This document shows, piece by piece, positions 1 through 64,000 of a stretch of 64,000 nucleotides of DNA (positions within the stretch are counted from its first letter, which is position 1; each line of letters opens with the position of its first letter). Origin of the DNA: Micrococcales bacterium (GTDB lineage: Bacteria; Actinomycetota; Actinomycetes; Actinomycetales; Cellulomonadaceae); the NCBI GenBank assembly GCA_009785115.1, contig WQWY01000004.1, forward strand, positions 101,241-165,240. The letters are read 5' to 3'. A program made the position numbers and the translations under genes. Below the pieces are notes generated by a model, which was not told where the DNA came from, did not search any database, and saw only the letters and a list, made by a program, of their open reading frames with translations.

Positions 1-1104
<1,104 letters not shown>

Positions 1105-1184
1105 AGGGGACCTTTCGGCAGCCAGACGTGGGCTCGCTGAGCGGAGACGAACTCGCATTGTACCGACGTGCACGACGATACCGC

Positions 1185-2324
1185 TCACCCACTCTCAGGG
1201 CGCCCCCGTCTGACCTGGAGCCATCCTGGAACCACCCCGTCGGACACCGCCTGAGCCAGCATCCGGGCCAGCCGGTAGCCCGCGTCGCAGCGCAGCGCAC
1301 GCTCCAGCAGCAGGTTCGCCCGGGCTCCCTCCCCCGACCACCAGGCCAGCAGCGCCAACAACGTGCAGGCCGGAGCCTGCTGGTGGGTGCGCCCGTGGGC
1401 CACCACGCTCTCCAGCAGGCGCACGTGGACCACGGTCTCGGGCGGAGGCTCGACGCCCCGCTCGGGTCGGTAGATCGCGTCGAGCGCGCGAGCGAGCCCG
1501 GTGTCCGCCTCAGGTGCGATCTTCTCGCCGCGCACCAGGTCCTCAGGCAGACCGTCCGTCCCGGACACCAAGGTCGCCAGCACGGCGTCACGGACTCGCA
1601 GGTCACGCAGCCCAGCCTCGATCTTGCCGAGGCCAGGCGCTCGCGGCGGGGCCGAACCGGCGAGCGCACGGGCGACCTCGCCGCGCCAGACCCGCACGCT
1701 GTCCAGACGCCACCGCTCGAGAGCGTCGACCCCCACCTCGGCAGCCTGAGCCCCTCGGACCGCCCAGCGGGCACAGACGCGCGCGACCCCTCGTCGGGCC
1801 TCGGCCGAGGCGCCACGGATCGCCGCGACGTCCTCACGGCGCGCGACCACCACGCGACGGTCTGACAGCCGGGCGATGATCTGCGTGCTCTCCAGCTCGA
1901 CCAGCGGACGCCCACCAGGCGGGCAGCACCCGTCAACGCAGTCGAGGTCGAGATAGCCGGTCGCCGTCACCACCCACGCGCTCATCTCCCCGAAGGCCTC
2001 ACCTGCGCGGCGCAGACGACGCACCGCCCTCACCGCTGGGTGGCCTGGTCGAGCGCGTGGGTCCGTGGCGGTGTAGACGACCAGCACCACCGACCACGCA
2101 CCGTCGCGCTCCAGCTGACCGACGAGGCTGAGGGCCAGACGGGTGCCGTCGGCGGGGTCGGCGAGAGCGGCGATGTCGACCCGGGCCATCAGGCCGACCC
2201 GCCCCCGGGGGCCGCGCAGGCTCAGCGCCACGACGGACTCCTCGGGGGTGAACCCGACCTGGTGAGGGACGAGCGCGAGAACCTCGCGCGGCTGGGTGAT
2301 CCGTACAGAGCTCGTCGTCGCCAT
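1185..2324 (-). CDS. DUF4192 family protein
   Basis: 379-aa ORF; N-terminus [42 protein letters not shown] is typical of DUF4192. Confidence 0.85.
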
Positions 2325-2439
2325 GAGGCCTACCTCATCCTTCGAGCGACACCCACGACCTCACGCTCGACCTGGTTCTGAGGACGAGGACGACGATCCC
2401 GGGGCTGGGGACGGGTCTCCGCACGGCTACCCTGGGGTC

Positions 2440-2952
2440 ATGGTCGACCGAGCCGTGGCAGCGGCGACAGCAGCGCTGGTCGCCGTGACCGCGCTGGTCA
2501 CCGCCACAGCAACAGGCTGCTCGACCAGCGTCCCGGCCTCCTTGCCCGCCTCCCCGACCCTGTCGCCGCAGCCTGCCGACCTCCTCACGCCGGCGGACGG
2601 GGCCTCCCGGGTCGGCGAGCTCGCCCCCGGCTTCCCGTCCGACCTGCTGCCGGTACCCCCGGGAGCCACCGTGCTGGTGTCGGTGGCGAGCCAGACCTCC
2701 GACGACCTGTGGGAGGTCAGCCTCAACGTGCGCACCGAGCAAGAGGCCGCCGACCTGCTCGACGCCGTGCGAGCCCCGCTCGTCGCCGCGGGGTTCGTCG
2801 AGCAGCCCGCCGACACCCCCGCTGTCGGTCTGGCTGTGCAGACCACCTTCGCCCGGGCAGAGGGCGAGGTCATCACGGTGGGTATCCGTGACGACGGGAC
2901 GGTCCGCACCCTCACCGCAGGAGGCACCGTCGTGAGGCAGGACGCCGGATGA
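2440..2952 (+). CDS. putative lipoprotein, unknown function
   Basis: ATG at 2440; signal peptide with lipobox-like TATGCS; TACCCT -10 6 nt before ATG. Confidence 0.65.
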   Translation: MVDRAVAAATAALVAVTALVTATATGCSTSVPASLPASPTLSPQPADLLTPADGASRVGELAPGFPSDLLPVPPGATVLVSVASQTSDDLWEVSLNVRTEQEAADLLDAVRAPLVAAGFVEQPADTPAVGLAVQTTFARAEGEVITVGIRDDGTVRTLTAGGTVVRQDAG

Positions 2953-4082
2953 CGACCTCTGGGACCGACGAGGACGAGCGCCCCGGCCTCGCGGTCGACC
3001 GCGTGCTGGCGGCCCGGGTCGCGACGCTGCGCGACCAGGTCCGGGCGATCACCCCTGAGGCCGAGCCCCTGGTCGACGCCCTGGCTCGGATGCTCGACGG
3101 AGGCAAGCGCCTGCGCGCCGCGTTCACCTACTGGGGCTGGCGGGTGCACGGCGGCCAGCCAGGCACCGTCTCCACGAACACAGCCTCCGAGGGCACGGTC
3201 GCCCGGGTCGGCGCCGCCCACGAGCTCTTCCAGGCCTCGGCGCTGATCCACGACGACGTCATGGACGACTCCGACACCCGCCGCGGGCACCCGGCCGTGC
3301 ACCGCACCTTCGCCGTCCGCCACACCGACCTGGGGCTGACCGGTGACCGGCGGCGGTTCGGCGAAGCGTCCGCGATCCTGCTCGGGAACCTCGCGCACGT
3401 CGCCTGCGACGCCGAGCTCGCCGCTGCGCTGCGCGACCTGCCGCAGGCCAGGGCGGACGCGGTGCGCGGCGTCTTCGACCTGATGCGCACCGAGGTGAAC
3501 GCCGGGCAGTACCTGGACATGCTCGCCCAGGCCCAGCCTCCTGGGGTCGACGCGGGCGAGGTCGACGAGGCCCGTGCTCGGCAGGTGATCCGGGCGAAGT
3601 CCGCGCGCTACTCGGTGGAGCACCCGCTCGTGATCGGCGCTCTCCTGGCGGGCGCGGACGCCGCCCAGGTCGCCGTCTGCCGGGCGGTCGGCCTGCCGCT
3701 CGGCGAGGCGTTCCAGCTGCGTGACGACCTGCTCGGGGTGCTGGGCGACCCGTCGGTGACGGGCAAGCCGGCCGGGGACGACCTGCGCGAGGGCAAGCGG
3801 ACCGTGCTGGTCGTCCGTGCCCTGGCCCGAGCCCGAGAGGCCGGCGACGAGGCGACCGTCGCACTGCTCACCGCCGTCCTGGGTGACCGCGACGCCAGCG
3901 ACGAGGTCGTCGCCCGCGCCACCGCGGCGATCCGCGCGACAGGGGCCGTCGCCGAGGTCGAGGCGCTCATCGCCGACCTGTCGGCCGAGGCGTTCGCACT
4001 GCTCGACGCACAGCCGTGGCCCGAGCCGGAGGCGACGCGCCTACGGACGCTGGCCCGGGCAGCCGTCGAGCGGCACGCCTAG
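2949..4082 (+). CDS. polyprenyl (geranylgeranyl-type) diphosphate synthase
   Basis: DDVMDDSDTRRGHPAVH (first Asp-rich motif) and FQLRDDLLGVLGD (second Asp-rich region). Confidence 0.93.
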   Translation: MTTSGTDEDERPGLAVDRVLAARVATLRDQVRAITPEAEPLVDALARMLDGGKRLRAAFTYWGWRVHGGQPGTVSTNTASEGTVARVGAAHELFQASALIHDDVMDDSDTRRGHPAVHRTFAVRHTDLGLTGDRRRFGEASAILLGNLAHVACDAELAAALRDLPQARADAVRGVFDLMRTEVNAGQYLDMLAQAQPPGVDAGEVDEARARQVIRAKSARYSVEHPLVIGALLAGADAAQVAVCRAVGLPLGEAFQLRDDLLGVLGDPSVTGKPAGDDLREGKRTVLVVRALARAREAGDEATVALLTAVLGDRDASDEVVARATAAIRATGAVAEVEALIADLSAEAFALLDAQPWPEPEATRLRTLARAAVERHA

Positions 4083-4095
4083 CTCACCGCACGGG

Positions 4096-4524
4096 TCAGA
4101 GCTCGAGGGCCGCGCGCCGGCGGACCTCAACCTTGCGCCCAGCACGCAACGCCTCGATCGGCGCGCAGCCGAGCTGGTCGTCGATGGTGAACAGCCAGTC
4201 GACCGTCTCGTCGTCGGAGAGGCCGGCGTCACCGAGCACGGTGATCGTCCCTGCCAGCGAGGCCAGCACCGCCCACGCCGGGGACGACGCGGGGTCTCGC
4301 GCGGACGCGGGGTCGGCCAGGTGCCCAGGGACCAGGAAGGCCCCGGGCACGACACGCACCCCGTCACGGCGCACGGCTATCAGGCGACGATCGTCCAGCA
4401 GCCGGCGCACCTGGGGCGTCTCCAGGCCCAGACGGTCGGCCAGGTCTGGGACCGTCAACCACTCCTCGACGGCTCTGTCAGCAGCACCTTCTCGCACGAG
4501 AGACCAGACTACGTCCGAATCCAC
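4096..4524 (-). CDS. Rv2175c-family DNA-binding protein
   Basis: VEEWLTVPDLADRLGLETPQVRRLLDDRRLIAVRRDGVRVVPGAFL; divergent to a PknL-like kinase, the same arrangement as mycobacterial Rv2175c-pknL. Start assigned to GTG at 4524. Confidence 0.85.
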   Translation of the reverse strand: MDSDVVWSLVREGAADRAVEEWLTVPDLADRLGLETPQVRRLLDDRRLIAVRRDGVRVVPGAFLVPGHLADPASARDPASSPAWAVLASLAGTITVLGDAGLSDDETVDWLFTIDDQLGCAPIEALRAGRKVEVRRRAALEL

Positions 4525-4594
4525 CCCGACCGTCCTGAACCGTCCGTGGCGATCCACACCCGGCGCACGCGTTCGATTACGTAGACTCCACCCC

Positions 4595-6634
4595 GTGGCA
4601 CACACCCTGACCGACCCGCTCGTAGGTCGCCTGATCGACGGGCGCTACGAGGTCGTGTCACGGATCGCTCGCGGAGGCATGGCGACGGTCTACCTCGCGA
4701 TCGACCGCAGGCTGGACCGTGAGGTCGCGGTCAAGGTCATGCACCCGCACCTGGCCGAGGCCGGCTCTGGCAGGGACTTCGTCGCCCGCTTCAGGCGCGA
4801 GGCGCTCACTGTCGCCCGCCTGGTGCACCCTGGCCTGGTCCAGGTGTTCGACCAGGGCGTCGACGGCGACACCAGCTACCTGGCCATGGAGTACGTCGAC
4901 GGCACGAACCTGCGCCACCGGCTCCTCGAGCGCGGTGCGCTGCCCCTGGGCGAGGCGTTGACCATCATCGAGCAGGTGCTCGAGGCGCTGGCCACAGCCC
5001 ACCGGGCCGGGCTGGTGCATCGCGACATCAAGCCGGAGAACGTGCTGATCGCCCGCGACGAGCGGATCAAGATCGCCGACTTCGGGCTCGCCCGGACCGT
5101 GACCGAGATGACGGCGAGCACCAGCACCGTGATGGGCACCGTGGCCTACCTGGCGCCCGAGCTCATCTCGACCGGCGTGTCAGACGCCCGCACCGACGTC
5201 TACGCGGTCGGTGTGCTGCTCTACGAGATGCTCGCCGGCAAGCAGCCGTTCTCGGGCAACACCCCGGTGCACGTGGCCTTCCAGCACGTCAACAGCGACA
5301 TCCCGGCCCCGTCGGACGTCACGCCCTCGCTCCCCGCCGAGGTGGACGACCTGGTGGCCGCGCTGGCCGCCCGCGACCCGGCCGAACGGCCCGACGACGC
5401 CGCGGCGGCCCTGGCGATGATCAAGCGTCTGCGGACCGACCTCGACGTCTCCACGCCGCCGCGAGGCGGCGCGGCCGTCCCGACGTACGTCGACCGCACC
5501 GAGCCTGGTGCCGATCTCGTCGTCGAGCCCGGCACCGAGCTCGACGACGACACCGAGCAGAGGTTCGCCGCCCGTCAGCAGGCGACCGAGGTCGTCCTGC
5601 ACCGAGGAGGTGCGACGGTCGCCCTGCCGATCGGGCTGGGCCTGAGCCCGGCGCCGACCTCGATGGCGTCTGCTGGCCAGGCCGTGGCCCAGCGCAGGCC
5701 GAGGCTGGCTGACCGGCGCAACGGTGACAGGCGACGGCTCTGGATCATGATCGCTGTAGCCGTGGCGGTGATCCTCGCCGGCGGTGTCGCCTGGTGGTTC
5801 GCCCTCGGCCCCGGGGCGCGCACCACGGTCCCGTCCCTGACCGGGATGGACCAGGCCGCGGCGACCGAGGCCCTGCGCGACAACCACCTCGAAGCGACTT
5901 TCACCGAGGCTTTCCACCGGACCGTCCCCGCGGGCCAGGTGATCTCCAGCGACCCCGCCGAGGGGCAGCAGGCGCCACGGGGCGCCACGGTCGAGGTGGT
6001 GCTCTCCAAGGGCCCCGACTGGGTCCCCCTCCCCGAAGGCCTGATCGGGATGAGCCAGGACGAGGCCGTGGTGGCGCTGGGTGCCGTCGGTCTGGTCGCG
6101 GCCGACCCGTCGACCGAGGTGCACCACGACACCGCGCCCGCCGGCACCGTCCTGGAGGCGACGCTGGCCGACGGCTCGGACGCCGTCGTCACGGGCAAGG
6201 CCGTGCGGGGAGACTCGATCACCCTGACCCTCTCCGCGGGCCCGGCTCCGGTCACGGTGCCCAACCTCGTAGGAAGCACCGTCGCGGCCGCGTCCAGAGA
6301 TCTCGAGGCCGACGCGGTGACGGTGACCTCCACCGGGGCGTGGTCTGACACGGTGCCAGCGGGCCAGATCATGAGCCAGGACCCGGCGGCCGGCGCGACG
6401 ACGCACCGTGGCGCCACGATCACGGTCGTCGTCTCCAAGGGCCCGCAGTTCGTCACGATGCCGAACCTGCGCGGCCGCAGCTACGAGGATGCTGCTGCCG
6501 AGCTTCGAAGGCTGGGCCTGGTGCCCAAGCGCGAGGACGTGGGGCGCAACCTTCTCAACATCGTGCGTGAGCAGAGCGTCAGGCGAGGCGAGCAGGTGCA
6601 GGTAGGGACCGAGATCGTGCTCAGGGTGGTGTGA
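4595..6634 (+). CDS. pknL: Stk1/PknL-type Ser/Thr protein kinase with PASTA repeats
   Basis: Kinase motifs (IARGGMATVYLA, HRDIKPENVLI, DFGLAR), one TM segment (IMIAVAVAVILAGGVAWWFAL), then about four PASTA units (VPSLTGMDQAAATEALR..., VPNLVGSTVAAASRDLE..., MPNLRGRSYEDAAAELR...). GTG start at 4595. Confidence 0.93.
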   Translation: MAHTLTDPLVGRLIDGRYEVVSRIARGGMATVYLAIDRRLDREVAVKVMHPHLAEAGSGRDFVARFRREALTVARLVHPGLVQVFDQGVDGDTSYLAMEYVDGTNLRHRLLERGALPLGEALTIIEQVLEALATAHRAGLVHRDIKPENVLIARDERIKIADFGLARTVTEMTASTSTVMGTVAYLAPELISTGVSDARTDVYAVGVLLYEMLAGKQPFSGNTPVHVAFQHVNSDIPAPSDVTPSLPAEVDDLVAALAARDPAERPDDAAAALAMIKRLRTDLDVSTPPRGGAAVPTYVDRTEPGADLVVEPGTELDDDTEQRFAARQQATEVVLHRGGATVALPIGLGLSPAPTSMASAGQAVAQRRPRLADRRNGDRRRLWIMIAVAVAVILAGGVAWWFALGPGARTTVPSLTGMDQAAATEALRDNHLEATFTEAFHRTVPAGQVISSDPAEGQQAPRGATVEVVLSKGPDWVPLPEGLIGMSQDEAVVALGAVGLVAADPSTEVHHDTAPAGTVLEATLADGSDAVVTGKAVRGDSITLTLSAGPAPVTVPNLVGSTVAAASRDLEADAVTVTSTGAWSDTVPAGQIMSQDPAAGATTHRGATITVVVSKGPQFVTMPNLRGRSYEDAAAELRRLGLVPKREDVGRNLLNIVREQSVRRGEQVQVGTEIVLRVV

Positions 6635-6736
6635 CGCCCGACGTACCTTCTCGCGGCTGAGCCCGTCGAGACCGTACCGCTGCCGTGCGTCTCTGTGCCT
6701 TGAGCAGCCTCGGCGCCCTGGAACGGCAGCCCTCTC

Positions 6737-6763
6737 AGAGAGAGAGAGAGAGAGAGAGAGAGA
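6737..6763. repeat. (AG)13A dinucleotide microsatellite
   Basis: Uninterrupted agagag... between the convergent 3' ends of pknL and the DAHP synthase gene. Confidence 0.98.
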
Positions 6764-6790
6764 ACACCTCAGCCGTTCTCCAGAACAGCG

Positions 6791-8140
6791 TCAGCGCCCT
6801 CGGAGCAGCTCGGTGACCTGGAACGCCAGCTCTAGACCCTGCTGGTGGTTCAGGCGCGGGTCGACAAGGGTCTCGTAGCGCCTGGCGAGGCCTTCCTCGT
6901 CGATCTCCTCCGACCCGCCGAGCACCTCGGTCACGTCGTCGCCGGTGAGCTCGATGTGCAACCCACCGGGGACGGTGCCGAGCGCACGGTGCACCTCGAA
7001 GAAGCCCGCGACCTCGTCCATCACGTCCGAGAAGCGTCGGGTCTTGTAGCCGTTCGCGGTGATGGTGTTGCCGTGCATCGGGTCGCACACCCAGGTCACC
7101 GGTCGACCGTCGGCGGTGACCTGCTCGACCAGGGCAGGCAGCGCGTCGCGAACCGTGCCGGATCCCATCCGGGTGATGAACGTGATGCGTCCGGGCTCTC
7201 CCGTGGGGTTCAGCACGTCCATGAGCCGGCGCGCGTCGTCGCCGGTGACAGACGGCCCGAGCTTGACGCCGAGCGGGTTCTGCACCCGGGAGAAGTAGTC
7301 CACGTGGACCCCGTCGACCGCTCGCGTGCGCTCCCCGATCCACAAGAAGTGCGCCGAGCAGTCGTAGGCCAGGTCGGTGCGAGAGTCGATGCGCGTCAGG
7401 GGCCGCTCGTAGTCCAGCAGCAGCGCCTCGTGGGAGGAGTACATGTCGACCGTGCGCAGCGACTCGACGTCGACCCCGCAGGCGGACATGAAGCGGATCG
7501 CCCGGTCGATCTCGGCGGCGATCTCCTCGTAGCGGGCGTAGGCCGGGTTCTTGGTGAAGCCCCGGTTCCACTCGTGCACCTGCTTGAGCGAAGCGAACCC
7601 GCCGGTGGTGAACGCGCGGATCAGGTTCAGCGTCACCGCCGACGTCCGGTACGCGTCGAGCAGCCGCTCCGGGTCCGGGGTGCGGGCCTCAGGGGTGAAC
7701 TCGTAGCCGTTGACGGCGTCGCCGCGGAACACCGGCAGGGTCAGCCCGTCGCGGGTCTCGGTCTCTGACGAGCGCGGCTTGGCGTACTGCCCGGCCATGC
7801 GGCCCAGCTTCACCACCGGCATCGACGCGCCGTAGGTGAGCACCACAGCCATCTGCAGCAGGATCTTGACCTTGTTGCGGATCTTGTCCGCCGTGGCGTC
7901 CGCGAAGCTCTCCGCACAGTCGCCGCCCTGGAGCACGAACGCCTCTCCACGACCGGCCTCGGCCAAGCGCTCTCGCAGCGCGTCGGCCTCACCGGCGAAC
8001 ACCAGCGGAGGAAGGCTCGCGAGCCGGTCGCGCACGGCCGCCAGGTGCTCGGGGTCGGGCCAGGTCGGTTGGTGCACCGCCGGGAGGTCGCGCCAGGCGT
8101 CCAGCCCTGCCAACAGCTCGGGGTCTGCGGGGGCGCTCAT
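6791..8140 (-). CDS. class II 3-deoxy-7-phosphoheptulonate (DAHP) synthase
   Basis: VFAGEADALRERLAEAGRGEAFVLQGGDCAESFAD, KPRSSETETRDGLTLPVFRGDAVNG, VTWVCDPMHGNTI. Confidence 0.95.
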   Translation of the reverse strand: MSAPADPELLAGLDAWRDLPAVHQPTWPDPEHLAAVRDRLASLPPLVFAGEADALRERLAEAGRGEAFVLQGGDCAESFADATADKIRNKVKILLQMAVVLTYGASMPVVKLGRMAGQYAKPRSSETETRDGLTLPVFRGDAVNGYEFTPEARTPDPERLLDAYRTSAVTLNLIRAFTTGGFASLKQVHEWNRGFTKNPAYARYEEIAAEIDRAIRFMSACGVDVESLRTVDMYSSHEALLLDYERPLTRIDSRTDLAYDCSAHFLWIGERTRAVDGVHVDYFSRVQNPLGVKLGPSVTGDDARRLMDVLNPTGEPGRITFITRMGSGTVRDALPALVEQVTADGRPVTWVCDPMHGNTITANGYKTRRFSDVMDEVAGFFEVHRALGTVPGGLHIELTGDDVTEVLGGSEEIDEEGLARRYETLVDPRLNHQQGLELAFQVTELLRGR

Positions 8141-9360
8141 CCGTGGGTTCCTGGCACCAGCGGCTGGCCGATCTGGGCGAGCAGGTCGACGAACCACGGC
8201 TGGGTCACGTCGAAGGCCTTGCCCCCAGCGATGCGGGGGAACTCGATCGCGCGCAGACGGTCGTCGTTCTCCTCGTCGTGGCCGATGACCCCGGACTCGC
8301 CGCGCAGCGCGCACTCGACCGCCAGGTCGGTCATCGACTGGATCAGGCGCAGGTCGTCGGCGTTGGCCGCGGCGGCCCGGGAGAAGTACCCGGACTTCTG
8401 CACCATGACCTTCTCCGCACCGAGCTTGGCGGCGAACTGCTTGGCGAACCATTGCCCCGGGTTGACCGTGTCCAGACGCACGTGACCGAAGGCGTCGCGC
8501 TGGACCTCTTCGCCCGCCGCCTCGAGCTGCGCGACGATCTCGTGCAGCCCGGCCCCCTCGGACAAGAAGATGTTCACGTTGCCCTGGGTGTCCATGATCG
8601 TCTTCAGGCGTGCCGCCTCGGCGTCGACGTCGATGGCCAGCTCGGGGATCAGCACCGCGTGGACGTCCCAGCGCTCACGGGTCAGCCCGATGCTCGGCAC
8701 CCACTCCTGGGTGTCCAGCCACTTGCGGTACTCCACCGAGGCCGCCGCGGTCAGCCAGCCGCAGCTGCGGCCCATCACCTCGTGCACGATCAGCATGCGC
8801 GGACCCGAACGGTGCTCGCCGATGATGTTGGCGGCGAACCGTGCGGTCTGCTCGGCCGCGGTCCAGGCACCCAGGGACTGACGGATCGGGATCACGTCGT
8901 TGTCGATCGTCTTCGGCAGGCCGACGACGGTCAGCTCGTAGCCGTTCTCGTGCAGATATGCCGCGAGGTCGGCGGCGGTGGTGTTGGTGTCGTCACCGCC
9001 GATCGTGTGCAGCACGTCGACCCCGTCGGCCTTCAGCTGCTCGGCAGCGACGCGCAGAGGGTCCTCACCCGGCTTCACCAGGCCGCGCTTCTCGGCGTCG
9101 GCGCGGTTGGTGAGCTTGACCCGGGAGTTGCCGATCGGCGAGCCGCCGAAGCGGTGCAGCACGGCGGCGTGCTTGCGGGTCTCGGCGTCGATGACGACCT
9201 TCTCGCCCAGCAGCAGCCCGTGATAGCCGTGCTGGTAGGCGATGATCTCGACCTCCGGCGCGATCTCGGTGTAGCGCTGGATGAGACCACCGACCGCCGA
9301 GGACAGGCAGGGGGCGAAACCACCAGCGGTGAGCAGCGCGACGCGACGGACGGTCATCAT
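8137..9360 (-). CDS. pfp: 6-phosphofructokinase, pyrophosphate-dependent type (PFP)
   Basis: VALLTAGGFAPCLSSAVGGLI, HTIGGDDTNTTAADLA (GGDD motif), GLPKTIDNDV. Confidence 0.9.
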   Translation of the reverse strand: MMTVRRVALLTAGGFAPCLSSAVGGLIQRYTEIAPEVEIIAYQHGYHGLLLGEKVVIDAETRKHAAVLHRFGGSPIGNSRVKLTNRADAEKRGLVKPGEDPLRVAAEQLKADGVDVLHTIGGDDTNTTAADLAAYLHENGYELTVVGLPKTIDNDVIPIRQSLGAWTAAEQTARFAANIIGEHRSGPRMLIVHEVMGRSCGWLTAAASVEYRKWLDTQEWVPSIGLTRERWDVHAVLIPELAIDVDAEAARLKTIMDTQGNVNIFLSEGAGLHEIVAQLEAAGEEVQRDAFGHVRLDTVNPGQWFAKQFAAKLGAEKVMVQKSGYFSRAAAANADDLRLIQSMTDLAVECALRGESGVIGHDEENDDRLRAIEFPRIAGGKAFDVTQPWFVDLLAQIGQPLVPGTHG

Positions 9361-9444
9361 GCACCTCTCGGATCGACTCACACCGGGCGCTCGACACACC
9401 CACCCGGACAGCGCGGGGCTGCTCCCCGTGCGGCGGGTGTCATC

Positions 9445-10275
9445 CTACCGGCGGCTACCAGCCTCGTCGCCGCCGGCCGAGGGCTCGTCCGTCGACGGCT
9501 CGTCTGGCGGGGCGGGCGGGGCGACCTGAGGCACCGGGCGTCCTCCGGGGGCGACGGGCTGAGCCTCGCTGGTCTCCCCCGACGCGGCCGCGCGACCGGT
9601 GGCGATGCGTGCCTTCTGCGTGGCGGCGTACACGTCGACGTACTCCTGGCCGGAGATGCTCATGATCGCGTACATGATCTCGTCGGTGACCGAGCGCAGG
9701 ATGAAGCGGTCGTTCTCCATGCCCTGGTAGCGCGAGAAGTCCAGGGGTTCGCCGATGACCATGCCGATGCGCATGATCTTCGGGATCCTGCGCCCGATGG
9801 GCTGGGCGTCCGCGGTGCCGACCATGGCCACCGGGACCACCGGAGCACCGGACTCCACGGCCAGACGCGCCACCCCCGTCTTGCCTCGGTACAGCCGTCC
9901 GTCGGGGCTGCGGGTGCCCTCCGGGTAGATGCCGAACAGCCCTCCCTCGCCCAGGTGCCGCAGCCCGGTCCTCAGCGCCGCCTCGCTGGCACGGCCGCCG
10001 CCGCGGTCGACCGGGATAGTGCCGACACCGCGCATGAAGCCCGACACCAGCCGGCCCTTCAGCCCGGACCCGGTGAAGTACTCCTGCTTGCCGATGAACA
10101 CGAGCTGCCGCTCCACCATCAGCGGCAGGAAGAACGAGTCGATGACCGCCTGGTGGTTGGAGGCGAGGATCGCCGGGCCCTCGGCGGGCACGTTCTCGGC
10201 CCCACGGACCCACGGTCGGTACACGAGCTTGAGCAACGGACCGACGAGCACCCGCTTCATCAACCAGTAGAACAA
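9445..10275 (-). CDS. 1-acyl-sn-glycerol-3-phosphate acyltransferase (PlsC family)
   Basis: SNHQAVIDSFFLPL (NHQ/HX4D), YPEGTRSPDGRLYRGKTGVARLA. Confidence 0.9.
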   Translation of the reverse strand: MFYWLMKRVLVGPLLKLVYRPWVRGAENVPAEGPAILASNHQAVIDSFFLPLMVERQLVFIGKQEYFTGSGLKGRLVSGFMRGVGTIPVDRGGGRASEAALRTGLRHLGEGGLFGIYPEGTRSPDGRLYRGKTGVARLAVESGAPVVPVAMVGTADAQPIGRRIPKIMRIGMVIGEPLDFSRYQGMENDRFILRSVTDEIMYAIMSISGQEYVDVYAATQKARIATGRAAASGETSEAQPVAPGGRPVPQVAPPAPPDEPSTDEPSAGGDEAGSRR

Positions 10276-10352
10276 CGGTGATCCTCTCTGGGCCGGCCCG
10301 CGCCGGGAGGCTGTCCGACTCTCGGCGTGTGGTCTGACTCTAGAGTGCTCTC

Positions 10353-10808
10353 ATGGCCAGCCGCTCCGACGACCGCAACATCGACCCAGACGGCTCGCCC
10401 GACGAGCAGCGCTGGGACGACATCGTCTCGCGTCTGGGCGATCTCGACCCGGGCCCTGGCGCCTCGCCCGCACCTGCTCCCGAAGGCACGGACCGTGGCC
10501 TGACCGGCCGTGACTGGGACGGTACCGCACAGATGGAGGCCGCCGAGCAAGAGGTGGACGAGCAGGAGCACTTCGTGCCGCCCGAGCCCCCCCGGGTGCT
10601 CGGTGGCGACCCGCTGCTCACCATGGCGTGGCTGGCGGCAGCCGGGATGCCGGTGTTCTTGCTCGTCGCGCTCGTCGCCTGGCCAGGAGCCCCGAGGGTG
10701 CTGCTCCAGGCCGCGGGCATCGTGCTCGTGCTCGGGGTGGGCGTGCTGATCTGGCGGATGCCGCACCGCCGCGACCCTGGCGACGACGACAGCGGCGCCG
10801 TCGTCTGA
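10353..10808 (+). CDS. predicted membrane protein, unknown function
   Basis: 151 aa with C-terminal hydrophobic segments; TAGAGT -10 6 nt upstream of ATG. Confidence 0.7.
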   Translation: MASRSDDRNIDPDGSPDEQRWDDIVSRLGDLDPGPGASPAPAPEGTDRGLTGRDWDGTAQMEAAEQEVDEQEHFVPPEPPRVLGGDPLLTMAWLAAAGMPVFLLVALVAWPGAPRVLLQAAGIVLVLGVGVLIWRMPHRRDPGDDDSGAVV

Positions 10809-10862
10809 GGGCCCCGGCGGGGCCGCTGCGCAGGTGCGATGAGGCCCGTGGGCGTCGGCGCG

Positions 10863-11801
10863 TCAGGTCCGGGCGAGGTCGGCCGCTCCGACGATCCCCG
10901 CGTCGTTGCCCATCGCGGCCTGCTCCATGGGGATCATCGGCCGGAAGCCCCCGGCCGGCAGGCGGCGGTCGAACGCCTCGCGCGCGGGGCCGAGCACCAG
11001 GTCGCCGGCCGCGGACAGCCCTCCGCCGACGACGACCATGGCCGGGTCGAGGATCGCGGCCAGCGACGCGGCACCCTCACCGACCCAGCGTCCGACCCAG
11101 GTCAACAGCTCGACGGCCAGATCGTCTCCCTCCAGCGCGGCGAGGGTGACGTGCTGTCCGGTGATCTTGCTGCTCGTGCCTCCTGCCAGCTCCAGCAGCC
11201 GGACAGCCCGCTCCGGCCGGGCCTCGACGAGCGTGCGTGCGGTGCGCACCAGCGCCGACCCTGACGTGTACTGCTCCCAGCAGCCCTCTTGGCCGCAGCC
11301 GCAGCGGTGACCCTCCGGCACCACCCGGAAGTGACCGATCTCCCCCGCCGCGCCCCAGGCCCCGCGCACCAGGCGCCCGCCGGAGACGATGGCCCCACCC
11401 AGCCCGGTGCCCAGGGTCAGCGTCAGGACGTCGGGCAGCCCCATGGCGACCCCGAACCGGGACTCGGCCCACCCGGCGGCGTTGGCGTCGTTCTCCACGA
11501 CGGTGGTCACACCCAGCCGCTGCGCCATGAGCTCGCCCAGCGGGTGGTCGCGCCACGGCAGGTTGGGGCAGAAGACCACGGTGGCACGGTCAGCACCGAT
11601 GAGCCCGGGGGCGGCCAGCCCGATCGCGTCGACCTCGTGCTCGGCGAGCAGCGTCTCGCAGGCCGCCACCACGCCGTCGTCCACGCTGGCCGCGCTGGTC
11701 GGGTCGGTACGCAGCACCGTCTTGGCGAGGATCTGCCCTTCGGCCGACACCACCCCGGCGGCGATCTTCGTCCCACCGATGTCCACCCCGATGGCATGCA
11801 T
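10863..11801 (-). CDS. ROK family glucokinase
   Basis: MHAIGVDIGGTKIAAGVV; ROK zinc motif CGCGQEGCWEQYTSGSAL. Internal ATG at 11801 preferred. Confidence 0.9.
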   Translation of the reverse strand: MHAIGVDIGGTKIAAGVVSAEGQILAKTVLRTDPTSAASVDDGVVAACETLLAEHEVDAIGLAAPGLIGADRATVVFCPNLPWRDHPLGELMAQRLGVTTVVENDANAAGWAESRFGVAMGLPDVLTLTLGTGLGGAIVSGGRLVRGAWGAAGEIGHFRVVPEGHRCGCGQEGCWEQYTSGSALVRTARTLVEARPERAVRLLELAGGTSSKITGQHVTLAALEGDDLAVELLTWVGRWVGEGAASLAAILDPAMVVVGGGLSAAGDLVLGPAREAFDRRLPAGGFRPMIPMEQAAMGNDAGIVGAADLART

Positions 11802-11911
11802 CCGAGGCACCGTCCTCTCCGTCGACCTTCGTCCTGACGCTAGCGGCTCAGCGACGTCACGGCAGGTCGGGGCCGTGTGGGCGACCACGGCTGCCGTCGA
11901 CGCGATACTCC

Positions 11912-12199
11912 TTAGCGCCCCACCCGCACGTCTGGCGGCTCTGGTGGAAGCAGCGCCTCGACAGTCGTACCGAGAACTTGAGCCAGAGCGGTGAGGTTGA
12001 GAAGTGTCGGATTGGCGATGCGGCCGACACGGGACTCGCCCTTCTCCAGCTGGTGGTAGTAGCCGCGGGTCAGGCCAGCGGCGTGGGCGACCTTCTCTTG
12101 GCTGAGACCAGACTCGGTACGCAGACGGTTGAGCGTCAAGCCGAGCTGGCGCACGTAGGCAGCCCACTCGTCGGTTCGTGGACCTGTCACACGGTCCAC
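11912..12199 (-). CDS. XRE-family HTH transcriptional regulator
   Basis: LNRLRTESGLSQEKVAHAAGLTRGYYHQLEKGESRVGRIANPTLLNLTALAQVLGTTVEALL. Confidence 0.88.
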   Translation of the reverse strand: MDRVTGPRTDEWAAYVRQLGLTLNRLRTESGLSQEKVAHAAGLTRGYYHQLEKGESRVGRIANPTLLNLTALAQVLGTTVEALLPPEPPDVRVGR

Positions 12200-12222
12200 G
12201 CTCGCGACGCTGGCACTTCAGA

Positions 12223-12258
12223 ACTGTCTGCTATAGCATACCTTCTCGAGCAGACAGT
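12223..12258. promoter_or_regulatory. 10-bp inverted repeat (ACTGTCTGCT-N16-AGCAGACAGT), putative XRE operator
   Basis: Perfect arms at 12223-12232 and 12249-12258 between divergent XRE and DUF4190 genes. Confidence 0.6.
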
Positions 12259-12347
12259 CGAGCTGCTGGTCAGACGCTCTTCGGCGCGCCCACACCCAGT
12301 AGAAGCGTGCGGCGTGTGGCCAGCAGGAGCACAGGAGGAGCGCCAAC

Positions 12348-13091
12348 GTGACGGAGCGGCAGACGGAGACGATAGAACCGCAAGGATCGGCGGTAGCGGC
12401 AGCAGAGACCGGGAAGAGGGCAGCGACACAACCCCGAGACTGGGACTGGACACGGAGGGGCATCGGGCTGACCCTGACTGCGTTCCTCCTGGAACTTCTC
12501 CTCACTGGGCTTTTCGGAGGCCCAGGCACAGCCCACATTCCGTTCTCTACCTTGCTTGCCGGATCTTGGCTCGTCTTCCGCAGACGCACCGGCCTGTCGC
12601 TCCTGGCGCTCATCGTCCCTCTGCTCCTCAGCCCACTGTCCAGGGGAGGACCGATCGGCCTCGGCGCCATAGTCGCGACAGTGATCGCAGCAGCCTGGAT
12701 CGGTGCCTGGTCAGCTGGCCCCGAACACCGTCGTCAGGAACGCAAAGCCGTACGTCAGGAACGCAAGAAGGCCGAACGTCAGGAATGCAGGGCCGCACAG
12801 ACGACACAACCCCTCACCACACCCCCTGGCTCAATCCCAGGCCAGATCGGCACCATCGCCCCGACCAACGGCTTCGCCATCGCCGCCTTGGTGCTGGGCA
12901 TCATCGGCGGGTCGGTTCTGGCTATCGTCTTCGGTCACGTGGCCCGCTCCCAGAACAGGCGAACTGGCCAGGGTGGTAGCGGGATGGCTCTGGCGGGCTT
13001 GATCCTCGGCTACGCCTGGCTGGCAGCCAGCCTCGCATGGCTCGTCGCCGTGGTGGTCATCGTCGGCCAGACCTCGAGCAACTACTACTAA
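12348..13091 (+). CDS. DUF4190-domain membrane protein
   Basis: C-terminal TNGFAIAALVLGIIGGSVLAIVFGHVARSQNRRTGQGGSGMALAGLILGYAWL is the DUF4190 signature. Confidence 0.8.
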   Translation: MTERQTETIEPQGSAVAAAETGKRAATQPRDWDWTRRGIGLTLTAFLLELLLTGLFGGPGTAHIPFSTLLAGSWLVFRRRTGLSLLALIVPLLLSPLSRGGPIGLGAIVATVIAAAWIGAWSAGPEHRRQERKAVRQERKKAERQECRAAQTTQPLTTPPGSIPGQIGTIAPTNGFAIAALVLGIIGGSVLAIVFGHVARSQNRRTGQGGSGMALAGLILGYAWLAASLAWLVAVVVIVGQTSSNYY

Positions 13092-13212
13092 GAGGGCTCA
13101 GCAGCCGATGAGACGCCTTCACGTCAGGTAGACGACTGCAACCGTCTCACCGACACCGAAAGCGTCTCACCGGAGGTTCGGGCTGGGGGCACACCACGCG
13201 GCGGCGCACGGC

Positions 13213-13503
13213 ATGATGGGGCCCATGATCACCGCCATCGTGCACATCGACACCGACGCCTCGATGATCCCGGAGGTCGCCGAGAGGGTGGCTGAGCTGC
13301 CTGAGGTCTCCGAGGTGTACTCGGTCACCGGAGAGATCGACCTCATCGCGATGGTCCGGGTGCACGAGCACGAGCACCTCGCGGACGTCATCGCTGACGC
13401 GATCAGCAAGGTCGACGGGGTGCTGCGCACCCAGACCTACATCGCCTTCCGCACCTACTCCCGCCACGACCTGGACGCAGCGTTCGCCCTGGGTACCGAC
13501 TGA
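13213..13503 (+). CDS. stand-alone Lrp/AsnC ligand-binding (RAM) domain protein
   Basis: VHIDTDASMIPEVAERVAELPEVSEVYSVTGEIDLIAMVRVHEHEHLADVIADAISKVDGVLRTQTYIAFRTYS; no HTH. Confidence 0.85.
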   Translation: MMGPMITAIVHIDTDASMIPEVAERVAELPEVSEVYSVTGEIDLIAMVRVHEHEHLADVIADAISKVDGVLRTQTYIAFRTYSRHDLDAAFALGTD

Positions 13504-13568
13504 AACGGTCAGTCAGCGCCCAGCGCGCTGCACCGACGCTGCTTGCCGAGGGGTGAGACCGTAAGGCC

Positions 13569-13724
13569 ATGCCTACGCTCAGCCGTCTCGACCGCATCAA
13601 CGTCGATCCTGCGGTGTGCCACGGCAAGCCGGCGCTGCGCGAAACGCGGATCACGGTGCAGACGGTGCTGGAACTCCTGAGGTTGCTACCAAGAGCCCTT
13701 GACACAGGCATGAGTCAGAACTAA
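13569..13724 (+). pseudogene. truncated DUF433-family (antitoxin-like) gene
   Basis: MPTLSRLDRINVDPAVCHGKPALRETRITVQTVLELL matches the DUF433 N-terminus, then diverges and stops after 51 aa; its tail is the promoter of the next gene. Confidence 0.65.
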
Positions 13725-13732
13725 TATTAGTT
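13699..13732 (+). promoter_or_regulatory. consensus promoter with overlapping palindromic operator for the HigBA-like module
   Basis: TTGACA (13699-13704) - 17 nt - TAATAT (13722-13727); perfect 14-bp palindrome AACTAATATTAGTT (13719-13732) covers the -10. Confidence 0.8.
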
Positions 13733-13733
13733 T

Positions 13734-14123
13734 GTGCTTATCGACTGGACGAGAGGGTTTGACCAGCAGTTCGACCGGATGGAGGCCGACGGCTCTGCTG
13801 AGGGGCAGCGCCGGTTCGACCTGCTCCTGGCGCTGCTGGGCGTGCTGACCGACCTGGACGCCTCTCCCCAGGAGGAGTCAACGTCACTGCGACGGGTGCG
13901 CCAGTCGCGCAACCACATGGTGTGGCGAGTCGCTCACCCCTACGTGCCCGGCATCGCCGTGCGGCTGATCTGCTGGTTTCCTCCCGGCGAGGACGACACG
14001 GTGGTCCTCACGCTGTTCGCCGGGGACAAGGCAGGCATGGGAGACGTGTTCTACGACAGCGTGGGCGTTCGCGCAGACCAGACCATCGACCAGTGGCTAC
14101 GAGAGAGAAAGGCACCACGATGA
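13734..14123 (+). CDS. HigB/RelE-superfamily toxin
   Basis: FAGDKAGMGDVFYDSVGVRADQTIDQWLRERK C-terminus typical of HigB-like toxins; ATGA overlap with the antitoxin gene. Confidence 0.82.
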   Translation: MLIDWTRGFDQQFDRMEADGSAEGQRRFDLLLALLGVLTDLDASPQEESTSLRRVRQSRNHMVWRVAHPYVPGIAVRLICWFPPGEDDTVVLTLFAGDKAGMGDVFYDSVGVRADQTIDQWLRERKAPR

Positions 14124-14452
14124 ACAGCAGCGAGTTCGTGCGCGGCGACGACAAGATCACCCGCGCCCTGGAGGACCCGGCCCGCGCCTCACGGGTGCGA
14201 GCTATCCGGGACGAGATGCGCACCGCCGACGAGGCTTACGGCGCGACCCTCGCCGCGATCCGCAAGGCGGGATCGTTGACCCAAGAGCAGATCGCTGAGC
14301 GGCTGGGCGTCACGCAGGGCGCGGTGTCCCAGCTTGAGCGTAAGCCCGACATGCTGCTGTCCACCCTGCGCAACTACCTCGTCGCAGTCGGCGCCGAACG
14401 TCCCCGGCTGTTGGTGACCGTCGACGGTACGGACATCGACGTAGCACTCTGA
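14120..14452 (+). CDS. HigA-like XRE antitoxin
   Basis: LAAIRKAGSLTQEQIAERLGVTQGAVSQLERKPDMLLSTLRNYLVAVGAE; translationally coupled to the toxin. Confidence 0.85.
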   Translation: MNSSEFVRGDDKITRALEDPARASRVRAIRDEMRTADEAYGATLAAIRKAGSLTQEQIAERLGVTQGAVSQLERKPDMLLSTLRNYLVAVGAERPRLLVTVDGTDIDVAL

Positions 14453-14876
14453 CGGCCCCCCAGCAGCAAGGGCTTCGTACGAAGCCGCACCGCACGCTGT
14501 TGGTAGTGAGCACCCCCACGCGACGACAGGTGACCAAGACTGAAAGAGCCCGCCACCGGATGTCGCGACGCCGTCAGGCGGCCTCGCAGACCGTGCCGGT
14601 CCCGCTCACAGCGTGATGCCGTCTGTCGCCAACGTCGGCGGCGGCTCCTGAGTCGACGGATCCTCGCAACCAGGGTCCCCACATTCCTGGCACCACCTCA
14701 GGGGCGCTGAGTGACCGCATGTCCACCGTCCTGACCCGTAACCAACCCGACGCCGCCCAACAGAACGGGTCTCACTCACCGATCCGTCGAGTCCGCCGCC
14801 TCTGTCAGGGCTTGCGCGAGGGAAGTCAGCCGGTGTGCGAAACCTAGCAGACCGTCGATGACGGCATGATGGGACC

Positions 14877-15167
14877 ATGATTACCACTACTGTCCACATC
14901 GACACTGGCGCTGCACACATCCCCGAAGCGGCCCAGCACACCACCGAGCCGCCCGACGTCAGCGAGCCCTGCTCCGTCACCGGCGAGGTCGACCTCATCG
15001 CCTTCGCGCGGATGCATGAGCAACTGGCCGACATCATCACCGATGCGATCAGCGAGAGTGACAGCGCACTACGCAGGCAAACCCATATCGCCTTTCACAC
15101 CCGCACTCACCACGACCTGAATTCTGCCTTTATCTTAGGGCTCGACGACCGATCATCACGACTTTGA
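14877..15167 (+). CDS. diverged duplicate of Lrp/AsnC RAM-domain protein
   Basis: MITTTVHIDTGAAHIPEAAQHTTEPPDVSEPCSVTGEVDLIAFARMHEQLADIITDAISESDSALRRQTHIAFHTRTHHDLNSAFILG aligns along its length with 13213-13503; upstream DNA (cggcatgatggg) also matches. Confidence 0.7.
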   Translation: MITTTVHIDTGAAHIPEAAQHTTEPPDVSEPCSVTGEVDLIAFARMHEQLADIITDAISESDSALRRQTHIAFHTRTHHDLNSAFILGLDDRSSRL

Positions 15168-15169
15168 GA

Positions 15170-15904
15170 ATGTTTTGCCGAATCTTGGAAAAACTCCTGA
15201 GAGCCAGGAGCTCGCTCACTTCTCCGCTTAACACGATCATCATTTCTTTCATATTATTGTTCACACTTGCACACCTTATCTCACGATTTCCTGGCGCATG
15301 GACGCTGGTCTTGGGATGGGTGGCGCTTATTGGGATGGCGTCTTCGATATTCTTGACCGTTGTTGCCGGCATTGCCGTCACCGTGGCCCACCCGCCTCTG
15401 AGGCCACTGGCAGAGCATTCGATTTTCTTTAGCCGACTGATGCTTTTTGTCAAAGTGGCCTCGGCGCTGGCAGCGCTGCTGTTCACAACGCTGTTCGCGT
15501 GGGCGATGGGGAGCGATCTCGACCGTACTTCTCTCGCACCGAACGCGGTGATGGACACCGTCCAAACGTACGGGAAAATTCTCCTCTCGCTCTTGATGGC
15601 CTTCGCGATCTTCTACTGGATGACCCTTGCGGTCGATCTTCTCAGGCTGAAGAGGGCGGGGCGCGAGAGGGGGATCGAGCTGCTCCTCGCGAAGATGTCG
15701 AACAGTCGCGCTGCCGAATGGCCTGAAGAGAGTCGAGGTGTCAGACGACTTAGAGAGAAAGGAGTTCGAATCGACTTGGCCAGAATAATGGTACGCCGTC
15801 TTCTTCAAACAGTTCTGAACTCTCCGCTCTGGATCATCGCCTCTTTCTATATGATGCCACTGACCGTGGGGGTGTTTATTTTGCATCTGCGTTCAACTAA
15901 CTAG
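15170..15904 (+). CDS. predicted polytopic membrane protein, orphan
   Basis: Multiple hydrophobic stretches (TIIISFILLFTLAHLIS, LVLGWVALIGMASSIFLTVVAGIAVTV, ILLSLLMAFAIFYWMTLAV); visibly lower GC than neighbours. Confidence 0.6.
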   Translation: MFCRILEKLLRARSSLTSPLNTIIISFILLFTLAHLISRFPGAWTLVLGWVALIGMASSIFLTVVAGIAVTVAHPPLRPLAEHSIFFSRLMLFVKVASALAALLFTTLFAWAMGSDLDRTSLAPNAVMDTVQTYGKILLSLLMAFAIFYWMTLAVDLLRLKRAGRERGIELLLAKMSNSRAAEWPEESRGVRRLREKGVRIDLARIMVRRLLQTVLNSPLWIIASFYMMPLTVGVFILHLRSTN

Positions 15905-15951
15905 ACTCCCGAGAGGTCAGAAAAAGAACTCATGAGAAAGCAGGAACGATC

Positions 15952-17016
15952 TCATCGGCCTGCGGCAACCCGCCAGCGGGCGAGGACGGCTGCGGCGGCA
16001 CCAGAGTCGACGGAGCGTGCCGCCAGAGCCAGGGCGGCGGACATGCGGGTGGTGAGGGTGCCGGTGGTGGTGCCGGGGAGGGTGGCGTCCGCGACCAGGG
16101 CGGCGGCGGCGTTGAGCAAGACGGTCTCGCGGACGGGGCCGCCTCGGCCTGCCAGCACCTCGGTGACGACGGTGGCGTTCGTGGCGGCGTCGCCTCCACG
16201 CAGGTCTGCGACGGTGATCGGGGCGAGACCGAGGTCGGCGGTCCAGTCCATGAGGTGCTCGCTCACCTGGCCGTCGCGCACCTCCCAGACGCGCGACCGG
16301 CTCGTCGGTGCGAGCTCGTCGAGACCGTCCTCGCCGCGGAACACCAAGGCCGAGATGCCTCGACCGGCCAGCACCCCCGCGACCAGCGGCGCCATGCGTG
16401 GGTCAACGACACCGATGGCGGCGGACTCCGGCTGTCCTGGGTTGGTCAGGGGTCCGAGGAAGTTGAAGGCGGTGCCGATACCGAGCTCTTTGCGTGCCTC
16501 CCCGACGTAGCGCATCGACGGGTGGAACACCTGGGCGAAGCAGAAGGTGATACCCACCTCGGTGGCCAGGTCCGCGACCCGCTCGGGCGGCTGGGCGAGG
16601 TTCAGGCCGAGCGCCTCCAGGACGTCGGCGGAGCCTGAGGCTGACGAAGACGCACGGTTGCCGTGCTTGACCACGGTGAGCCCGGCCCCGGCGACGACCA
16701 GCGCGGCCATGGTCGAGATGTTCACCGTCCGGGCCATGTCGCCGCCGGTGCCGACGACGTCGACCGAGCGCGCGGGCACCGTGAACCGGCGGGAGTGGGC
16801 GAGCATCTGGTCAGCCAGCCCGGTGAGCTCGGCGACCGTCTCCCCCTTGGCCCGCAGCGCGATCAGGAACGCGGCGATCTTCGGGGTCGACACCTGGCCG
16901 CTCATGATGCGGTCCATGGCCCAGCCGGTCTGCTCGGCCGTCAGGTCGCGCCGAGCGACCAGCGCTGTGAACAGCTCGGGCCAGGTGGGCTGGGTGCCTC
17001 CCGGCCCACCGCTCAT
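15952..17016 (-). CDS. trpD: anthranilate phosphoribosyltransferase
   Basis: [83 protein letters not shown]. Confidence 0.95.
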
Positions 17017-17429
17017 CGGGCTGGGGCTCCCAGGTTGAGCAGGCGCTCCACGGCGTCGTGGATGATCATCGGGTCGACCGGCTGGGTGACCACGTGCTCA
17101 GCGTTGGACCACGAGGCGAGCCAGGCGTCGGCCGCGCGGGCGATGATGACGATCACCGGCGGGCAGTCGTCGATCTCGTCCTTGAGCTGACGGGCCAGGC
17201 CCATGCCACCGACCTTGTCGGCCTCGGCGTCGAGGACGAACAGGTCGACGTCTCCGCCTCGGGCCTGCGCGATCACCGCGTCGGCGGTGGCGACCTCGAG
17301 CCAGCGGATCTCCGGGGAGCTCGCGTCGAGCCTCGGCCCGACACCCAGCCGGACCTCCTCACGGATGTCCACGTCGTCGGAGTAGAGCACGATCCGGGGG
17401 CCGGCCCCCTTGCCTGCGGTGTCGGTCAT
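17013..17429 (-). CDS. degenerate response-regulator receiver-like protein
   Basis: [17 protein letters not shown]...[25 protein letters not shown]...[16 protein letters not shown]...VTQPVDP; 4-nt overlap with trpD. Confidence 0.6.
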
Positions 17430-17752
17430 GGTGGGTCCTTATGCGCTAGCGCTGGTGCGTGTGCACGCCATCTTGGCACGTGGCCGGTCAAGACGGCGTA
17501 CCGTCCACCGGCCGAGTCGAAGGACGGGGACCAGCCAGACGCGGCGCGCACGCGCCCCAGACGTCCCCGACACGTTTAGGTCGAAGGTCCTGGATCGGGT
17601 CGTTTGGGGCCATACTTGCGGTGATGTCCCGCCGCCCTCACACGTTCGGCCGGGTGCGCCACGTCGACGGCGCGCCGAACCGAGACGTGAGCGCGAGAGT
17701 GGGACGAGGCCGTGGCGGAGCGCCACGGTGGACGAGCGAGAGGTGACGACGC

Positions 17753-18379
17753 ATGGCCGACTACACGCTGCCCGACCTGCCCTACGACTACGCGGCCCTG
17801 GAGCCGCACATCTCCGGCCGGATCATGGAGCTGCACCACGACAAGCACCACGCCGCCTACGTGGCCGGGGCCAACGCCGCGCTGGCGAAGCTCGCGGAGG
17901 CCCGCGACGCCGACGACTTCGCCGCCGTGAACCTCCAGGAGAAGAACCTCGCGTTCAACCTCGGCGGCCACGTCAACCACTCGGTGTTCTGGGAGAACCT
18001 CTCCCCCGACGGCGGCGGCGAGCCCACGGGCGAGCTCGCCGCGGCGATCGACGAGTTCTTCGGATCGCATCAGAAGTTCCGCAAGCACTTCGCCGCCAAC
18101 GCTGTCGGTATCCAGGGCTCGGGCTGGTCCGTCCTGGCCTGGGACTCGGTGGGGGCGCGGCTGGCCGTGTTCCAGCTGTACGACCAGCAAGCGAACTTCC
18201 CCGTGGGCATCGTGCCGATCGTCATGCTCGACATGTGGGAGCACGCCTTCTACCTCGACTACGTCAACGTCAAGGCCGACTACGTCAACGCGTGGTGGAA
18301 CATCGTGAGCTGGGCCGACGCCTCTGAGCGCTTCGCCAGGGCCCGCAGCACCACCTCGGGCCTCATCGTCCCCGCCTGA
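17753..18379 (+). CDS. sodA: superoxide dismutase (Fe/Mn family)
   Basis: [54 protein letters not shown]. Confidence 0.95.
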
Positions 18380-18395
18380 CCGCACACGCGGACGC

Positions 18396-18436
18396 ACGAA
18401 GGCCGCGGCACCCAGGGCGGGTACCGCGGCCTTCGT
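18396..18436. terminator. bidirectional hairpin terminator between convergent sodA and erpA
   Basis: 13-bp perfect arms ACGAAGGCCGCGG / CCGCGGCCTTCGT. Confidence 0.85.
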
Positions 18437-18455
18437 CGTCCCTGCCGACGTCGGC

Positions 18456-18806
18456 TCAGGAGAAGGAGTCTCCGCAGGCGCAGGAGGAACCGGCGTTGGG
18501 GTTGTCGATCGTGAAGCCCTGCTTCTCGATGGTGTCGGCGAAGTCGACCGTCGCACCGTCCAGGTACGGCACCGACATCTTGTCCACGACCACCTCGACC
18601 CCGTCGTAGTCACGCACGGCGTCGCCGTCGAGCAGGCGCTCGTCGAAGTAGAGCTGGTAGATCAGCCCGGAGCAGCCACCCGGCTGCACGGCCACACGCA
18701 GCCTCAGGTCGTCGCGCCCCTCCTGCTCCAGCAGGCTGCGGACCTTCGTCGCAGCGACGTCGGTCAGCAGCACGCCGTGCGTCGCGTCCTGGGTGGTCTC
18801 GCTCAT
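18456..18806 (-). CDS. erpA: iron-sulfur cluster insertion protein (A-type carrier, ErpA/HesB)
   Basis: LRVAVQPGGCSGLIYQLYFD...NPNAGSSCACGDSF. Confidence 0.93.
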   Translation of the reverse strand: MSETTQDATHGVLLTDVAATKVRSLLEQEGRDDLRLRVAVQPGGCSGLIYQLYFDERLLDGDAVRDYDGVEVVVDKMSVPYLDGATVDFADTIEKQGFTIDNPNAGSSCACGDSFS

Positions 18807-18986
18807 CGATTGCTCCTCGAAAGACTCAAGAACGGTTCGACAGGCCTAGCACCGCGCCTGTCGGTCGTCTCCAGGGTAACCGGTGCTCGGAAGCGGTCGC
18901 GGCTGGCACCCGGAGGAGATCGTGCCGCACCGGCGCCTCCCCTCGGGCCGAGATGCGCCGATGCCGGTCGGTCCGATACTGGTCAG

Positions 18987-19583
18987 ATGGCGACGGCACG
19001 AGTGCTGCGGATCGGCATCCTCTGCTTCGACGACGTCGACGAGCTCGACCTCGTCGGCACGCACGAGGTGCTGACGACCTGGGCCGAGCGCTCCCCCCTG
19101 CGCCCCGAGGTGATCACCTTCTCCGCCGACGGGGCCGGGGTGCGGTGCGCGCACGGGCTGCGCCTGCTGCCCGACACCTCGGCCGACGACGTCGGGGTTC
19201 TGCACGTGCTGATCTGGCCTGGCGGGCCCGGCACCCGTGCGCTGGCCACCGACCCGCTGCACCTGGCATGGGCGCGCACGATGCGTGAACGCACCCCGTT
19301 GCTGGCCGCCGTCTCCACCGGGGTTCTGGCCCTGGCCGCGGCGGGGCTGCTCGCCGGACGGCCCGCGACGACCCGCCGCGACGCCTTCGACGAGCTCGTC
19401 GGCTACGACCCCACCGTGCTGGCCGACACCGAGGCACGGTTCGTCGACGACGGCGACACCGTCACCTCGGGCGCCGGCTCCGCGGGCATGGACATGGCGC
19501 TGCACCTGGTCTCGCGCCTGGAGAACCTGGAGGCCGCCACCCAGGTGCGGTTCCGCCTCCAGCACGACCCTGTCCCCACCTGA
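18987..19583 (+). CDS. DJ-1/PfpI family protein
   Basis: RIGILCFDDVDELDLVGTHEVL...LIWPGGPGTRAL...AAVSTGVLALAAAGLLAGRPATTR...SAGMDMALHLVSRL. Confidence 0.85.
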   Translation: MATARVLRIGILCFDDVDELDLVGTHEVLTTWAERSPLRPEVITFSADGAGVRCAHGLRLLPDTSADDVGVLHVLIWPGGPGTRALATDPLHLAWARTMRERTPLLAAVSTGVLALAAAGLLAGRPATTRRDAFDELVGYDPTVLADTEARFVDDGDTVTSGAGSAGMDMALHLVSRLENLEAATQVRFRLQHDPVPT

Positions 19584-19741
19584 AGCGTCCTGGGCCGTCG
19601 CTGAGGTGCCTCCCGGCGGGGAGCGTCTCGACAGCACAGAGAGCGTCTCGCCGGCACACCGCCGTCGACAGCCTCCGAGGCTCTCGAGGCCGCCGCACGG
19701 CATGGCGACACGAGCGGGGTCCGCTCGACTACCCTGGCCGG

Positions 19742-20347
19742 GTGTTCGGACGCGAGAAGACTCCCCCGCCCCCGCTCGAGGACGTGACGCCGACGCCGCG
19801 GAAGGTCGGCGGCAAGGGGCACGCCACGCCCAGGCGCAAGGAAGCCCAGGCGGCCAACAGGCGCCCGTTGGTGCCGACCGACCGCAAGGCGGCGAGCAAG
19901 GACGCCAGGGCGGCGCAGCGGCGCAAGCGCGACCTGGAGTACCAGGCGATGATGACCGGCGACGAGCAGAACATGCCTCTGCAGCACCGTGGCCCGGTGC
20001 GCCGCTACGTCCGCGACGCGGTCGACTCCCAGCGCACCAGCGCCGAGTACTTCCTCCCCGCGGCGCTGGTGCTGCTCGTCGGGGCGGTGGCGATCTCCGG
20101 CCTGCTCGGCTCCGCGGCGGGCACGATGATCTCCACCACCCTCGTCTTGCTGCCGTACTTCTACCTGGCGTTCAGCGCGCTCGACACGTTCCTGAGGTGG
20201 CGCAGGCTCAAGGCCGTGCTGACTCGCAAGTTCGGCGCTGCCGGGACGGCGCGCGGCACGGCGGGCTACTTCGTGATGAGGGCCTACCAGCTGCGCCGTC
20301 TGCGGATGCCCAAGCCCCAGGTCAGGCCCGGACAGCTGCCTCGCTGA
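19742..20347 (+). CDS. DUF3043-family membrane protein
   Basis: FGREKTPPPPLEDVTPTPRKVGGKGHATPRRKEAQAANRRPLVPTDRK...YQAMMTGDEQNMPLQHRGPVRRYVRDAVDSQRTSAEYFLP. Confidence 0.85.
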   Translation: MFGREKTPPPPLEDVTPTPRKVGGKGHATPRRKEAQAANRRPLVPTDRKAASKDARAAQRRKRDLEYQAMMTGDEQNMPLQHRGPVRRYVRDAVDSQRTSAEYFLPAALVLLVGAVAISGLLGSAAGTMISTTLVLLPYFYLAFSALDTFLRWRRLKAVLTRKFGAAGTARGTAGYFVMRAYQLRRLRMPKPQVRPGQLPR

Positions 20348-20357
20348 GACGGATCGT

Positions 20358-20579
20358 CTAGGCCGGTGCGCTCGGTCTCGCGAGGTCGAGCGACGCACCG
20401 ACCGGTGCGCCCTCGTGCAGCAGCCTGGCCTGACGCACTCCTTGTGCCGCCAGGTCGCGCCAGTGCTCACCGATCCACTGCTCGGCGTCGAAGCGCGCGG
20501 TGAACGCGGGCCCCACACGCTCGGCAGGCTCGCCGTCGACGCCCAGCAGGGCCCACTCCCAGCGCGGCCGCACGCTCAT
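20358..20579 (-). CDS. hypothetical small protein
   Basis: MSVRPRWEWALLGVDGEPAERVGPAFTARFDAEQWIGEHWRDLAAQGVRQARLLHEGAPVG... coding-like in-frame portion of the 20358-20711 ORF. Confidence 0.6.
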   Translation of the reverse strand: MSVRPRWEWALLGVDGEPAERVGPAFTARFDAEQWIGEHWRDLAAQGVRQARLLHEGAPVGASLDLARPSAPA

Positions 20580-20592
20580 CTCGCACCGCCGC

Positions 20593-21645
20593 TCACGACG
20601 AGGCCGAGCTCGCACGGGCCGCCGCGGCTCCCAACGCCCGCGCGATCCGGACGGCGTAGGACGGCCCCTGGTAGATGAAACCGGTGTAGCCCTGGACCAG
20701 GGTCGCACCACGCGCCAGGTACTCGGCGGCGTCGGCGGCCGTCGTGATGCCCCCGACGCCGATGATGACCAGGTCAGGGCCCAGACGCTCGCGCAGGCGG
20801 GCGACCACCGTCAGCCCACGGCTCCGCAGCGGGGGCCCGGAGAGCCCGCCGTCACCCAGGTCGTGGGCGATGGTGGTGTTCACCGCGACCACCCCGTCCA
20901 GGCCGAGCTCGAGAGCCAGGTCAGCGATCTCGTCCACCTGCTCGTCAGCGAGGTCGGGGGCGATCTTCACCAGCAACGGTACCCGGTGACCCCCCTGGGC
21001 GACGGTGGCCGCGTCGGCCGCCTGTCGCACGGCCTCGAGCACCGGACGCAGCACCTCGACCGCCTGGAGGTCCCGTAGGCCCGGGGTGTTCGGCGACGAG
21101 ACGTTGACCACCAGGTAGTCGGCGTACGGCGCGAGACGCTCCGCGCTGGTGGCGTAGTCGGCGGGAGCGCCGGCCAACGGGGTCGCCTTCGTCTTGCCGA
21201 GGTTGACCCCGACGAACGCCGCCCGACCCTCGGGTGTCGAGCGCAGACGACGCAGCCGGTGCTCGGCACGCGCCGAGCCCTCGTTGTTGAAGCCCATCCG
21301 GTTGCGCAGCCCGTGCACCGCGAGCACCCGCCACAGCCGTGGCTTGGGGTTGCCCGGCTGCGGCATCGCCGTGACGGTGCCGACCTCGACGAAGCCGAAG
21401 CCGAGCATGGTCAGCCCGAGCACCCCTCGAGCGTCCTTGTCGAAGCCGGCCGCGACCCCGAGCACGGACGGCACGGTCCGTCCCCAGACCTCGACCTGGG
21501 CCGTCGGTGGCACGCGGTACCACGAGCCCACGACCCGCCGGGCCAGCGGGACCGCCGCGACAGCACGGATCAGCGCGAACGCCACACGGTGCGCGACCTC
21601 CGGGTCCGTCCGCAGCGCCACCAGGTTGAAGAGCAGCCTGTACAC
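20593..21645 (-). CDS. pyrD: quinone-dependent dihydroorotate dehydrogenase
   Basis: [102 protein letters not shown]. Confidence 0.93.
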
Positions 21646-21705
21646 ACGGACCAACCTACGTGACTCGCGCGGCGCCGCCCGGCCGCAGGGCCGTACTATC
21701 GCCGG

Positions 21706-23175
21706 GTGATCTCGTTGACCCAGGCCGCACCTGCCACCGTCTCCGTCGACGCTCTCGTCGTCGTCCTCGCCGAGCGCCCCGAAGGGCTCGTCCCTCTGGG
21801 CGACGTGCCCGACGAGATCCGTACCCTGGTGTCGGGCTCCGCGCAGGTGCTGGGCCTGACCGGCGCCGCCGACGAGGTGCACCGGGTGCCCGCGCACAGG
21901 CTGCGTGCCCGCTCCGTCGTGCTCACCGGGGCCGGGAAGGCCTCGACGCCGGAGTCCCTGCGCCGCGCGGTCGGTGCGGCGACCCGCTCGCTGGCGGGGC
22001 TGACCAGCGCCGCTGTGGTGCTGCCCGACGACGAGCCGGAGACCTTGACGGCGGTCGCCGAAGGCGCCCTGCTGGGCGCCTACGCCTACACCCGGTACCA
22101 CGGCCAGGGCTCGAGCAGCACCACCAAGCCCGCCCTGGGCGAGGTCCAGCTGCTGCTCGGCCACCGCCCCACCAAGGCCGAGACCCGGTCGGTGCAGCGG
22201 GCGCAGGTGCTGGCCGAGGCCGTGCACGCCGCGCGCGACCTGGTCAACGCCGCCCCCAACGACCTCTACCCAGAGGCCTTCGCCGACGTCGCGCGCACCG
22301 CCACCAAGGGTCTCAAGGGCGTGAAGATCACGGTGCTGGACGAGAAGGCCCTCGCTGCCGGGAGCTTCGGCGGCCTGGTCGGCGTCGGTCAGGGCTCGGC
22401 CCGTCCGCCGCGCCTGGTCAAGGTGGCCTACTCCCCCGGCCGCGCCAAGCGGTCGGTGGCGCTGGTCGGCAAGGGCATCACGTTCGACTCTGGCGGCATC
22501 TCGCTGAAGCCGTCTGCCGACATGGACGAGATGAAGTCAGACATGGCCGGCGCGGCGACCGTGCTGAGCACCGTCGTCGCGGCGGCGCGGCTGAACCTGC
22601 CGATCGCCGTGACCGCGTGGTGCGCCCTGGCCGAGAACATGCCGTCGGGCACGGCCCAGCGCCCGTCGGACGTGCTGACCATGCGCGACGGGACCACGGT
22701 CGAGGTGCTCAACACCGACGCCGAAGGACGCCTGGCGATGGCCGACGTCCTGGTGGCGGCCGTCGAGGAAACACCGGACCTGGTGGTCGACGTGGCCACG
22801 CTCACCGGGGCGCAGGTCGTCGCCCTCGGGCGGAGGGTCGCGGCGGTGATGGGCACCGACGACGCCCGTGAGGAGGTGGTCGCCGCCGCGACCGCCAGCG
22901 GCGAGGCGTTCTGGCCGATGCCGCTGCCCGAGGACATGAAGTCGGGGCTGAAGTCGAAGGTGGCCGACCTCGCCAACATCGGTGAGCGCTGGGGCGGGAT
23001 GCTCCTGGCCGGTCTGTTCCTGGCGGAGTTCGTCGGCGACACCCCCTGGGCGCACCTGGACGTGGCCGGGCCGGCCTACAACAGCAAGACGGCCTACGGG
23101 TACACCCCGCTCGGTGGCACGGGCATGGGGGTGCGCACCCTGCTCACCCTGCTGGAGTCCCGCGCGGAGCGCTGA
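21706..23175 (+). CDS. pepA: leucyl (cytosol) aminopeptidase
   Basis: VGKGITFDSGGISLKPSADMDEMKSDMAGAATV...NTDAEGRLAMADVL. Confidence 0.95.
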   Translation: MISLTQAAPATVSVDALVVVLAERPEGLVPLGDVPDEIRTLVSGSAQVLGLTGAADEVHRVPAHRLRARSVVLTGAGKASTPESLRRAVGAATRSLAGLTSAAVVLPDDEPETLTAVAEGALLGAYAYTRYHGQGSSSTTKPALGEVQLLLGHRPTKAETRSVQRAQVLAEAVHAARDLVNAAPNDLYPEAFADVARTATKGLKGVKITVLDEKALAAGSFGGLVGVGQGSARPPRLVKVAYSPGRAKRSVALVGKGITFDSGGISLKPSADMDEMKSDMAGAATVLSTVVAAARLNLPIAVTAWCALAENMPSGTAQRPSDVLTMRDGTTVEVLNTDAEGRLAMADVLVAAVEETPDLVVDVATLTGAQVVALGRRVAAVMGTDDAREEVVAAATASGEAFWPMPLPEDMKSGLKSKVADLANIGERWGGMLLAGLFLAEFVGDTPWAHLDVAGPAYNSKTAYGYTPLGGTGMGVRTLLTLLESRAER

Positions 23176-23279
23176 CGACGAGGTGCGGAGCGCTGACAGC
23201 GGGACGGGACGGTGACAGGCAGGGCCCGTCACGTACGATTCAGCCCGACCCAGCCCAGGGACGACGGACGGGACGCGGT

Positions 23280-24203
23280 GTGAGCCAGACCCCCAAGAGA
23301 CGCGGCCTCGCCGTGTCCCGACGCGTTCGCACCGTCGTCGTCGCGCTCCTCGCCACGACGGTGGTGGCGATGCTGGCTGCCCGCTGGGCGTGGGGGCTCG
23401 ACGCGGTCCAGGACTTCGTCGCCCGCTACCCGGGGGTGCCGGCCGGGGCCGAGCACGTCGGCACACCGGGGTGGGTCGTCGTCCTGCACGCGATGAACCT
23501 GTTCTTCATGGCGCTGATCGTGCGGTCCGGCCTGGCCATCCGTGCGGGGGGACGGCCGGCCGGCCGCTGGACCCGCCGCGGCCGTCCGAGGCTGTCGAAG
23601 AAGAAGCGCCCGACGACCATCACCGTGGAGCAGTGGTTCCACGTCAGCCTCGACCTGCTCTGGCTCACGGCCGGTGCCGTCTTCGTGGTGCTGCTGTTCA
23701 CCTCGGGGCGCTGGGTGAGGCTGATCCCGACCAGCGTGGACGTGATCCCCCACGCCGCCTCGGTGGCCCTGCAGATGCTGGCGCTGCACTGGCCGACCGA
23801 GAGCACCTGGGTCGCCTACAACGCCCTCCAGATGCTCGCCTACGCCGGGGTGGTGTTCGTGCTCGCACCGTTGGCGGCGATCACCGGCCTGCGGCAGTCG
23901 GCGCTGTGGCCGACGGGTCGTTCTCGTCTGGACCGCGTCTTCTCCGTCGAGCGGGCCCACGCCCTGCACCACCCGGTGATGGTCGCGTTCGTCGCGTTCG
24001 TCGTGGTGCACGTCGCGATGGTGCTCGCCACCGGGGCGCTGCGGAACCTCAACCACATGTTCGCCTCGCGCGACGACACCTCCCCGCTGGGCCTGGTCGT
24101 CGTCCTCGCCGTCCTGGCTCTGGCCGCTGCCGCCTGGTACGCGACGACCCGGCCGGTGTGGTTGCGCGCGCTGGGGGCGTTGTTCGGCAAGGTCACCCGC
24201 TGA
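23280..24203 (+). CDS. cytochrome b/b6-like (formate dehydrogenase gamma/b561-type) membrane protein
   Basis: Several TM helices with candidate heme His (VVVLHAMNLFFMAL, VEQWFHVSLDLLWL, AHALHHPVMVAFVAFVVVHVAMV). Confidence 0.7.
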   Translation: MSQTPKRRGLAVSRRVRTVVVALLATTVVAMLAARWAWGLDAVQDFVARYPGVPAGAEHVGTPGWVVVLHAMNLFFMALIVRSGLAIRAGGRPAGRWTRRGRPRLSKKKRPTTITVEQWFHVSLDLLWLTAGAVFVVLLFTSGRWVRLIPTSVDVIPHAASVALQMLALHWPTESTWVAYNALQMLAYAGVVFVLAPLAAITGLRQSALWPTGRSRLDRVFSVERAHALHHPVMVAFVAFVVVHVAMVLATGALRNLNHMFASRDDTSPLGLVVVLAVLALAAAAWYATTRPVWLRALGALFGKVTR

Positions 24204-24372
24204 AGCTCCGCGGAGCCTCGTGACGCTCCGCTCGGCCGGTGTGGGAACCGGTAGGTAGGCTGACCCGGGTACGAACAGCGGTTCTTCGCGCCGCCAGGGC
24301 TTCGTATCAGCACGATCTGGGTGTCAAGATAGGACCTAAGGGCCTGGTCTCACCGTCGAACAGGAGTGGCAC

Positions 24373-25752
24373 GTGACTGAGGAGAACGTCTACGACATCG
24401 TCATCCTGGGTGGCGGCAGCGGCGGGTACGCCGCGGCGCTGCGTGCCGCCGAGCTGGACATGTCGGTCGCCCTGGTCGAGGCCGACAAGGTCGGTGGCAC
24501 CTGCCTGCACCGGGGCTGCATCCCGACCAAGGCTCTCCTGCACGCTGCCGAGCTCGCTGACGACGCCCGCGAGAGCGCCCAGTACGGCGTACACACGCAC
24601 CTGGAGCGCATCGACATCGGTGAGGTCAACCAGTACAAGGACTCGGTGGTCGGCCGCCTCTACAAGGGCCTGCAGGGCCTGGTGGCCGCTCGCAAGGTCG
24701 AGCTGGTCAACGGCTGGGGCCGTCTGGTCGCCCCGGACACGGTCGAGGTGGACGGCCGTCGGCTGGTGGGGCGCAACGTGGTGCTCGCCTCCGGGTCGTA
24801 CTCGCGCACCCTGCCCGGGCTGGAGATCGGCGGCCGGGTGATCACCTCGGACGCGGCACTGACGCTGGACTGGGTGCCCAAGTCCGTGGTGGTGCTCGGC
24901 GGCGGGGTCATCGGCTGCGAGTTCGCGAGCGTGTGGCGCTCGTTCGGGGCCGAGGTCACCATCATCGAGGCGCTCCCTCACCTGGTGCCCAACGAGGACG
25001 CGGCGATCAGCAAGGCTTTCGAGCGAGCGTTCCGCAAGCGCGGGATCGCCTTCAGCACCGGCGTCCGGTTCGAGAGCGTCACGCAGGACGACTCGGCGGT
25101 CCACGTGCGGCTGGAGGACGGCAAGACCTTCGACGCGGACCTGCTGCTGGTGGCCGTCGGGCGCGGGCCCGCCACCGCCGACCTGGGCTACGAGGAGCAG
25201 GGCATCGCGATGGACCGCGGCTTCGTGCTCGCCGACGAGCGGCTGCGCACCAACGTGCAGAACGTGTACGCGGCCGGTGACATCGTGCCGGGCCTCCAGC
25301 TCGCCCACCGTGGGTTCGCCCAGGGCATCTTCGTCGCCGAGCAGATCGCCGGCCTCAACCCGGCGCCCATCGTGGAGTCGGGTATCCCCCGGGTCACCTA
25401 CTCGACCCCGGAGGTCGCCTCGGTCGGGCTGACCGAGGCCCAGGCCAAGGCCGAGCACGGCGCCGACAAGGTGACCACGCTGGAGTACAACCTCGGCGGC
25501 AACGGCAAGTCGCAGATCCTCGGCACCCAGGGTTTCGTCAAGCTGGTGCGCCTCGACGACGGGCCGGTGGTCGGGGTCCACATGATCGGTGCCCGGGTCG
25601 GCGAGCTGATCGGCGAGGCCCAGCTCATCGTCGCCTGGGAGGCCTACCCCGACGACGTCGCCTCGCTCGTCCACGCCCACCCCACACAGAACGAGGCCCT
25701 CGGCGAGGCCTTCCTCGCCCTGGCCGGCAAGCCGCTGCACGCCCACGCCTGA
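24373..25752 (+). CDS. lpdA: dihydrolipoyl dehydrogenase
   Basis: DIVILGGGSGGYAAALRAAEL...VGGTCLHRGCIPTKALL...AAGDIVPGLQLAHRGFAQGI. Confidence 0.95.
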   Translation: MTEENVYDIVILGGGSGGYAAALRAAELDMSVALVEADKVGGTCLHRGCIPTKALLHAAELADDARESAQYGVHTHLERIDIGEVNQYKDSVVGRLYKGLQGLVAARKVELVNGWGRLVAPDTVEVDGRRLVGRNVVLASGSYSRTLPGLEIGGRVITSDAALTLDWVPKSVVVLGGGVIGCEFASVWRSFGAEVTIIEALPHLVPNEDAAISKAFERAFRKRGIAFSTGVRFESVTQDDSAVHVRLEDGKTFDADLLLVAVGRGPATADLGYEEQGIAMDRGFVLADERLRTNVQNVYAAGDIVPGLQLAHRGFAQGIFVAEQIAGLNPAPIVESGIPRVTYSTPEVASVGLTEAQAKAEHGADKVTTLEYNLGGNGKSQILGTQGFVKLVRLDDGPVVGVHMIGARVGELIGEAQLIVAWEAYPDDVASLVHAHPTQNEALGEAFLALAGKPLHAHA

Positions 25753-25771
25753 GCAGTCGAAGGAGACACGA

Positions 25772-27529
25772 ATGTCGCACCACGTGCAGCTTCCCGCCCT
25801 CGGCGAGTCGGTGACCGAGGGCACCGTCACCCAGTGGCTCAAGGCGGTCGGTGACCGTGTCGAGGTGGACGAGCCGCTGCTGGAGATCTCGACCGACAAG
25901 GTCGACACCGAGATCCCCTCCCCGGTGTCCGGGGTGCTCGAGCAGATCCTCGTGCCGGAGGACGAGACCGCCGAGGTCGGTGCCGTGCTCGCTGTGATCG
26001 GTGACGGGACCGGTACGAGCGCGCCTGCCCCGGCCGCACCGGCCGAGACGCCCGCCACCTTCGAGCCTCCCGCAGCCTTCGAGGCGCCTGCGGCCACCGA
26101 GCCTCAGAGCACGCCCCCGGCGGCCTTCGTCGACGCCCCCGCCGCGACGTCCGGCGACGCGACCGACGTCACCCTCCCGGCTCTGGGCGAGTCGGTGACC
26201 GAGGGCACCGTCACCCGGTGGCTCAAGGCGGTCGGTGAGCACGTGGACGTCGACGAGCCGCTGCTGGAGATCTCGACCGACAAGGTCGACACCGAGATGC
26301 CCTCCCCTGTCGCCGGCACGCTGCTGGAGATCGTGGTTCCCGAGGACGAGACCGCCGAGGTCGGTGCCGTGCTGGCCCGGATCGGCTCGGGTGCTCCCGC
26401 CGCTGTCTCTACGACCCCGCCCGCCGCGTCAGCCCCGGCCGCGCCCTCGGTACCTCCGCCACCGGTCGTCCCGGCGCCGACCGTGCCGAAGCCGCCCTCG
26501 TCGGCCGCGCCACCCTCGGCCGCGCTCTCGGTCGTGCCCGCGCCTCCGTTCGTGCCGCCCGCGCCCTCTCCCGCCCCCGTGGCGATCCCGCCCACCCCGA
26601 GCCAGGTGACGAGCACCGGCTACGTGACCCCGCTGGTCCGCAGGCTCGCGACCGAGCGCGGTGTCGACCTGAGCCGGGTGGTCGGCACCGGCGTGGGCGG
26701 GCGGATCCGCAAGGAGGACGTGCTCGCGGCCGCCGCCCCGCTCGCCGCCACGGCTCCCGCCGGGCCGACGGGAGTCTCGGCCGCACCGACCACCATCGGT
26801 GCGGTCTCCCCGCTGCGGGGCACCACCGAGAAGGCCAGCCGGCTGCGCCAGATCATCGCGGAACGGATGGTCGAGGCCCTGCACACCCAGGCCCAGCTCA
26901 CCACCGTGGTCGAGGTGGACGTCACCAAGGTGGCCGCGCTGCGCGACCGCGTCAAGGACGAGATCGCCCGGCGCGAGGGCGTCAGGCTGACCTTCCTGCC
27001 GTTCTTCGTGCTCGCCGCGGGCGAGGCGCTGCGGACGTACCCGAAGGTCAACGGCCTGCTCGAGGGCACGCAGATCACCTACCCGGCGTCGGAGAACATC
27101 GGCATCGCGGTCGACACCGAGCGCGGCCTGGTGGTCCCGGTGCTGCGCGACGCCGTCGATCTCGGCCTGGTCGGCATCGCCCGCGGCATCGCTGATCTCG
27201 CCTCGCGCACCCGTGACAACAAGGTCGCCCCCGACGAGCTGTCCGGGGCGACGTTCACCGTGACCAACACCGGGTGGGGAGGGGCGCTCATCGACACGCC
27301 GATCGTCCCGACCGGCACCTCGGCGATCTTGGCCACCGGTGCGATCGTCAGGCGCCCGGCCGTGGTGACCGCACCCGACGGGTCGGAGGCGGTCGCGATC
27401 CGTTCGATGTGCTACCTGGCCTTGTCGTACGACCACCGGCTGGTCGACGGCGCGGACGCCGCCCGCTACCTCGGGGCGGTCAAGGCCCGGATCGAGGAGG
27501 GCTCCTTCGAGCCCGACCTCGGCGTGTAG
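25772..27529 (+). CDS. sucB: 2-oxoglutarate dehydrogenase E2 (dihydrolipoamide succinyltransferase) with two lipoyl domains
   Basis: Two ESVTEGTVT.WLKAVG...EPLLEISTDKVDTE lipoyl domains, E3-binding region (TPLVRRLATERGVDLSRVVGTGVGGRIRKEDVL) and catalytic LSYDHRLVDGADAARYL. Confidence 0.93.
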   Translation: MSHHVQLPALGESVTEGTVTQWLKAVGDRVEVDEPLLEISTDKVDTEIPSPVSGVLEQILVPEDETAEVGAVLAVIGDGTGTSAPAPAAPAETPATFEPPAAFEAPAATEPQSTPPAAFVDAPAATSGDATDVTLPALGESVTEGTVTRWLKAVGEHVDVDEPLLEISTDKVDTEMPSPVAGTLLEIVVPEDETAEVGAVLARIGSGAPAAVSTTPPAASAPAAPSVPPPPVVPAPTVPKPPSSAAPPSAALSVVPAPPFVPPAPSPAPVAIPPTPSQVTSTGYVTPLVRRLATERGVDLSRVVGTGVGGRIRKEDVLAAAAPLAATAPAGPTGVSAAPTTIGAVSPLRGTTEKASRLRQIIAERMVEALHTQAQLTTVVEVDVTKVAALRDRVKDEIARREGVRLTFLPFFVLAAGEALRTYPKVNGLLEGTQITYPASENIGIAVDTERGLVVPVLRDAVDLGLVGIARGIADLASRTRDNKVAPDELSGATFTVTNTGWGGALIDTPIVPTGTSAILATGAIVRRPAVVTAPDGSEAVAIRSMCYLALSYDHRLVDGADAARYLGAVKARIEEGSFEPDLGV

Positions 27530-27531
27530 CC

Positions 27532-28413
27532 GTGCGGATCGTCGTCGCCGGGTCTGGCGGGCTGATCGGTCAGGCGCTGCTGCCCGTCCTCCGTGACGGT
27601 GGGCACCAGGTGCTCCGCCTGGTGCGCAGACCTGCCCAGACCTCGGACGAGGCGACCTGGGACCCCGCGCTCGGGCGGCTGGACCCAGAGGTGCTCGACG
27701 GCGCCGACGCGGTGATCGACCTGGCCGGGGCGAGCTTCGGTCCGGCGACCCGCGAACGCCGTCGGGAGTTCCTCAGCTCTCGGGTGCGGACCGCTGGTCT
27801 TCTGGCACGCACCATCAGGCGGCTCGACGCACCGCCGTCGGTGATGCTGCAGGCCTCGGCCACGGGGGCGTACGGAGACCGTGGGGACGACGTCCTCACC
27901 GAGGCCGAGCCGTTCGGCAGCACGTATCTCGCCGACGTGGTGCGGCGCTGGGAGACCGCTGCCGAGCCCGCCGCGGAGTCGTGCCGTCTGGTGCTGCTGC
28001 GCTCAGGCATCGTCTTGTCCCCCACCGGTGGAGCGCTGCGCGCCGTGCTGCCTCTCGTCCGCGCCGGGCTCGGTGCACGTCTCGGCTCTGGTCGACAGTT
28101 CTGGTCGTGGATCACCCTGGCCGACGAGGTGCGCGCGATCGAGCACCTGCTGCGGGCAGACGTGCACGGACCCGTGAACCTGGTCGCCGGCGCGACCCGC
28201 AACGCCGAGATGGTCGCCACGCTCGCCAGCACGCTGCGCCGACCGGCGGCGCTGGCCGTGCCCGCTGCTCCTCTGCGGCTGGTTCTCGGCCCCTTCGCCG
28301 AGGAGCTGTTCGGGTCGACCCGAGCCGAACCGGCAGCGCTGCGCGCCTCTGGTTTCCGTTTCTCTCACCCCGACATCGAGTCGGCCGCCCGTTGGATCAG
28401 GGCCTGCCTCTGA
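27532..28413 (+). CDS. TIGR01777-family NAD-dependent epimerase/oxidoreductase
   Basis: RIVVAGSGGLIGQALLPVLRDGGHQVLRLVRR...ADAVIDLAGASFGPATRERRREFLSSRVRTAGLLARTI...WSWITLADEVRAIEHLL. Confidence 0.88.
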   Translation: MRIVVAGSGGLIGQALLPVLRDGGHQVLRLVRRPAQTSDEATWDPALGRLDPEVLDGADAVIDLAGASFGPATRERRREFLSSRVRTAGLLARTIRRLDAPPSVMLQASATGAYGDRGDDVLTEAEPFGSTYLADVVRRWETAAEPAAESCRLVLLRSGIVLSPTGGALRAVLPLVRAGLGARLGSGRQFWSWITLADEVRAIEHLLRADVHGPVNLVAGATRNAEMVATLASTLRRPAALAVPAAPLRLVLGPFAEELFGSTRAEPAALRASGFRFSHPDIESAARWIRACL

Positions 28414-28491
28414 GGCACGCCCTCTCGGGGGCCTGAGCCGACCGGGGCAACCTGCGACCTGGACCTGACGCCGATACCACCCCGTGTCAGA

Positions 28492-29307
28492 ATGGCCGGT
28501 GTGACCGCGATTCCCGACACGTCACCGCCGTCACCCGCTCCGGGCACACCTCCCGCGCTCGTGATCCGTGGTCTGTCCAAGACCTTCGGGCAGGTCAGGG
28601 CGGTGCGAGGGCTGGACCTCGACGTGCCGCGCGGGTCGATGCTCGGGTTCGTCGGACCCAACGGTGCGGGCAAGACGACCACCTTGTCGATGGTCACGGG
28701 GATGTTGCGCCCCGACGCCGGTCAGGTCTGGGTGGGCGGCGTCGACCTGTGGTCGAACCTGACGGTGATGCGCACGAAGATCGGCGTGCTGCCCGACGAG
28801 CTGAGGCTGTTCGACCGCCTGACCGGCCAAGAGCTGCTCACCTATACCGGGATGCTGCGGAGGATGGACAGGGCCGTGGTGGCCCAGCGCTCGGCCCAGC
28901 TGCTCGACGCCCTGGGGCTGAGCGGCGACGCGCGCAAGCCGGTGGCCGACTACTCGGCAGGCATGACCAAGAAGATCGCGCTGGCCGCCGCGGCGCTGCA
29001 CGCCCCGGACCTGCTGGTGCTGGACGAACCCTTCGAGGCCATCGACCCGGTCTCAGCACGCGCCATCCAGGAGATCCTCGCCCGGTATGCCGCCGACGGT
29101 GGCACGGTGATCCTCTCCTCGCACGTGATGGACACCGTGGAGCGGGTGTGCGACCGCGTCGCGGTGATCCACCACGGCCAGGTGCTGGTGTCGGGAACCC
29201 TGGACGAGGTCGCGGCGGGCCAAGACCTGGAGAGCAGGTTCATCGAGCTGGTGGGCGGCGCGGCCACCCCCGCGGAGCTGTCGTGGTTGCGACCGTCCTC
29301 GACCTGA
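28492..29307 (+). CDS. ABC transporter ATP-binding protein
   Basis: Walker A GPNGAGKTTTLSMVTGML; signature region DYSAGMTKKIALAAAAL; Walker B LLVLDEPFEAID. Confidence 0.93.
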   Translation: MAGVTAIPDTSPPSPAPGTPPALVIRGLSKTFGQVRAVRGLDLDVPRGSMLGFVGPNGAGKTTTLSMVTGMLRPDAGQVWVGGVDLWSNLTVMRTKIGVLPDELRLFDRLTGQELLTYTGMLRRMDRAVVAQRSAQLLDALGLSGDARKPVADYSAGMTKKIALAAAALHAPDLLVLDEPFEAIDPVSARAIQEILARYAADGGTVILSSHVMDTVERVCDRVAVIHHGQVLVSGTLDEVAAGQDLESRFIELVGGAATPAELSWLRPSST

Positions 29308-30917
29308 GGCTCCGGCTGTTCCGAGCCTCTCTGCGGCGCAACGCGGCCGTCCTCGTCGCGTGGCTGCTGGCCGCCGCGTCGGTGCTCGCGATGGTGCTCA
29401 TAGCCGGCGCGAGCTTCACGGCGCTCGGCCTCCGGCTGGTACCGCAGCACCAGGCCGACACGGGCACCTGGGTGGTGATCGCCGGGTCGGTGCTGTGCGT
29501 CGCGTGGGCCGTGCTCCCGCCGTTGCTGTTCGGCCTGGACCAGACCTTGGACCCGGCCCGGTTCGCCCCCTTCCCGCTGCGCGGCGCCGACCTGGCCCCC
29601 GGGCTGGTCGCGGCGAGCTTCGTCGGGCTGCCCGGCATCGCGACGCTGCTCGCGGCCTCGACCACCGTGATGCTGTGGGTCAGCACGCCCCGAGCGATGC
29701 TCCCGGCCTTCGTCGGCGCCGTGCTCGGCACCTCGACCTGCATGGTGGTCGGTCGGCTGACCACCACGGTCCTGGCCGGCGTGCTCTCCTCCCGACGTGG
29801 ACGTGACGCGAGCGTCGTGCTCGGCGCGGCGCTCTTCGGTGGCGCGTACCTGGTGCTGGTCTCGCTCACCCAGGGCCGGGTGCTGCAAGACCTGACCTTC
29901 GACCCCACGCCGGTGGGGGTCGTGCTGAGCTGGACGCCGCTCGGTGCTCCGTGGGCGGCCGGCGGTGCCGCCGCCGCGGGCGACTGGCTCGGGGTCGCTG
30001 CCCACCTGGGCCTGGCCGTGCTGTACGTGCTCCTTCTGGTGTGGGCCTACGGGCGAGCGCTGGACCGGGCGCTCACCGCTCCCCCTGCCGCTCAGCGTGG
30101 CACCAGGTCTCGACGTGACGCGGTGGCGCAGGCTGTGGCCCGCACCTCGCGCGCCGCGTGGTTCCCGGTGCTGGCTGTCGCGGCGCGTGCCCGACGCTAC
30201 TGGGCGAAAGACCCTCGCTATCTCGCCGGTGTCCCCGTGCTCGTCCTGCTGCCGCTGGTCATGGTGGTCATGAGCCGGTCGATGGGGGTGCTGCCGGGTG
30301 TCTCGGACTCGCTCGTGCACCATGTCGCCCTGATGGGCTGCGAGGCGGCAGGCCTGGCGGCCGGTCTGATCCTGCTCTCTGACATCGGTTTCGACTCCAC
30401 CGCGTGGTGGCTGCACCTGACGGCGGGGGTGCCAGGGTGGGCCGACCGTCTGGGACGAGCGCTCGGGCAGATCGGGTGGGCCGTCCCTGGGCTGGTCGTG
30501 CTGTGCGTCGTCGTGACCGTGGCGCTCGGCTCACCGGCTGACGCCCCCGCTCTGATCGGTTCCACCTTGTGCGCGTACCTGGTCGGGCTGGGCGTCGCGA
30601 GCGTGCTCTCCGCGGTGGCGATCTACCCGGTGGTGCTGCCCGGCGCCAACCCGCTGTCGTCGCGCGGGGGGCTCTCCGGCCTGGCTGTGGTGACCCAGCT
30701 CGGCGGGGTGGCCGCGACGCTCCTGCTCTGGGCGCCGGTCGGGGCCGCCGCGCACCTGACCCCGACGTCGTGGGGATGGCTGGTGGCGGGCGTGGGCGTG
30801 ATCTGGGGCGTGGTGGTGCTGGCTGCTGGCGTCGTCCTCGGGGGGCGCGCCGTAGACGCTCGTGGCCCGGCGATCATGGCGCTGCTCGTCAAGAACGGCT
30901 CTCGAGCCTCTGCGTGA
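29283..30917 (+). CDS. ABC transporter permease (ABC-2-like)
   Basis: Very hydrophobic ~544-aa frame starting GTG at 29283, overlapping the ATPase 3' end. Confidence 0.8.
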   Translation: MVATVLDLRLRLFRASLRRNAAVLVAWLLAAASVLAMVLIAGASFTALGLRLVPQHQADTGTWVVIAGSVLCVAWAVLPPLLFGLDQTLDPARFAPFPLRGADLAPGLVAASFVGLPGIATLLAASTTVMLWVSTPRAMLPAFVGAVLGTSTCMVVGRLTTTVLAGVLSSRRGRDASVVLGAALFGGAYLVLVSLTQGRVLQDLTFDPTPVGVVLSWTPLGAPWAAGGAAAAGDWLGVAAHLGLAVLYVLLLVWAYGRALDRALTAPPAAQRGTRSRRDAVAQAVARTSRAAWFPVLAVAARARRYWAKDPRYLAGVPVLVLLPLVMVVMSRSMGVLPGVSDSLVHHVALMGCEAAGLAAGLILLSDIGFDSTAWWLHLTAGVPGWADRLGRALGQIGWAVPGLVVLCVVVTVALGSPADAPALIGSTLCAYLVGLGVASVLSAVAIYPVVLPGANPLSSRGGLSGLAVVTQLGGVAATLLLWAPVGAAAHLTPTSWGWLVAGVGVIWGVVVLAAGVVLGGRAVDARGPAIMALLVKNGSRASA

Positions 30918-30953
30918 GGCGAGAGAGGGGCATGTCTGGGGAGGGGCTCCCCC

Positions 30954-31469
30954 TCACCGAGCCTGCATGGCCGCGTTGGTCACGTCCGTCGCGATCTGGC
31001 GACCCCACGCGTAGGCGAGGTTCAGGTCGCGGCGGTCTCCTGGCTCGGCCGAGGTCCGGGCGAGCAGCGACTTCTCCGTGACCGTCAGCCCGTCCTTGTC
31101 CAGCCGTCCGCCGAACACCTGCAGCTGCCTGACACCGGCCCCGCGTGCGATGTCGACGACGTCCTCCGGCGGGGGGCTGTTGTCTGGTTGGCCGTCGACC
31201 GGGCCAGACCAGAACATCCACACGGGCCGGGCGTGCAGGGCCGCCCCTTGGCGGTCGACGAGGTCCTTGATGTCCAGGCCGACCCGGCCGATGTACACCG
31301 AGGTCCCGAGCACGACCGCGTGGTAGCTGGCGACCTGGGTCACGTCGTCTGGGGCGATCACGTCTACCTCGTGGCCACCGTCGCGCAGCGCCTGCGCGAC
31401 CCGTGCACCGATCTCGGCCGTGCCTCCGTGACGAGACGAGACACTCATCAAGACCTTCACGACAGCCAC
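30954..31469 (-). CDS. flavodoxin-domain protein
   Basis: VKVLMSVSSRHGGTAEIGARVAQALRDGGHEVDV...YHAVVLGTSVYIGRVGLDIKDLV...PVWMFWSGPV. Confidence 0.85.
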   Translation of the reverse strand: MAVVKVLMSVSSRHGGTAEIGARVAQALRDGGHEVDVIAPDDVTQVASYHAVVLGTSVYIGRVGLDIKDLVDRQGAALHARPVWMFWSGPVDGQPDNSPPPEDVVDIARGAGVRQLQVFGGRLDKDGLTVTEKSLLARTSAEPGDRRDLNLAYAWGRQIATDVTNAAMQAR

Positions 31470-31616
31470 CTCTCAGGGGTTTCTGGTCATCCGTCCGCTC
31501 CACGACATTCTCTGACAGACTCGCCATCACCCACCAGTCGAACCAGGGACGGAAGTCCTGAGCCATCAGGGGCAGAGCGTCCTCGGTCGACCTTCGCGCC
31601 GGTAGACTCCCCTGCC

Positions 31617-32345
31617 ATGGCACGCCAGTCCACGAGCGCTGACCCGACCTCCGCAGCGAAGAAGCCGAAGAAGACTCGCTGGTACCACCAGCTGTGGCAG
31701 GCGTACAAGATCACCCAGCGCTACGACCCGCGCACGGGATGGTTCATCGTCGCGATCGTCGTCGGCGTGACCGCGCTGTCCGTCGTGATCGGCTGGCTCA
31801 TCACCGGCCAGTACTGGCAAGGGGCCATGCTCGGCCTGTCCCTCGGTCTGATCGGCGCGATGTTCCTCCTGGCGCGCCGGGTCGAGGTCGCCGCGTACTC
31901 CCAGATCGCGGGCCAGCCCGGCGCCACCTACTCGGCGCTGACCACGATGCGTCGAGGCTGGACGTTCGGCCAGGAGCCGGTCGCGATCGACCCTCGCACC
32001 CAAGACATGGTGTTCCGCGGGGTGGGCCGCCCTGGGGTGGTCCTGATCAGCGAGGGCCCGCCCCACCGTGCCGTGCGCCTGCTCGAGGCCGAGCGCAAGC
32101 GCTGCGCGAGGGTGGTCGGCGGTGCCCCGGTCCACCTGGTCCAGATGGGTGACGACGAGGGCCAGGTCCCGCTCAGGCGGCTCACCCGGTACCTGTCCAA
32201 GCAGCTCAAGCCGGTGCTGACCCGGCAGGAGGTCGCGGCCGTCGACAAGCGCCTGATGTCTCTGGGCGCGGCCAGGCTTCCCGTGCCCAAGGGGCTCGAC
32301 CCGATGAAGGTCCGCCCTGACCGCAAGGGCCTGCGCGGACGCTGA
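31617..32345 (+). CDS. DUF4191-family membrane protein
   Basis: RWYHQLWQAYKITQRYDPRTGWFIVAIVVGVTALSVVIGWL...GQPGATYSALTTMRRGWTFGQEPVAIDPRTQDMVFRGVGRPGVVLI. Confidence 0.85.
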   Translation: MARQSTSADPTSAAKKPKKTRWYHQLWQAYKITQRYDPRTGWFIVAIVVGVTALSVVIGWLITGQYWQGAMLGLSLGLIGAMFLLARRVEVAAYSQIAGQPGATYSALTTMRRGWTFGQEPVAIDPRTQDMVFRGVGRPGVVLISEGPPHRAVRLLEAERKRCARVVGGAPVHLVQMGDDEGQVPLRRLTRYLSKQLKPVLTRQEVAAVDKRLMSLGAARLPVPKGLDPMKVRPDRKGLRGR

Positions 32346-32516
32346 GCCCCGGCCCGCCGCGCGGCAGGTGAGGCGACCTCGCGGCGGTGCGATGGGTGAC
32401 GACCCCTGGCTAGTACCGTTGCACCGGAGACGCAGCGGGTAGCCACGGGAAGATGTCGTGGACGTCACCCGACAGACCGAGCCTCCGGACGAGCCCGACC
32501 GACCGAGGAGCAGCGG

Positions 32517-33938
<1,422 letters not shown>

Positions 33939-33953
33939 CAGGGCCCCCGTGGG

Positions 33954-36900
33954 TCAACCGTAGAAGAGGCGCTCGACGGCGGTCCTGGCGCGGCGGGAGG
34001 CGCGCAGGTACTCCTCTTCGAGGTGGGCGCCGGCCGCTGGGCCGCGACCCATCACCCTGGCGACGCCGGCTAGGGTGCGGCGGTCGTGCGGGAGCAGGTC
34101 GGTGCTGCTGCTGTCGGGGCGGCCCGACCAGAGGACGTTCGCGTCACGGACCTTGGAGGCCAGGTCCCAGGCCGTGCACAGGATCTCGGCGTCTGAGGGG
34201 CTGAGCAGGTTGGCGTCACGGGCGGCGTCCAGAGCGGCTCGGGTGGACGTGGTGCGCAGCGACGGCATCTCGTGGGCGTGCTGGAGCTGAAGCAGCTGGA
34301 CGGTCCACTCCACGTCGGAGATGCCGCCCGGGCCCAGCTTGAGGTGGCGGGCCGGGAGGACCCCTCGTGGGAGGCGTTCGGCCTCGACCCTGGCCTTGAT
34401 GCGTCGGATCTCCCGGGTCTGGGCGACGTCCAGGCCGCCCCGCGGGTAGCGGATCGGGGCGACCAGCGCGACGAAGCGCTCCCCCAGGTCGGTGTCTCCG
34501 GCGACGGGGCGGGCTCGGAGGAGAGCCTGGGCCTCCCACACCGACGACCAGCGTTCGTAGTACTCGGCGTAGGCGGCCAGGGTGCGGACCAGCGGGCCGT
34601 TGCGGCCCTCGGGGCGCAGGTCGGCGTCGATCTGCAAGGGCGGCTCAGCACCGACGTCGCCGAGCAGGCCACGCAGCCGTGTCGCCACGTGCATCGCCCA
34701 GTCGTGGGCCACCGTCTCGTCCGCACCGGGCAGGGGCTCGTGCACGTACAGGACGTCGGCGTCCGAGGAGTAGCCCATCTCTCCCCCGCCCAGCCTGCCC
34801 ATCGCGATCACCGCCATCGTGGCCGGGTCCTCGGTCAGGCCCAGCGTCGCGCGGGCCTGGGAGCGGGCGATCCTCAGCCCCCCGGCGAGCAGCACGTCAG
34901 CGGCGGCCGTCAGCGACGCCGCCGCCGGCGTGGTCGCGACACCCAGCACCTCGGCGGACGCCGTCCGCGCCAGCTCGCGACGGCGCAGCGCACGCAGCGC
35001 CTGGGCGGCCTGGGCCGGGTCCGCGCGCCGGTCGAGGATCGCGGTGGCCTCGGTCCACAACCGGGCGGATGACCGGGGTTCCAGCTCGGCGTCGTCGTCC
35101 AGCCACGTCACCGACTCCGGCGAGCGGGTCAGGGCGTCGGCGACATACCGCGACGTGGACAGCACCAGCGCGAGACGTTGGGCGGCGCTGCCGGAGTCTC
35201 GCAGCAGCTTCAGGTACCAGTGCGTCGAGCCCAGCGTGTCTGACAGCCGCCGGAAAGCCAGCAGGCCGCCGTCCGGGTCGGCACCGTCGGCGAACCATCC
35301 GAGCATCACCGGCAGCAGCTGGCGCTGGATCGCGGCCCGCCGGGACAGGCCCTCGGTCAGCGCCGCGATGTGACGGACCGCCCCGGCCGGGTCTCGATAG
35401 CCGATGGCCGCGAGACGAGCCTTGGCTGCCTCGGGCGCCAGCCGCGCCTCGTCGGTCGACAGCTGGGCCGTGGCGGGCAGCAGCGGGCGGTAGAACAGCT
35501 CTTCGTGCAGACGTCGCACGTCACGGCGCACCTGCCGCCACCGCTCTCGCAGGCCGTCGGCGCCCGCTGCCCGCATCCGTGCGGCACGGGCCAGGCGCAC
35601 CAGGTCGGCCTCGGTGGTCGGCATCAGATGGGTCCGTCGCAACCGGGCCAGCTGCAACCGGTGCTCGAGCACCCGCAAGAACCGGTAGCACTCCGCCAGC
35701 TGTGCGGCGTGGTCGCGGCCGACGTACCCGCCCGCCGCGAGCGCCGCGAGCGCGGTCAGGGTGGTGGACGAGCGGATGGTCTCGTCGGCGCGGCCGTGCA
35801 CCAGCTGGAGCAGCTGGACGGTGAACTCCACGTCACGCAGGCCCCCGACGCCGAGCTTGATCTGCCGGTCCGCCTCGGCGCGGGGCACGTGCTGCTCGAC
35901 CCTGCGTCGCATCGCCTGGGAGTCCTCGACGAAGTTCTCCCGCTGTACCGCCGACCACACGAACGGCTGGGTCATGTCGACGTACGCCTGGCCGAGCTCG
36001 CGGTCCCCAGCCAGGGGACGCGCCTTGAGCAGGGCCTGGAACTCCCAGGTGCGCGCCCACCGCTCGTAGTACGCCCGGTGGCTGTCCAGGGTGCGCACCA
36101 GGGGGCCGTCTTTGCCCTCGGGGCGCAGCGCGGCGTCCACCGGCCACAGCGCGGGCTCGCCGGCCACGCCCGCGCAGGCCCGGGCCAGCGACGCGGCCAG
36201 GCGGGCCCCGATGGTCATCGCCTCGGCCTCGTCGGCCCCCTCGGCCGGTTCGGCGACGTAGACGACGTCGACGTCCGACACGTAGTTGAGCTCGCGCCCG
36301 CCCGCCTTGCCCATGCCGATGACGGCCAGGCGCACCCCTCGCCCGTGGTCGGCGAGCTCGGCCCGGGCCAGCGCCAGCGCCGCTTCCAGCGCCGCCGCCG
36401 CGAGGTCGGCCAGGGCTGCCGCCACCTCGGGCATCTGGCTCATGGGGTCGGGTGCGGACAGGTCGGTGACCGCGATGCGCGCCAGCCTGGTCCGGTAGGC
36501 CAGGCGCATCGCGTCGACACCCGCGTCCACCGTCGCGACAGGCAGCGCCGCCTGGGGGTCGGCACCGACCGCGGCGAGCATCTCGGCCCGCACCGTCTCG
36601 GGGTCCCTGAAGGGCTCGTCGGCGACGACCGTCGCGATGACGTCAGGGTGCGCGACAAGATGGTTGCTGAGCTCTGACGACCCGCCCAGCAGCTGCACCA
36701 GTCGCTGCACACCCGCGCTCGGGCCACCCAGGATGCCGGCGAGCGTCGAGGGGTCGTCGCGCACCGCCTCAGCGACCCGGACCACACCGAGCACGGCCTG
36801 GTCTGGGTCGGCCACGTCGGCCAGCAGCTCGGGGAGCACCTGCGCGACCTGCGGGGCGAGGGCCGTCACAGCGGGGTCGGTGAGCAGCCGCTCGGCCCGT

Positions 36901-36986
36901 TCGACCTCACGGATCCCGGCCCGTCTCAGACGCGCCCCGGACGAAGGGCGCTCACGGCGCCCTGGATAGCTGTCAAAGCTCGCCAC
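33954..36986 (-). CDS. glnE: bifunctional glutamine synthetase adenylyltransferase/adenylyl-removing enzyme
   Basis: Two nucleotidyltransferase modules (GMGKAGGRELNYVSDVDVVYV; MGRLGGGEMGYSSDADVLYVHEP), both followed by KLGVGGLRDVEFTVQLLQL / KLGPGGISDVEWTVQLLQL. Confidence 0.96.
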   Translation of the reverse strand: MASFDSYPGRRERPSSGARLRRAGIREVERAERLLTDPAVTALAPQVAQVLPELLADVADPDQAVLGVVRVAEAVRDDPSTLAGILGGPSAGVQRLVQLLGGSSELSNHLVAHPDVIATVVADEPFRDPETVRAEMLAAVGADPQAALPVATVDAGVDAMRLAYRTRLARIAVTDLSAPDPMSQMPEVAAALADLAAAALEAALALARAELADHGRGVRLAVIGMGKAGGRELNYVSDVDVVYVAEPAEGADEAEAMTIGARLAASLARACAGVAGEPALWPVDAALRPEGKDGPLVRTLDSHRAYYERWARTWEFQALLKARPLAGDRELGQAYVDMTQPFVWSAVQRENFVEDSQAMRRRVEQHVPRAEADRQIKLGVGGLRDVEFTVQLLQLVHGRADETIRSSTTLTALAALAAGGYVGRDHAAQLAECYRFLRVLEHRLQLARLRRTHLMPTTEADLVRLARAARMRAAGADGLRERWRQVRRDVRRLHEELFYRPLLPATAQLSTDEARLAPEAAKARLAAIGYRDPAGAVRHIAALTEGLSRRAAIQRQLLPVMLGWFADGADPDGGLLAFRRLSDTLGSTHWYLKLLRDSGSAAQRLALVLSTSRYVADALTRSPESVTWLDDDAELEPRSSARLWTEATAILDRRADPAQAAQALRALRRRELARTASAEVLGVATTPAAASLTAAADVLLAGGLRIARSQARATLGLTEDPATMAVIAMGRLGGGEMGYSSDADVLYVHEPLPGADETVAHDWAMHVATRLRGLLGDVGAEPPLQIDADLRPEGRNGPLVRTLAAYAEYYERWSSVWEAQALLRARPVAGDTDLGERFVALVAPIRYPRGGLDVAQTREIRRIKARVEAERLPRGVLPARHLKLGPGGISDVEWTVQLLQLQHAHEMPSLRTTSTRAALDAARDANLLSPSDAEILCTAWDLASKVRDANVLWSGRPDSSSTDLLPHDRRTLAGVARVMGRGPAAGAHLEEEYLRASRRARTAVERLFYG

Positions 36987-37034
36987 CGGGGCACCGTCCC
37001 TTCCGTTTCAGATCGAGATCACGACGACGGCGGG

Positions 37035-38372
37035 TCACAGCGACGGCAGGAACCGGGAGAGCTCGAACGGGGTGACCTGGGAGCGGTACTCCGTCCACTC
37101 TTGGCGCTTGTTGCGCAAGAAGAAGTCGAACACGTGCTCACCGAGCGTCTCAGCGACCAGCTCGGAGGCCTTCATCACCCTGATCGCCTCGTCCAGGGAG
37201 GTCGGCAGCGGGTCGATCCCGAGCGCCCGTCGCTCGGCGTCGGTGAGCTCCCACACGTCGTCCTCGGCGCCCTCGGGCAGCTCGTAGCCCTTCTCGACGC
37301 CCTGGAGGCCGGCGGCGAGCATCACCGCGAACGCCAGGTACGGGTTCGCGGCGGAGTCCAGCGCACGGTACTCGACACGGCTGGACGCGGCCTTGCCCGG
37401 GCTGTACATCGGCACCCGCACCAGCGCCGACCGGTTGTTGTGCCCCCAGCAGATGTACGCCGGCGCCTCGGCGCCCCCCCACAGACGCTTGTAGGAGTTC
37501 ACGAACTGGTTGGTCACCGCGGTGATCTCCGCCGCGTGGCGCAGCAGGCCGGCGATGAACGACCGGCCGACCCTCGACAGCTCCAGCGGCGCCCCGGGCT
37601 CGTAGAACGCGTTGGTGTCACCCTCGAACAGCGACAGATGGGTGTGCATGCCTGACCCCGGGCTGTCGGCCAGGGGCTTGGGCATGAAGGAGGCGAAGAC
37701 GCCCTGCTCCAGCGCGACCTCCTTGACCACGGTGCGGAACGTCATGATGTTGTCCGCGGTGGTCAGCGCGTCGGCGTAGCGCAGGTCGATCTCGTTCTGG
37801 CCGGGCCCGGCCTCGTGGTGGGAGAACTCCACCGAGATGCCCATCGACTCCAGCATGGTGATCGCCGTCCGCCGGAAGTCGTAGCCGGTGCCGCGCGGCA
37901 CGTGGTCGAAGTACCCGCCCCTGTCGATGGGGACCAACGGGCTCGTGGGGTCGGCCATCTGCCTGAACAGGTAGAACTCGATCTCTGGGTGGGTGTAGAA
38001 CGTGAATCCCCGGTCTGAGGCTCGTGCCAGGGCACGGCGCAGCACGTTGCGCGAGTCGGCCAGCGACGGCTCCCCGTCAGGGGTCAGCAGGTCGCAGAAC
38101 ATCCGGCCGGAGCCCTTGCCGTCGCCGCGCCAGGGCAGCACCTGGAACGTCGACGGGTCGGGGCGGGCGACCATGTCGGCCTCGTAGACCCGGGTCAGGC
38201 CCTCGATCGCGGACCCGTCGAACCCGATGCCCTCCCTGAAGGCGTGCTCGAGCTCGGCCGGCGCGATGGCCACCGACTTCAAGATGCCCAGCACGTCGGT
38301 GAACCAGAGCCTGATGAAGCCGATGTCCTGCTCGTCGACCATGCGGAGCACGAACTCCTGCTGCCTGTCCAT
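37035..38372 (-). CDS. glnA2: glutamine synthetase (GlnA2-like)
   Basis: FTDVLGILKSVAIAPAELEHAFREGIGFDGSAIEGLTRVYEADM...EFSHHEAGPGQNEIDLRYADALTTADNIMTFR; downstream of glnE as in other actinobacteria. Confidence 0.93.
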   Translation of the reverse strand: MDRQQEFVLRMVDEQDIGFIRLWFTDVLGILKSVAIAPAELEHAFREGIGFDGSAIEGLTRVYEADMVARPDPSTFQVLPWRGDGKGSGRMFCDLLTPDGEPSLADSRNVLRRALARASDRGFTFYTHPEIEFYLFRQMADPTSPLVPIDRGGYFDHVPRGTGYDFRRTAITMLESMGISVEFSHHEAGPGQNEIDLRYADALTTADNIMTFRTVVKEVALEQGVFASFMPKPLADSPGSGMHTHLSLFEGDTNAFYEPGAPLELSRVGRSFIAGLLRHAAEITAVTNQFVNSYKRLWGGAEAPAYICWGHNNRSALVRVPMYSPGKAASSRVEYRALDSAANPYLAFAVMLAAGLQGVEKGYELPEGAEDDVWELTDAERRALGIDPLPTSLDEAIRVMKASELVAETLGEHVFDFFLRNKRQEWTEYRSQVTPFELSRFLPSL

Positions 38373-38512
38373 GACTCCCTATCCTGCCGGATCGCGGACC
38401 GGACGACAGGGGCTGACGCGCGCGGCGAGGCACGGCGGCGAGATACGCTCCCCTAGGTCTCCGGCGTCATCGGCGGCGGCCGCGCGCACGACGACGACGC
38501 GGAAGGACGACG

Positions 38513-39325
38513 ATGGACGAGGCTCCTCGCAAGGTGCGGGTGCACCACCTGGTGCAGGCCAAGCAGCGTGGCGAGAAGCTCGTCATGCTCACCGCGTACG
38601 ACGCGATCACCGCCCGGATCTTCGACGAGGCCGGCGTCGACCTGCTGCTGGTCGGGGACTCGATCGGCAACACCATGCACGGCCAGGCCACGACCCTGCC
38701 GGTCACGGTGGACGAGATGGTGGTCGCCGCTCGGGCCGTGGCCGGCGCCACGCGTCGCGCGCTCGTGGTCGCCGACATGCCTTTCGGCTCCTACGAGGCC
38801 GGGCCCACCCAGGCCCTGGCCACCGCGGTGCGCCTGATGAAGGAGACGGGGGTCTCTGCGGTCAAGCTCGAGGGCGGGGCCCGGGTCGCGGCGCAGGTGC
38901 GTGCCCTGACCGACGCCGGTGTGCCGGTGGTGGGCCACCTGGGCTACACCCCGCAGTCCGAGCACCTGCTCGGCGGGCCTCGGGTCCAGGGTCGCGGGGA
39001 CGCCGCGGCCGAGCGGTTGCGTGCCGACGCGCTGGCGCTGGTCGAGGCCGGGGCGGTGGCCGTCGTGCTGGAGATGGTCCCCGCACCCGTGGCCGCCGAC
39101 GTGACCCAGATCGTGCCCGTCCCGACGATCGGCATCGGCGCCGGCCCGGGCTGCGACGGTCAGGTGCTGGTGTGGGTGGACATGGCGGGGATGACCGACT
39201 GGTCACCGCGCTTCGCCAAACGCTTCGGCGAGGTAGGGCAAGCGCTGCACGATGCGGCCAGCGCTTATGCCGCCGAGGTTCGCGACGGCTCTTTCCCCGA
39301 CGCGGAGCACTCGTTCGCGCAGTAA
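38513..39325 (+). CDS. panB: 3-methyl-2-oxobutanoate hydroxymethyltransferase
   Basis: MLTAYDAITARIFDEAGVDLLLVGDSIGNTMHGQATTLPVTVDEMV...GHLGYTPQSEHLLGGPRVQGR...TIGIGAGPGCDGQVLVW. Confidence 0.96.
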   Translation: MDEAPRKVRVHHLVQAKQRGEKLVMLTAYDAITARIFDEAGVDLLLVGDSIGNTMHGQATTLPVTVDEMVVAARAVAGATRRALVVADMPFGSYEAGPTQALATAVRLMKETGVSAVKLEGGARVAAQVRALTDAGVPVVGHLGYTPQSEHLLGGPRVQGRGDAAAERLRADALALVEAGAVAVVLEMVPAPVAADVTQIVPVPTIGIGAGPGCDGQVLVWVDMAGMTDWSPRFAKRFGEVGQALHDAASAYAAEVRDGSFPDAEHSFAQ

Positions 39326-39333
39326 CCCTCCGG

Positions 39334-39585
39334 TCATCGCTCTTCGCGGCGCCAGGTGCGGTCCGCGTCGTCCCAGCTGTCGGTACGTCCACGTGCGGTC
39401 TCCAGGGCGCGCTCGGCCGCCTCTCGGGTGGGGTACGGACCCATCAGGGCGGACCAGTCGGACTGACGGCCCTCCTCGACCTGCTGGGTCTTGAGGTTGT
39501 AGTAGAACTTCTTCTTCCCTAGCACGAGGCGCGACCTCCCTGTCGGTCCGACGCTGGACCGCCACCTTCGTAGACTGCCAGGCAT
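39334..39585 (-). CDS. small SPOR-like/hypothetical protein
   Basis: [53 protein letters not shown]. Confidence 0.75.
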
Positions 39586-40456
39586 GAGCGCCGCACAGCG
39601 ACCACGACCACCCCTCGTGCCAGGAAAGATCAGCCCTCGTCGTCAGGTACCGGCCTCGATCCCCCGCCCGGAGTACGTGGGCAAGCCTGCCCCTGCCCGC
39701 TATCGCGGGCCCGACGTGCTCGACACGGAGACGATCGACCGCATCCGCGTCGCGGCCCGGGTCGCGGCCCAGGCGCTGGCGGAGGTCGGCCGGCACATCG
39801 CCCCCGGGGTGACCACGGACGCGCTCGACGCGGTCGGGCACGAGTTCTTGCTCGACCACGGCGCCTACCCGTCCACGCTGGGCTACCGGGGTTTCCCGAA
39901 GTCGCTGTGCACGTCGTTGAACGAGGTGATCTGCCACGGCATCCCCGACTCCACGGTGATCGAGGACGGCGACATCGTGAACATCGACATCACCGCCTAC
40001 CTCGACGGGGTGCACGGCGACACCAACGCGACGTTCCTGGCCGGCGACGTCGACCCTGAGGCTCGGGCGCTGGTCGAGCGCACCCGCGAGGCGCTGGCCC
40101 GGGCCATCAAGGCTGTGCGTCCGGGCCGGGAGATCAACGTGATCGGCCGGGTGATCGAGAAGTACGCGCACCGGTTCGGCTACGGGGTGGTGCGCGACTA
40201 CACCGGGCACGGTGTGGGCCCCGCGTTCCACACCGGTCTGGTGATCCCGCACTACGACGCCGCACCCGACTACGCGACCGTCCTGGAGCCCGGCATGGTG
40301 TTCACCATCGAGCCGATGCTCGACCTGGGGACGCCCGACTGGCGGATGTGGGACGACGACTGGACAGTGGTGACCGCCGACGGTCGATGGTCGGCCCAGT
40401 TCGAGCACACGATCACGGTCACCGAGGACGGTGCGGAGGTGCTGACGCTGCCGTGA
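39584..40456 (+). CDS. map: type I methionyl aminopeptidase
   Basis: [24 protein letters not shown]...[24 protein letters not shown]...[18 protein letters not shown]...FTIEPML. Confidence 0.96.
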
Positions 40457-41211
40457 GCAAGAAGAAGCCTGCTGTCGCCTTCGGGGTGGACATCGGCGGG
40501 TCTGGTATCAAGGGCGCGCCGGTGAACCTGACCACGGGCGAGCTCGCGGCCGACCGGGTGCGCATCCCGACCCCGCAGCCGGCCACGCCGTCCGCCGTGG
40601 CGGCCACCGTCGCCGAGGTGGTCGGCAGGTTCGGCCTGGACCCCCAGGTGCCGGTCGGGGTGACGTTCCCGGCCGTCATCACGCACGGCGTGGCCAGGTC
40701 GGCGGCTAACGTGGACGACTCCTGGATCGGCACCGACGTGCAGCAGGTGGTCGGCGCGGCGACCGGCCGGTCGGTGCTCGCGGTCAACGACGCCGACGCG
40801 GCGGGCCTCGCCGAGGTCGTCTACGGTGCCGCGCGGGGCGTCGACGGGGTGGTGCTGGTGGTCACGCTGGGCACCGGGATCGGGTCGGCGCTCGTCGTCG
40901 ACCAGCACCTGGTGCCCAACACCGAGCTGGGCCACCTGGAGATCGACGGGTACGACGCGGAGTCCCGCGCCGCCGACAGCGCCCGAGAGCGCGAGAACCT
41001 GAGCTGGGCCGTGTGGGCGGCACGGCTGCAGCGGTACTTCGACGTGGTGGAGAGGCTGTTCTCCCCCGACCTGATCGTCGTCGGGGGCGGGGTGAGCAAG
41101 AAGCACCAGAGCTTCTTGCCGCTGCTGGACCTGCACGCGCCGATCGTGCCCGCCCGGCTGCGCAACGCCGCGGGGATCGTCGGCGCCGCACGGCTCGCCG
41201 CTGACGCCTGA
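40453..41211 (+). CDS. ppgK: polyphosphate glucokinase
   Basis: [23 protein letters not shown]...[38 protein letters not shown]. Confidence 0.92.
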
Positions 41212-41278
41212 GACCCGCTGAGCCTGAGCTCCGCTGATGTCGGGGCTTCAGGCATCGTCCGTGGGCCGGTCTCACCTC

Positions 41279-41893
41279 TCAGGTGCCGGCGGCGGCGCTC
41301 TCCTTGGCCTGGCGGCGCTGGGCACCCTGGGTCAGCAGCACGTAGCGGAACAGCAGCTCGACGTCCCTCGGGCTGGAGGCGACGAAACGACAGCCGTACC
41401 GCCACCCGCTCACGGACTCCTCCGCCCACACCGTCTGGGCGGTCAGCTCCAGGACGGTGTCGCCGACGAGGAACGGGAAGGTGATCTCGGCGTCTGCCGC
41501 GAGGTGGTCCGCGACGAGGATGCGCACCCCGGTCGCGGAGATGTCCAGGACGGTCAGCGCGAGCTCCTCGGGCTCGCCAGCCCCGGAGGTGACCACACCG
41601 ATCGCAGGCACGCTGACCCGCACCCGGGCCGCACCACGGCGTTGCCGCACCGCGATCTCGTAGAGCCCCGCCAGGAAGATCAGCGACCCGTGCGTCTCGA
41701 CCACCGACGCACCGAAGTGCACCTCACCACGCACCTCGTCGAGCACCCGGACCTCGACGACGGAGCTCACCTCGAGCCCGTCTGGTGCGTCTGGGAACCG
41801 CACAGCCAGCTCGAGGGTGTCGAAGTGCTCCACATAGCCGGTGAGGGTGACGCCGGAGTCCCCGATCACCACGCACCGTGCCAGCTCGTACAT
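41279..41893 (-). CDS. PilZ-domain-like protein
   Basis: RQRRGAARVRVSVPAIGVVTS...LTVLDISATGVRILVADHL...GWRYGCRFV; ATG at 41893. Confidence 0.72.
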   Translation of the reverse strand: MYELARCVVIGDSGVTLTGYVEHFDTLELAVRFPDAPDGLEVSSVVEVRVLDEVRGEVHFGASVVETHGSLIFLAGLYEIAVRQRRGAARVRVSVPAIGVVTSGAGEPEELALTVLDISATGVRILVADHLAADAEITFPFLVGDTVLELTAQTVWAEESVSGWRYGCRFVASSPRDVELLFRYVLLTQGAQRRQAKESAAAGT

Positions 41894-42012
41894 CGGTCCT
41901 CCCGTCTCGCACCGACCGTACCGCGCCACGAGGGTCGTCGCGCGATGCACCTGGCTGCTATGTACTTACTCATCGACAGATCGACCGCGCACACCAAGCA
42001 GAGAGGGGGTGC

Positions 42013-42390
42013 GGATGAGCCAGTCGGTACGCCGGGTTCTGTCCCCGTGCGAGGTCACCCTCGCTCGGGTGGCGGCCATCCATCTACGACGTGCGTCGCC
42101 GCACGCCTCTAGCGGCCTACCCGGGAGCTCGGGCGGGCCGCCCTCGAACGCTCCCTGTCTGGCCTTGCTCCGGGTGGGGTTTGCCTAGCCGCACCGGTCA
42201 CCCGGTGCGCTGGTGGTCTCTTGCACCACCGTTTCACCCTTACCAGCCCCGAAGGGCTGGCGGTCTGTTCTCTGTGGCACTGTCCCGCGGGTCACCCCGG
42301 GTGGGTGTTACCCACCACCCTGCCCTGCGGAGCCCGGACGTTCCTCGGCGGGCCCGAAGGCCCGACGCGACCGCCTGACTGACTCATCCG
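42013..42390 (-). ncRNA. rnpB: RNase P RNA (bacterial class A)
   Basis: Minus strand carries canonical P RNA landmarks: GAGGAACGTCCGGGCTCC...GGCAGGGTGGTGGGTAACACCCACC...GACAGTGCCACAGAGAACAGACCGCC...GGTAAGGGTGAAACGGTGGTGCAAGAGACCACCAGC...AGGCAAACCCCAC...TAGATGGATGGCCGCC...GACAGAACCCGGCGTACCGA. Confidence 0.96.
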
Positions 42391-42435
42391 CGCCCGCCAT
42401 CCTACCGAGAGTGCCGACCGACGACGACGGGACCG

Positions 42436-43164
42436 TCAGACCCGGACGAGGATGCGCCCGCACTCCTCGCAGCGCACCACCGTGTCGGGCGCGGCGGAGC
42501 GGATCGCCTCGAGGTCCAGCGGGTTGAGCTCCATGCGACAGCTCTCGCAGCGCGAGCCGAGCAGCCGACCGGCCCCGCGTCCACCGTCGCGGGCGCGCAG
42601 CCGCTCGTACAGGCTCACCAGCCCGGCGTCCAGACCAGCGACCGCTGCGGCGCGCTTCTCGGCTACCTCGGCCGCCTGGGTATCGACCCCGGCCACCGCG
42701 ACCTCGGCCGCCTGACGGGCCGAGGCGAGCTCTGCCTCCACGACGTCGTAGGCGGTCTGCACCTCGGCCAAGGCGGCCTGATGAGCCTCCAGACGTTCCA
42801 TGACCTCCAGCTCGACGTCTTCCAAGGTGGCCTGGCGCACAGCCAGGTGCTCGATCTCCGAGGTCAGCGCCTGCACGTCCTTGAGGCTGGCCGAGCCGGA
42901 GTCCAGCCTGCTCTGGTCGCGGGCCGTCCGGGCACGCACCTGCTCGACGTCGGCCTCGGCCTTGGCGAGCTCGCGGGCCAGGTCGGCGGCGGCGGTCTGG
43001 CTGGCCACCAGGGCCGTGCGCAGGTCGGCGGAGCGTGACTCCAGCGTGGCGACAGCGGCCAGCTCCGGCAGGGTGGCCCGCTGGTGGGCCAGCTGGTCGG
43101 CTCGCACGTCGAGGTCTTGCACGTCGAGCAGACGTACCTGGTCTGCTGCCGGGGCTGTGGTCAC
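42436..43164 (-). CDS. C4-type zinc-ribbon coiled-coil protein
   Basis: Long coiled-coil region and C-terminal SRCESCRMELNPLDLEAIRSAAPDTVVRCEECGRILVR. Confidence 0.85.
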   Translation of the reverse strand: MTTAPAADQVRLLDVQDLDVRADQLAHQRATLPELAAVATLESRSADLRTALVASQTAAADLARELAKAEADVEQVRARTARDQSRLDSGSASLKDVQALTSEIEHLAVRQATLEDVELEVMERLEAHQAALAEVQTAYDVVEAELASARQAAEVAVAGVDTQAAEVAEKRAAAVAGLDAGLVSLYERLRARDGGRGAGRLLGSRCESCRMELNPLDLEAIRSAAPDTVVRCEECGRILVRV

Positions 43165-44351
43165 GAGTCTCCTCCGGTGCGGGCCGGGACGTGCCCGGTC
43201 CAGGGGTCGGTGCGCAGGGTGCTCACCCTGGTCTCCACGCTACCGTCCAGATCGGTGGTCAGGGCGCGGGCCGCGTCGGGCAGCCACAGCCATTCCGAGG
43301 CGGCGTGCGAGACGTCGATCAGATAGGGCGTGGGGGCGGGGCGCCGTCCGGTCGCCGCCTCGTGCTCGGCCTGCTCGCGCGCCTCGGACGCCGGGTGGTG
43401 GCGCAGGTCGGCGGTGACGTAGACGTCGGCACCGCTGGCTCGTGCCGTGTCGAGCTCGGAGTCCCCCGCACCGCCGAGCACGGCCACCCGTGCCACCGGT
43501 GCTTCGGGCGGGCCCGCGTAGCGCACCCCGGAGACCGTCGGCGGCAGCGCGGCGGCGACCGTGCTCGCCAGGCCGTGCAGCGTGCACGTGGCCGGCAGAC
43601 GTCCGAGCCGTCCCAGGCCGGTGCTCTCAGGCCAGGCGGCGAGCTCCAGCACGTCGAAGGCGGGTTCCTCGTAGGGGTGGGCGGCACGCATCGCCGCGAC
43701 CACGGCGGCCCGGGCTCCGCGTGGGGCGACCATCTCGACCCTGGCCTCGACCACCGTGGTCGCCTGCCCAGCCGTCCCGACGGTCGGGTTCGCCGCGTGC
43801 GACGGCACAAACGTGCCCTCGCCGGTGGTGGACCACGCGCAGCGCGAGTACTCCCCGATCGCCCCGGCTCCCTCAGCCGCCATCGCGTCGACGACGGCTG
43901 AGGCGTCGGCGACCGGAACGAACACCACGTGCTTGTCCAGCCCGGGCCCTGGGTCGGCGCGCAGAGGCGCGACGTCGACCAGCCCGAGCGCGGCGGCCAG
44001 GGCGTCGGCCACCCCACCGGTCGCCGCGTCGGCGTTGGTGTGCGCGGCATACAGGGCGACGCCTGAGGTGACCAGACGGTGCACCACCGCACCCTTCGGC
44101 GTGGTCGCGGCCACCGAGTGCACCCCGCGCAGCATCAACGGGTGGTGCACCACCAGCAGGTCCGCACCCCACTCGACCGCCTCGTCGACCACGGCCATCA
44201 CCGGGTCGACGGCGAACATCACCCGCCGCACAGGTGCGGCGGGATCGCCGCAGACCAGCCCCACCCGGTCCCACCCGGCAGCGAGCCTCGGCGGGAAGCG
44301 ACGGTCCAGGGCCTCGACCGCGTCACCGACGGTGGGTCTCGTGTTCTCCAC
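43161..44351 (-). CDS. Nif3-like dinuclear metal center hexameric protein
   Basis: VGDAVEALDRRFPPRLAAGWDRVGLVCGD...DLLVVHHPLMLRGV...LYAAHTNADAATGGVADALAAALGL...DVSHAASEWLWLP. Confidence 0.9.
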   Translation of the reverse strand: MENTRPTVGDAVEALDRRFPPRLAAGWDRVGLVCGDPAAPVRRVMFAVDPVMAVVDEAVEWGADLLVVHHPLMLRGVHSVAATTPKGAVVHRLVTSGVALYAAHTNADAATGGVADALAAALGLVDVAPLRADPGPGLDKHVVFVPVADASAVVDAMAAEGAGAIGEYSRCAWSTTGEGTFVPSHAANPTVGTAGQATTVVEARVEMVAPRGARAAVVAAMRAAHPYEEPAFDVLELAAWPESTGLGRLGRLPATCTLHGLASTVAAALPPTVSGVRYAGPPEAPVARVAVLGGAGDSELDTARASGADVYVTADLRHHPASEAREQAEHEAATGRRPAPTPYLIDVSHAASEWLWLPDAARALTTDLDGSVETRVSTLRTDPWTGHVPARTGGDS

Positions 44352-44701
44352 ATCGGGAACCTACCCCGGCTCCCGCCCCTCTGACGAGACGGTCTTGGTG
44401 AGCCTCAGACCTGTGACGTCGTACCCGAGGCCGAGCCGGGTCGCGCTGCTAGCATCGGGGCACGTTCGTGTTTCGATGATCGTCTCTCGAGGTGAGCTGA
44501 TGACCCGGCCGGTGGCCACCGTCTGAAGCGTCCGCGTGCTCACGACGCGGGCCGTGGCCTGACCTCATCCGCTGTTCGCCTGGCTCGAGCGTGGGCTCGC
44601 CAGGCCGCCCAGACCGGCTCGTGGTTCTCTGGTGCGACAAGCACCGCCCGGTCGCCGTCTGGGGCTCGACCTCACCTCACACGGACAAGGAAACACCGAT
44701 C

Positions 44702-45445
44702 ATGGACATCCCTCGCATCTTCACGATCCGCGAGAGCAACCACCGCATCCACAACCCGATCACCCCAGACAAGCTCGCGCTCCTGGGCCGGGCGCTGCAC
44801 CTGAGACCAGGCATGGAGGCGCTCGACCTGGCGAGCGGCTCTGGAGAGATGCTCTGCACCTGGGCGCGCGACCACGGCCTGACCGGTACCGGCGTGGACC
44901 TCTGCGCGATGTTCACCGAGCAGGCTCGGGCGCGCGCGGTCGAGCTCGGCGTCGCCGACCGGGTCGGCTTCGTGCACGCCGACGCGGCGGGCTACGTCAC
45001 CGAGCCGGTCGACCTGGTCTCGTGCATCGGCGCGACCTGGATCGGTGGCGGCCTGGCCGGCACGGTCGAGCTGTTGGCGCGCAGCCTGCGACCAGGTGGC
45101 CTGATGCTGGTCGGGGAGCCGTACTGGCGTCGTACCCCACCAGACCAGGAGACCATCGAGGCCTGTGAAGCCACCAGCATGGACGACTGGCTGTCTCTGC
45201 CCGAGACGCTGACGCACCTCAGCGACCTGGGATACGACGTCGTGGAGATGGTGCTCGCCGACCAGGACAGCTGGGACCGCTACATGGCGCCCCAGTGGTT
45301 CGCCATGCGCACCTGGCTCGACGAGAACCCCGACGACGAGATGGCCGAGCAGGTGCGTGCCGAGCTGCGCACCGAGCCCGCGCGCTACGCGTACAGCACA
45401 CGCGAGCACGTCGGCTGGGGCATCTTCGCCCTGCGCCAGCGCTGA
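44702..45445 (+). CDS. class I SAM-dependent methyltransferase
   Basis: MEALDLASGSGEMLCTWARDHGLTGTGVDLCAMFTEQARARAVELGVADRVGFVHADA. Confidence 0.85.
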   Translation: MDIPRIFTIRESNHRIHNPITPDKLALLGRALHLRPGMEALDLASGSGEMLCTWARDHGLTGTGVDLCAMFTEQARARAVELGVADRVGFVHADAAGYVTEPVDLVSCIGATWIGGGLAGTVELLARSLRPGGLMLVGEPYWRRTPPDQETIEACEATSMDDWLSLPETLTHLSDLGYDVVEMVLADQDSWDRYMAPQWFAMRTWLDENPDDEMAEQVRAELRTEPARYAYSTREHVGWGIFALRQR

Positions 45446-45454
45446 CGGCCGGCG

Positions 45455-45484
45455 GGCTGGGTGCGAAGGCCTTCGCACCCAGCC
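45455..45484. terminator. perfect 30-bp palindrome downstream of methyltransferase
   Basis: GGCTGGGTGCGAAGG|CCTTCGCACCCAGCC. Confidence 0.8.
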
Positions 45485-45731
45485 TGTCTCGTCGCCACAG
45501 GTCGGACCACGAAAGACGCCCCGGGATCGACCCGAGGCGTCTTCGCGCATGCCGCAAGTTCGAGCGAGAGCCGCTCAGTGGACCTCACCAGAGGAAGTTC
45601 AAACTGCCAACCGGACCACAGCAGGGGGTACACAGGGGCTTGCCCCTGTGCGGGCGCGGGGCTAGGCCCCGCCAGACATGACGAGAGCGACCAGGCTTGC
45701 GGAACGCAAGCACAGGTCGCTCTCGATCGAG

Positions 45732-45805
45732 TGGGCCCGGCCGGTCTCGAACCGACGACCTCCGCGGTGTAAGCGCGGCGCTCTGACCATCTGAGCTACA
45801 GGCCC
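45732..45805 (-). tRNA. tRNA-Val(UAC)
   Basis: Cloverleaf GGGCCTGTAGCTCAGATGGTCAGAGCGCCGCGCTTACACCGCGGAGGTCGTCGGTTCGAGACCGGCCGGGCCCA; anticodon loop CTTACAC. Confidence 0.95.
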
Positions 45806-45958
45806 CGTGGGGGCTGCCCAGGCTACCGGGTCGACGGGCGGCGGCGCGGCTCCCGCCCGCACGGGGCCCCGCGGAGCCCTGCCGCACCTGTGCACAGGTC
45901 TCATCACTTGAGACATGGACAAGGTCACGTCAAGAGAACATCAAGTTTCGGAAGATCG

Positions 45959-45988
45959 TTGACAGTCGTCATAGAGGCTGCATAGAGT
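45959..45988 (+). promoter_or_regulatory. putative promoter of tandem erythrin gene
   Basis: TTGACA (45959-45964) - 18 nt - TAGAGT (45983-45988); RBS AGAAGGAG before ATG 46033. Confidence 0.55.
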
Positions 45989-46032
45989 CGCGGCGCCCCC
46001 ATCACCGGGTGCTCTGAGAGAAGGAGTTCAGA

Positions 46033-46998
46033 ATGAGGTCGATCAAGAGAGGCGTCGCTGTCGCGCTCGGATTTTCGGTCGCGCTGCTGGCGATCAATCC
46101 TGTAGCAGCGGTGGCGAGCTCGGGGAAGAAGTCGACAGAATGCACCGAGCCGACACAGGAGACCATGGCTGGTCTTTCTGAGGCGATGCACGACGAGGCG
46201 TTCGCCTACGCCCAGTACCTGGCGTTCGGGGCCGTCGCGAGCCCGAAGGGCCAGACGTCGTTGTCGAAGCTGTACCAGAGGACCGCGGAGGTCGAGCTCC
46301 AGGGCCACTTCTCCACCCTGGCCTCTCTCGCCTGCTTGGTCGGGACCACCGCGGAGAACCTGACCAGCGCCATCGAGGGCGAGGACTACGAGACGACGGA
46401 CATGTACGTGAGGTTCGCGCAGGAGGCGTACGCCGACGGCGACATCGAGGCAGGCGACCTCTTCTCGGAGATCGGGGAGGACGAGGCCACGCACCGCGAC
46501 ATGTTCGCCCAGGCTCTGACCTCGCTCTCCGGCCACCCCGCGGGCCACAAGAGCGCGGTTCCCGTCGCCCCGGCCCCGGACGCGGTCCCGATCCTGGCAG
46601 GTGACGGCTCCGGCCTCTCCCCCAGGACGCTGGAGAACCTGAGCACGGCGATGCACGGCGAGGCGTTCGCGTACGCCTCCTACATGCTCTACGCCGACCA
46701 GGCTCAGCGCTCCGGGCTCCCCGCCATCGCGAAGCTGTTCAGGGCGACGGCTCAGATCGAGCTGGAAGAGCACTTCCGCGAGCTGGCGAACCTCGCCGGC
46801 ATGGTGAGCGACAACGCCACGAACCTTCAGGTCGCCATCGACGGAGAGGTGCACGACTCGACGGTCATGTACCCGCGGCTCGCGATGAGCGCCATCGCCG
46901 CCGGTGACTACACCGTGGCCTCGGCTCTCCTCAAGATCCGCGACGACGAGGCCACCCACGTCGTCGCGTTCACCGCGGAGCTCGCCAAGCTTCGCTGA
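46033..46998 (+). CDS. secreted protein with two tandem ferritin-like/erythrin domains
   Basis: Signal peptide MRSIKRGVAVALGFSVALLAINPVAAVAS; two repeats each with (D/G)EAFAYA.Y...A.(V/I)EL..HF...I.GE...DEATH. Confidence 0.82.
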   Translation: MRSIKRGVAVALGFSVALLAINPVAAVASSGKKSTECTEPTQETMAGLSEAMHDEAFAYAQYLAFGAVASPKGQTSLSKLYQRTAEVELQGHFSTLASLACLVGTTAENLTSAIEGEDYETTDMYVRFAQEAYADGDIEAGDLFSEIGEDEATHRDMFAQALTSLSGHPAGHKSAVPVAPAPDAVPILAGDGSGLSPRTLENLSTAMHGEAFAYASYMLYADQAQRSGLPAIAKLFRATAQIELEEHFRELANLAGMVSDNATNLQVAIDGEVHDSTVMYPRLAMSAIAAGDYTVASALLKIRDDEATHVVAFTAELAKLR

Positions 46999-47180
46999 CA
47001 ACAGCTCGCGATACCGAGAGACACCACCGGGTGGTCGCCCACCGTCATGAGAACGGGGCGACCACCCGGTGTTCGTGCGATCTCGCGCGCGGCCGCTGTA
47101 CGGGCGGCTCAGCGCACCAGGCGACTGGTCGACGACGGTGCTCGGTCGACAGCTGGCTGGTCGACGCGCCAGGTGTCCGG

Positions 47181-47600
47181 TCAGCGACCTCGGCCGCGGC
47201 TGGCGACCCGGGTCGCCGACCAGTCGGGAGCGACCGAGAAGGTGCTGATGACGTGCATGCCGGTGGTGGTGGCCGCGTCCTCGACGTCTGAGGGCGGGAC
47301 GTGCCCGTCCCGGCCGGCCTTGGGGGTGAGCACCCACACCGGCCCGTTGTCGTCCAGCGCCGCGAGCGCGTCGACGAGCGCGTCGCCGAGGTCGCCGTCG
47401 TCGGACCGGTGCCAGATCAAGGCCCCGTCGGTGACGTCGTCGTAGTCCTCGTCGACGAGCTCACCGTCGAGGATCTCCTCGAGGTCGGCCCGCAGGCCCG
47501 CGTCGACATCCTCGTCGTAGCCAAGCTCCTGGACGACGTGACCCTTGCTGAACCCGAGCCGCTGCGCCGCCCGAGCAGACCCCTCCGTGCTCGATGACAC
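47181..47600 (-). CDS. DUF3052-family protein
   Basis: AQRLGFSKGHVVQELGYDEDVDAGLRADLEEILDGELVDEDYDDVTDGALIWHRSDDGDLGDALVDALAALDDNGPVWVLTPKAGRDGHV; adjacent to aceE. Confidence 0.88.
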   Translation of the reverse strand: MSSSTEGSARAAQRLGFSKGHVVQELGYDEDVDAGLRADLEEILDGELVDEDYDDVTDGALIWHRSDDGDLGDALVDALAALDDNGPVWVLTPKAGRDGHVPPSDVEDAATTTGMHVISTFSVAPDWSATRVASRGRGR

Positions 47601-47825
47601 CGTGCGGGACTCCCTCTTCGTCTCAGCCCGGCGACCCTGCGTCGCCGCGATGTGGCACACCGTAGCCCACCGCACGATGATCGTCTCTGGCAAGGGCTCC
47701 GTGCAGTCTGGACTCTACCCTCCGGGTGACTTTCGCCCGCACCTGGTCACAGAATGGACAGGCAGGAGAGAAGGTCACCCCCTGACACGACAGGGCGACC
47801 GTCCGACAGCAGACGAGGAGCACCC

Positions 47826-50567
47826 GTGCCTTCCCACGACGAGACCACCCCCCTGATCGACGGGCTGCTCGCTCAGGTGCCCGACATCGACCCCGAGGAG
47901 ACCGCCGAGTGGGTCGAGTCCCTCGACGGTCTCATCGACACCCAGGGGGGCCCTCGTGCGCGCTACGTGCTGATGAGCCTGCTGCGCGCCGCCCGGTCGC
48001 GCAACGTGGCGGTCCCCAGCGCGCTGACCACGCCGTACGTCAACACGATCGCCGTGCACGACGAGCCGTGGTTCCCCGGTGACGAGCAGGTGGAGCGCTC
48101 CTTCCGGCGCATGGTCCGCTGGAACGCGGCCGCCATGGTCACCCGGGCCCAGCGCCCGGGCGTGGCCGTCGGCGGGCACATCTCGTCCTACGCCTCGGTG
48201 GCGACGCTGTACGAGGTGGGGCTCAACCACTTCTTCCGGGGCAAGGACCACCCTGGCGGCGGCGACCAGGTGTTCTTCCAGGGGCACGCCTCCCCCGGCG
48301 TCTACGCCCGGGCCTTCCTGGAGGGCCGGCTGAGCGCCGGGCAGCTCGACGGGTTCCGCCAAGAGCTCTCCCACCCCGGCGGCGGGTTGCCGTCCTACCC
48401 CCACCCGCGCCTGGCCCCGAGGTTCTGGGAGTTCCCGACCGTCTCGATGGGGCTGGGCCCCGCCGCGGCGATCTACCAGGCCTGGACCAACCGGTACCTG
48501 CACCACCGTGGCATCAAGGACACCTCTGCCCAGGAGGTGTGGGCGTTCCTCGGTGACGGCGAGATGGACGAGCCCGAGTCGCGCGGGATGCTCCACGTGG
48601 CTGCCGACCAGGGTCTGGACAACCTGACCTTCGTCGTGAACTGCAACCTGCAGCGCCTGGACGGCCCGGTGCGCGGCAACGGCAAGATCATCCAAGAGCT
48701 CGAGGCGTTCTTCCGCGGGGCCGGCTGGAACGTCATCAAGGTGATCTGGGGCCGGGGGTGGGACACCCTGCTCCACGCCGACAAGGACCGCGCGCTGGTG
48801 AACCTCATGAACATCACACCGGACGGTGACTTCCAGACGTACCGGGCCAACGACGGCGCGTACATCCGTGAGCACTTCTTCGGCCGCGACCCGCGCACCG
48901 CACGCCTGGTCGCGAGCATGAGCGACGACGAGATCTGGGGGCTCAAGCGTGGCGGGCACGACTACCGCAAGGTGTACGCCGCGTACAAGGCCGCCCGGGA
49001 GCACACCGGACAGCCGACGGTGGTGCTCGCCCACACCATCAAGGGCTACGCCCTGGGCCCGCACTTCGCCGGGCGCAACGCCACCCACCAGATGAAGAAG
49101 CTCACCGTCGAGGACCTCAAGGGGCTGCGCGACACCCTGCGCCTGCCGATCACCGACGCCGCGATCGAGGAGAACCCCTACCAGCCCCCGTACTACCACC
49201 CCGGCCCCGACGACGAGGCGATCCGGTACCTGCTGGAGCGACGCCGTCGGCTCGGTGGCTTCCTGCCTGAGCGCCGGCACCGTCACGAGCCGCTCACGCT
49301 GCCGGAGCCGAAGGCCTACGAGCGTCTCGCCAAGGGCTCGGGCACCCAGGAGGTCGCCACGACGATGGCGCTGGTCCAGCTGTTCAAGGACCTGCTCAAA
49401 GAGCCGGGCATCGGCAAGCGCCTGGTGCCGATCATCCCCGACGAGGCACGCACCTTCGGCCTCGACTCGATCTTCCCCTCGGCGAAGATCTTCAACACCT
49501 CCGGGCAGCGCTACGTCGCGGTCGACCGCGACCTGATGCTCAGCTACAAGGAGTCCGAGGCCGGGCAGATCATGCACGTCGGCATCAACGAGGCTGGGGC
49601 CGCGGCGGCGCTCCAGGCCACCGGGACCTCCTACGCCACCCACGGCGAACCGCTGGTCCCGTTCTACTTCTACTACTCGATGTTCGGGTTCCAGCGCACC
49701 GGCGACCAGCTCTGGGCCGCCGGTGACCAGATGGCACGTGGCTTCCTGATCGGGGCCACCGCCGGGCGCACCACGCTCACCGGCGAAGGGCTGCAGCACG
49801 CCGACGGGCACTCGCCGCTCATGGCGGGCACCATGCCGCACGTGGTGGCCTACGACCCGGCCTACGGCTACGAGATCCGCCACATCGTGCGCGACGGGCT
49901 CGAGCGCATGTACGGCGCGGACGGGCGCGACCCGGACGTCTTGTACTACCTGACGGTCTACAACGAGCCGATGGTCCAGCCGGCAGAGCCCGAGGGCGTC
50001 GACGTCGAGGGGATCCTGCGCGGCATCTACCTGCTCGTCCCGGCCGAGGGCGAGGGGCCACGTGCGCAGATCCTGGCCTCGGGGGTAGCCGTCCCGTGGG
50101 CGCTGGAGGCTCGCGACCTGCTCGCTGACGACTGGGGGGTGCGGGCCGCGGTGTGGTCGGTGACCAGCTGGAACCAGCTGCGCCGCGACGGCCTGGCGGC
50201 CGACCACCACACCTACCTGCACCCCGACCAGGCGCCTCGAGAGGCCTACCTGACCACCCGGCTGCGCGACGCCCAGGGCCCGTTCGTGGCGACCACCGAC
50301 TACGACCACCTGGTCGCCGACCAGGTGCGCGCCTGGGTGCCGGGCGACTACGCCACGCTCGGCGCCGACGGGTTCGGCTTCTCCGACACCCGCGCCGCCG
50401 CCCGACGTCACTTCAAGATCGACGGGCCGTCCGTGGTCGTCAAGGTGCTCCAGAGCCTGGCAAGAACCGGTGCCGTGGACGGCTCGGCCCCGCGCCAGGC
50501 CATCGACCGATACCGGCTCGAGGACGTCACCGCGGGCCGGTCGGGCAACACCGGTGGTGAGGCCTAG
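47826..50567 (+). CDS. aceE: pyruvate dehydrogenase E1, homodimeric type
   Basis: [32 protein letters not shown]...[51 protein letters not shown]. Confidence 0.97.
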
Positions 50568-50588
50568 GGCGCAAGGCTCGCCTGGGGC

Positions 50589-51338
50589 TCAGGGCTTCTC
50601 GTCGGGCTCCGGCACGACCTTGGTCGGCCCGGACACGGGGTTCGGCTCTGGCGTGGCCTCGGGCTCGTGGAGAGGCCGGTCGAACGCCGTCTCGAGGTCG
50701 CTCAGGATCGCCGTCACCGCGTCGGTGTCTGGGTGCTCGGAGAGGGCCGCGAGATGCTGCCTGGCCTCCGCCGGGCGCCCTGACTCCAGCGCGGCGCGCA
50801 CCAGCTGCGCCCCGACCTGGGGGATCTGCTCACGCACCCGCCAGTGCCCCACCCCGAGGTTGAGCGCCTCGGCGGGTTTCCCGTCGGTGCGGAGCAGCTC
50901 GATGCCGGCGGCCAGGGCGCGACCCGTGGGGTCCCGGTCGGCCGCGGTGGCGAGCCGACGGGTGGCGCCCTCGTGGTCGTCGTCGACCGACAGCCGGGCG
51001 AGCTCGATCAGCGGGAACCAGGCGCGAGGGTTGCCGGCGAGCTCCTCACCGAGGGCCCACACCGCCAGGTTCGCCGCACGCTCGCGCTCCCGGGCGGCGC
51101 CAGGCGCGGTCAAGGGGTCGTGCTCAGCCTCGTACGCCTCTGCCGCTCTGCGACGCACCACCTCGGCCAGAGCGGCGAACGCCTGCTCGTCGTTGGGGTC
51201 GTCGGACAGCATCGAGCGCAGCGTGTCCTCGTGCGCCGTGCTCTCGTGGCGACCGGCCATGGTCGGGCGATGCGCGCCGATCTCGGACGCCGAGACAGGT
51301 CGACGCATGATCTCGCGCAGGCGCGGCATGAGGGCCAT
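50589..51338 (-). CDS. TPR-like hypothetical protein
   Basis: Alpha-helical repeat-like sequence (DDPNDEQAFAALAEVVRRRAAEAYEA...NPRAWFPLIELARLSVDDDHEGATRRLATA). Confidence 0.7.
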   Translation of the reverse strand: MALMPRLREIMRRPVSASEIGAHRPTMAGRHESTAHEDTLRSMLSDDPNDEQAFAALAEVVRRRAAEAYEAEHDPLTAPGAARERERAANLAVWALGEELAGNPRAWFPLIELARLSVDDDHEGATRRLATAADRDPTGRALAAGIELLRTDGKPAEALNLGVGHWRVREQIPQVGAQLVRAALESGRPAEARQHLAALSEHPDTDAVTAILSDLETAFDRPLHEPEATPEPNPVSGPTKVVPEPDEKP

Positions 51339-51452
51339 GGTCTAGACGATAGCCCTTACCACCTCACCAAGTCCCGGTGAGGACCCTCACAGCACCCCTC
51401 GAGTGACCTCTGACCTTTGTGGGATGGCGACAACGGCTCTTATGCTCGTCCC

Positions 51453-52646
51453 ATGGTGACGACGCCGCCTGCTCCCCCTCCCGGGCCGACGCCGACGACC
51501 GAGACCCAGCGACGGGTCCGCGACGCCTCTGGCGTGCTGGCCGGGGCGACGCTGCGACGCCTGGAGCAGGAGGCCCCCTGGTACCAGGCCCTGCCCGCCG
51601 AGGACCGCTCGTGGGTGGGGCTCGTCGCCCAGGCCGGGATCGCGGCCTTCGTGACCTGGTACGACGACCCGAGCCAGCGGCCCATCGGCGTCGGCGAGAT
51701 CTTCTCCGCCGCCCCGCCCCAGCTGACCAGGTCCGTCTCGCTGCAGCAGACGCTCCAGCTGGTGCGGCTCGCCATCGACGCGGTGGAGTCCCGTGCTGGA
51801 CGGCTGGCCGCCCCCGGGGAGGAGCGCGACCTGCGCGAGGCGCTGCTGCGCTACTCCCGGGAGGTCGCGTTCTCCGCCGCCGAGGTCTACGCCCGGGCCG
51901 CCGAGTCGCGCGGTGCGTGGGACGCCCGCACCGAGGCGCTGGTGATCGACGCGCTGGTGCGCGACGACATCGACGACTCTCTGCGCTCACGGGTGGCCGC
52001 TCTCGGCTGGTCGAGCAGCGGCGGCATCCTGGTCATGGCCGGCACCTCGGCGAGGCCCTTCGACGAGGAGGCGGGGGGCGACCTGCGCAGAGCCGTGCGG
52101 CGGGCCACGCAGGACGCGCTCGTCGGCATGCACGACGACCGGCTGGTGCTCTTCCTCGGCGGGGACGACCTGACAGGTGCCGTGCAGGCGCTGCTGCCCC
52201 ACTTCTCACCGGGGCCGGTGGTGATCGGTACCCCGGTGGTCGGGTCCCTGCCCGCCGAGCTCGCCGAGTGCGCCCGGTCGGCAGGCGAGGTTCTCGCCGG
52301 CCTGGCCGCGGCTCCCGCCTGGGCGCAGGCCCCTCGCCCGGTCCAGGCCACAGAGCTGCTGCCCGAACGGGTGCTGGTCGGTGACGTCTCCGCACGCAGG
52401 GCTCTCGTCGAGCGGGCCTACCGGCCTCTGGCCGAGCACACCGGCGCGCTCCTGGAGACCTTGTCGGCCTACCTCGGCACCGGCCGCTCCCTGGAGGCCG
52501 CGGCCCGCCACCTGTACGTCCACCCCAACACGGTGCGCTACCGGTTGCGCCGGGTCACCGACGTCACCGGGTGGGACCCGCTCGACGCCCGCGACTCCTA
52601 CGTGCTGCAGACGGCGCTGGCCCTCGGCCGCCTGGACGAGGGATAG
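51453..52646 (+). CDS. fasR: PucR-type HTH regulator (FasR-like) upstream of fab genes
   Basis: C-terminal LLETLSAYLGTGRSLEAAARHLYVHPNTVRYRLRRVTDVTGWDPLDARDSYVLQTALAL; located immediately 5' of fabD-fabH-acpP-fabF. Confidence 0.85.
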   Translation: MVTTPPAPPPGPTPTTETQRRVRDASGVLAGATLRRLEQEAPWYQALPAEDRSWVGLVAQAGIAAFVTWYDDPSQRPIGVGEIFSAAPPQLTRSVSLQQTLQLVRLAIDAVESRAGRLAAPGEERDLREALLRYSREVAFSAAEVYARAAESRGAWDARTEALVIDALVRDDIDDSLRSRVAALGWSSSGGILVMAGTSARPFDEEAGGDLRRAVRRATQDALVGMHDDRLVLFLGGDDLTGAVQALLPHFSPGPVVIGTPVVGSLPAELAECARSAGEVLAGLAAAPAWAQAPRPVQATELLPERVLVGDVSARRALVERAYRPLAEHTGALLETLSAYLGTGRSLEAAARHLYVHPNTVRYRLRRVTDVTGWDPLDARDSYVLQTALALGRLDEG

Positions 52647-52667
52647 ATCTCACCGCCGCCCGCACGT

Positions 52668-52688
52668 CGTTGTGGTGCATCGACAACG
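52668..52688. promoter_or_regulatory. inverted repeat CGTTGT-N9-ACAACG, putative FasR operator
   Basis: Between fasR stop (52646) and fabD start (52754). Confidence 0.4.
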
Positions 52689-52753
52689 CTGCACGGCATC
52701 CTTCGTCGGGGCCGTGATCGGCCCCGGAGGTGCGGGCCGGGCACAGTGGTCTG

Positions 52754-53728
52754 GTGCTCGTCGTCGTCAGCCCGGGTCAGGGCGCTCAGTCCCCTGGCAT
52801 GTTGCGTGCGTGGTCAGGCCTTCCCGGTGTGGAGGCCTGGTTCGACCGTGCCTCGCAGACCGTCGGCACCGACCTGATGGCTCACGGGATCTCCTCGGAC
52901 GCCGAGACGATCCGAGACACGGCCGTGGCCCAGCCGCTGCTGGTCGCCACCGCCCTGGCCTCGTTGCGAGCCGTCCTCGGCGACCTCGGCTCTCCGTGGC
53001 CCGCGCTCACGCAGGGCACGGTGGACCTCGTCGCGGGTCACTCCGTGGGCGAGCTCGCCGCCGCCGCCGTCTCCGGGCTCGTGGACGAGGACGACGCGCT
53101 GCGTCTGGTCGCCGTCCGTGGGCGTGCGATGGCCCAGGCCGCGACAGCGAGCGCACCGACCGGGATGAGCGCCGTCGTGGGCGGCGACCCGGACGAGGTC
53201 CTCACCCGTCTGGCCGAGCTGGGTCTGACCCCGGCCAACGTCAACGGCGGCGGCCAGGTGGTCGCCGCCGGCGCCCTGGACCGGCTCGCTGAGCTGTCTG
53301 CCGCGCCCCCGGCCCGGGCCCGGGTGATACCGCTGCAGGTGGCCGGCGCCTTCCACACCGAGGTCATGGCCCCGGCGGTCGACGCCCTGGCCGCGACCGC
53401 CGCGAGCGTCACCCCGCGCGAACCTGGCCCGGTGCTGCTCGGCAACGCCGACGGAGCCCAGGTCACCGACGCGGCCGACGGGCTGGCTCGTCTCGTCGCC
53501 CAGGTCGCCCGCCCGGTGCGCTGGGACCTGTGCGCCGCCACGATGGTCGGGCTGGGGGTCACCGGGCTGCTGGAGCTCGCGCCTGGCGGGGTGCTCACCG
53601 GGCTCGCCCGGCGCGGCCTGCCCGGTGTGGAGACCGTCGCCCTGAAGTCCCCGGACGACATCGACGCCGCCCGTGACCTGATCGCCCGGCACGCGGGCAC
53701 CGCACCGTCGCGACAGGAGAACCCGTGA
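52754..53728 (+). CDS. fabD: ACP S-malonyltransferase
   Basis: VVVSPGQGAQSPGMLRAW...VAGHSVGELAAAAVSGLV...QVAGAFHTEVMAPA. Confidence 0.95.
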   Translation: MLVVVSPGQGAQSPGMLRAWSGLPGVEAWFDRASQTVGTDLMAHGISSDAETIRDTAVAQPLLVATALASLRAVLGDLGSPWPALTQGTVDLVAGHSVGELAAAAVSGLVDEDDALRLVAVRGRAMAQAATASAPTGMSAVVGGDPDEVLTRLAELGLTPANVNGGGQVVAAGALDRLAELSAAPPARARVIPLQVAGAFHTEVMAPAVDALAATAASVTPREPGPVLLGNADGAQVTDAADGLARLVAQVARPVRWDLCAATMVGLGVTGLLELAPGGVLTGLARRGLPGVETVALKSPDDIDAARDLIARHAGTAPSRQENP

Positions 53729-54732
53729 GCCGCGCCGTCTTGACCCAGGCCACAGGGCCGGCCCACACCCGCATCCTCGGCCTGGGGGTCGCGCGCGGTG
53801 AGCGGGCCGTGACCAACGACGACATCGCGGGCCCGATCGACTCCTCCGACGAGTGGATCCGACAGCGCACCGGCATCGTCACCCGACGCCGTGCGGACGA
53901 GGGCACGTCGCTGCTGGACCTGGCCGAGCAGGCAGCACGCGCCGCGCTCGACCACGCCGGGCTCACCGGTGCCGACGTCGACGCGGTGATCGTGTCCACC
54001 GTCACCCACTTCTCCCAGACCCCGGCGGCCGCGGCCCTCCTGGCCGACAGGATCGGCGCGACCCCCGCCGCCGCGTGGGACGTCTCGGCGGCCTGCGCGG
54101 GCTACTGCTACGGCGTCGGCCAGGCCGACGCCCTGGTCCGGGCCGGCACCGCACGGCACGTGCTGGTGGTCGGTGCGGAGAAGATGAGCGACTTCATCGA
54201 CCCGACCGACCGGTCGATCTCGTTCCTGCTCGGCGACGGCGCCGGTGCCGCGGTCGTCGGCCCGTCCGACACCCCGGGCATCGGCCCGACCGTGTGGGGC
54301 TCTGACGGCTCCAAGGCCGGCGAGATCTACCAGACCCACGACTGGCTGGCCTGGCGCGACGACCCCTCGCTCGGCTTCCCGACCCTGCGCCAAGAGGGCC
54401 CGAGCGTGTACAAGTGGGCGGTGTGGCAGATGGCGCCCGTGGCCCAGCGGGCGCTCGACGCCGCTGGGGTGCTGCCGGAGCAGATCGACGCGTTCATCCC
54501 CCACCAGGCGAACAACCGGATCATCGACCAGATGGTCAAGCAGCTGAAGCTGCCGGAGTCGGTCGTCGTGGCCCGCGACATCGTCGACACCGGGAACACC
54601 TCCGCGGCGTCGATCCCGCTGGCCACCGAACGGCTCTATCGTGACGGCCAGGTCTCCAGCGGGGACCTCGCCCTCCAGATCGGCTTCGGTGCCGGTCTGG
54701 TCTACGCGGCCCAGGTCGTCGTCCTGCCCTGA
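53725..54732 (+). CDS. fabH: beta-ketoacyl-ACP synthase III
   Basis: RILGLGVARGERAVTNDDIAGPIDSSDEWIRQRTGIVTRR...AACAGYCYGVGQADALV...FIPHQANNRIID...NTSAASIPLA. Confidence 0.96.
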   Translation: MSRAVLTQATGPAHTRILGLGVARGERAVTNDDIAGPIDSSDEWIRQRTGIVTRRRADEGTSLLDLAEQAARAALDHAGLTGADVDAVIVSTVTHFSQTPAAAALLADRIGATPAAAWDVSAACAGYCYGVGQADALVRAGTARHVLVVGAEKMSDFIDPTDRSISFLLGDGAGAAVVGPSDTPGIGPTVWGSDGSKAGEIYQTHDWLAWRDDPSLGFPTLRQEGPSVYKWAVWQMAPVAQRALDAAGVLPEQIDAFIPHQANNRIIDQMVKQLKLPESVVVARDIVDTGNTSAASIPLATERLYRDGQVSSGDLALQIGFGAGLVYAAQVVVLP

Positions 54733-54813
54733 TCCGCACAGCACCCCTACCCGTACGAAGATCTGTCCAGACCCGTCGACCACGGCGGGCACCACTCACA
54801 CCGAGGAGAGCAC

Positions 54814-55063
54814 GATGGCCCACAGCGAGCAGGAGATCCTGGCTGGTCTCGCCGAGATCGTCAACGAGGAGACGGGCCTGCCGGCCGACTCCGTGCAGTC
54901 CGACAAGTCGTTCACCGACGACCTCGACATCGACTCGCTCGCGATGATGACGATCGTCGCCCTCGCCGAGGAGAAGTTCGGCGTGACGATCCCCGACGAC
55001 GAGGTCAAGAACCTGTCGACGGTGGGCGACGCGGTCGCCTTCATCGCCGGCGCGCAGGCCTGA
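54814..55063 (+). CDS. acpP: acyl carrier protein
   Basis: MAHSEQEILAGLAEIVNEETGLPADSVQSDKSFTDDLDIDSLAMMTIVALAEEKFGVTIPDDEVKNL with DIDSL phosphopantetheine site. Confidence 0.97.
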
Positions 55064-55076
55064 ACGACCATGTGAC

Positions 55077-55107
55077 GAGGGCCGGCCGACGCTTCGGCCG
55101 GCCCTCG
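55077..55107 (+). terminator. strong GC hairpin after acpP
   Basis: GAGGGCCGGCCGACGCTTCGGCCGGCCCTC. Confidence 0.75.
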
Positions 55108-55113
55108 CGCCCA

Positions 55114-55193
55114 CCGGGCACCAGACCCCCTGGGCACCAGGCCCACCGAGGGCGAGACCCGCTGGGCACAAGACCTACCGAGCACGAGACCCA
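55114..55193. repeat. 5 x 16-bp imperfect tandem repeat in the acpP-fabF intergenic region
   Basis: Units: ccgggcaccagacccc / ctgggcaccaggccca / ccgagggcgagacccg / ctgggcacaagaccta / ccgagcacgagaccca. Confidence 0.85.
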
Positions 55194-55212
55194 CTGACCG
55201 CGGAGGAACCTC

Positions 55213-56457
55213 ATGAGCCAGCGACCCGACGTCGTGGTGACCGGGCTGGGTGCCACCACGCCCCTGGGCGGCGACCTCGCCAGCACCTGGACCGCTGCCC
55301 TGGCAGGCGAGTCCGGGGTCCGTCTGTTCGATGCCGACTGGGTCGAGCGCTACGGGCTCCCGCTCAACTTCGCGGCGACCATCAAGGTCGCTCCCGACCA
55401 GGTTCTCGACCGTCCTCAGCTGCGCAAGATGGACCCGTCGGCGCAGTACGCGCTGATCGCCGCGAAGGAGGCCTGGGCGCACGCCGGCGCCCCGCAGATG
55501 CCCGGCGAGCGCCTGGGCGCGGTGGTGTCGTCAGGCATCGGCGGCATCTGGACGACCCTGGACGGCTGGGACACCCTGCGGGAGAAGGGCACGCGCCGGG
55601 TGCTGCCGACGACCGTGCCCATGCTCATGCCGAACTCCCCCGTGGCCTACGTCTCCCTGGAGCTCGGCGCCAAGGCTGGCGCCCACGCGCTGGTGTCGGC
55701 GTGCGCCTCAGGTGCTGAGGCGATCGGCCACGCCGCGCAGATGATCCGCTCCGGGCAGGCCGACGTGGTCGTCGCCGGCGGCACCGAGGCGACCATCCAC
55801 CCCATGCCGATCGCCGCCTTCGCGGCCTCGCGCACGCTGTCGCTGCGCAACGACGACCCGACGCGCGCCTCACGCCCCTACGACGTCGACAGGGACGGCT
55901 TCGTCATCGGTGAGGGCGCGGCCGCCGTCGTGCTCGAGAGCGCCGAGCACGCCGCCGCGCGCGGTGCGACGGTATATGCCCGGCTGGCCGGGGTCGGGTT
56001 CTCCGCCGACGGCTACCACATCACCTCCCCCGACCCTTCGGGCGACGGGCAGATCCGTGCGATGCGCATCGCGCTGGCCGACGGTGACCTCTCCGCGTCT
56101 GACGTCGCGCACGTCAACGCCCACGCGACCTCCACGGTGGTCGGTGACCTCATCGAGGCCCGCAGCATCCGGACGGTGCTCGGTGACGCCGCCGACCGCG
56201 TCGCGCTGTCAGCGACCAAGTCGTCGACAGGCCACCTGCTCGGGGGCGCGGGGGCTCTCGAGACGGTCTTCACCGTCCTGGCCCTGCACCACCGGCAGGC
56301 TCCCCCGACGATCAACGTGGAGAACCCCGACCCCGAGCTCGACCTGGACCTGGTGCGCGACACGCCCCGTGCGCTGCCCGAGGGGCAGATCGCCGCGATC
56401 AACAACTCCTTCGGGTTCGGAGGCCACAACGTCGCGCTGGTGCTCACCTCGGCGTGA
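55213..56457 (+). CDS. fabF: beta-ketoacyl-ACP synthase II
   Basis: PDVVVTGLGATTPLGGD...SACASGAEAIGHAAQMIRSGQADVVVAGGTEATIHP...NAHATSTVVGD...NNSFGFGGHNVALVL. Confidence 0.96.
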   Translation: MSQRPDVVVTGLGATTPLGGDLASTWTAALAGESGVRLFDADWVERYGLPLNFAATIKVAPDQVLDRPQLRKMDPSAQYALIAAKEAWAHAGAPQMPGERLGAVVSSGIGGIWTTLDGWDTLREKGTRRVLPTTVPMLMPNSPVAYVSLELGAKAGAHALVSACASGAEAIGHAAQMIRSGQADVVVAGGTEATIHPMPIAAFAASRTLSLRNDDPTRASRPYDVDRDGFVIGEGAAAVVLESAEHAAARGATVYARLAGVGFSADGYHITSPDPSGDGQIRAMRIALADGDLSASDVAHVNAHATSTVVGDLIEARSIRTVLGDAADRVALSATKSSTGHLLGGAGALETVFTVLALHHRQAPPTINVENPDPELDLDLVRDTPRALPEGQIAAINNSFGFGGHNVALVLTSA

Positions 56458-56481
56458 GGCCCCTGGGCTGATCGCTGATCG

Positions 56482-56982
56482 TCACCCCACGCGGTGCAAC
56501 CACCGCACCGGGGCGCCCGCCCCGGCGTGACGGAACGGCTCGAGCTCGTCGTCCCACGCCTGCCCCAGGGCCAGGTCGAGCTCTAGGCGCAGCTCGGTCA
56601 TGTCGGCACCGGCCTCGACGGCAGCCCGGATGCGGTCTTCGGGGATCATCACGTTGCCGTGCACGTCGGTCACCGCGTGGAAGATGCCCAGCTCGGGGGT
56701 GTGGCTCCAGCGCCCGCCGTCGACACCGAGGCTCGGTTCCTCGGTGATCTCGTAGCGCAGGTGCGCCCACCCACGCAGGGCAGAGGCGAGCTGAGCCCCC
56801 GTCCCGGGCTCACCGGTCCACGAGTGCTCGGCGCGCAGCATCCCCGGGGCGGCGGGCTGGTCGATCCAGTCCATGGCGACCCGGCCGTCCAGCACGCCGG
56901 AGGCCGTCCACTCGACGTGCGGGCACAGGGCACGGGGCGCAGAGTGCACGAAGATGACACCGCGGGTCATGGCAGCGACCAT
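56482..56982 (-). CDS. DUF3145-family protein
   Basis: TRGVIFVHSAPRALCPHVEWTASGVLDGRVAMDWIDQPAAPGMLRAEHSWTGEPGTGAQLASALRGWAHLRYEITEEPS. Confidence 0.9.
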   Translation of the reverse strand: MVAAMTRGVIFVHSAPRALCPHVEWTASGVLDGRVAMDWIDQPAAPGMLRAEHSWTGEPGTGAQLASALRGWAHLRYEITEEPSLGVDGGRWSHTPELGIFHAVTDVHGNVMIPEDRIRAAVEAGADMTELRLELDLALGQAWDDELEPFRHAGAGAPVRWLHRVG

Positions 56983-57187
56983 GTCGTCCTCCTGAACGGT
57001 TCGAGGGTCGTCTTCCCCTACGCCCTCGTCGCCCGTCCAGCACGCGGCGTACCCGTCCAGGATGCCTGACGATCACCCTTCAGACAACCGCCCAAGAGCC
57101 CTCGTGCGGAGCGCCCTCGCACAGAGTCCTCTCGGCCGAGGGCATCCGAGGGCGTGTCTCATGACCTCACGCGGGCCGCGGCACGCC

Positions 57188-57676
57188 CTAGAGCTGCTCG
57201 CGCAGCTCCCGCATGGCCTTCTTCCGCACCGACCGCTCCAGGCGGTCCAGGAACAGGTGCCCGTCGATGTGGTCCATCTCGTGCTGGAGCGCCCGTGCCA
57301 TCAGCTCGGTGCCCTGCACGACCACCTCCTTGCCGTCCAGGTCGGTGCCGACCACGCGGGCGTACCAGGCCCGCCGGGTCGGGTACCACAGCCCAGGGAC
57401 GGACAGGCAGCCCTCGTCACCGTCCTGGTACTCCTCGGTGGAGACCTCGACCAAGACGGGGTTGAGCACGTACCCGATCTCGTCCTCGATGTTCCACGCG
57501 AAGGCTCGCAGGCCCACCCCGATCTGGTTGGCGGCCAGGCCGGCACGCCCGTCGTGGTCCACAGTGTCGAGCAGGTCTTGGACCAGGCCGCGCACCCTGT
57601 CGTCGACCGTGGTGATCGGTTCGCAGGGAGTACGCAGGACGGGGTCACCGACGACGCGGATGTCTCGCATGGCCAT
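57188..57676 (-). CDS. def: peptide deformylase
   Basis: [14 protein letters not shown]...[18 protein letters not shown]...[17 protein letters not shown]. Confidence 0.96.
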
Positions 57677-57825
57677 GCCCTGATCCTGCCATGGCTCGCC
57701 GGCACGTGCGGCGAGACCTCGCAGAGCGGACGACGAGCGACCCGCTCATGAGGTACGGGCCGCAGACGCGGCGACGCCCGGAGCGGTCGGAGCGCTCCGG
57801 GCGTCAGCGTGTGGGCAGAGAGGCG

Positions 57826-58047
57826 TCAGTCGCCGTCGGTGCGCTGGGTGGGCACACCGTGCAAGAGGTTGCGCACCTCGTCCTCGCGGAAGCGGCGGTG
57901 GCCGCCGAGAGTCCGTACCGCCGAGAGCTTCCCGGCCTGCGCCCAGCGAGTGACCGTCTTCGGGTCGACACGGAACAAGACGGCGACCTCACCGGGAGTG
58001 AGAAGGTTTCCCTGAGAGAGATTGTCGGAGATCGCGGAACGCATCAT
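57826..58047 (-). CDS. bldC: BldC-like MerR-type HTH protein
   Basis: LLTPGEVAVLFRVDPKTVTRWAQAGKLSAVRTLGGHRRFREDEVRNLL. Confidence 0.88.
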   Translation of the reverse strand: MMRSAISDNLSQGNLLTPGEVAVLFRVDPKTVTRWAQAGKLSAVRTLGGHRRFREDEVRNLLHGVPTQRTDGD

Positions 58048-58276
58048 GTGCCTCCTGTCGTTCGGTAGCTCGGCCGGCCCAGAGGGCCCCGGTGCTTTGC
58101 GTCCCCGCCTTGCGGCGGGTTTGCCATTTGTCGCTGACGTAGAGAACTATGCCCGATTCGTGGGACAGAGCGCAAGTCCTCCCGCTCCTCCCATTCGGGT
58201 GAAAACCCCCCGTTCACCAGGGCTTTCGCGTCAACACCCATACCCCAGACGGAGCAACGGCCCTGGGCCGACGACG

Positions 58277-60193
58277 TCACGCTTTCTGGTGCCACGTCCC
58301 CGACAGGTTGCCCGCAGCCGCCCCGGGAGAAGTGCGTCTCTCGATGGTGCCGCGACCAGAACGGTGGGCTCGCAGAGCGTTGAAGATCACCGCCACGTCG
58401 ATCAGCTCTTGCAGCCCCGCGCCGACCAGCGGCGGGATGAAGCCGAAAGCCGCGATCACCGCGAGCACCAGGCAGAGGGCGATGCCGAACCAGACCGACT
58501 GCAGCGCCACGCGGATCGTCCGTACGGAGATCTGTCGCAGCAGCACGACACGCGACAGGTCGTCGAGCATGATGACCGCGTCAGCCGACTCGCTCGCCGC
58601 GGTCGAGCCGTGGGCGCCCATCGCGATGCCCACGTCGGACGTCGCCAGGACCGGTGCGTCGTTGACGCCGTCCCCGACGAAGGCCACGCTGGCGTCGCGA
58701 CCGCTGATGCTGCGCACGACCCGCACCTTGTCCGCGGGCAGCAGCTCCGCGTAGACCTCGTCGATGCCGACCTCTCGTGCGATCTTGTCTGCCGTGTCTG
58801 CGCGGTCGCCGGTCAGCATGACGGTCTTCGTGATCTTGAGCCGCTTCAGATCTTCCAAGGTCGAGCGCGACTCTTCACGGAACTGGTCGGCAAAATACAC
58901 CGCCCCGGCGAACTGGTTGTCGATCGCGACGAAGATCGCCGTCGATCCTTGCGTGATGAGCGAAGCGTCGTAGCCTTCGACCCCGTTGTTCTCCAAGAAT
59001 CCTGCCCGCCCGGCGAGGACCTCGTGGGTGCCCACCGTGGCCGACACCCCGTGCCCGGGAACCTCGTGCAGGTTCTTGGCTGGCTGGATCTCGACCTGGC
59101 GCCTCTTGGCGTGGCTCACCAGCGATGCGGCGAGGACGTGCGAGCTCCCGGCCTCGGCGCTGGCGACCAGGCTCAGCATGTCTTCTTCGGACAGACCGCC
59201 GTGCGGCTCGACGTGCGTGACCTCGAGGTTCCCGTGGGTCAGGGTGCCGGTCTTGTCGAAGGCGAAGACGTTCACCGCGGCCAGCTTCTCCAGCACCGCC
59301 CCCGACTTGACGATGATGCCGTGCCTGCTGGCCCGGCTCATGCCAGAGATCAGGGCGATAGGTGCCGCCAGGATCAACGGGCAGGGCGAGGCCACCACCA
59401 AGACCGCCGCGAAACGGACAGCCTCCCCCGAGAGCGCCCAGGCCGCCCCAGCGATGGCGTAGGAGGCCAGCGTGAACGGCACGGCATAGCGATCGGCCAG
59501 GCGCACGAACGGGGCTGGCTGCGACTCGGCCTCGCGCACCAGGGCGATGATCTGCTCGTACTGCGAGTGCGCCGCGTCTGCCGTCGCGCGGATCTTGATG
59601 GCCGCGTCGCCGACGAGCGCCCCGGACATGACCTTGTCGCCGGTCTTCTTCTGCACCGGCAACGACTCACCGGTCAGGCTGCTCTCGTCGAGCTCCGCAC
59701 CGCTCGAGAGAAGGATGCCGTCGACCGGCACGACCTCGTGCGGCTTGACCAGCACGACGTCGTCGATCTGGACCTCGGGCACCGCGACGTCGACCACCTG
59801 GTCGCCCTCGAGCCGGTGAGCGATCTGCGGCGCACGGCTCAGCAGCTCGGCCAGCTCGCGGCGCGCACGGCGCGTCGCGAAGTCCTCCAGCGTCTCGCCG
59901 CCGGTCAGCATCAGCACGATGATCAGCGCCGCCCAGTGCTGCCCGACCGCCAGGCACGCCCCGATCGCTGTGATGGCCAGGAGGTCCACACCGTATGAAC
60001 CCGAGCGCAGGGTCTTGATCATGTCGATGAACAGCAAGATACCGACAAAAGAGGCCCAGGAGATGATCAGCCAGCGTGAGGCGGTGTTGTCGAAATCTGC
60101 CGAGATCATCACCGGAACCAGTGCCAGAAGCCCGACAGCCACCGTGACCGCGAACTTCCGATAGTCTTTTGAAAAACTCAGGAGCCGGTCCAT
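58277..60193 (-). CDS. P1B-type heavy-metal translocating P-type ATPase, SPC motif
   Basis: VVASPCPLILAAPIALISGMSRASRHGIIVKSGAVLEKLAAVNVFAFDKTGTLTHG...MLTGDRADTADKIAREVG...FVGDGVNDAPVLATSDVGIAMG; no N-terminal CxxC metal-binding domain. Confidence 0.93.
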   Translation of the reverse strand: MDRLLSFSKDYRKFAVTVAVGLLALVPVMISADFDNTASRWLIISWASFVGILLFIDMIKTLRSGSYGVDLLAITAIGACLAVGQHWAALIIVLMLTGGETLEDFATRRARRELAELLSRAPQIAHRLEGDQVVDVAVPEVQIDDVVLVKPHEVVPVDGILLSSGAELDESSLTGESLPVQKKTGDKVMSGALVGDAAIKIRATADAAHSQYEQIIALVREAESQPAPFVRLADRYAVPFTLASYAIAGAAWALSGEAVRFAAVLVVASPCPLILAAPIALISGMSRASRHGIIVKSGAVLEKLAAVNVFAFDKTGTLTHGNLEVTHVEPHGGLSEEDMLSLVASAEAGSSHVLAASLVSHAKRRQVEIQPAKNLHEVPGHGVSATVGTHEVLAGRAGFLENNGVEGYDASLITQGSTAIFVAIDNQFAGAVYFADQFREESRSTLEDLKRLKITKTVMLTGDRADTADKIAREVGIDEVYAELLPADKVRVVRSISGRDASVAFVGDGVNDAPVLATSDVGIAMGAHGSTAASESADAVIMLDDLSRVVLLRQISVRTIRVALQSVWFGIALCLVLAVIAAFGFIPPLVGAGLQELIDVAVIFNALRAHRSGRGTIERRTSPGAAAGNLSGTWHQKA

Positions 60194-60264
60194 GCCTCTG
60201 AGGCTACCAGCGCCTATGACCCCCCTCAACCCAGGAGAGCCACAATCACACTGACACAATGCGA

Positions 60265-60283
60265 TGAGGTAAGGCGTACCTAA
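60265..60283 (-). promoter_or_regulatory. DtxR/IdeR-like iron box upstream of the P-type ATPase
   Basis: Minus strand TTAGGTACGCCTTACCTCA, 15/19 to the DtxR consensus TTAGGTTAGGCTAACCTAA by eye. Confidence 0.6.
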
Positions 60284-60406
60284 ATTCCGATGATCGTCGA
60301 GATCGTCTTCCTGATGACGGGTGAGAGTACGATCCGGAGGACTGTCGTCCCGTGCCTGAGACAGTGGTCCTCATCGGGGCCGCAGCAGGCACACCGAGGC
60401 CGCTGG

Positions 60407-60480
60407 TGGGGCAGGCGGGGCTTGAACCCGCGACCGACGGATTATGAGTCCGCTGCTCTGACCGGCTGAGCTACTGCCCC
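60407..60480 (-). tRNA. tRNA with CAU anticodon (elongator Met or Ile2)
   Basis: GGGGCAGTAGCTCAGCCGGTCAGAGCAGCGGACTCATAATCCGTCGGTCGCGGGTTCAAGCCCCGCCTGCCCCA; loop CTCATAA. Confidence 0.93.
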
Positions 60481-60605
60481 GACCCGTGCAGCCTACCCGG
60501 CCATGTCTAGCCTCTCGTGCCCGCGCACAGCAGCAGAGCCGAGCTCCCTCCGGCTCGACGGGAACGACGTGTCGGCAGCGGCGCGACTCGACGCGAGAGG
60601 CGCCG

Positions 60606-61187
60606 TCAGGAACGGGTGGCTTCCACCAGGAAGGTCACGCCTCTCACCCGGGTGCGCACCGAGGTGAGACCGCACCGCTCCAGGTCGGCACGGACCTCAG
60701 CCGCCGAGCCGAACCTCTCGACGTGGTCGCGCGCGCGGAACAGGGCGTTCACCGGTCGGCGCAGCACGCCCAGACGCGGCTCTGCGACGACCAGCCGCCC
60801 CCCAGGCACCAGGACGCGGGCGGTCTCGGCCAAGAACCTCTCGGGCGCGTCCATGTGGTGGTAGGCCAGGCAGGTGACGACGAGGTCGAACGTGCTGTCA
60901 CCGAACGGCAGGTTCTCGGCCGTGCCCTGACGGATCTCCATCTGCGGGTTGGCCCGCTGCGCCACCTTGACCATCTCAGGTGCGATCTCCACCCCGGAGC
61001 CGACCGCGCCTCGTTCGGCCAGCAGGCTCAGCAAGCGTCCTGTCCCGCACCCGACGTCCAGCACACGGCACCCGGCCGGGATCTCGGTCGTCAGCACCGC
61101 CCGGTAGAAACGCTGTGCCACCCGACCTCGTATCCCGTGGTCATACGTCTCGGCCCACTGACCGAACCTCACATGTCGGTGACCCAT
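60606..61187 (-). CDS. class I SAM-dependent methyltransferase
   Basis: CRVLDVGCGTGRLLSLLAERGAVGSGVEIAPEMVKVAQRANPQMEIRQGTAENLPFGDSTFDLVVTCLAYHHM. Confidence 0.9.
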   Translation of the reverse strand: MGHRHVRFGQWAETYDHGIRGRVAQRFYRAVLTTEIPAGCRVLDVGCGTGRLLSLLAERGAVGSGVEIAPEMVKVAQRANPQMEIRQGTAENLPFGDSTFDLVVTCLAYHHMDAPERFLAETARVLVPGGRLVVAEPRLGVLRRPVNALFRARDHVERFGSAAEVRADLERCGLTSVRTRVRGVTFLVEATRS

Positions 61188-61334
61188 GCGACACCTCTCT
61201 CTCCGATCGTCGCTCTGTCCACCAGTGTGCGTTCTCAGCAGAGCTCGCTCAGACCTTCGCACACGCGGCTGTCGCACCGGGGCGAGGCTGTGCCCGCCTC
61301 TCGTCCTAGGTGCGAGGTCGGGTACGGTCGTGCG

Positions 61335-61841
61335 ATGGGTCTCCTGCGTCGCGCTCCCCGGCTGCCTGAGCAGCACCGTGGCCGTCTCCGGCTCGCCGGG
61401 GACGGCGTGCTGGCTGTCGCTGAGCTGGCCGACCGTCGGTGGGCGGTGGCGAGCCGCCGCGCCCTGCACGTCGTGGACGGCGACGAGGTGCGCCGCTGGG
61501 CCTGGGCCCAGATCGACCGTGGCGCTCTCGACGCCGAGACCGGGACGCTGACGGTGCACCTGGTCAACGGCACCCACCAGGTGCTCCGGCTGCTGAACTC
61601 GCGCTCGTCTCGCCCTTTCGCCACGACGTTCCGTGAGCGGGTGCAGTCGTCGGTGGTCTGCTCCCGCACCGTGACCGTCCCGGGAGGCGGTGCCGTTCAC
61701 GTGACCGTGCGTCGCGACGAGGACGGTTCCTTGTTCACCCAGGTGATCGGTCCAGGGACGATCGACCTCAGCGACCCGAAGGTCGCTGAGGTCGTCGACG
61801 AGGCCGAGGCCCAGGTGCGGGAGTCCGTCGGCCTCACCTGA
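61335..61841 (+). CDS. conserved hypothetical protein
   Basis: MGLLRRAPRLPEQHRGRLRLAGDGVLAVAELADRRWAVASRRALHVVDGDEVRRWAWAQIDRGALD; TACGGT -10 6 nt before ATG. Confidence 0.75.
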   Translation: MGLLRRAPRLPEQHRGRLRLAGDGVLAVAELADRRWAVASRRALHVVDGDEVRRWAWAQIDRGALDAETGTLTVHLVNGTHQVLRLLNSRSSRPFATTFRERVQSSVVCSRTVTVPGGGAVHVTVRRDEDGSLFTQVIGPGTIDLSDPKVAEVVDEAEAQVRESVGLT

Positions 61842-61948
61842 CGCTCCTGCCCGGTGCGACAGCCGCCCAGGACCACCCAGCGACGCTGACATGGACGCCA
61901 ACCGGTGTGCACAAGGGCCCGCGCCGCTGCTAGTGTTGGCGATCGCGA

Positions 61949-62020
61949 TCCCCCATAGCTCAATGGCAGAGCATCCGACTGTTAATCGGAGGGTTCCTGG
62001 TTCGAGTCCAGGTGGGGGAG
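61949..62020 (+). tRNA. tRNA-Asn(GUU)
   Basis: TCCCCCATAGCTCAATGGCAGAGCATCCGACTGTTAATCGGAGGGTTCCTGGTTCGAGTCCAGGTGGGGGAG; loop CTGTTAA. Confidence 0.95.
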
Positions 62021-62347
62021 CTAGCGAAAGGCCAGGTCAGATGAGATTTTCTGGCCTGCCCTTCGTTGTGCCTCACCGCACACGGTCGTCTATCGGTCAT
62101 CTACGGACCCTGGTTCGGGCCGGTCAGGACGCACCCACGAGCGCCCACCCCCACTCCTTGGAACGAGTCACCTGGCCACATCAGCCGTCTGTGCTGATGG
62201 GTGGGAAGAGGTCGGCGACGCCTCTACACCGAGGGCGGGGTTACGTCGTCCAGGCTCGACACCGCCGACCATCTCGCCGACACGGGCAGCGGCCAGCGTA
62301 AGAGCCTCGTTGCTGGGGCGACTCACCATGCCAGCGCAACGACAGGC

Positions 62348-62398
62348 CACCTCACACCGCAGCGCGGTGGCCCCTTCGGCGCGCCGCGGTGTGAGGTG
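62348..62398 (-). terminator. 13-bp hairpin downstream of the TA-like operon
   Basis: CACCTCACACCGC (62348-62360) / GCGGTGTGAGGTG (62386-62398). Confidence 0.7.
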
Positions 62399-62404
62399 CT
62401 CCCG

Positions 62405-62671
62405 TCAGGCGTCGCCGACGAGCGCGGCGTACTTGCGGTGGGCGTTCTGCTTGGAGGTGCGCAGGACGAGGCCGATCGCGGCCCAAGAGTCGCCGGCAGC
62501 CCTGGCGGCCCGGATGGTGTCGACGAGCTCGGCCTCTGCCTCGTCGGCGCGCTCGCGTGCGGCGGCCACGGCGCGCAGGTTGGTGCCGTCCCGCATGGCG
62601 GCAGGGTCGATGGTGTCGATGAACGCCTCGGCGTCGGTACGGCGGGTGGTTGCGGTAGCCATGGTCATCAC
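62405..62671 (-). CDS. putative antitoxin (small HTH-like protein)
   Basis: ADEAEAELVDTIRAARAAGDSWAAIGLVLRTSKQNAHRKYAALVGDA; overlaps the upstream gene by 4 nt. Confidence 0.65.
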   Translation of the reverse strand: MMTMATATTRRTDAEAFIDTIDPAAMRDGTNLRAVAAARERADEAEAELVDTIRAARAAGDSWAAIGLVLRTSKQNAHRKYAALVGDA

Positions 62672-62904
62672 CTCAGGTAGTGGTAGCGGGAGGGTTGGAG
62701 GACGTCGGCGTGGATGACGCGGAGCGGGTCGCCAGCGGGGACGAGGACCAGCTCGAGGAACCTTCCGGAGCGGTCGGGGCCGATCCAGAAGAGCCGGGTC
62801 TCGCCGTCGTAGTCCTGCTCGGCGTAGCGGATCGGGTTGTCCAGCGCATGGAGGATGTCGGCGTCCGCGATGCCGTGCTTGCGGGCGCTGCGCCTGATCT
62901 CCAT
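62668..62904 (-). CDS. putative toxin (BrnT/DUF4258-like small protein)
   Basis: MEIRRSARKHGIADADILHALDNPIRYAEQDYDGETRLFWIGPDRSGRFLELVLVPAGDPLRVIHADVLQPSRYHYLR. Confidence 0.65.
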   Translation of the reverse strand: MEIRRSARKHGIADADILHALDNPIRYAEQDYDGETRLFWIGPDRSGRFLELVLVPAGDPLRVIHADVLQPSRYHYLR

Positions 62905-62906
62905 AG

Positions 62907-62925
62907 CGTCATCATAGTGATGACG
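62907..62925. promoter_or_regulatory. palindromic operator CGTCATCA-TAG-TGATGACG upstream of the TA-like operon
   Basis: Perfect 8-bp arms directly 5' of the toxin ATG; extra half-site TGATGACG at 62945-62952. Confidence 0.7.
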
Positions 62926-63155
62926 TTCAGAGATGTCAACAGAATGATGACGAACACTCGGCCAGGTCGAGCAGGGAGAGCGCGGAGCGGCTCGTCGGCC
63001 TGCAGTTGGTAGGTTGTCGCCCAGAGGGACAGTGCTCACAACTTCCCCGGTGCCGGAATCCCTCTCCGGCCCGGGCGGTGATCTCAGTTCGATCACCGTC
63101 TACAGACACACCCCCGGCCCCGGCCAGGGGAGAGGTCAAGTAGAGGAGAGACGCC

Positions 63156-63239
63156 ATGTTGTCCAAGGAGTTCCGAGCCTTGGCCTACCTCGTAGCATGG
63201 ATGACGGTCGCCGTCATCGCAGTCAACATGTTCGGGTAG
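63156..63239 (+). CDS. 27-aa single-pass membrane micro-protein
   Basis: ATG after RBS (tagaggagag): MLSKEFRALAYLVAWMTVAVIAVNMFG; followed by a strong terminator. Confidence 0.6.
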   Translation: MLSKEFRALAYLVAWMTVAVIAVNMFG

Positions 63240-63244
63240 CACGG

Positions 63245-63300
63245 AGGGCGTGCGCGCGGGTCCAGGTCCATCGCCCGCGCGCACGGCCTCCTTCTCCTTT
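63245..63300 (+). terminator. rho-independent-like terminator downstream of micro-ORF
   Basis: GGAGGGC-GTGCGCGCGGG ... CCCGCGCGCAC-GGCCTCC then TTCTCCTTTCC; 11-bp perfect core arms. Confidence 0.8.
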
Positions 63301-63624
63301 CCTGCAGCGCTGAGCAGTTGTCGTCACGCAGTCGCGCCTACGGCAGCCCTCAGACCGTCCTCAAGAAGAAGGACGTAGCGCTGGGGCACCTCTAGCCGGG
63401 AGTGCCCGAGGACGCTCACCGTCGTCGGCTCTCCGCGCCGATCGACGGTCGTCCAACTCTGCGACTTCCGCTCCTAGAGCGGGCACGGGAGAATGTGAAG
63501 TTTTCGGACACCCCTCACCACTGCCCACGGCCCTGACTTGCACAGGTCGGGCTTGATTTCGGGGTCTCGGTCGTATCTGTGCTGGTCAGGTGCTCAGGAT
63601 CTGGGTGGGTGACACACTAAGCAG

Positions 63625-63883
63625 GTGGTGTTCCTGAGGAAGGTCCGTACGGCCTCGGGTGCGACGGCCGTGCAGATCGCCCGGCGGGAGAACAGGCGCG
63701 ACGTGGTGGTCGAGCATCTGGGTTCGGCACGCACCGACGCCGAGCTGGCAGCGTTGATGCAGGTCGGGCGCCGTAAGCTCCAGATACAGGGTCAAGGTGT
63801 CCTCGATCTTGGCCCAGAGCCGGACCAGGACGGGGCGGTGGTGGTCGGGCAGGTCTCGCGGCTGCTGACCGACATGTGGAGCC
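63625..63883 (+). pseudogene. 5' fragment of IS1634-like transposase gene
   Basis: FLRKVRTASGATAVQIARRENRRDVVVEHLGSARTDAELAALMQVGRRKL resembles the N-terminus of IS1634-family transposases; interrupted at ~63884. Confidence 0.65.
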
Positions 63884-64000
63884 TGACCCGGTTTCCCGGA
63901 CAGTGTTGGTGTGGTGATCATCATGCCGCGTTGGTCGCGGCGGTGTGCAGGTCCTCGAAGTCGTTCGGGGACCGGTAGCCCAGCGCGGAGTGGCGTCGGA
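63884..64000 (-). mobile_element. IS3-family insertion sequence, terminal part (truncated by window end)
   Basis: Terminal-repeat-like TGACCCGGTTTCCCGGACA at 63884; minus frame 63921-63998 ends RRHSALGYRSPNDFEDLHTAATNAA*, an IS3 (rve) transposase C-terminus. Confidence 0.8.

What the first reader, a model, noticed from the sequence alone, without database searches (positions are those of the whole stretch)
63061..63300. Autonomous 27-aa transmembrane micro-protein gene with structured leader and its own terminator
Seen: ATG 63156 with a good RBS (tagaggagag), ORF MLSKEFRALAYLVAWMTVAVIAVNMFG (one TM helix), then an 11-bp-arm terminator with a T-rich tail. The leader has a perfect inverted repeat CGGTGATC-N7-GATCACCG (63076-63098). 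Gene finders skip ORFs this short, and it is absent from the supplied ORF track. It lies between a TA-like module and an IS in a tRNA-proximal variable region. Inference: a discrete small-protein gene, possibly a membrane regulator, type I-like toxin or complex subunit.
Basis: partly seen in the sequence, partly recalled or inferred. Interest (0 to 1): 0.72.

Follow-up and report, generated by a model that had tools for sequence, protein, structure and literature searches.

The report
Orphan 27-residue membrane-peptide gene candidate
A tiny, well-formed reading frame for a 27-residue membrane peptide sits in the scar of a decayed mobile element beside a tRNA gene; it looks like a real small gene, but no relative was found in any collection searched, so its function cannot be inferred and it is a fairly ordinary candidate.

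Summary
ATG 63156 to TAG 63239 encodes MLSKEFRALAYLVAWMTVAVIAVNMFG. It has an AGGAG ribosome-binding site, one hydrophobic segment, strong third-position G+C (0.85 against 0.37 at position 2), and ends 3 nt before an 18-nt-arm hairpin with a broken T-rich tail. This combination is rare by chance: 0-1 per 4 Mb of simulated DNA, one in the window. The leader inverted repeat is not unusual by itself. No homologue appeared in 222 genomes of the family, samples of about 400 each from order, class and phylum, plasmids, phages, viral contigs, or (exact 8-residue seeds) 85,462 genomes; Pfam, NCBIfam, PHROGs and PDB gave nothing. The surroundings are a decayed mobile element at tRNA-Asn: a phage-type BrnT-like toxin with an HTH partner, a tyrosine-integrase remnant, an IS1634-family fragment and a multicopy IS3 that ends the contig. 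The micro-ORF does not travel with the BrnT module. Best reading: a lineage-restricted small membrane-protein gene, moderately likely to be translated, function unassigned. New member of a known kind; low interest.

The parts
63076..63098 (+). Leader perfect inverted repeat CGGTGATC-N7-GATCACCG; a possible leader hairpin or operator
   Evidence: not significant alone (57 similar repeats in the window)
63141..63150 (+). Purine-rich ribosome-binding site tagaggagag (AGGAG, 7 nt before ATG)
   Evidence: Sequence; RBS scan
63156..63239 (+). 27-aa ORF MLSKEFRALAYLVAWMTVAVIAVNMFG, one predicted membrane helix (about residues 8-26)
63243..63291 (+). 18-nt-arm G+C-rich hairpin directly after the stop codon, followed by the T-rich tail 63292-63303; likely intrinsic terminator
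   Evidence: z -3.9; not matched by the narrow scan
62668..62904 (-). Neighbour: BrnT-like toxin (78 aa), divergent from the micro-ORF
   Evidence: Pfam BrnT_toxin E 2e-5, below the curated cut-off; 60% identical to Gordonia phage AlumE gp35, annotated BrnT-like
62405..62671 (-). Neighbour: 88-aa HTH-type DNA-binding protein, likely antitoxin partner
   Evidence: phrog_686 HTH DNA-binding protein E 1.5e-5; BLAST of the module matches phage AlumE genes 35 and 34
63324..63428 (-). Remnant of the C-terminus of a tyrosine integrase (EPTTVSVLGHSRLEVPQRYVLLLEDGLRAAVGATA)
   Evidence: 52-56% identical to the C-termini of longer frames in other genomes, one of which scores as Phage_integrase E 5.9e-20; Pfam and PHROGs do not score the fragment itself significantly
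63640..63782 (+). IS1634-family transposase fragment, cut short by an IS3
   Evidence: 70-75% DNA identity to annotated IS1634 transposases on Rhodococcus plasmids
63878..64000 (-). End of an IS3-family element, present identically on two other contigs; the contig ends here
61949..62021 (+). tRNA-Asn (gtt), probable integration target of the decayed element

Best explanation
A stand-alone small gene in a mobile-element scar. A + strand transcript starting in the 250-bp gap upstream carries an AGGAG site, the 27-codon ORF and a hairpin that ends it (anatomy shown; transcription and termination inferred). The product is a single-helix membrane peptide, probably with the N-terminus (K4, R7) inside and the uncharged C-terminus outside (inferred from the positive-inside rule). 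If it acts, it most likely does so like other bacterial small membrane proteins, by packing against a larger membrane protein and changing its activity or stability (inferred from its kind only); the partner is unknown. It arrived with, or arose in, the tRNA-Asn-linked element and is restricted to this lineage.
For: ORF, RBS, hydrophobicity and position-specific GC. The combination is rare in simulated and same-genus DNA. A strong hairpin begins 3 nt after the stop codon. The mobile context comprises a BrnT-like module of phage/plasmid type, an integrase remnant and IS elements. That intergenic microproteins are mostly hydrophobic and potentially transmembrane is reported for Enterobacteriaceae (PMC11188072).
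Against: No homologue anywhere searched, so no evidence of selection on the frame. No clear promoter. The ORF is a local T-rich, lower-GC patch (56% GC against 70.6% in the window), the composition that yields hydrophobic ORFs by chance. The null criteria were chosen after seeing the ORF. The partner and function are pure inference.
Confidence: 0.5

Rival explanations
1. Chance hydrophobic ORF, or the incidental reading of a non-coding transcript, in decaying mobile-element DNA; the hairpin belongs to the element or terminates some other transcript.
For: No conservation at all; decayed context with an integrase remnant and nested IS; locally T-rich ORF.
Against: ATG, RBS and strong helix together occur 0-1 times per 4 Mb of simulated DNA; the hairpin begins 3 nt after the stop; GC3 is 0.85.
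Confidence: 0.28
2. Leader peptide with an attenuator hairpin that once controlled a downstream gene now lost or replaced by the IS.
For: Short ORF followed at once by a terminator-like hairpin, with a second hairpin in the leader.
Against: No + strand gene follows before the IS: the next feature is an integrase remnant on the opposite strand. No run of one regulatory codon in the ORF, and a strongly hydrophobic helix is not expected of a leader peptide.
Confidence: 0.1
3. Type I-like toxin, a small hydrophobic membrane-damaging peptide carried by a mobile element as an addiction module.
For: Size, single hydrophobic helix, a structured leader that could hold back translation, and a mobile-element setting.
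Against: No promoter-like site for an antisense RNA on the - strand over 63160-63520; a single copy in the genome; no similarity to any toxin family; the element already carries a BrnT-like type II module.
Confidence: 0.07
4. Third component of the adjacent BrnT-like toxin/HTH module.
For: Divergent neighbour about 250 bp away. In one other locus (Mycolicibacterium palauense, L107/L113) an unrelated 44-aa membrane ORF with a good RBS is divergent from brnT.
Against: The 41 loci, plus the Gordonia phage and Rhodococcus plasmid loci, have no similar peptide, including those with 75% and 69% identical BrnT.
Confidence: 0.03

Closest known systems
Bacterial small membrane proteins in general (AcrZ, CydX, KdpF, MgtR class)
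   Same: Fewer than about 50 residues, a single hydrophobic helix, often unannotated
   Different: Those have a known partner protein; this one has no detectable relative and no partner gene nearby
KdpF (PF09604)
   Same: Similar length, single helix
   Different: No Pfam match; the genome's KdpF lies on another contig (C17)
Intergenic microproteins of Enterobacteriaceae (Entero67K set, PMC11188072)
   Same: 15-70 codons, intergenic, hydrophobic, mostly without a Pfam domain
   Different: That set was selected for purifying selection; here no homologue exists to test it, and the genome is a high-GC one
Type I toxins (small hydrophobic peptides repressed by antisense RNA)
   Same: Size and hydrophobicity, mobile setting
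   Different: No antisense RNA signal, no repeat copies, no homology

Membership tests
Small membrane protein (general kind) | ORF of 60-180 nt with a hydrophobic segment of 15-30 residues (Pro-SMP finder, PMC10903887) | tested here: met
   84-nt ORF including the stop, hydrophobic segment about residues 8-26 by Kyte-Doolittle only; Phobius and TMHMM not available
Small membrane protein (general kind) | Conservation in other species (filter of Pro-SMP finder, PMC10903887) | tested here: not met
   No homologue:
Small membrane protein (general kind) | Expression as a protein in the membrane | not testable with these tools
   Needs ribosome profiling, a tag or fractionation
KdpF (PF09604) | Profile match | tested here: not met
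   No Pfam match; the genome's KdpF match is at C17
Type I toxin-antitoxin | Small hydrophobic toxin peptide | tested here: met
Type I toxin-antitoxin | Antisense RNA gene overlapping or next to the toxin mRNA | tested here: inconclusive
   No promoter-like site on the - strand, but such scans are weak in actinobacteria
Type I toxin-antitoxin | Toxicity on expression | not testable with these tools
   Bench test
Leader peptide / attenuator | Regulated gene downstream on the same strand | tested here: not met
   Downstream is an integrase remnant on the - strand, then an IS
BrnT-like module component | Co-occurrence with brnT in relatives | tested here: not met
   No similar ORF at 41 related loci or in the fetched phage and plasmid loci

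The most novel reading that the evidence does not exclude
A recently born or very narrowly distributed membrane micropeptide gene with its own leader and terminator that gives an element in tRNA-Asn a maintenance or host-modulating function of a new peptide family.
Probability: 0.1. Interest if true: 0.4.

Novelty: new member of a known kind. Interest (0 to 1): 0.2.

Why it matters
If translated, it adds one more lineage-restricted small membrane protein of the sort that gene finders miss, in a high-GC genome where such ORFs rarely arise by chance. Without relatives or a partner it opens no general question.

Tried and rejected
Homology by protein (family, order, class, phylum samples; plasmids; phages; viral contigs; genome contigs), by DNA (82 genomes of the genus) and by profile libraries: nothing. 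The weak matches (E 0.1-1) lie in unrelated frames, mostly long ones; the shortest, a 31-aa frame (L045), has no start codon in register. A control search with KdpF (24 positions) found that short peptide family in 21 of 39 relatives, so short membrane peptides are detectable at least by curated profile. Gordonia phage AlumE gp37, a 35-aa ORF beside its brnT homologue, was considered as a counterpart and rejected: a different sequence. Rfam: nothing over the micro-ORF or its leader. That is a single sequence twice, so those scans reach close relatives only. Structure prediction was not run: the peptide is under the tool's 30-residue minimum.

Full report
What is there. The ORF, its RBS, the leader repeat and the downstream hairpin are present as described. 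It begins 3 nt after the stop codon, and its tail is T-rich but interrupted. The leader repeat is unremarkable on its own: 57 perfect 8-nt-arm repeats of that geometry occur in the window.

Is it more than chance. Simulated sequence with the window's dinucleotide make-up gives 0 to 1 ORFs per 4 Mb that combine ATG, an RBS match of at least 5 nt, 20-60 codons and a segment as hydrophobic as this one. The window has exactly one, and 375 kb of same-genus DNA (both strands) has three, of which some may be real small genes. GC by codon position (0.48/0.37/0.85) fits a translated hydrophobic frame in a high-GC genome. The criteria were set after seeing the ORF, so these rates overstate the surprise.

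Relatives. None were found. The peptide was searched in all 222 held genomes of the family, in about 400 genomes each of order, class and phylum, in plasmids and phages, in viral contigs and, with exact 8-residue seeds, in 85,462 genomes. DNA of the locus was searched in 82 genomes of the genus, in plasmids and in phages; outside this genome only short chance-level matches, the neighbouring BrnT module and IS sequences turned up. Pfam, NCBIfam, PHROGs and PDB sequences gave no match. A control with KdpF, a comparably short peptide family, was detected in 21 of 39 relatives; that control used a curated profile, so moderately diverged relatives of a single 27-residue query could still be missed.

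Surroundings. tRNA-Asn lies at 61949-62021. Conservation with the best-matching genus relative stops about 20 bp after it. Then come, on the - strand, an HTH protein and a BrnT-like toxin, whose nearest phage relatives are genes 34 and 35 of Gordonia phage AlumE. After the micro-ORF and its hairpin comes, on the - strand, a 35-residue remnant of a tyrosine integrase C-terminus, then an IS1634-family fragment cut by an IS3 whose end is repeated on two other contigs. The contig stops there. This is most simply the scar of an integrative element at tRNA-Asn; its far end and attachment site are not visible, so that reading is inferred. The micro-ORF is not a fixed partner of the BrnT module: none of 41 related loci carries a similar peptide.

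What it most likely is. A small, lineage-restricted membrane-protein gene with a moderate chance of being translated. Its molecular role can only be guessed from its kind: association with a larger membrane protein. A chance ORF in decaying mobile DNA is the main rival; leader-peptide and type I toxin readings are less likely for the reasons given under the rivals.

Relation to the known. It is like the many unannotated small membrane proteins reported in bacteria (PMC11188072; PMC10903887), but fails the conservation filter that such surveys use. It is filed as a new member of a known kind only in that loose sense, and is not a member of any named family tested.

Noticed in passing
62405-62904: BrnT-like toxin with an HTH-type partner (no BrnA match in Pfam); the module is shared with Gordonia phages AlumE/BoyNamedSue and, in part, Rhodococcus plasmids.
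   Followed up: partly
63324-63428: C-terminal remnant of a tyrosine integrase, opposite strand, between the hairpin and the IS.
   Followed up: partly
63640-64000: Nested IS elements: an IS1634-family fragment interrupted by a multicopy IS3 that ends the contig.
   Followed up: partly
L107/L113, on the - strand upstream of brnT: A 44-aa membrane ORF with a strong RBS (AAGGAGG) divergent from a BrnT homologue in Mycolicibacterium palauense; unrelated in sequence.
   Followed up: no
whole genome G000: The genome is small (2.48 Mb, 99.5% complete) compared with the other well-completed genomes of its genus (3.3-4.9 Mb).
   Followed up: no
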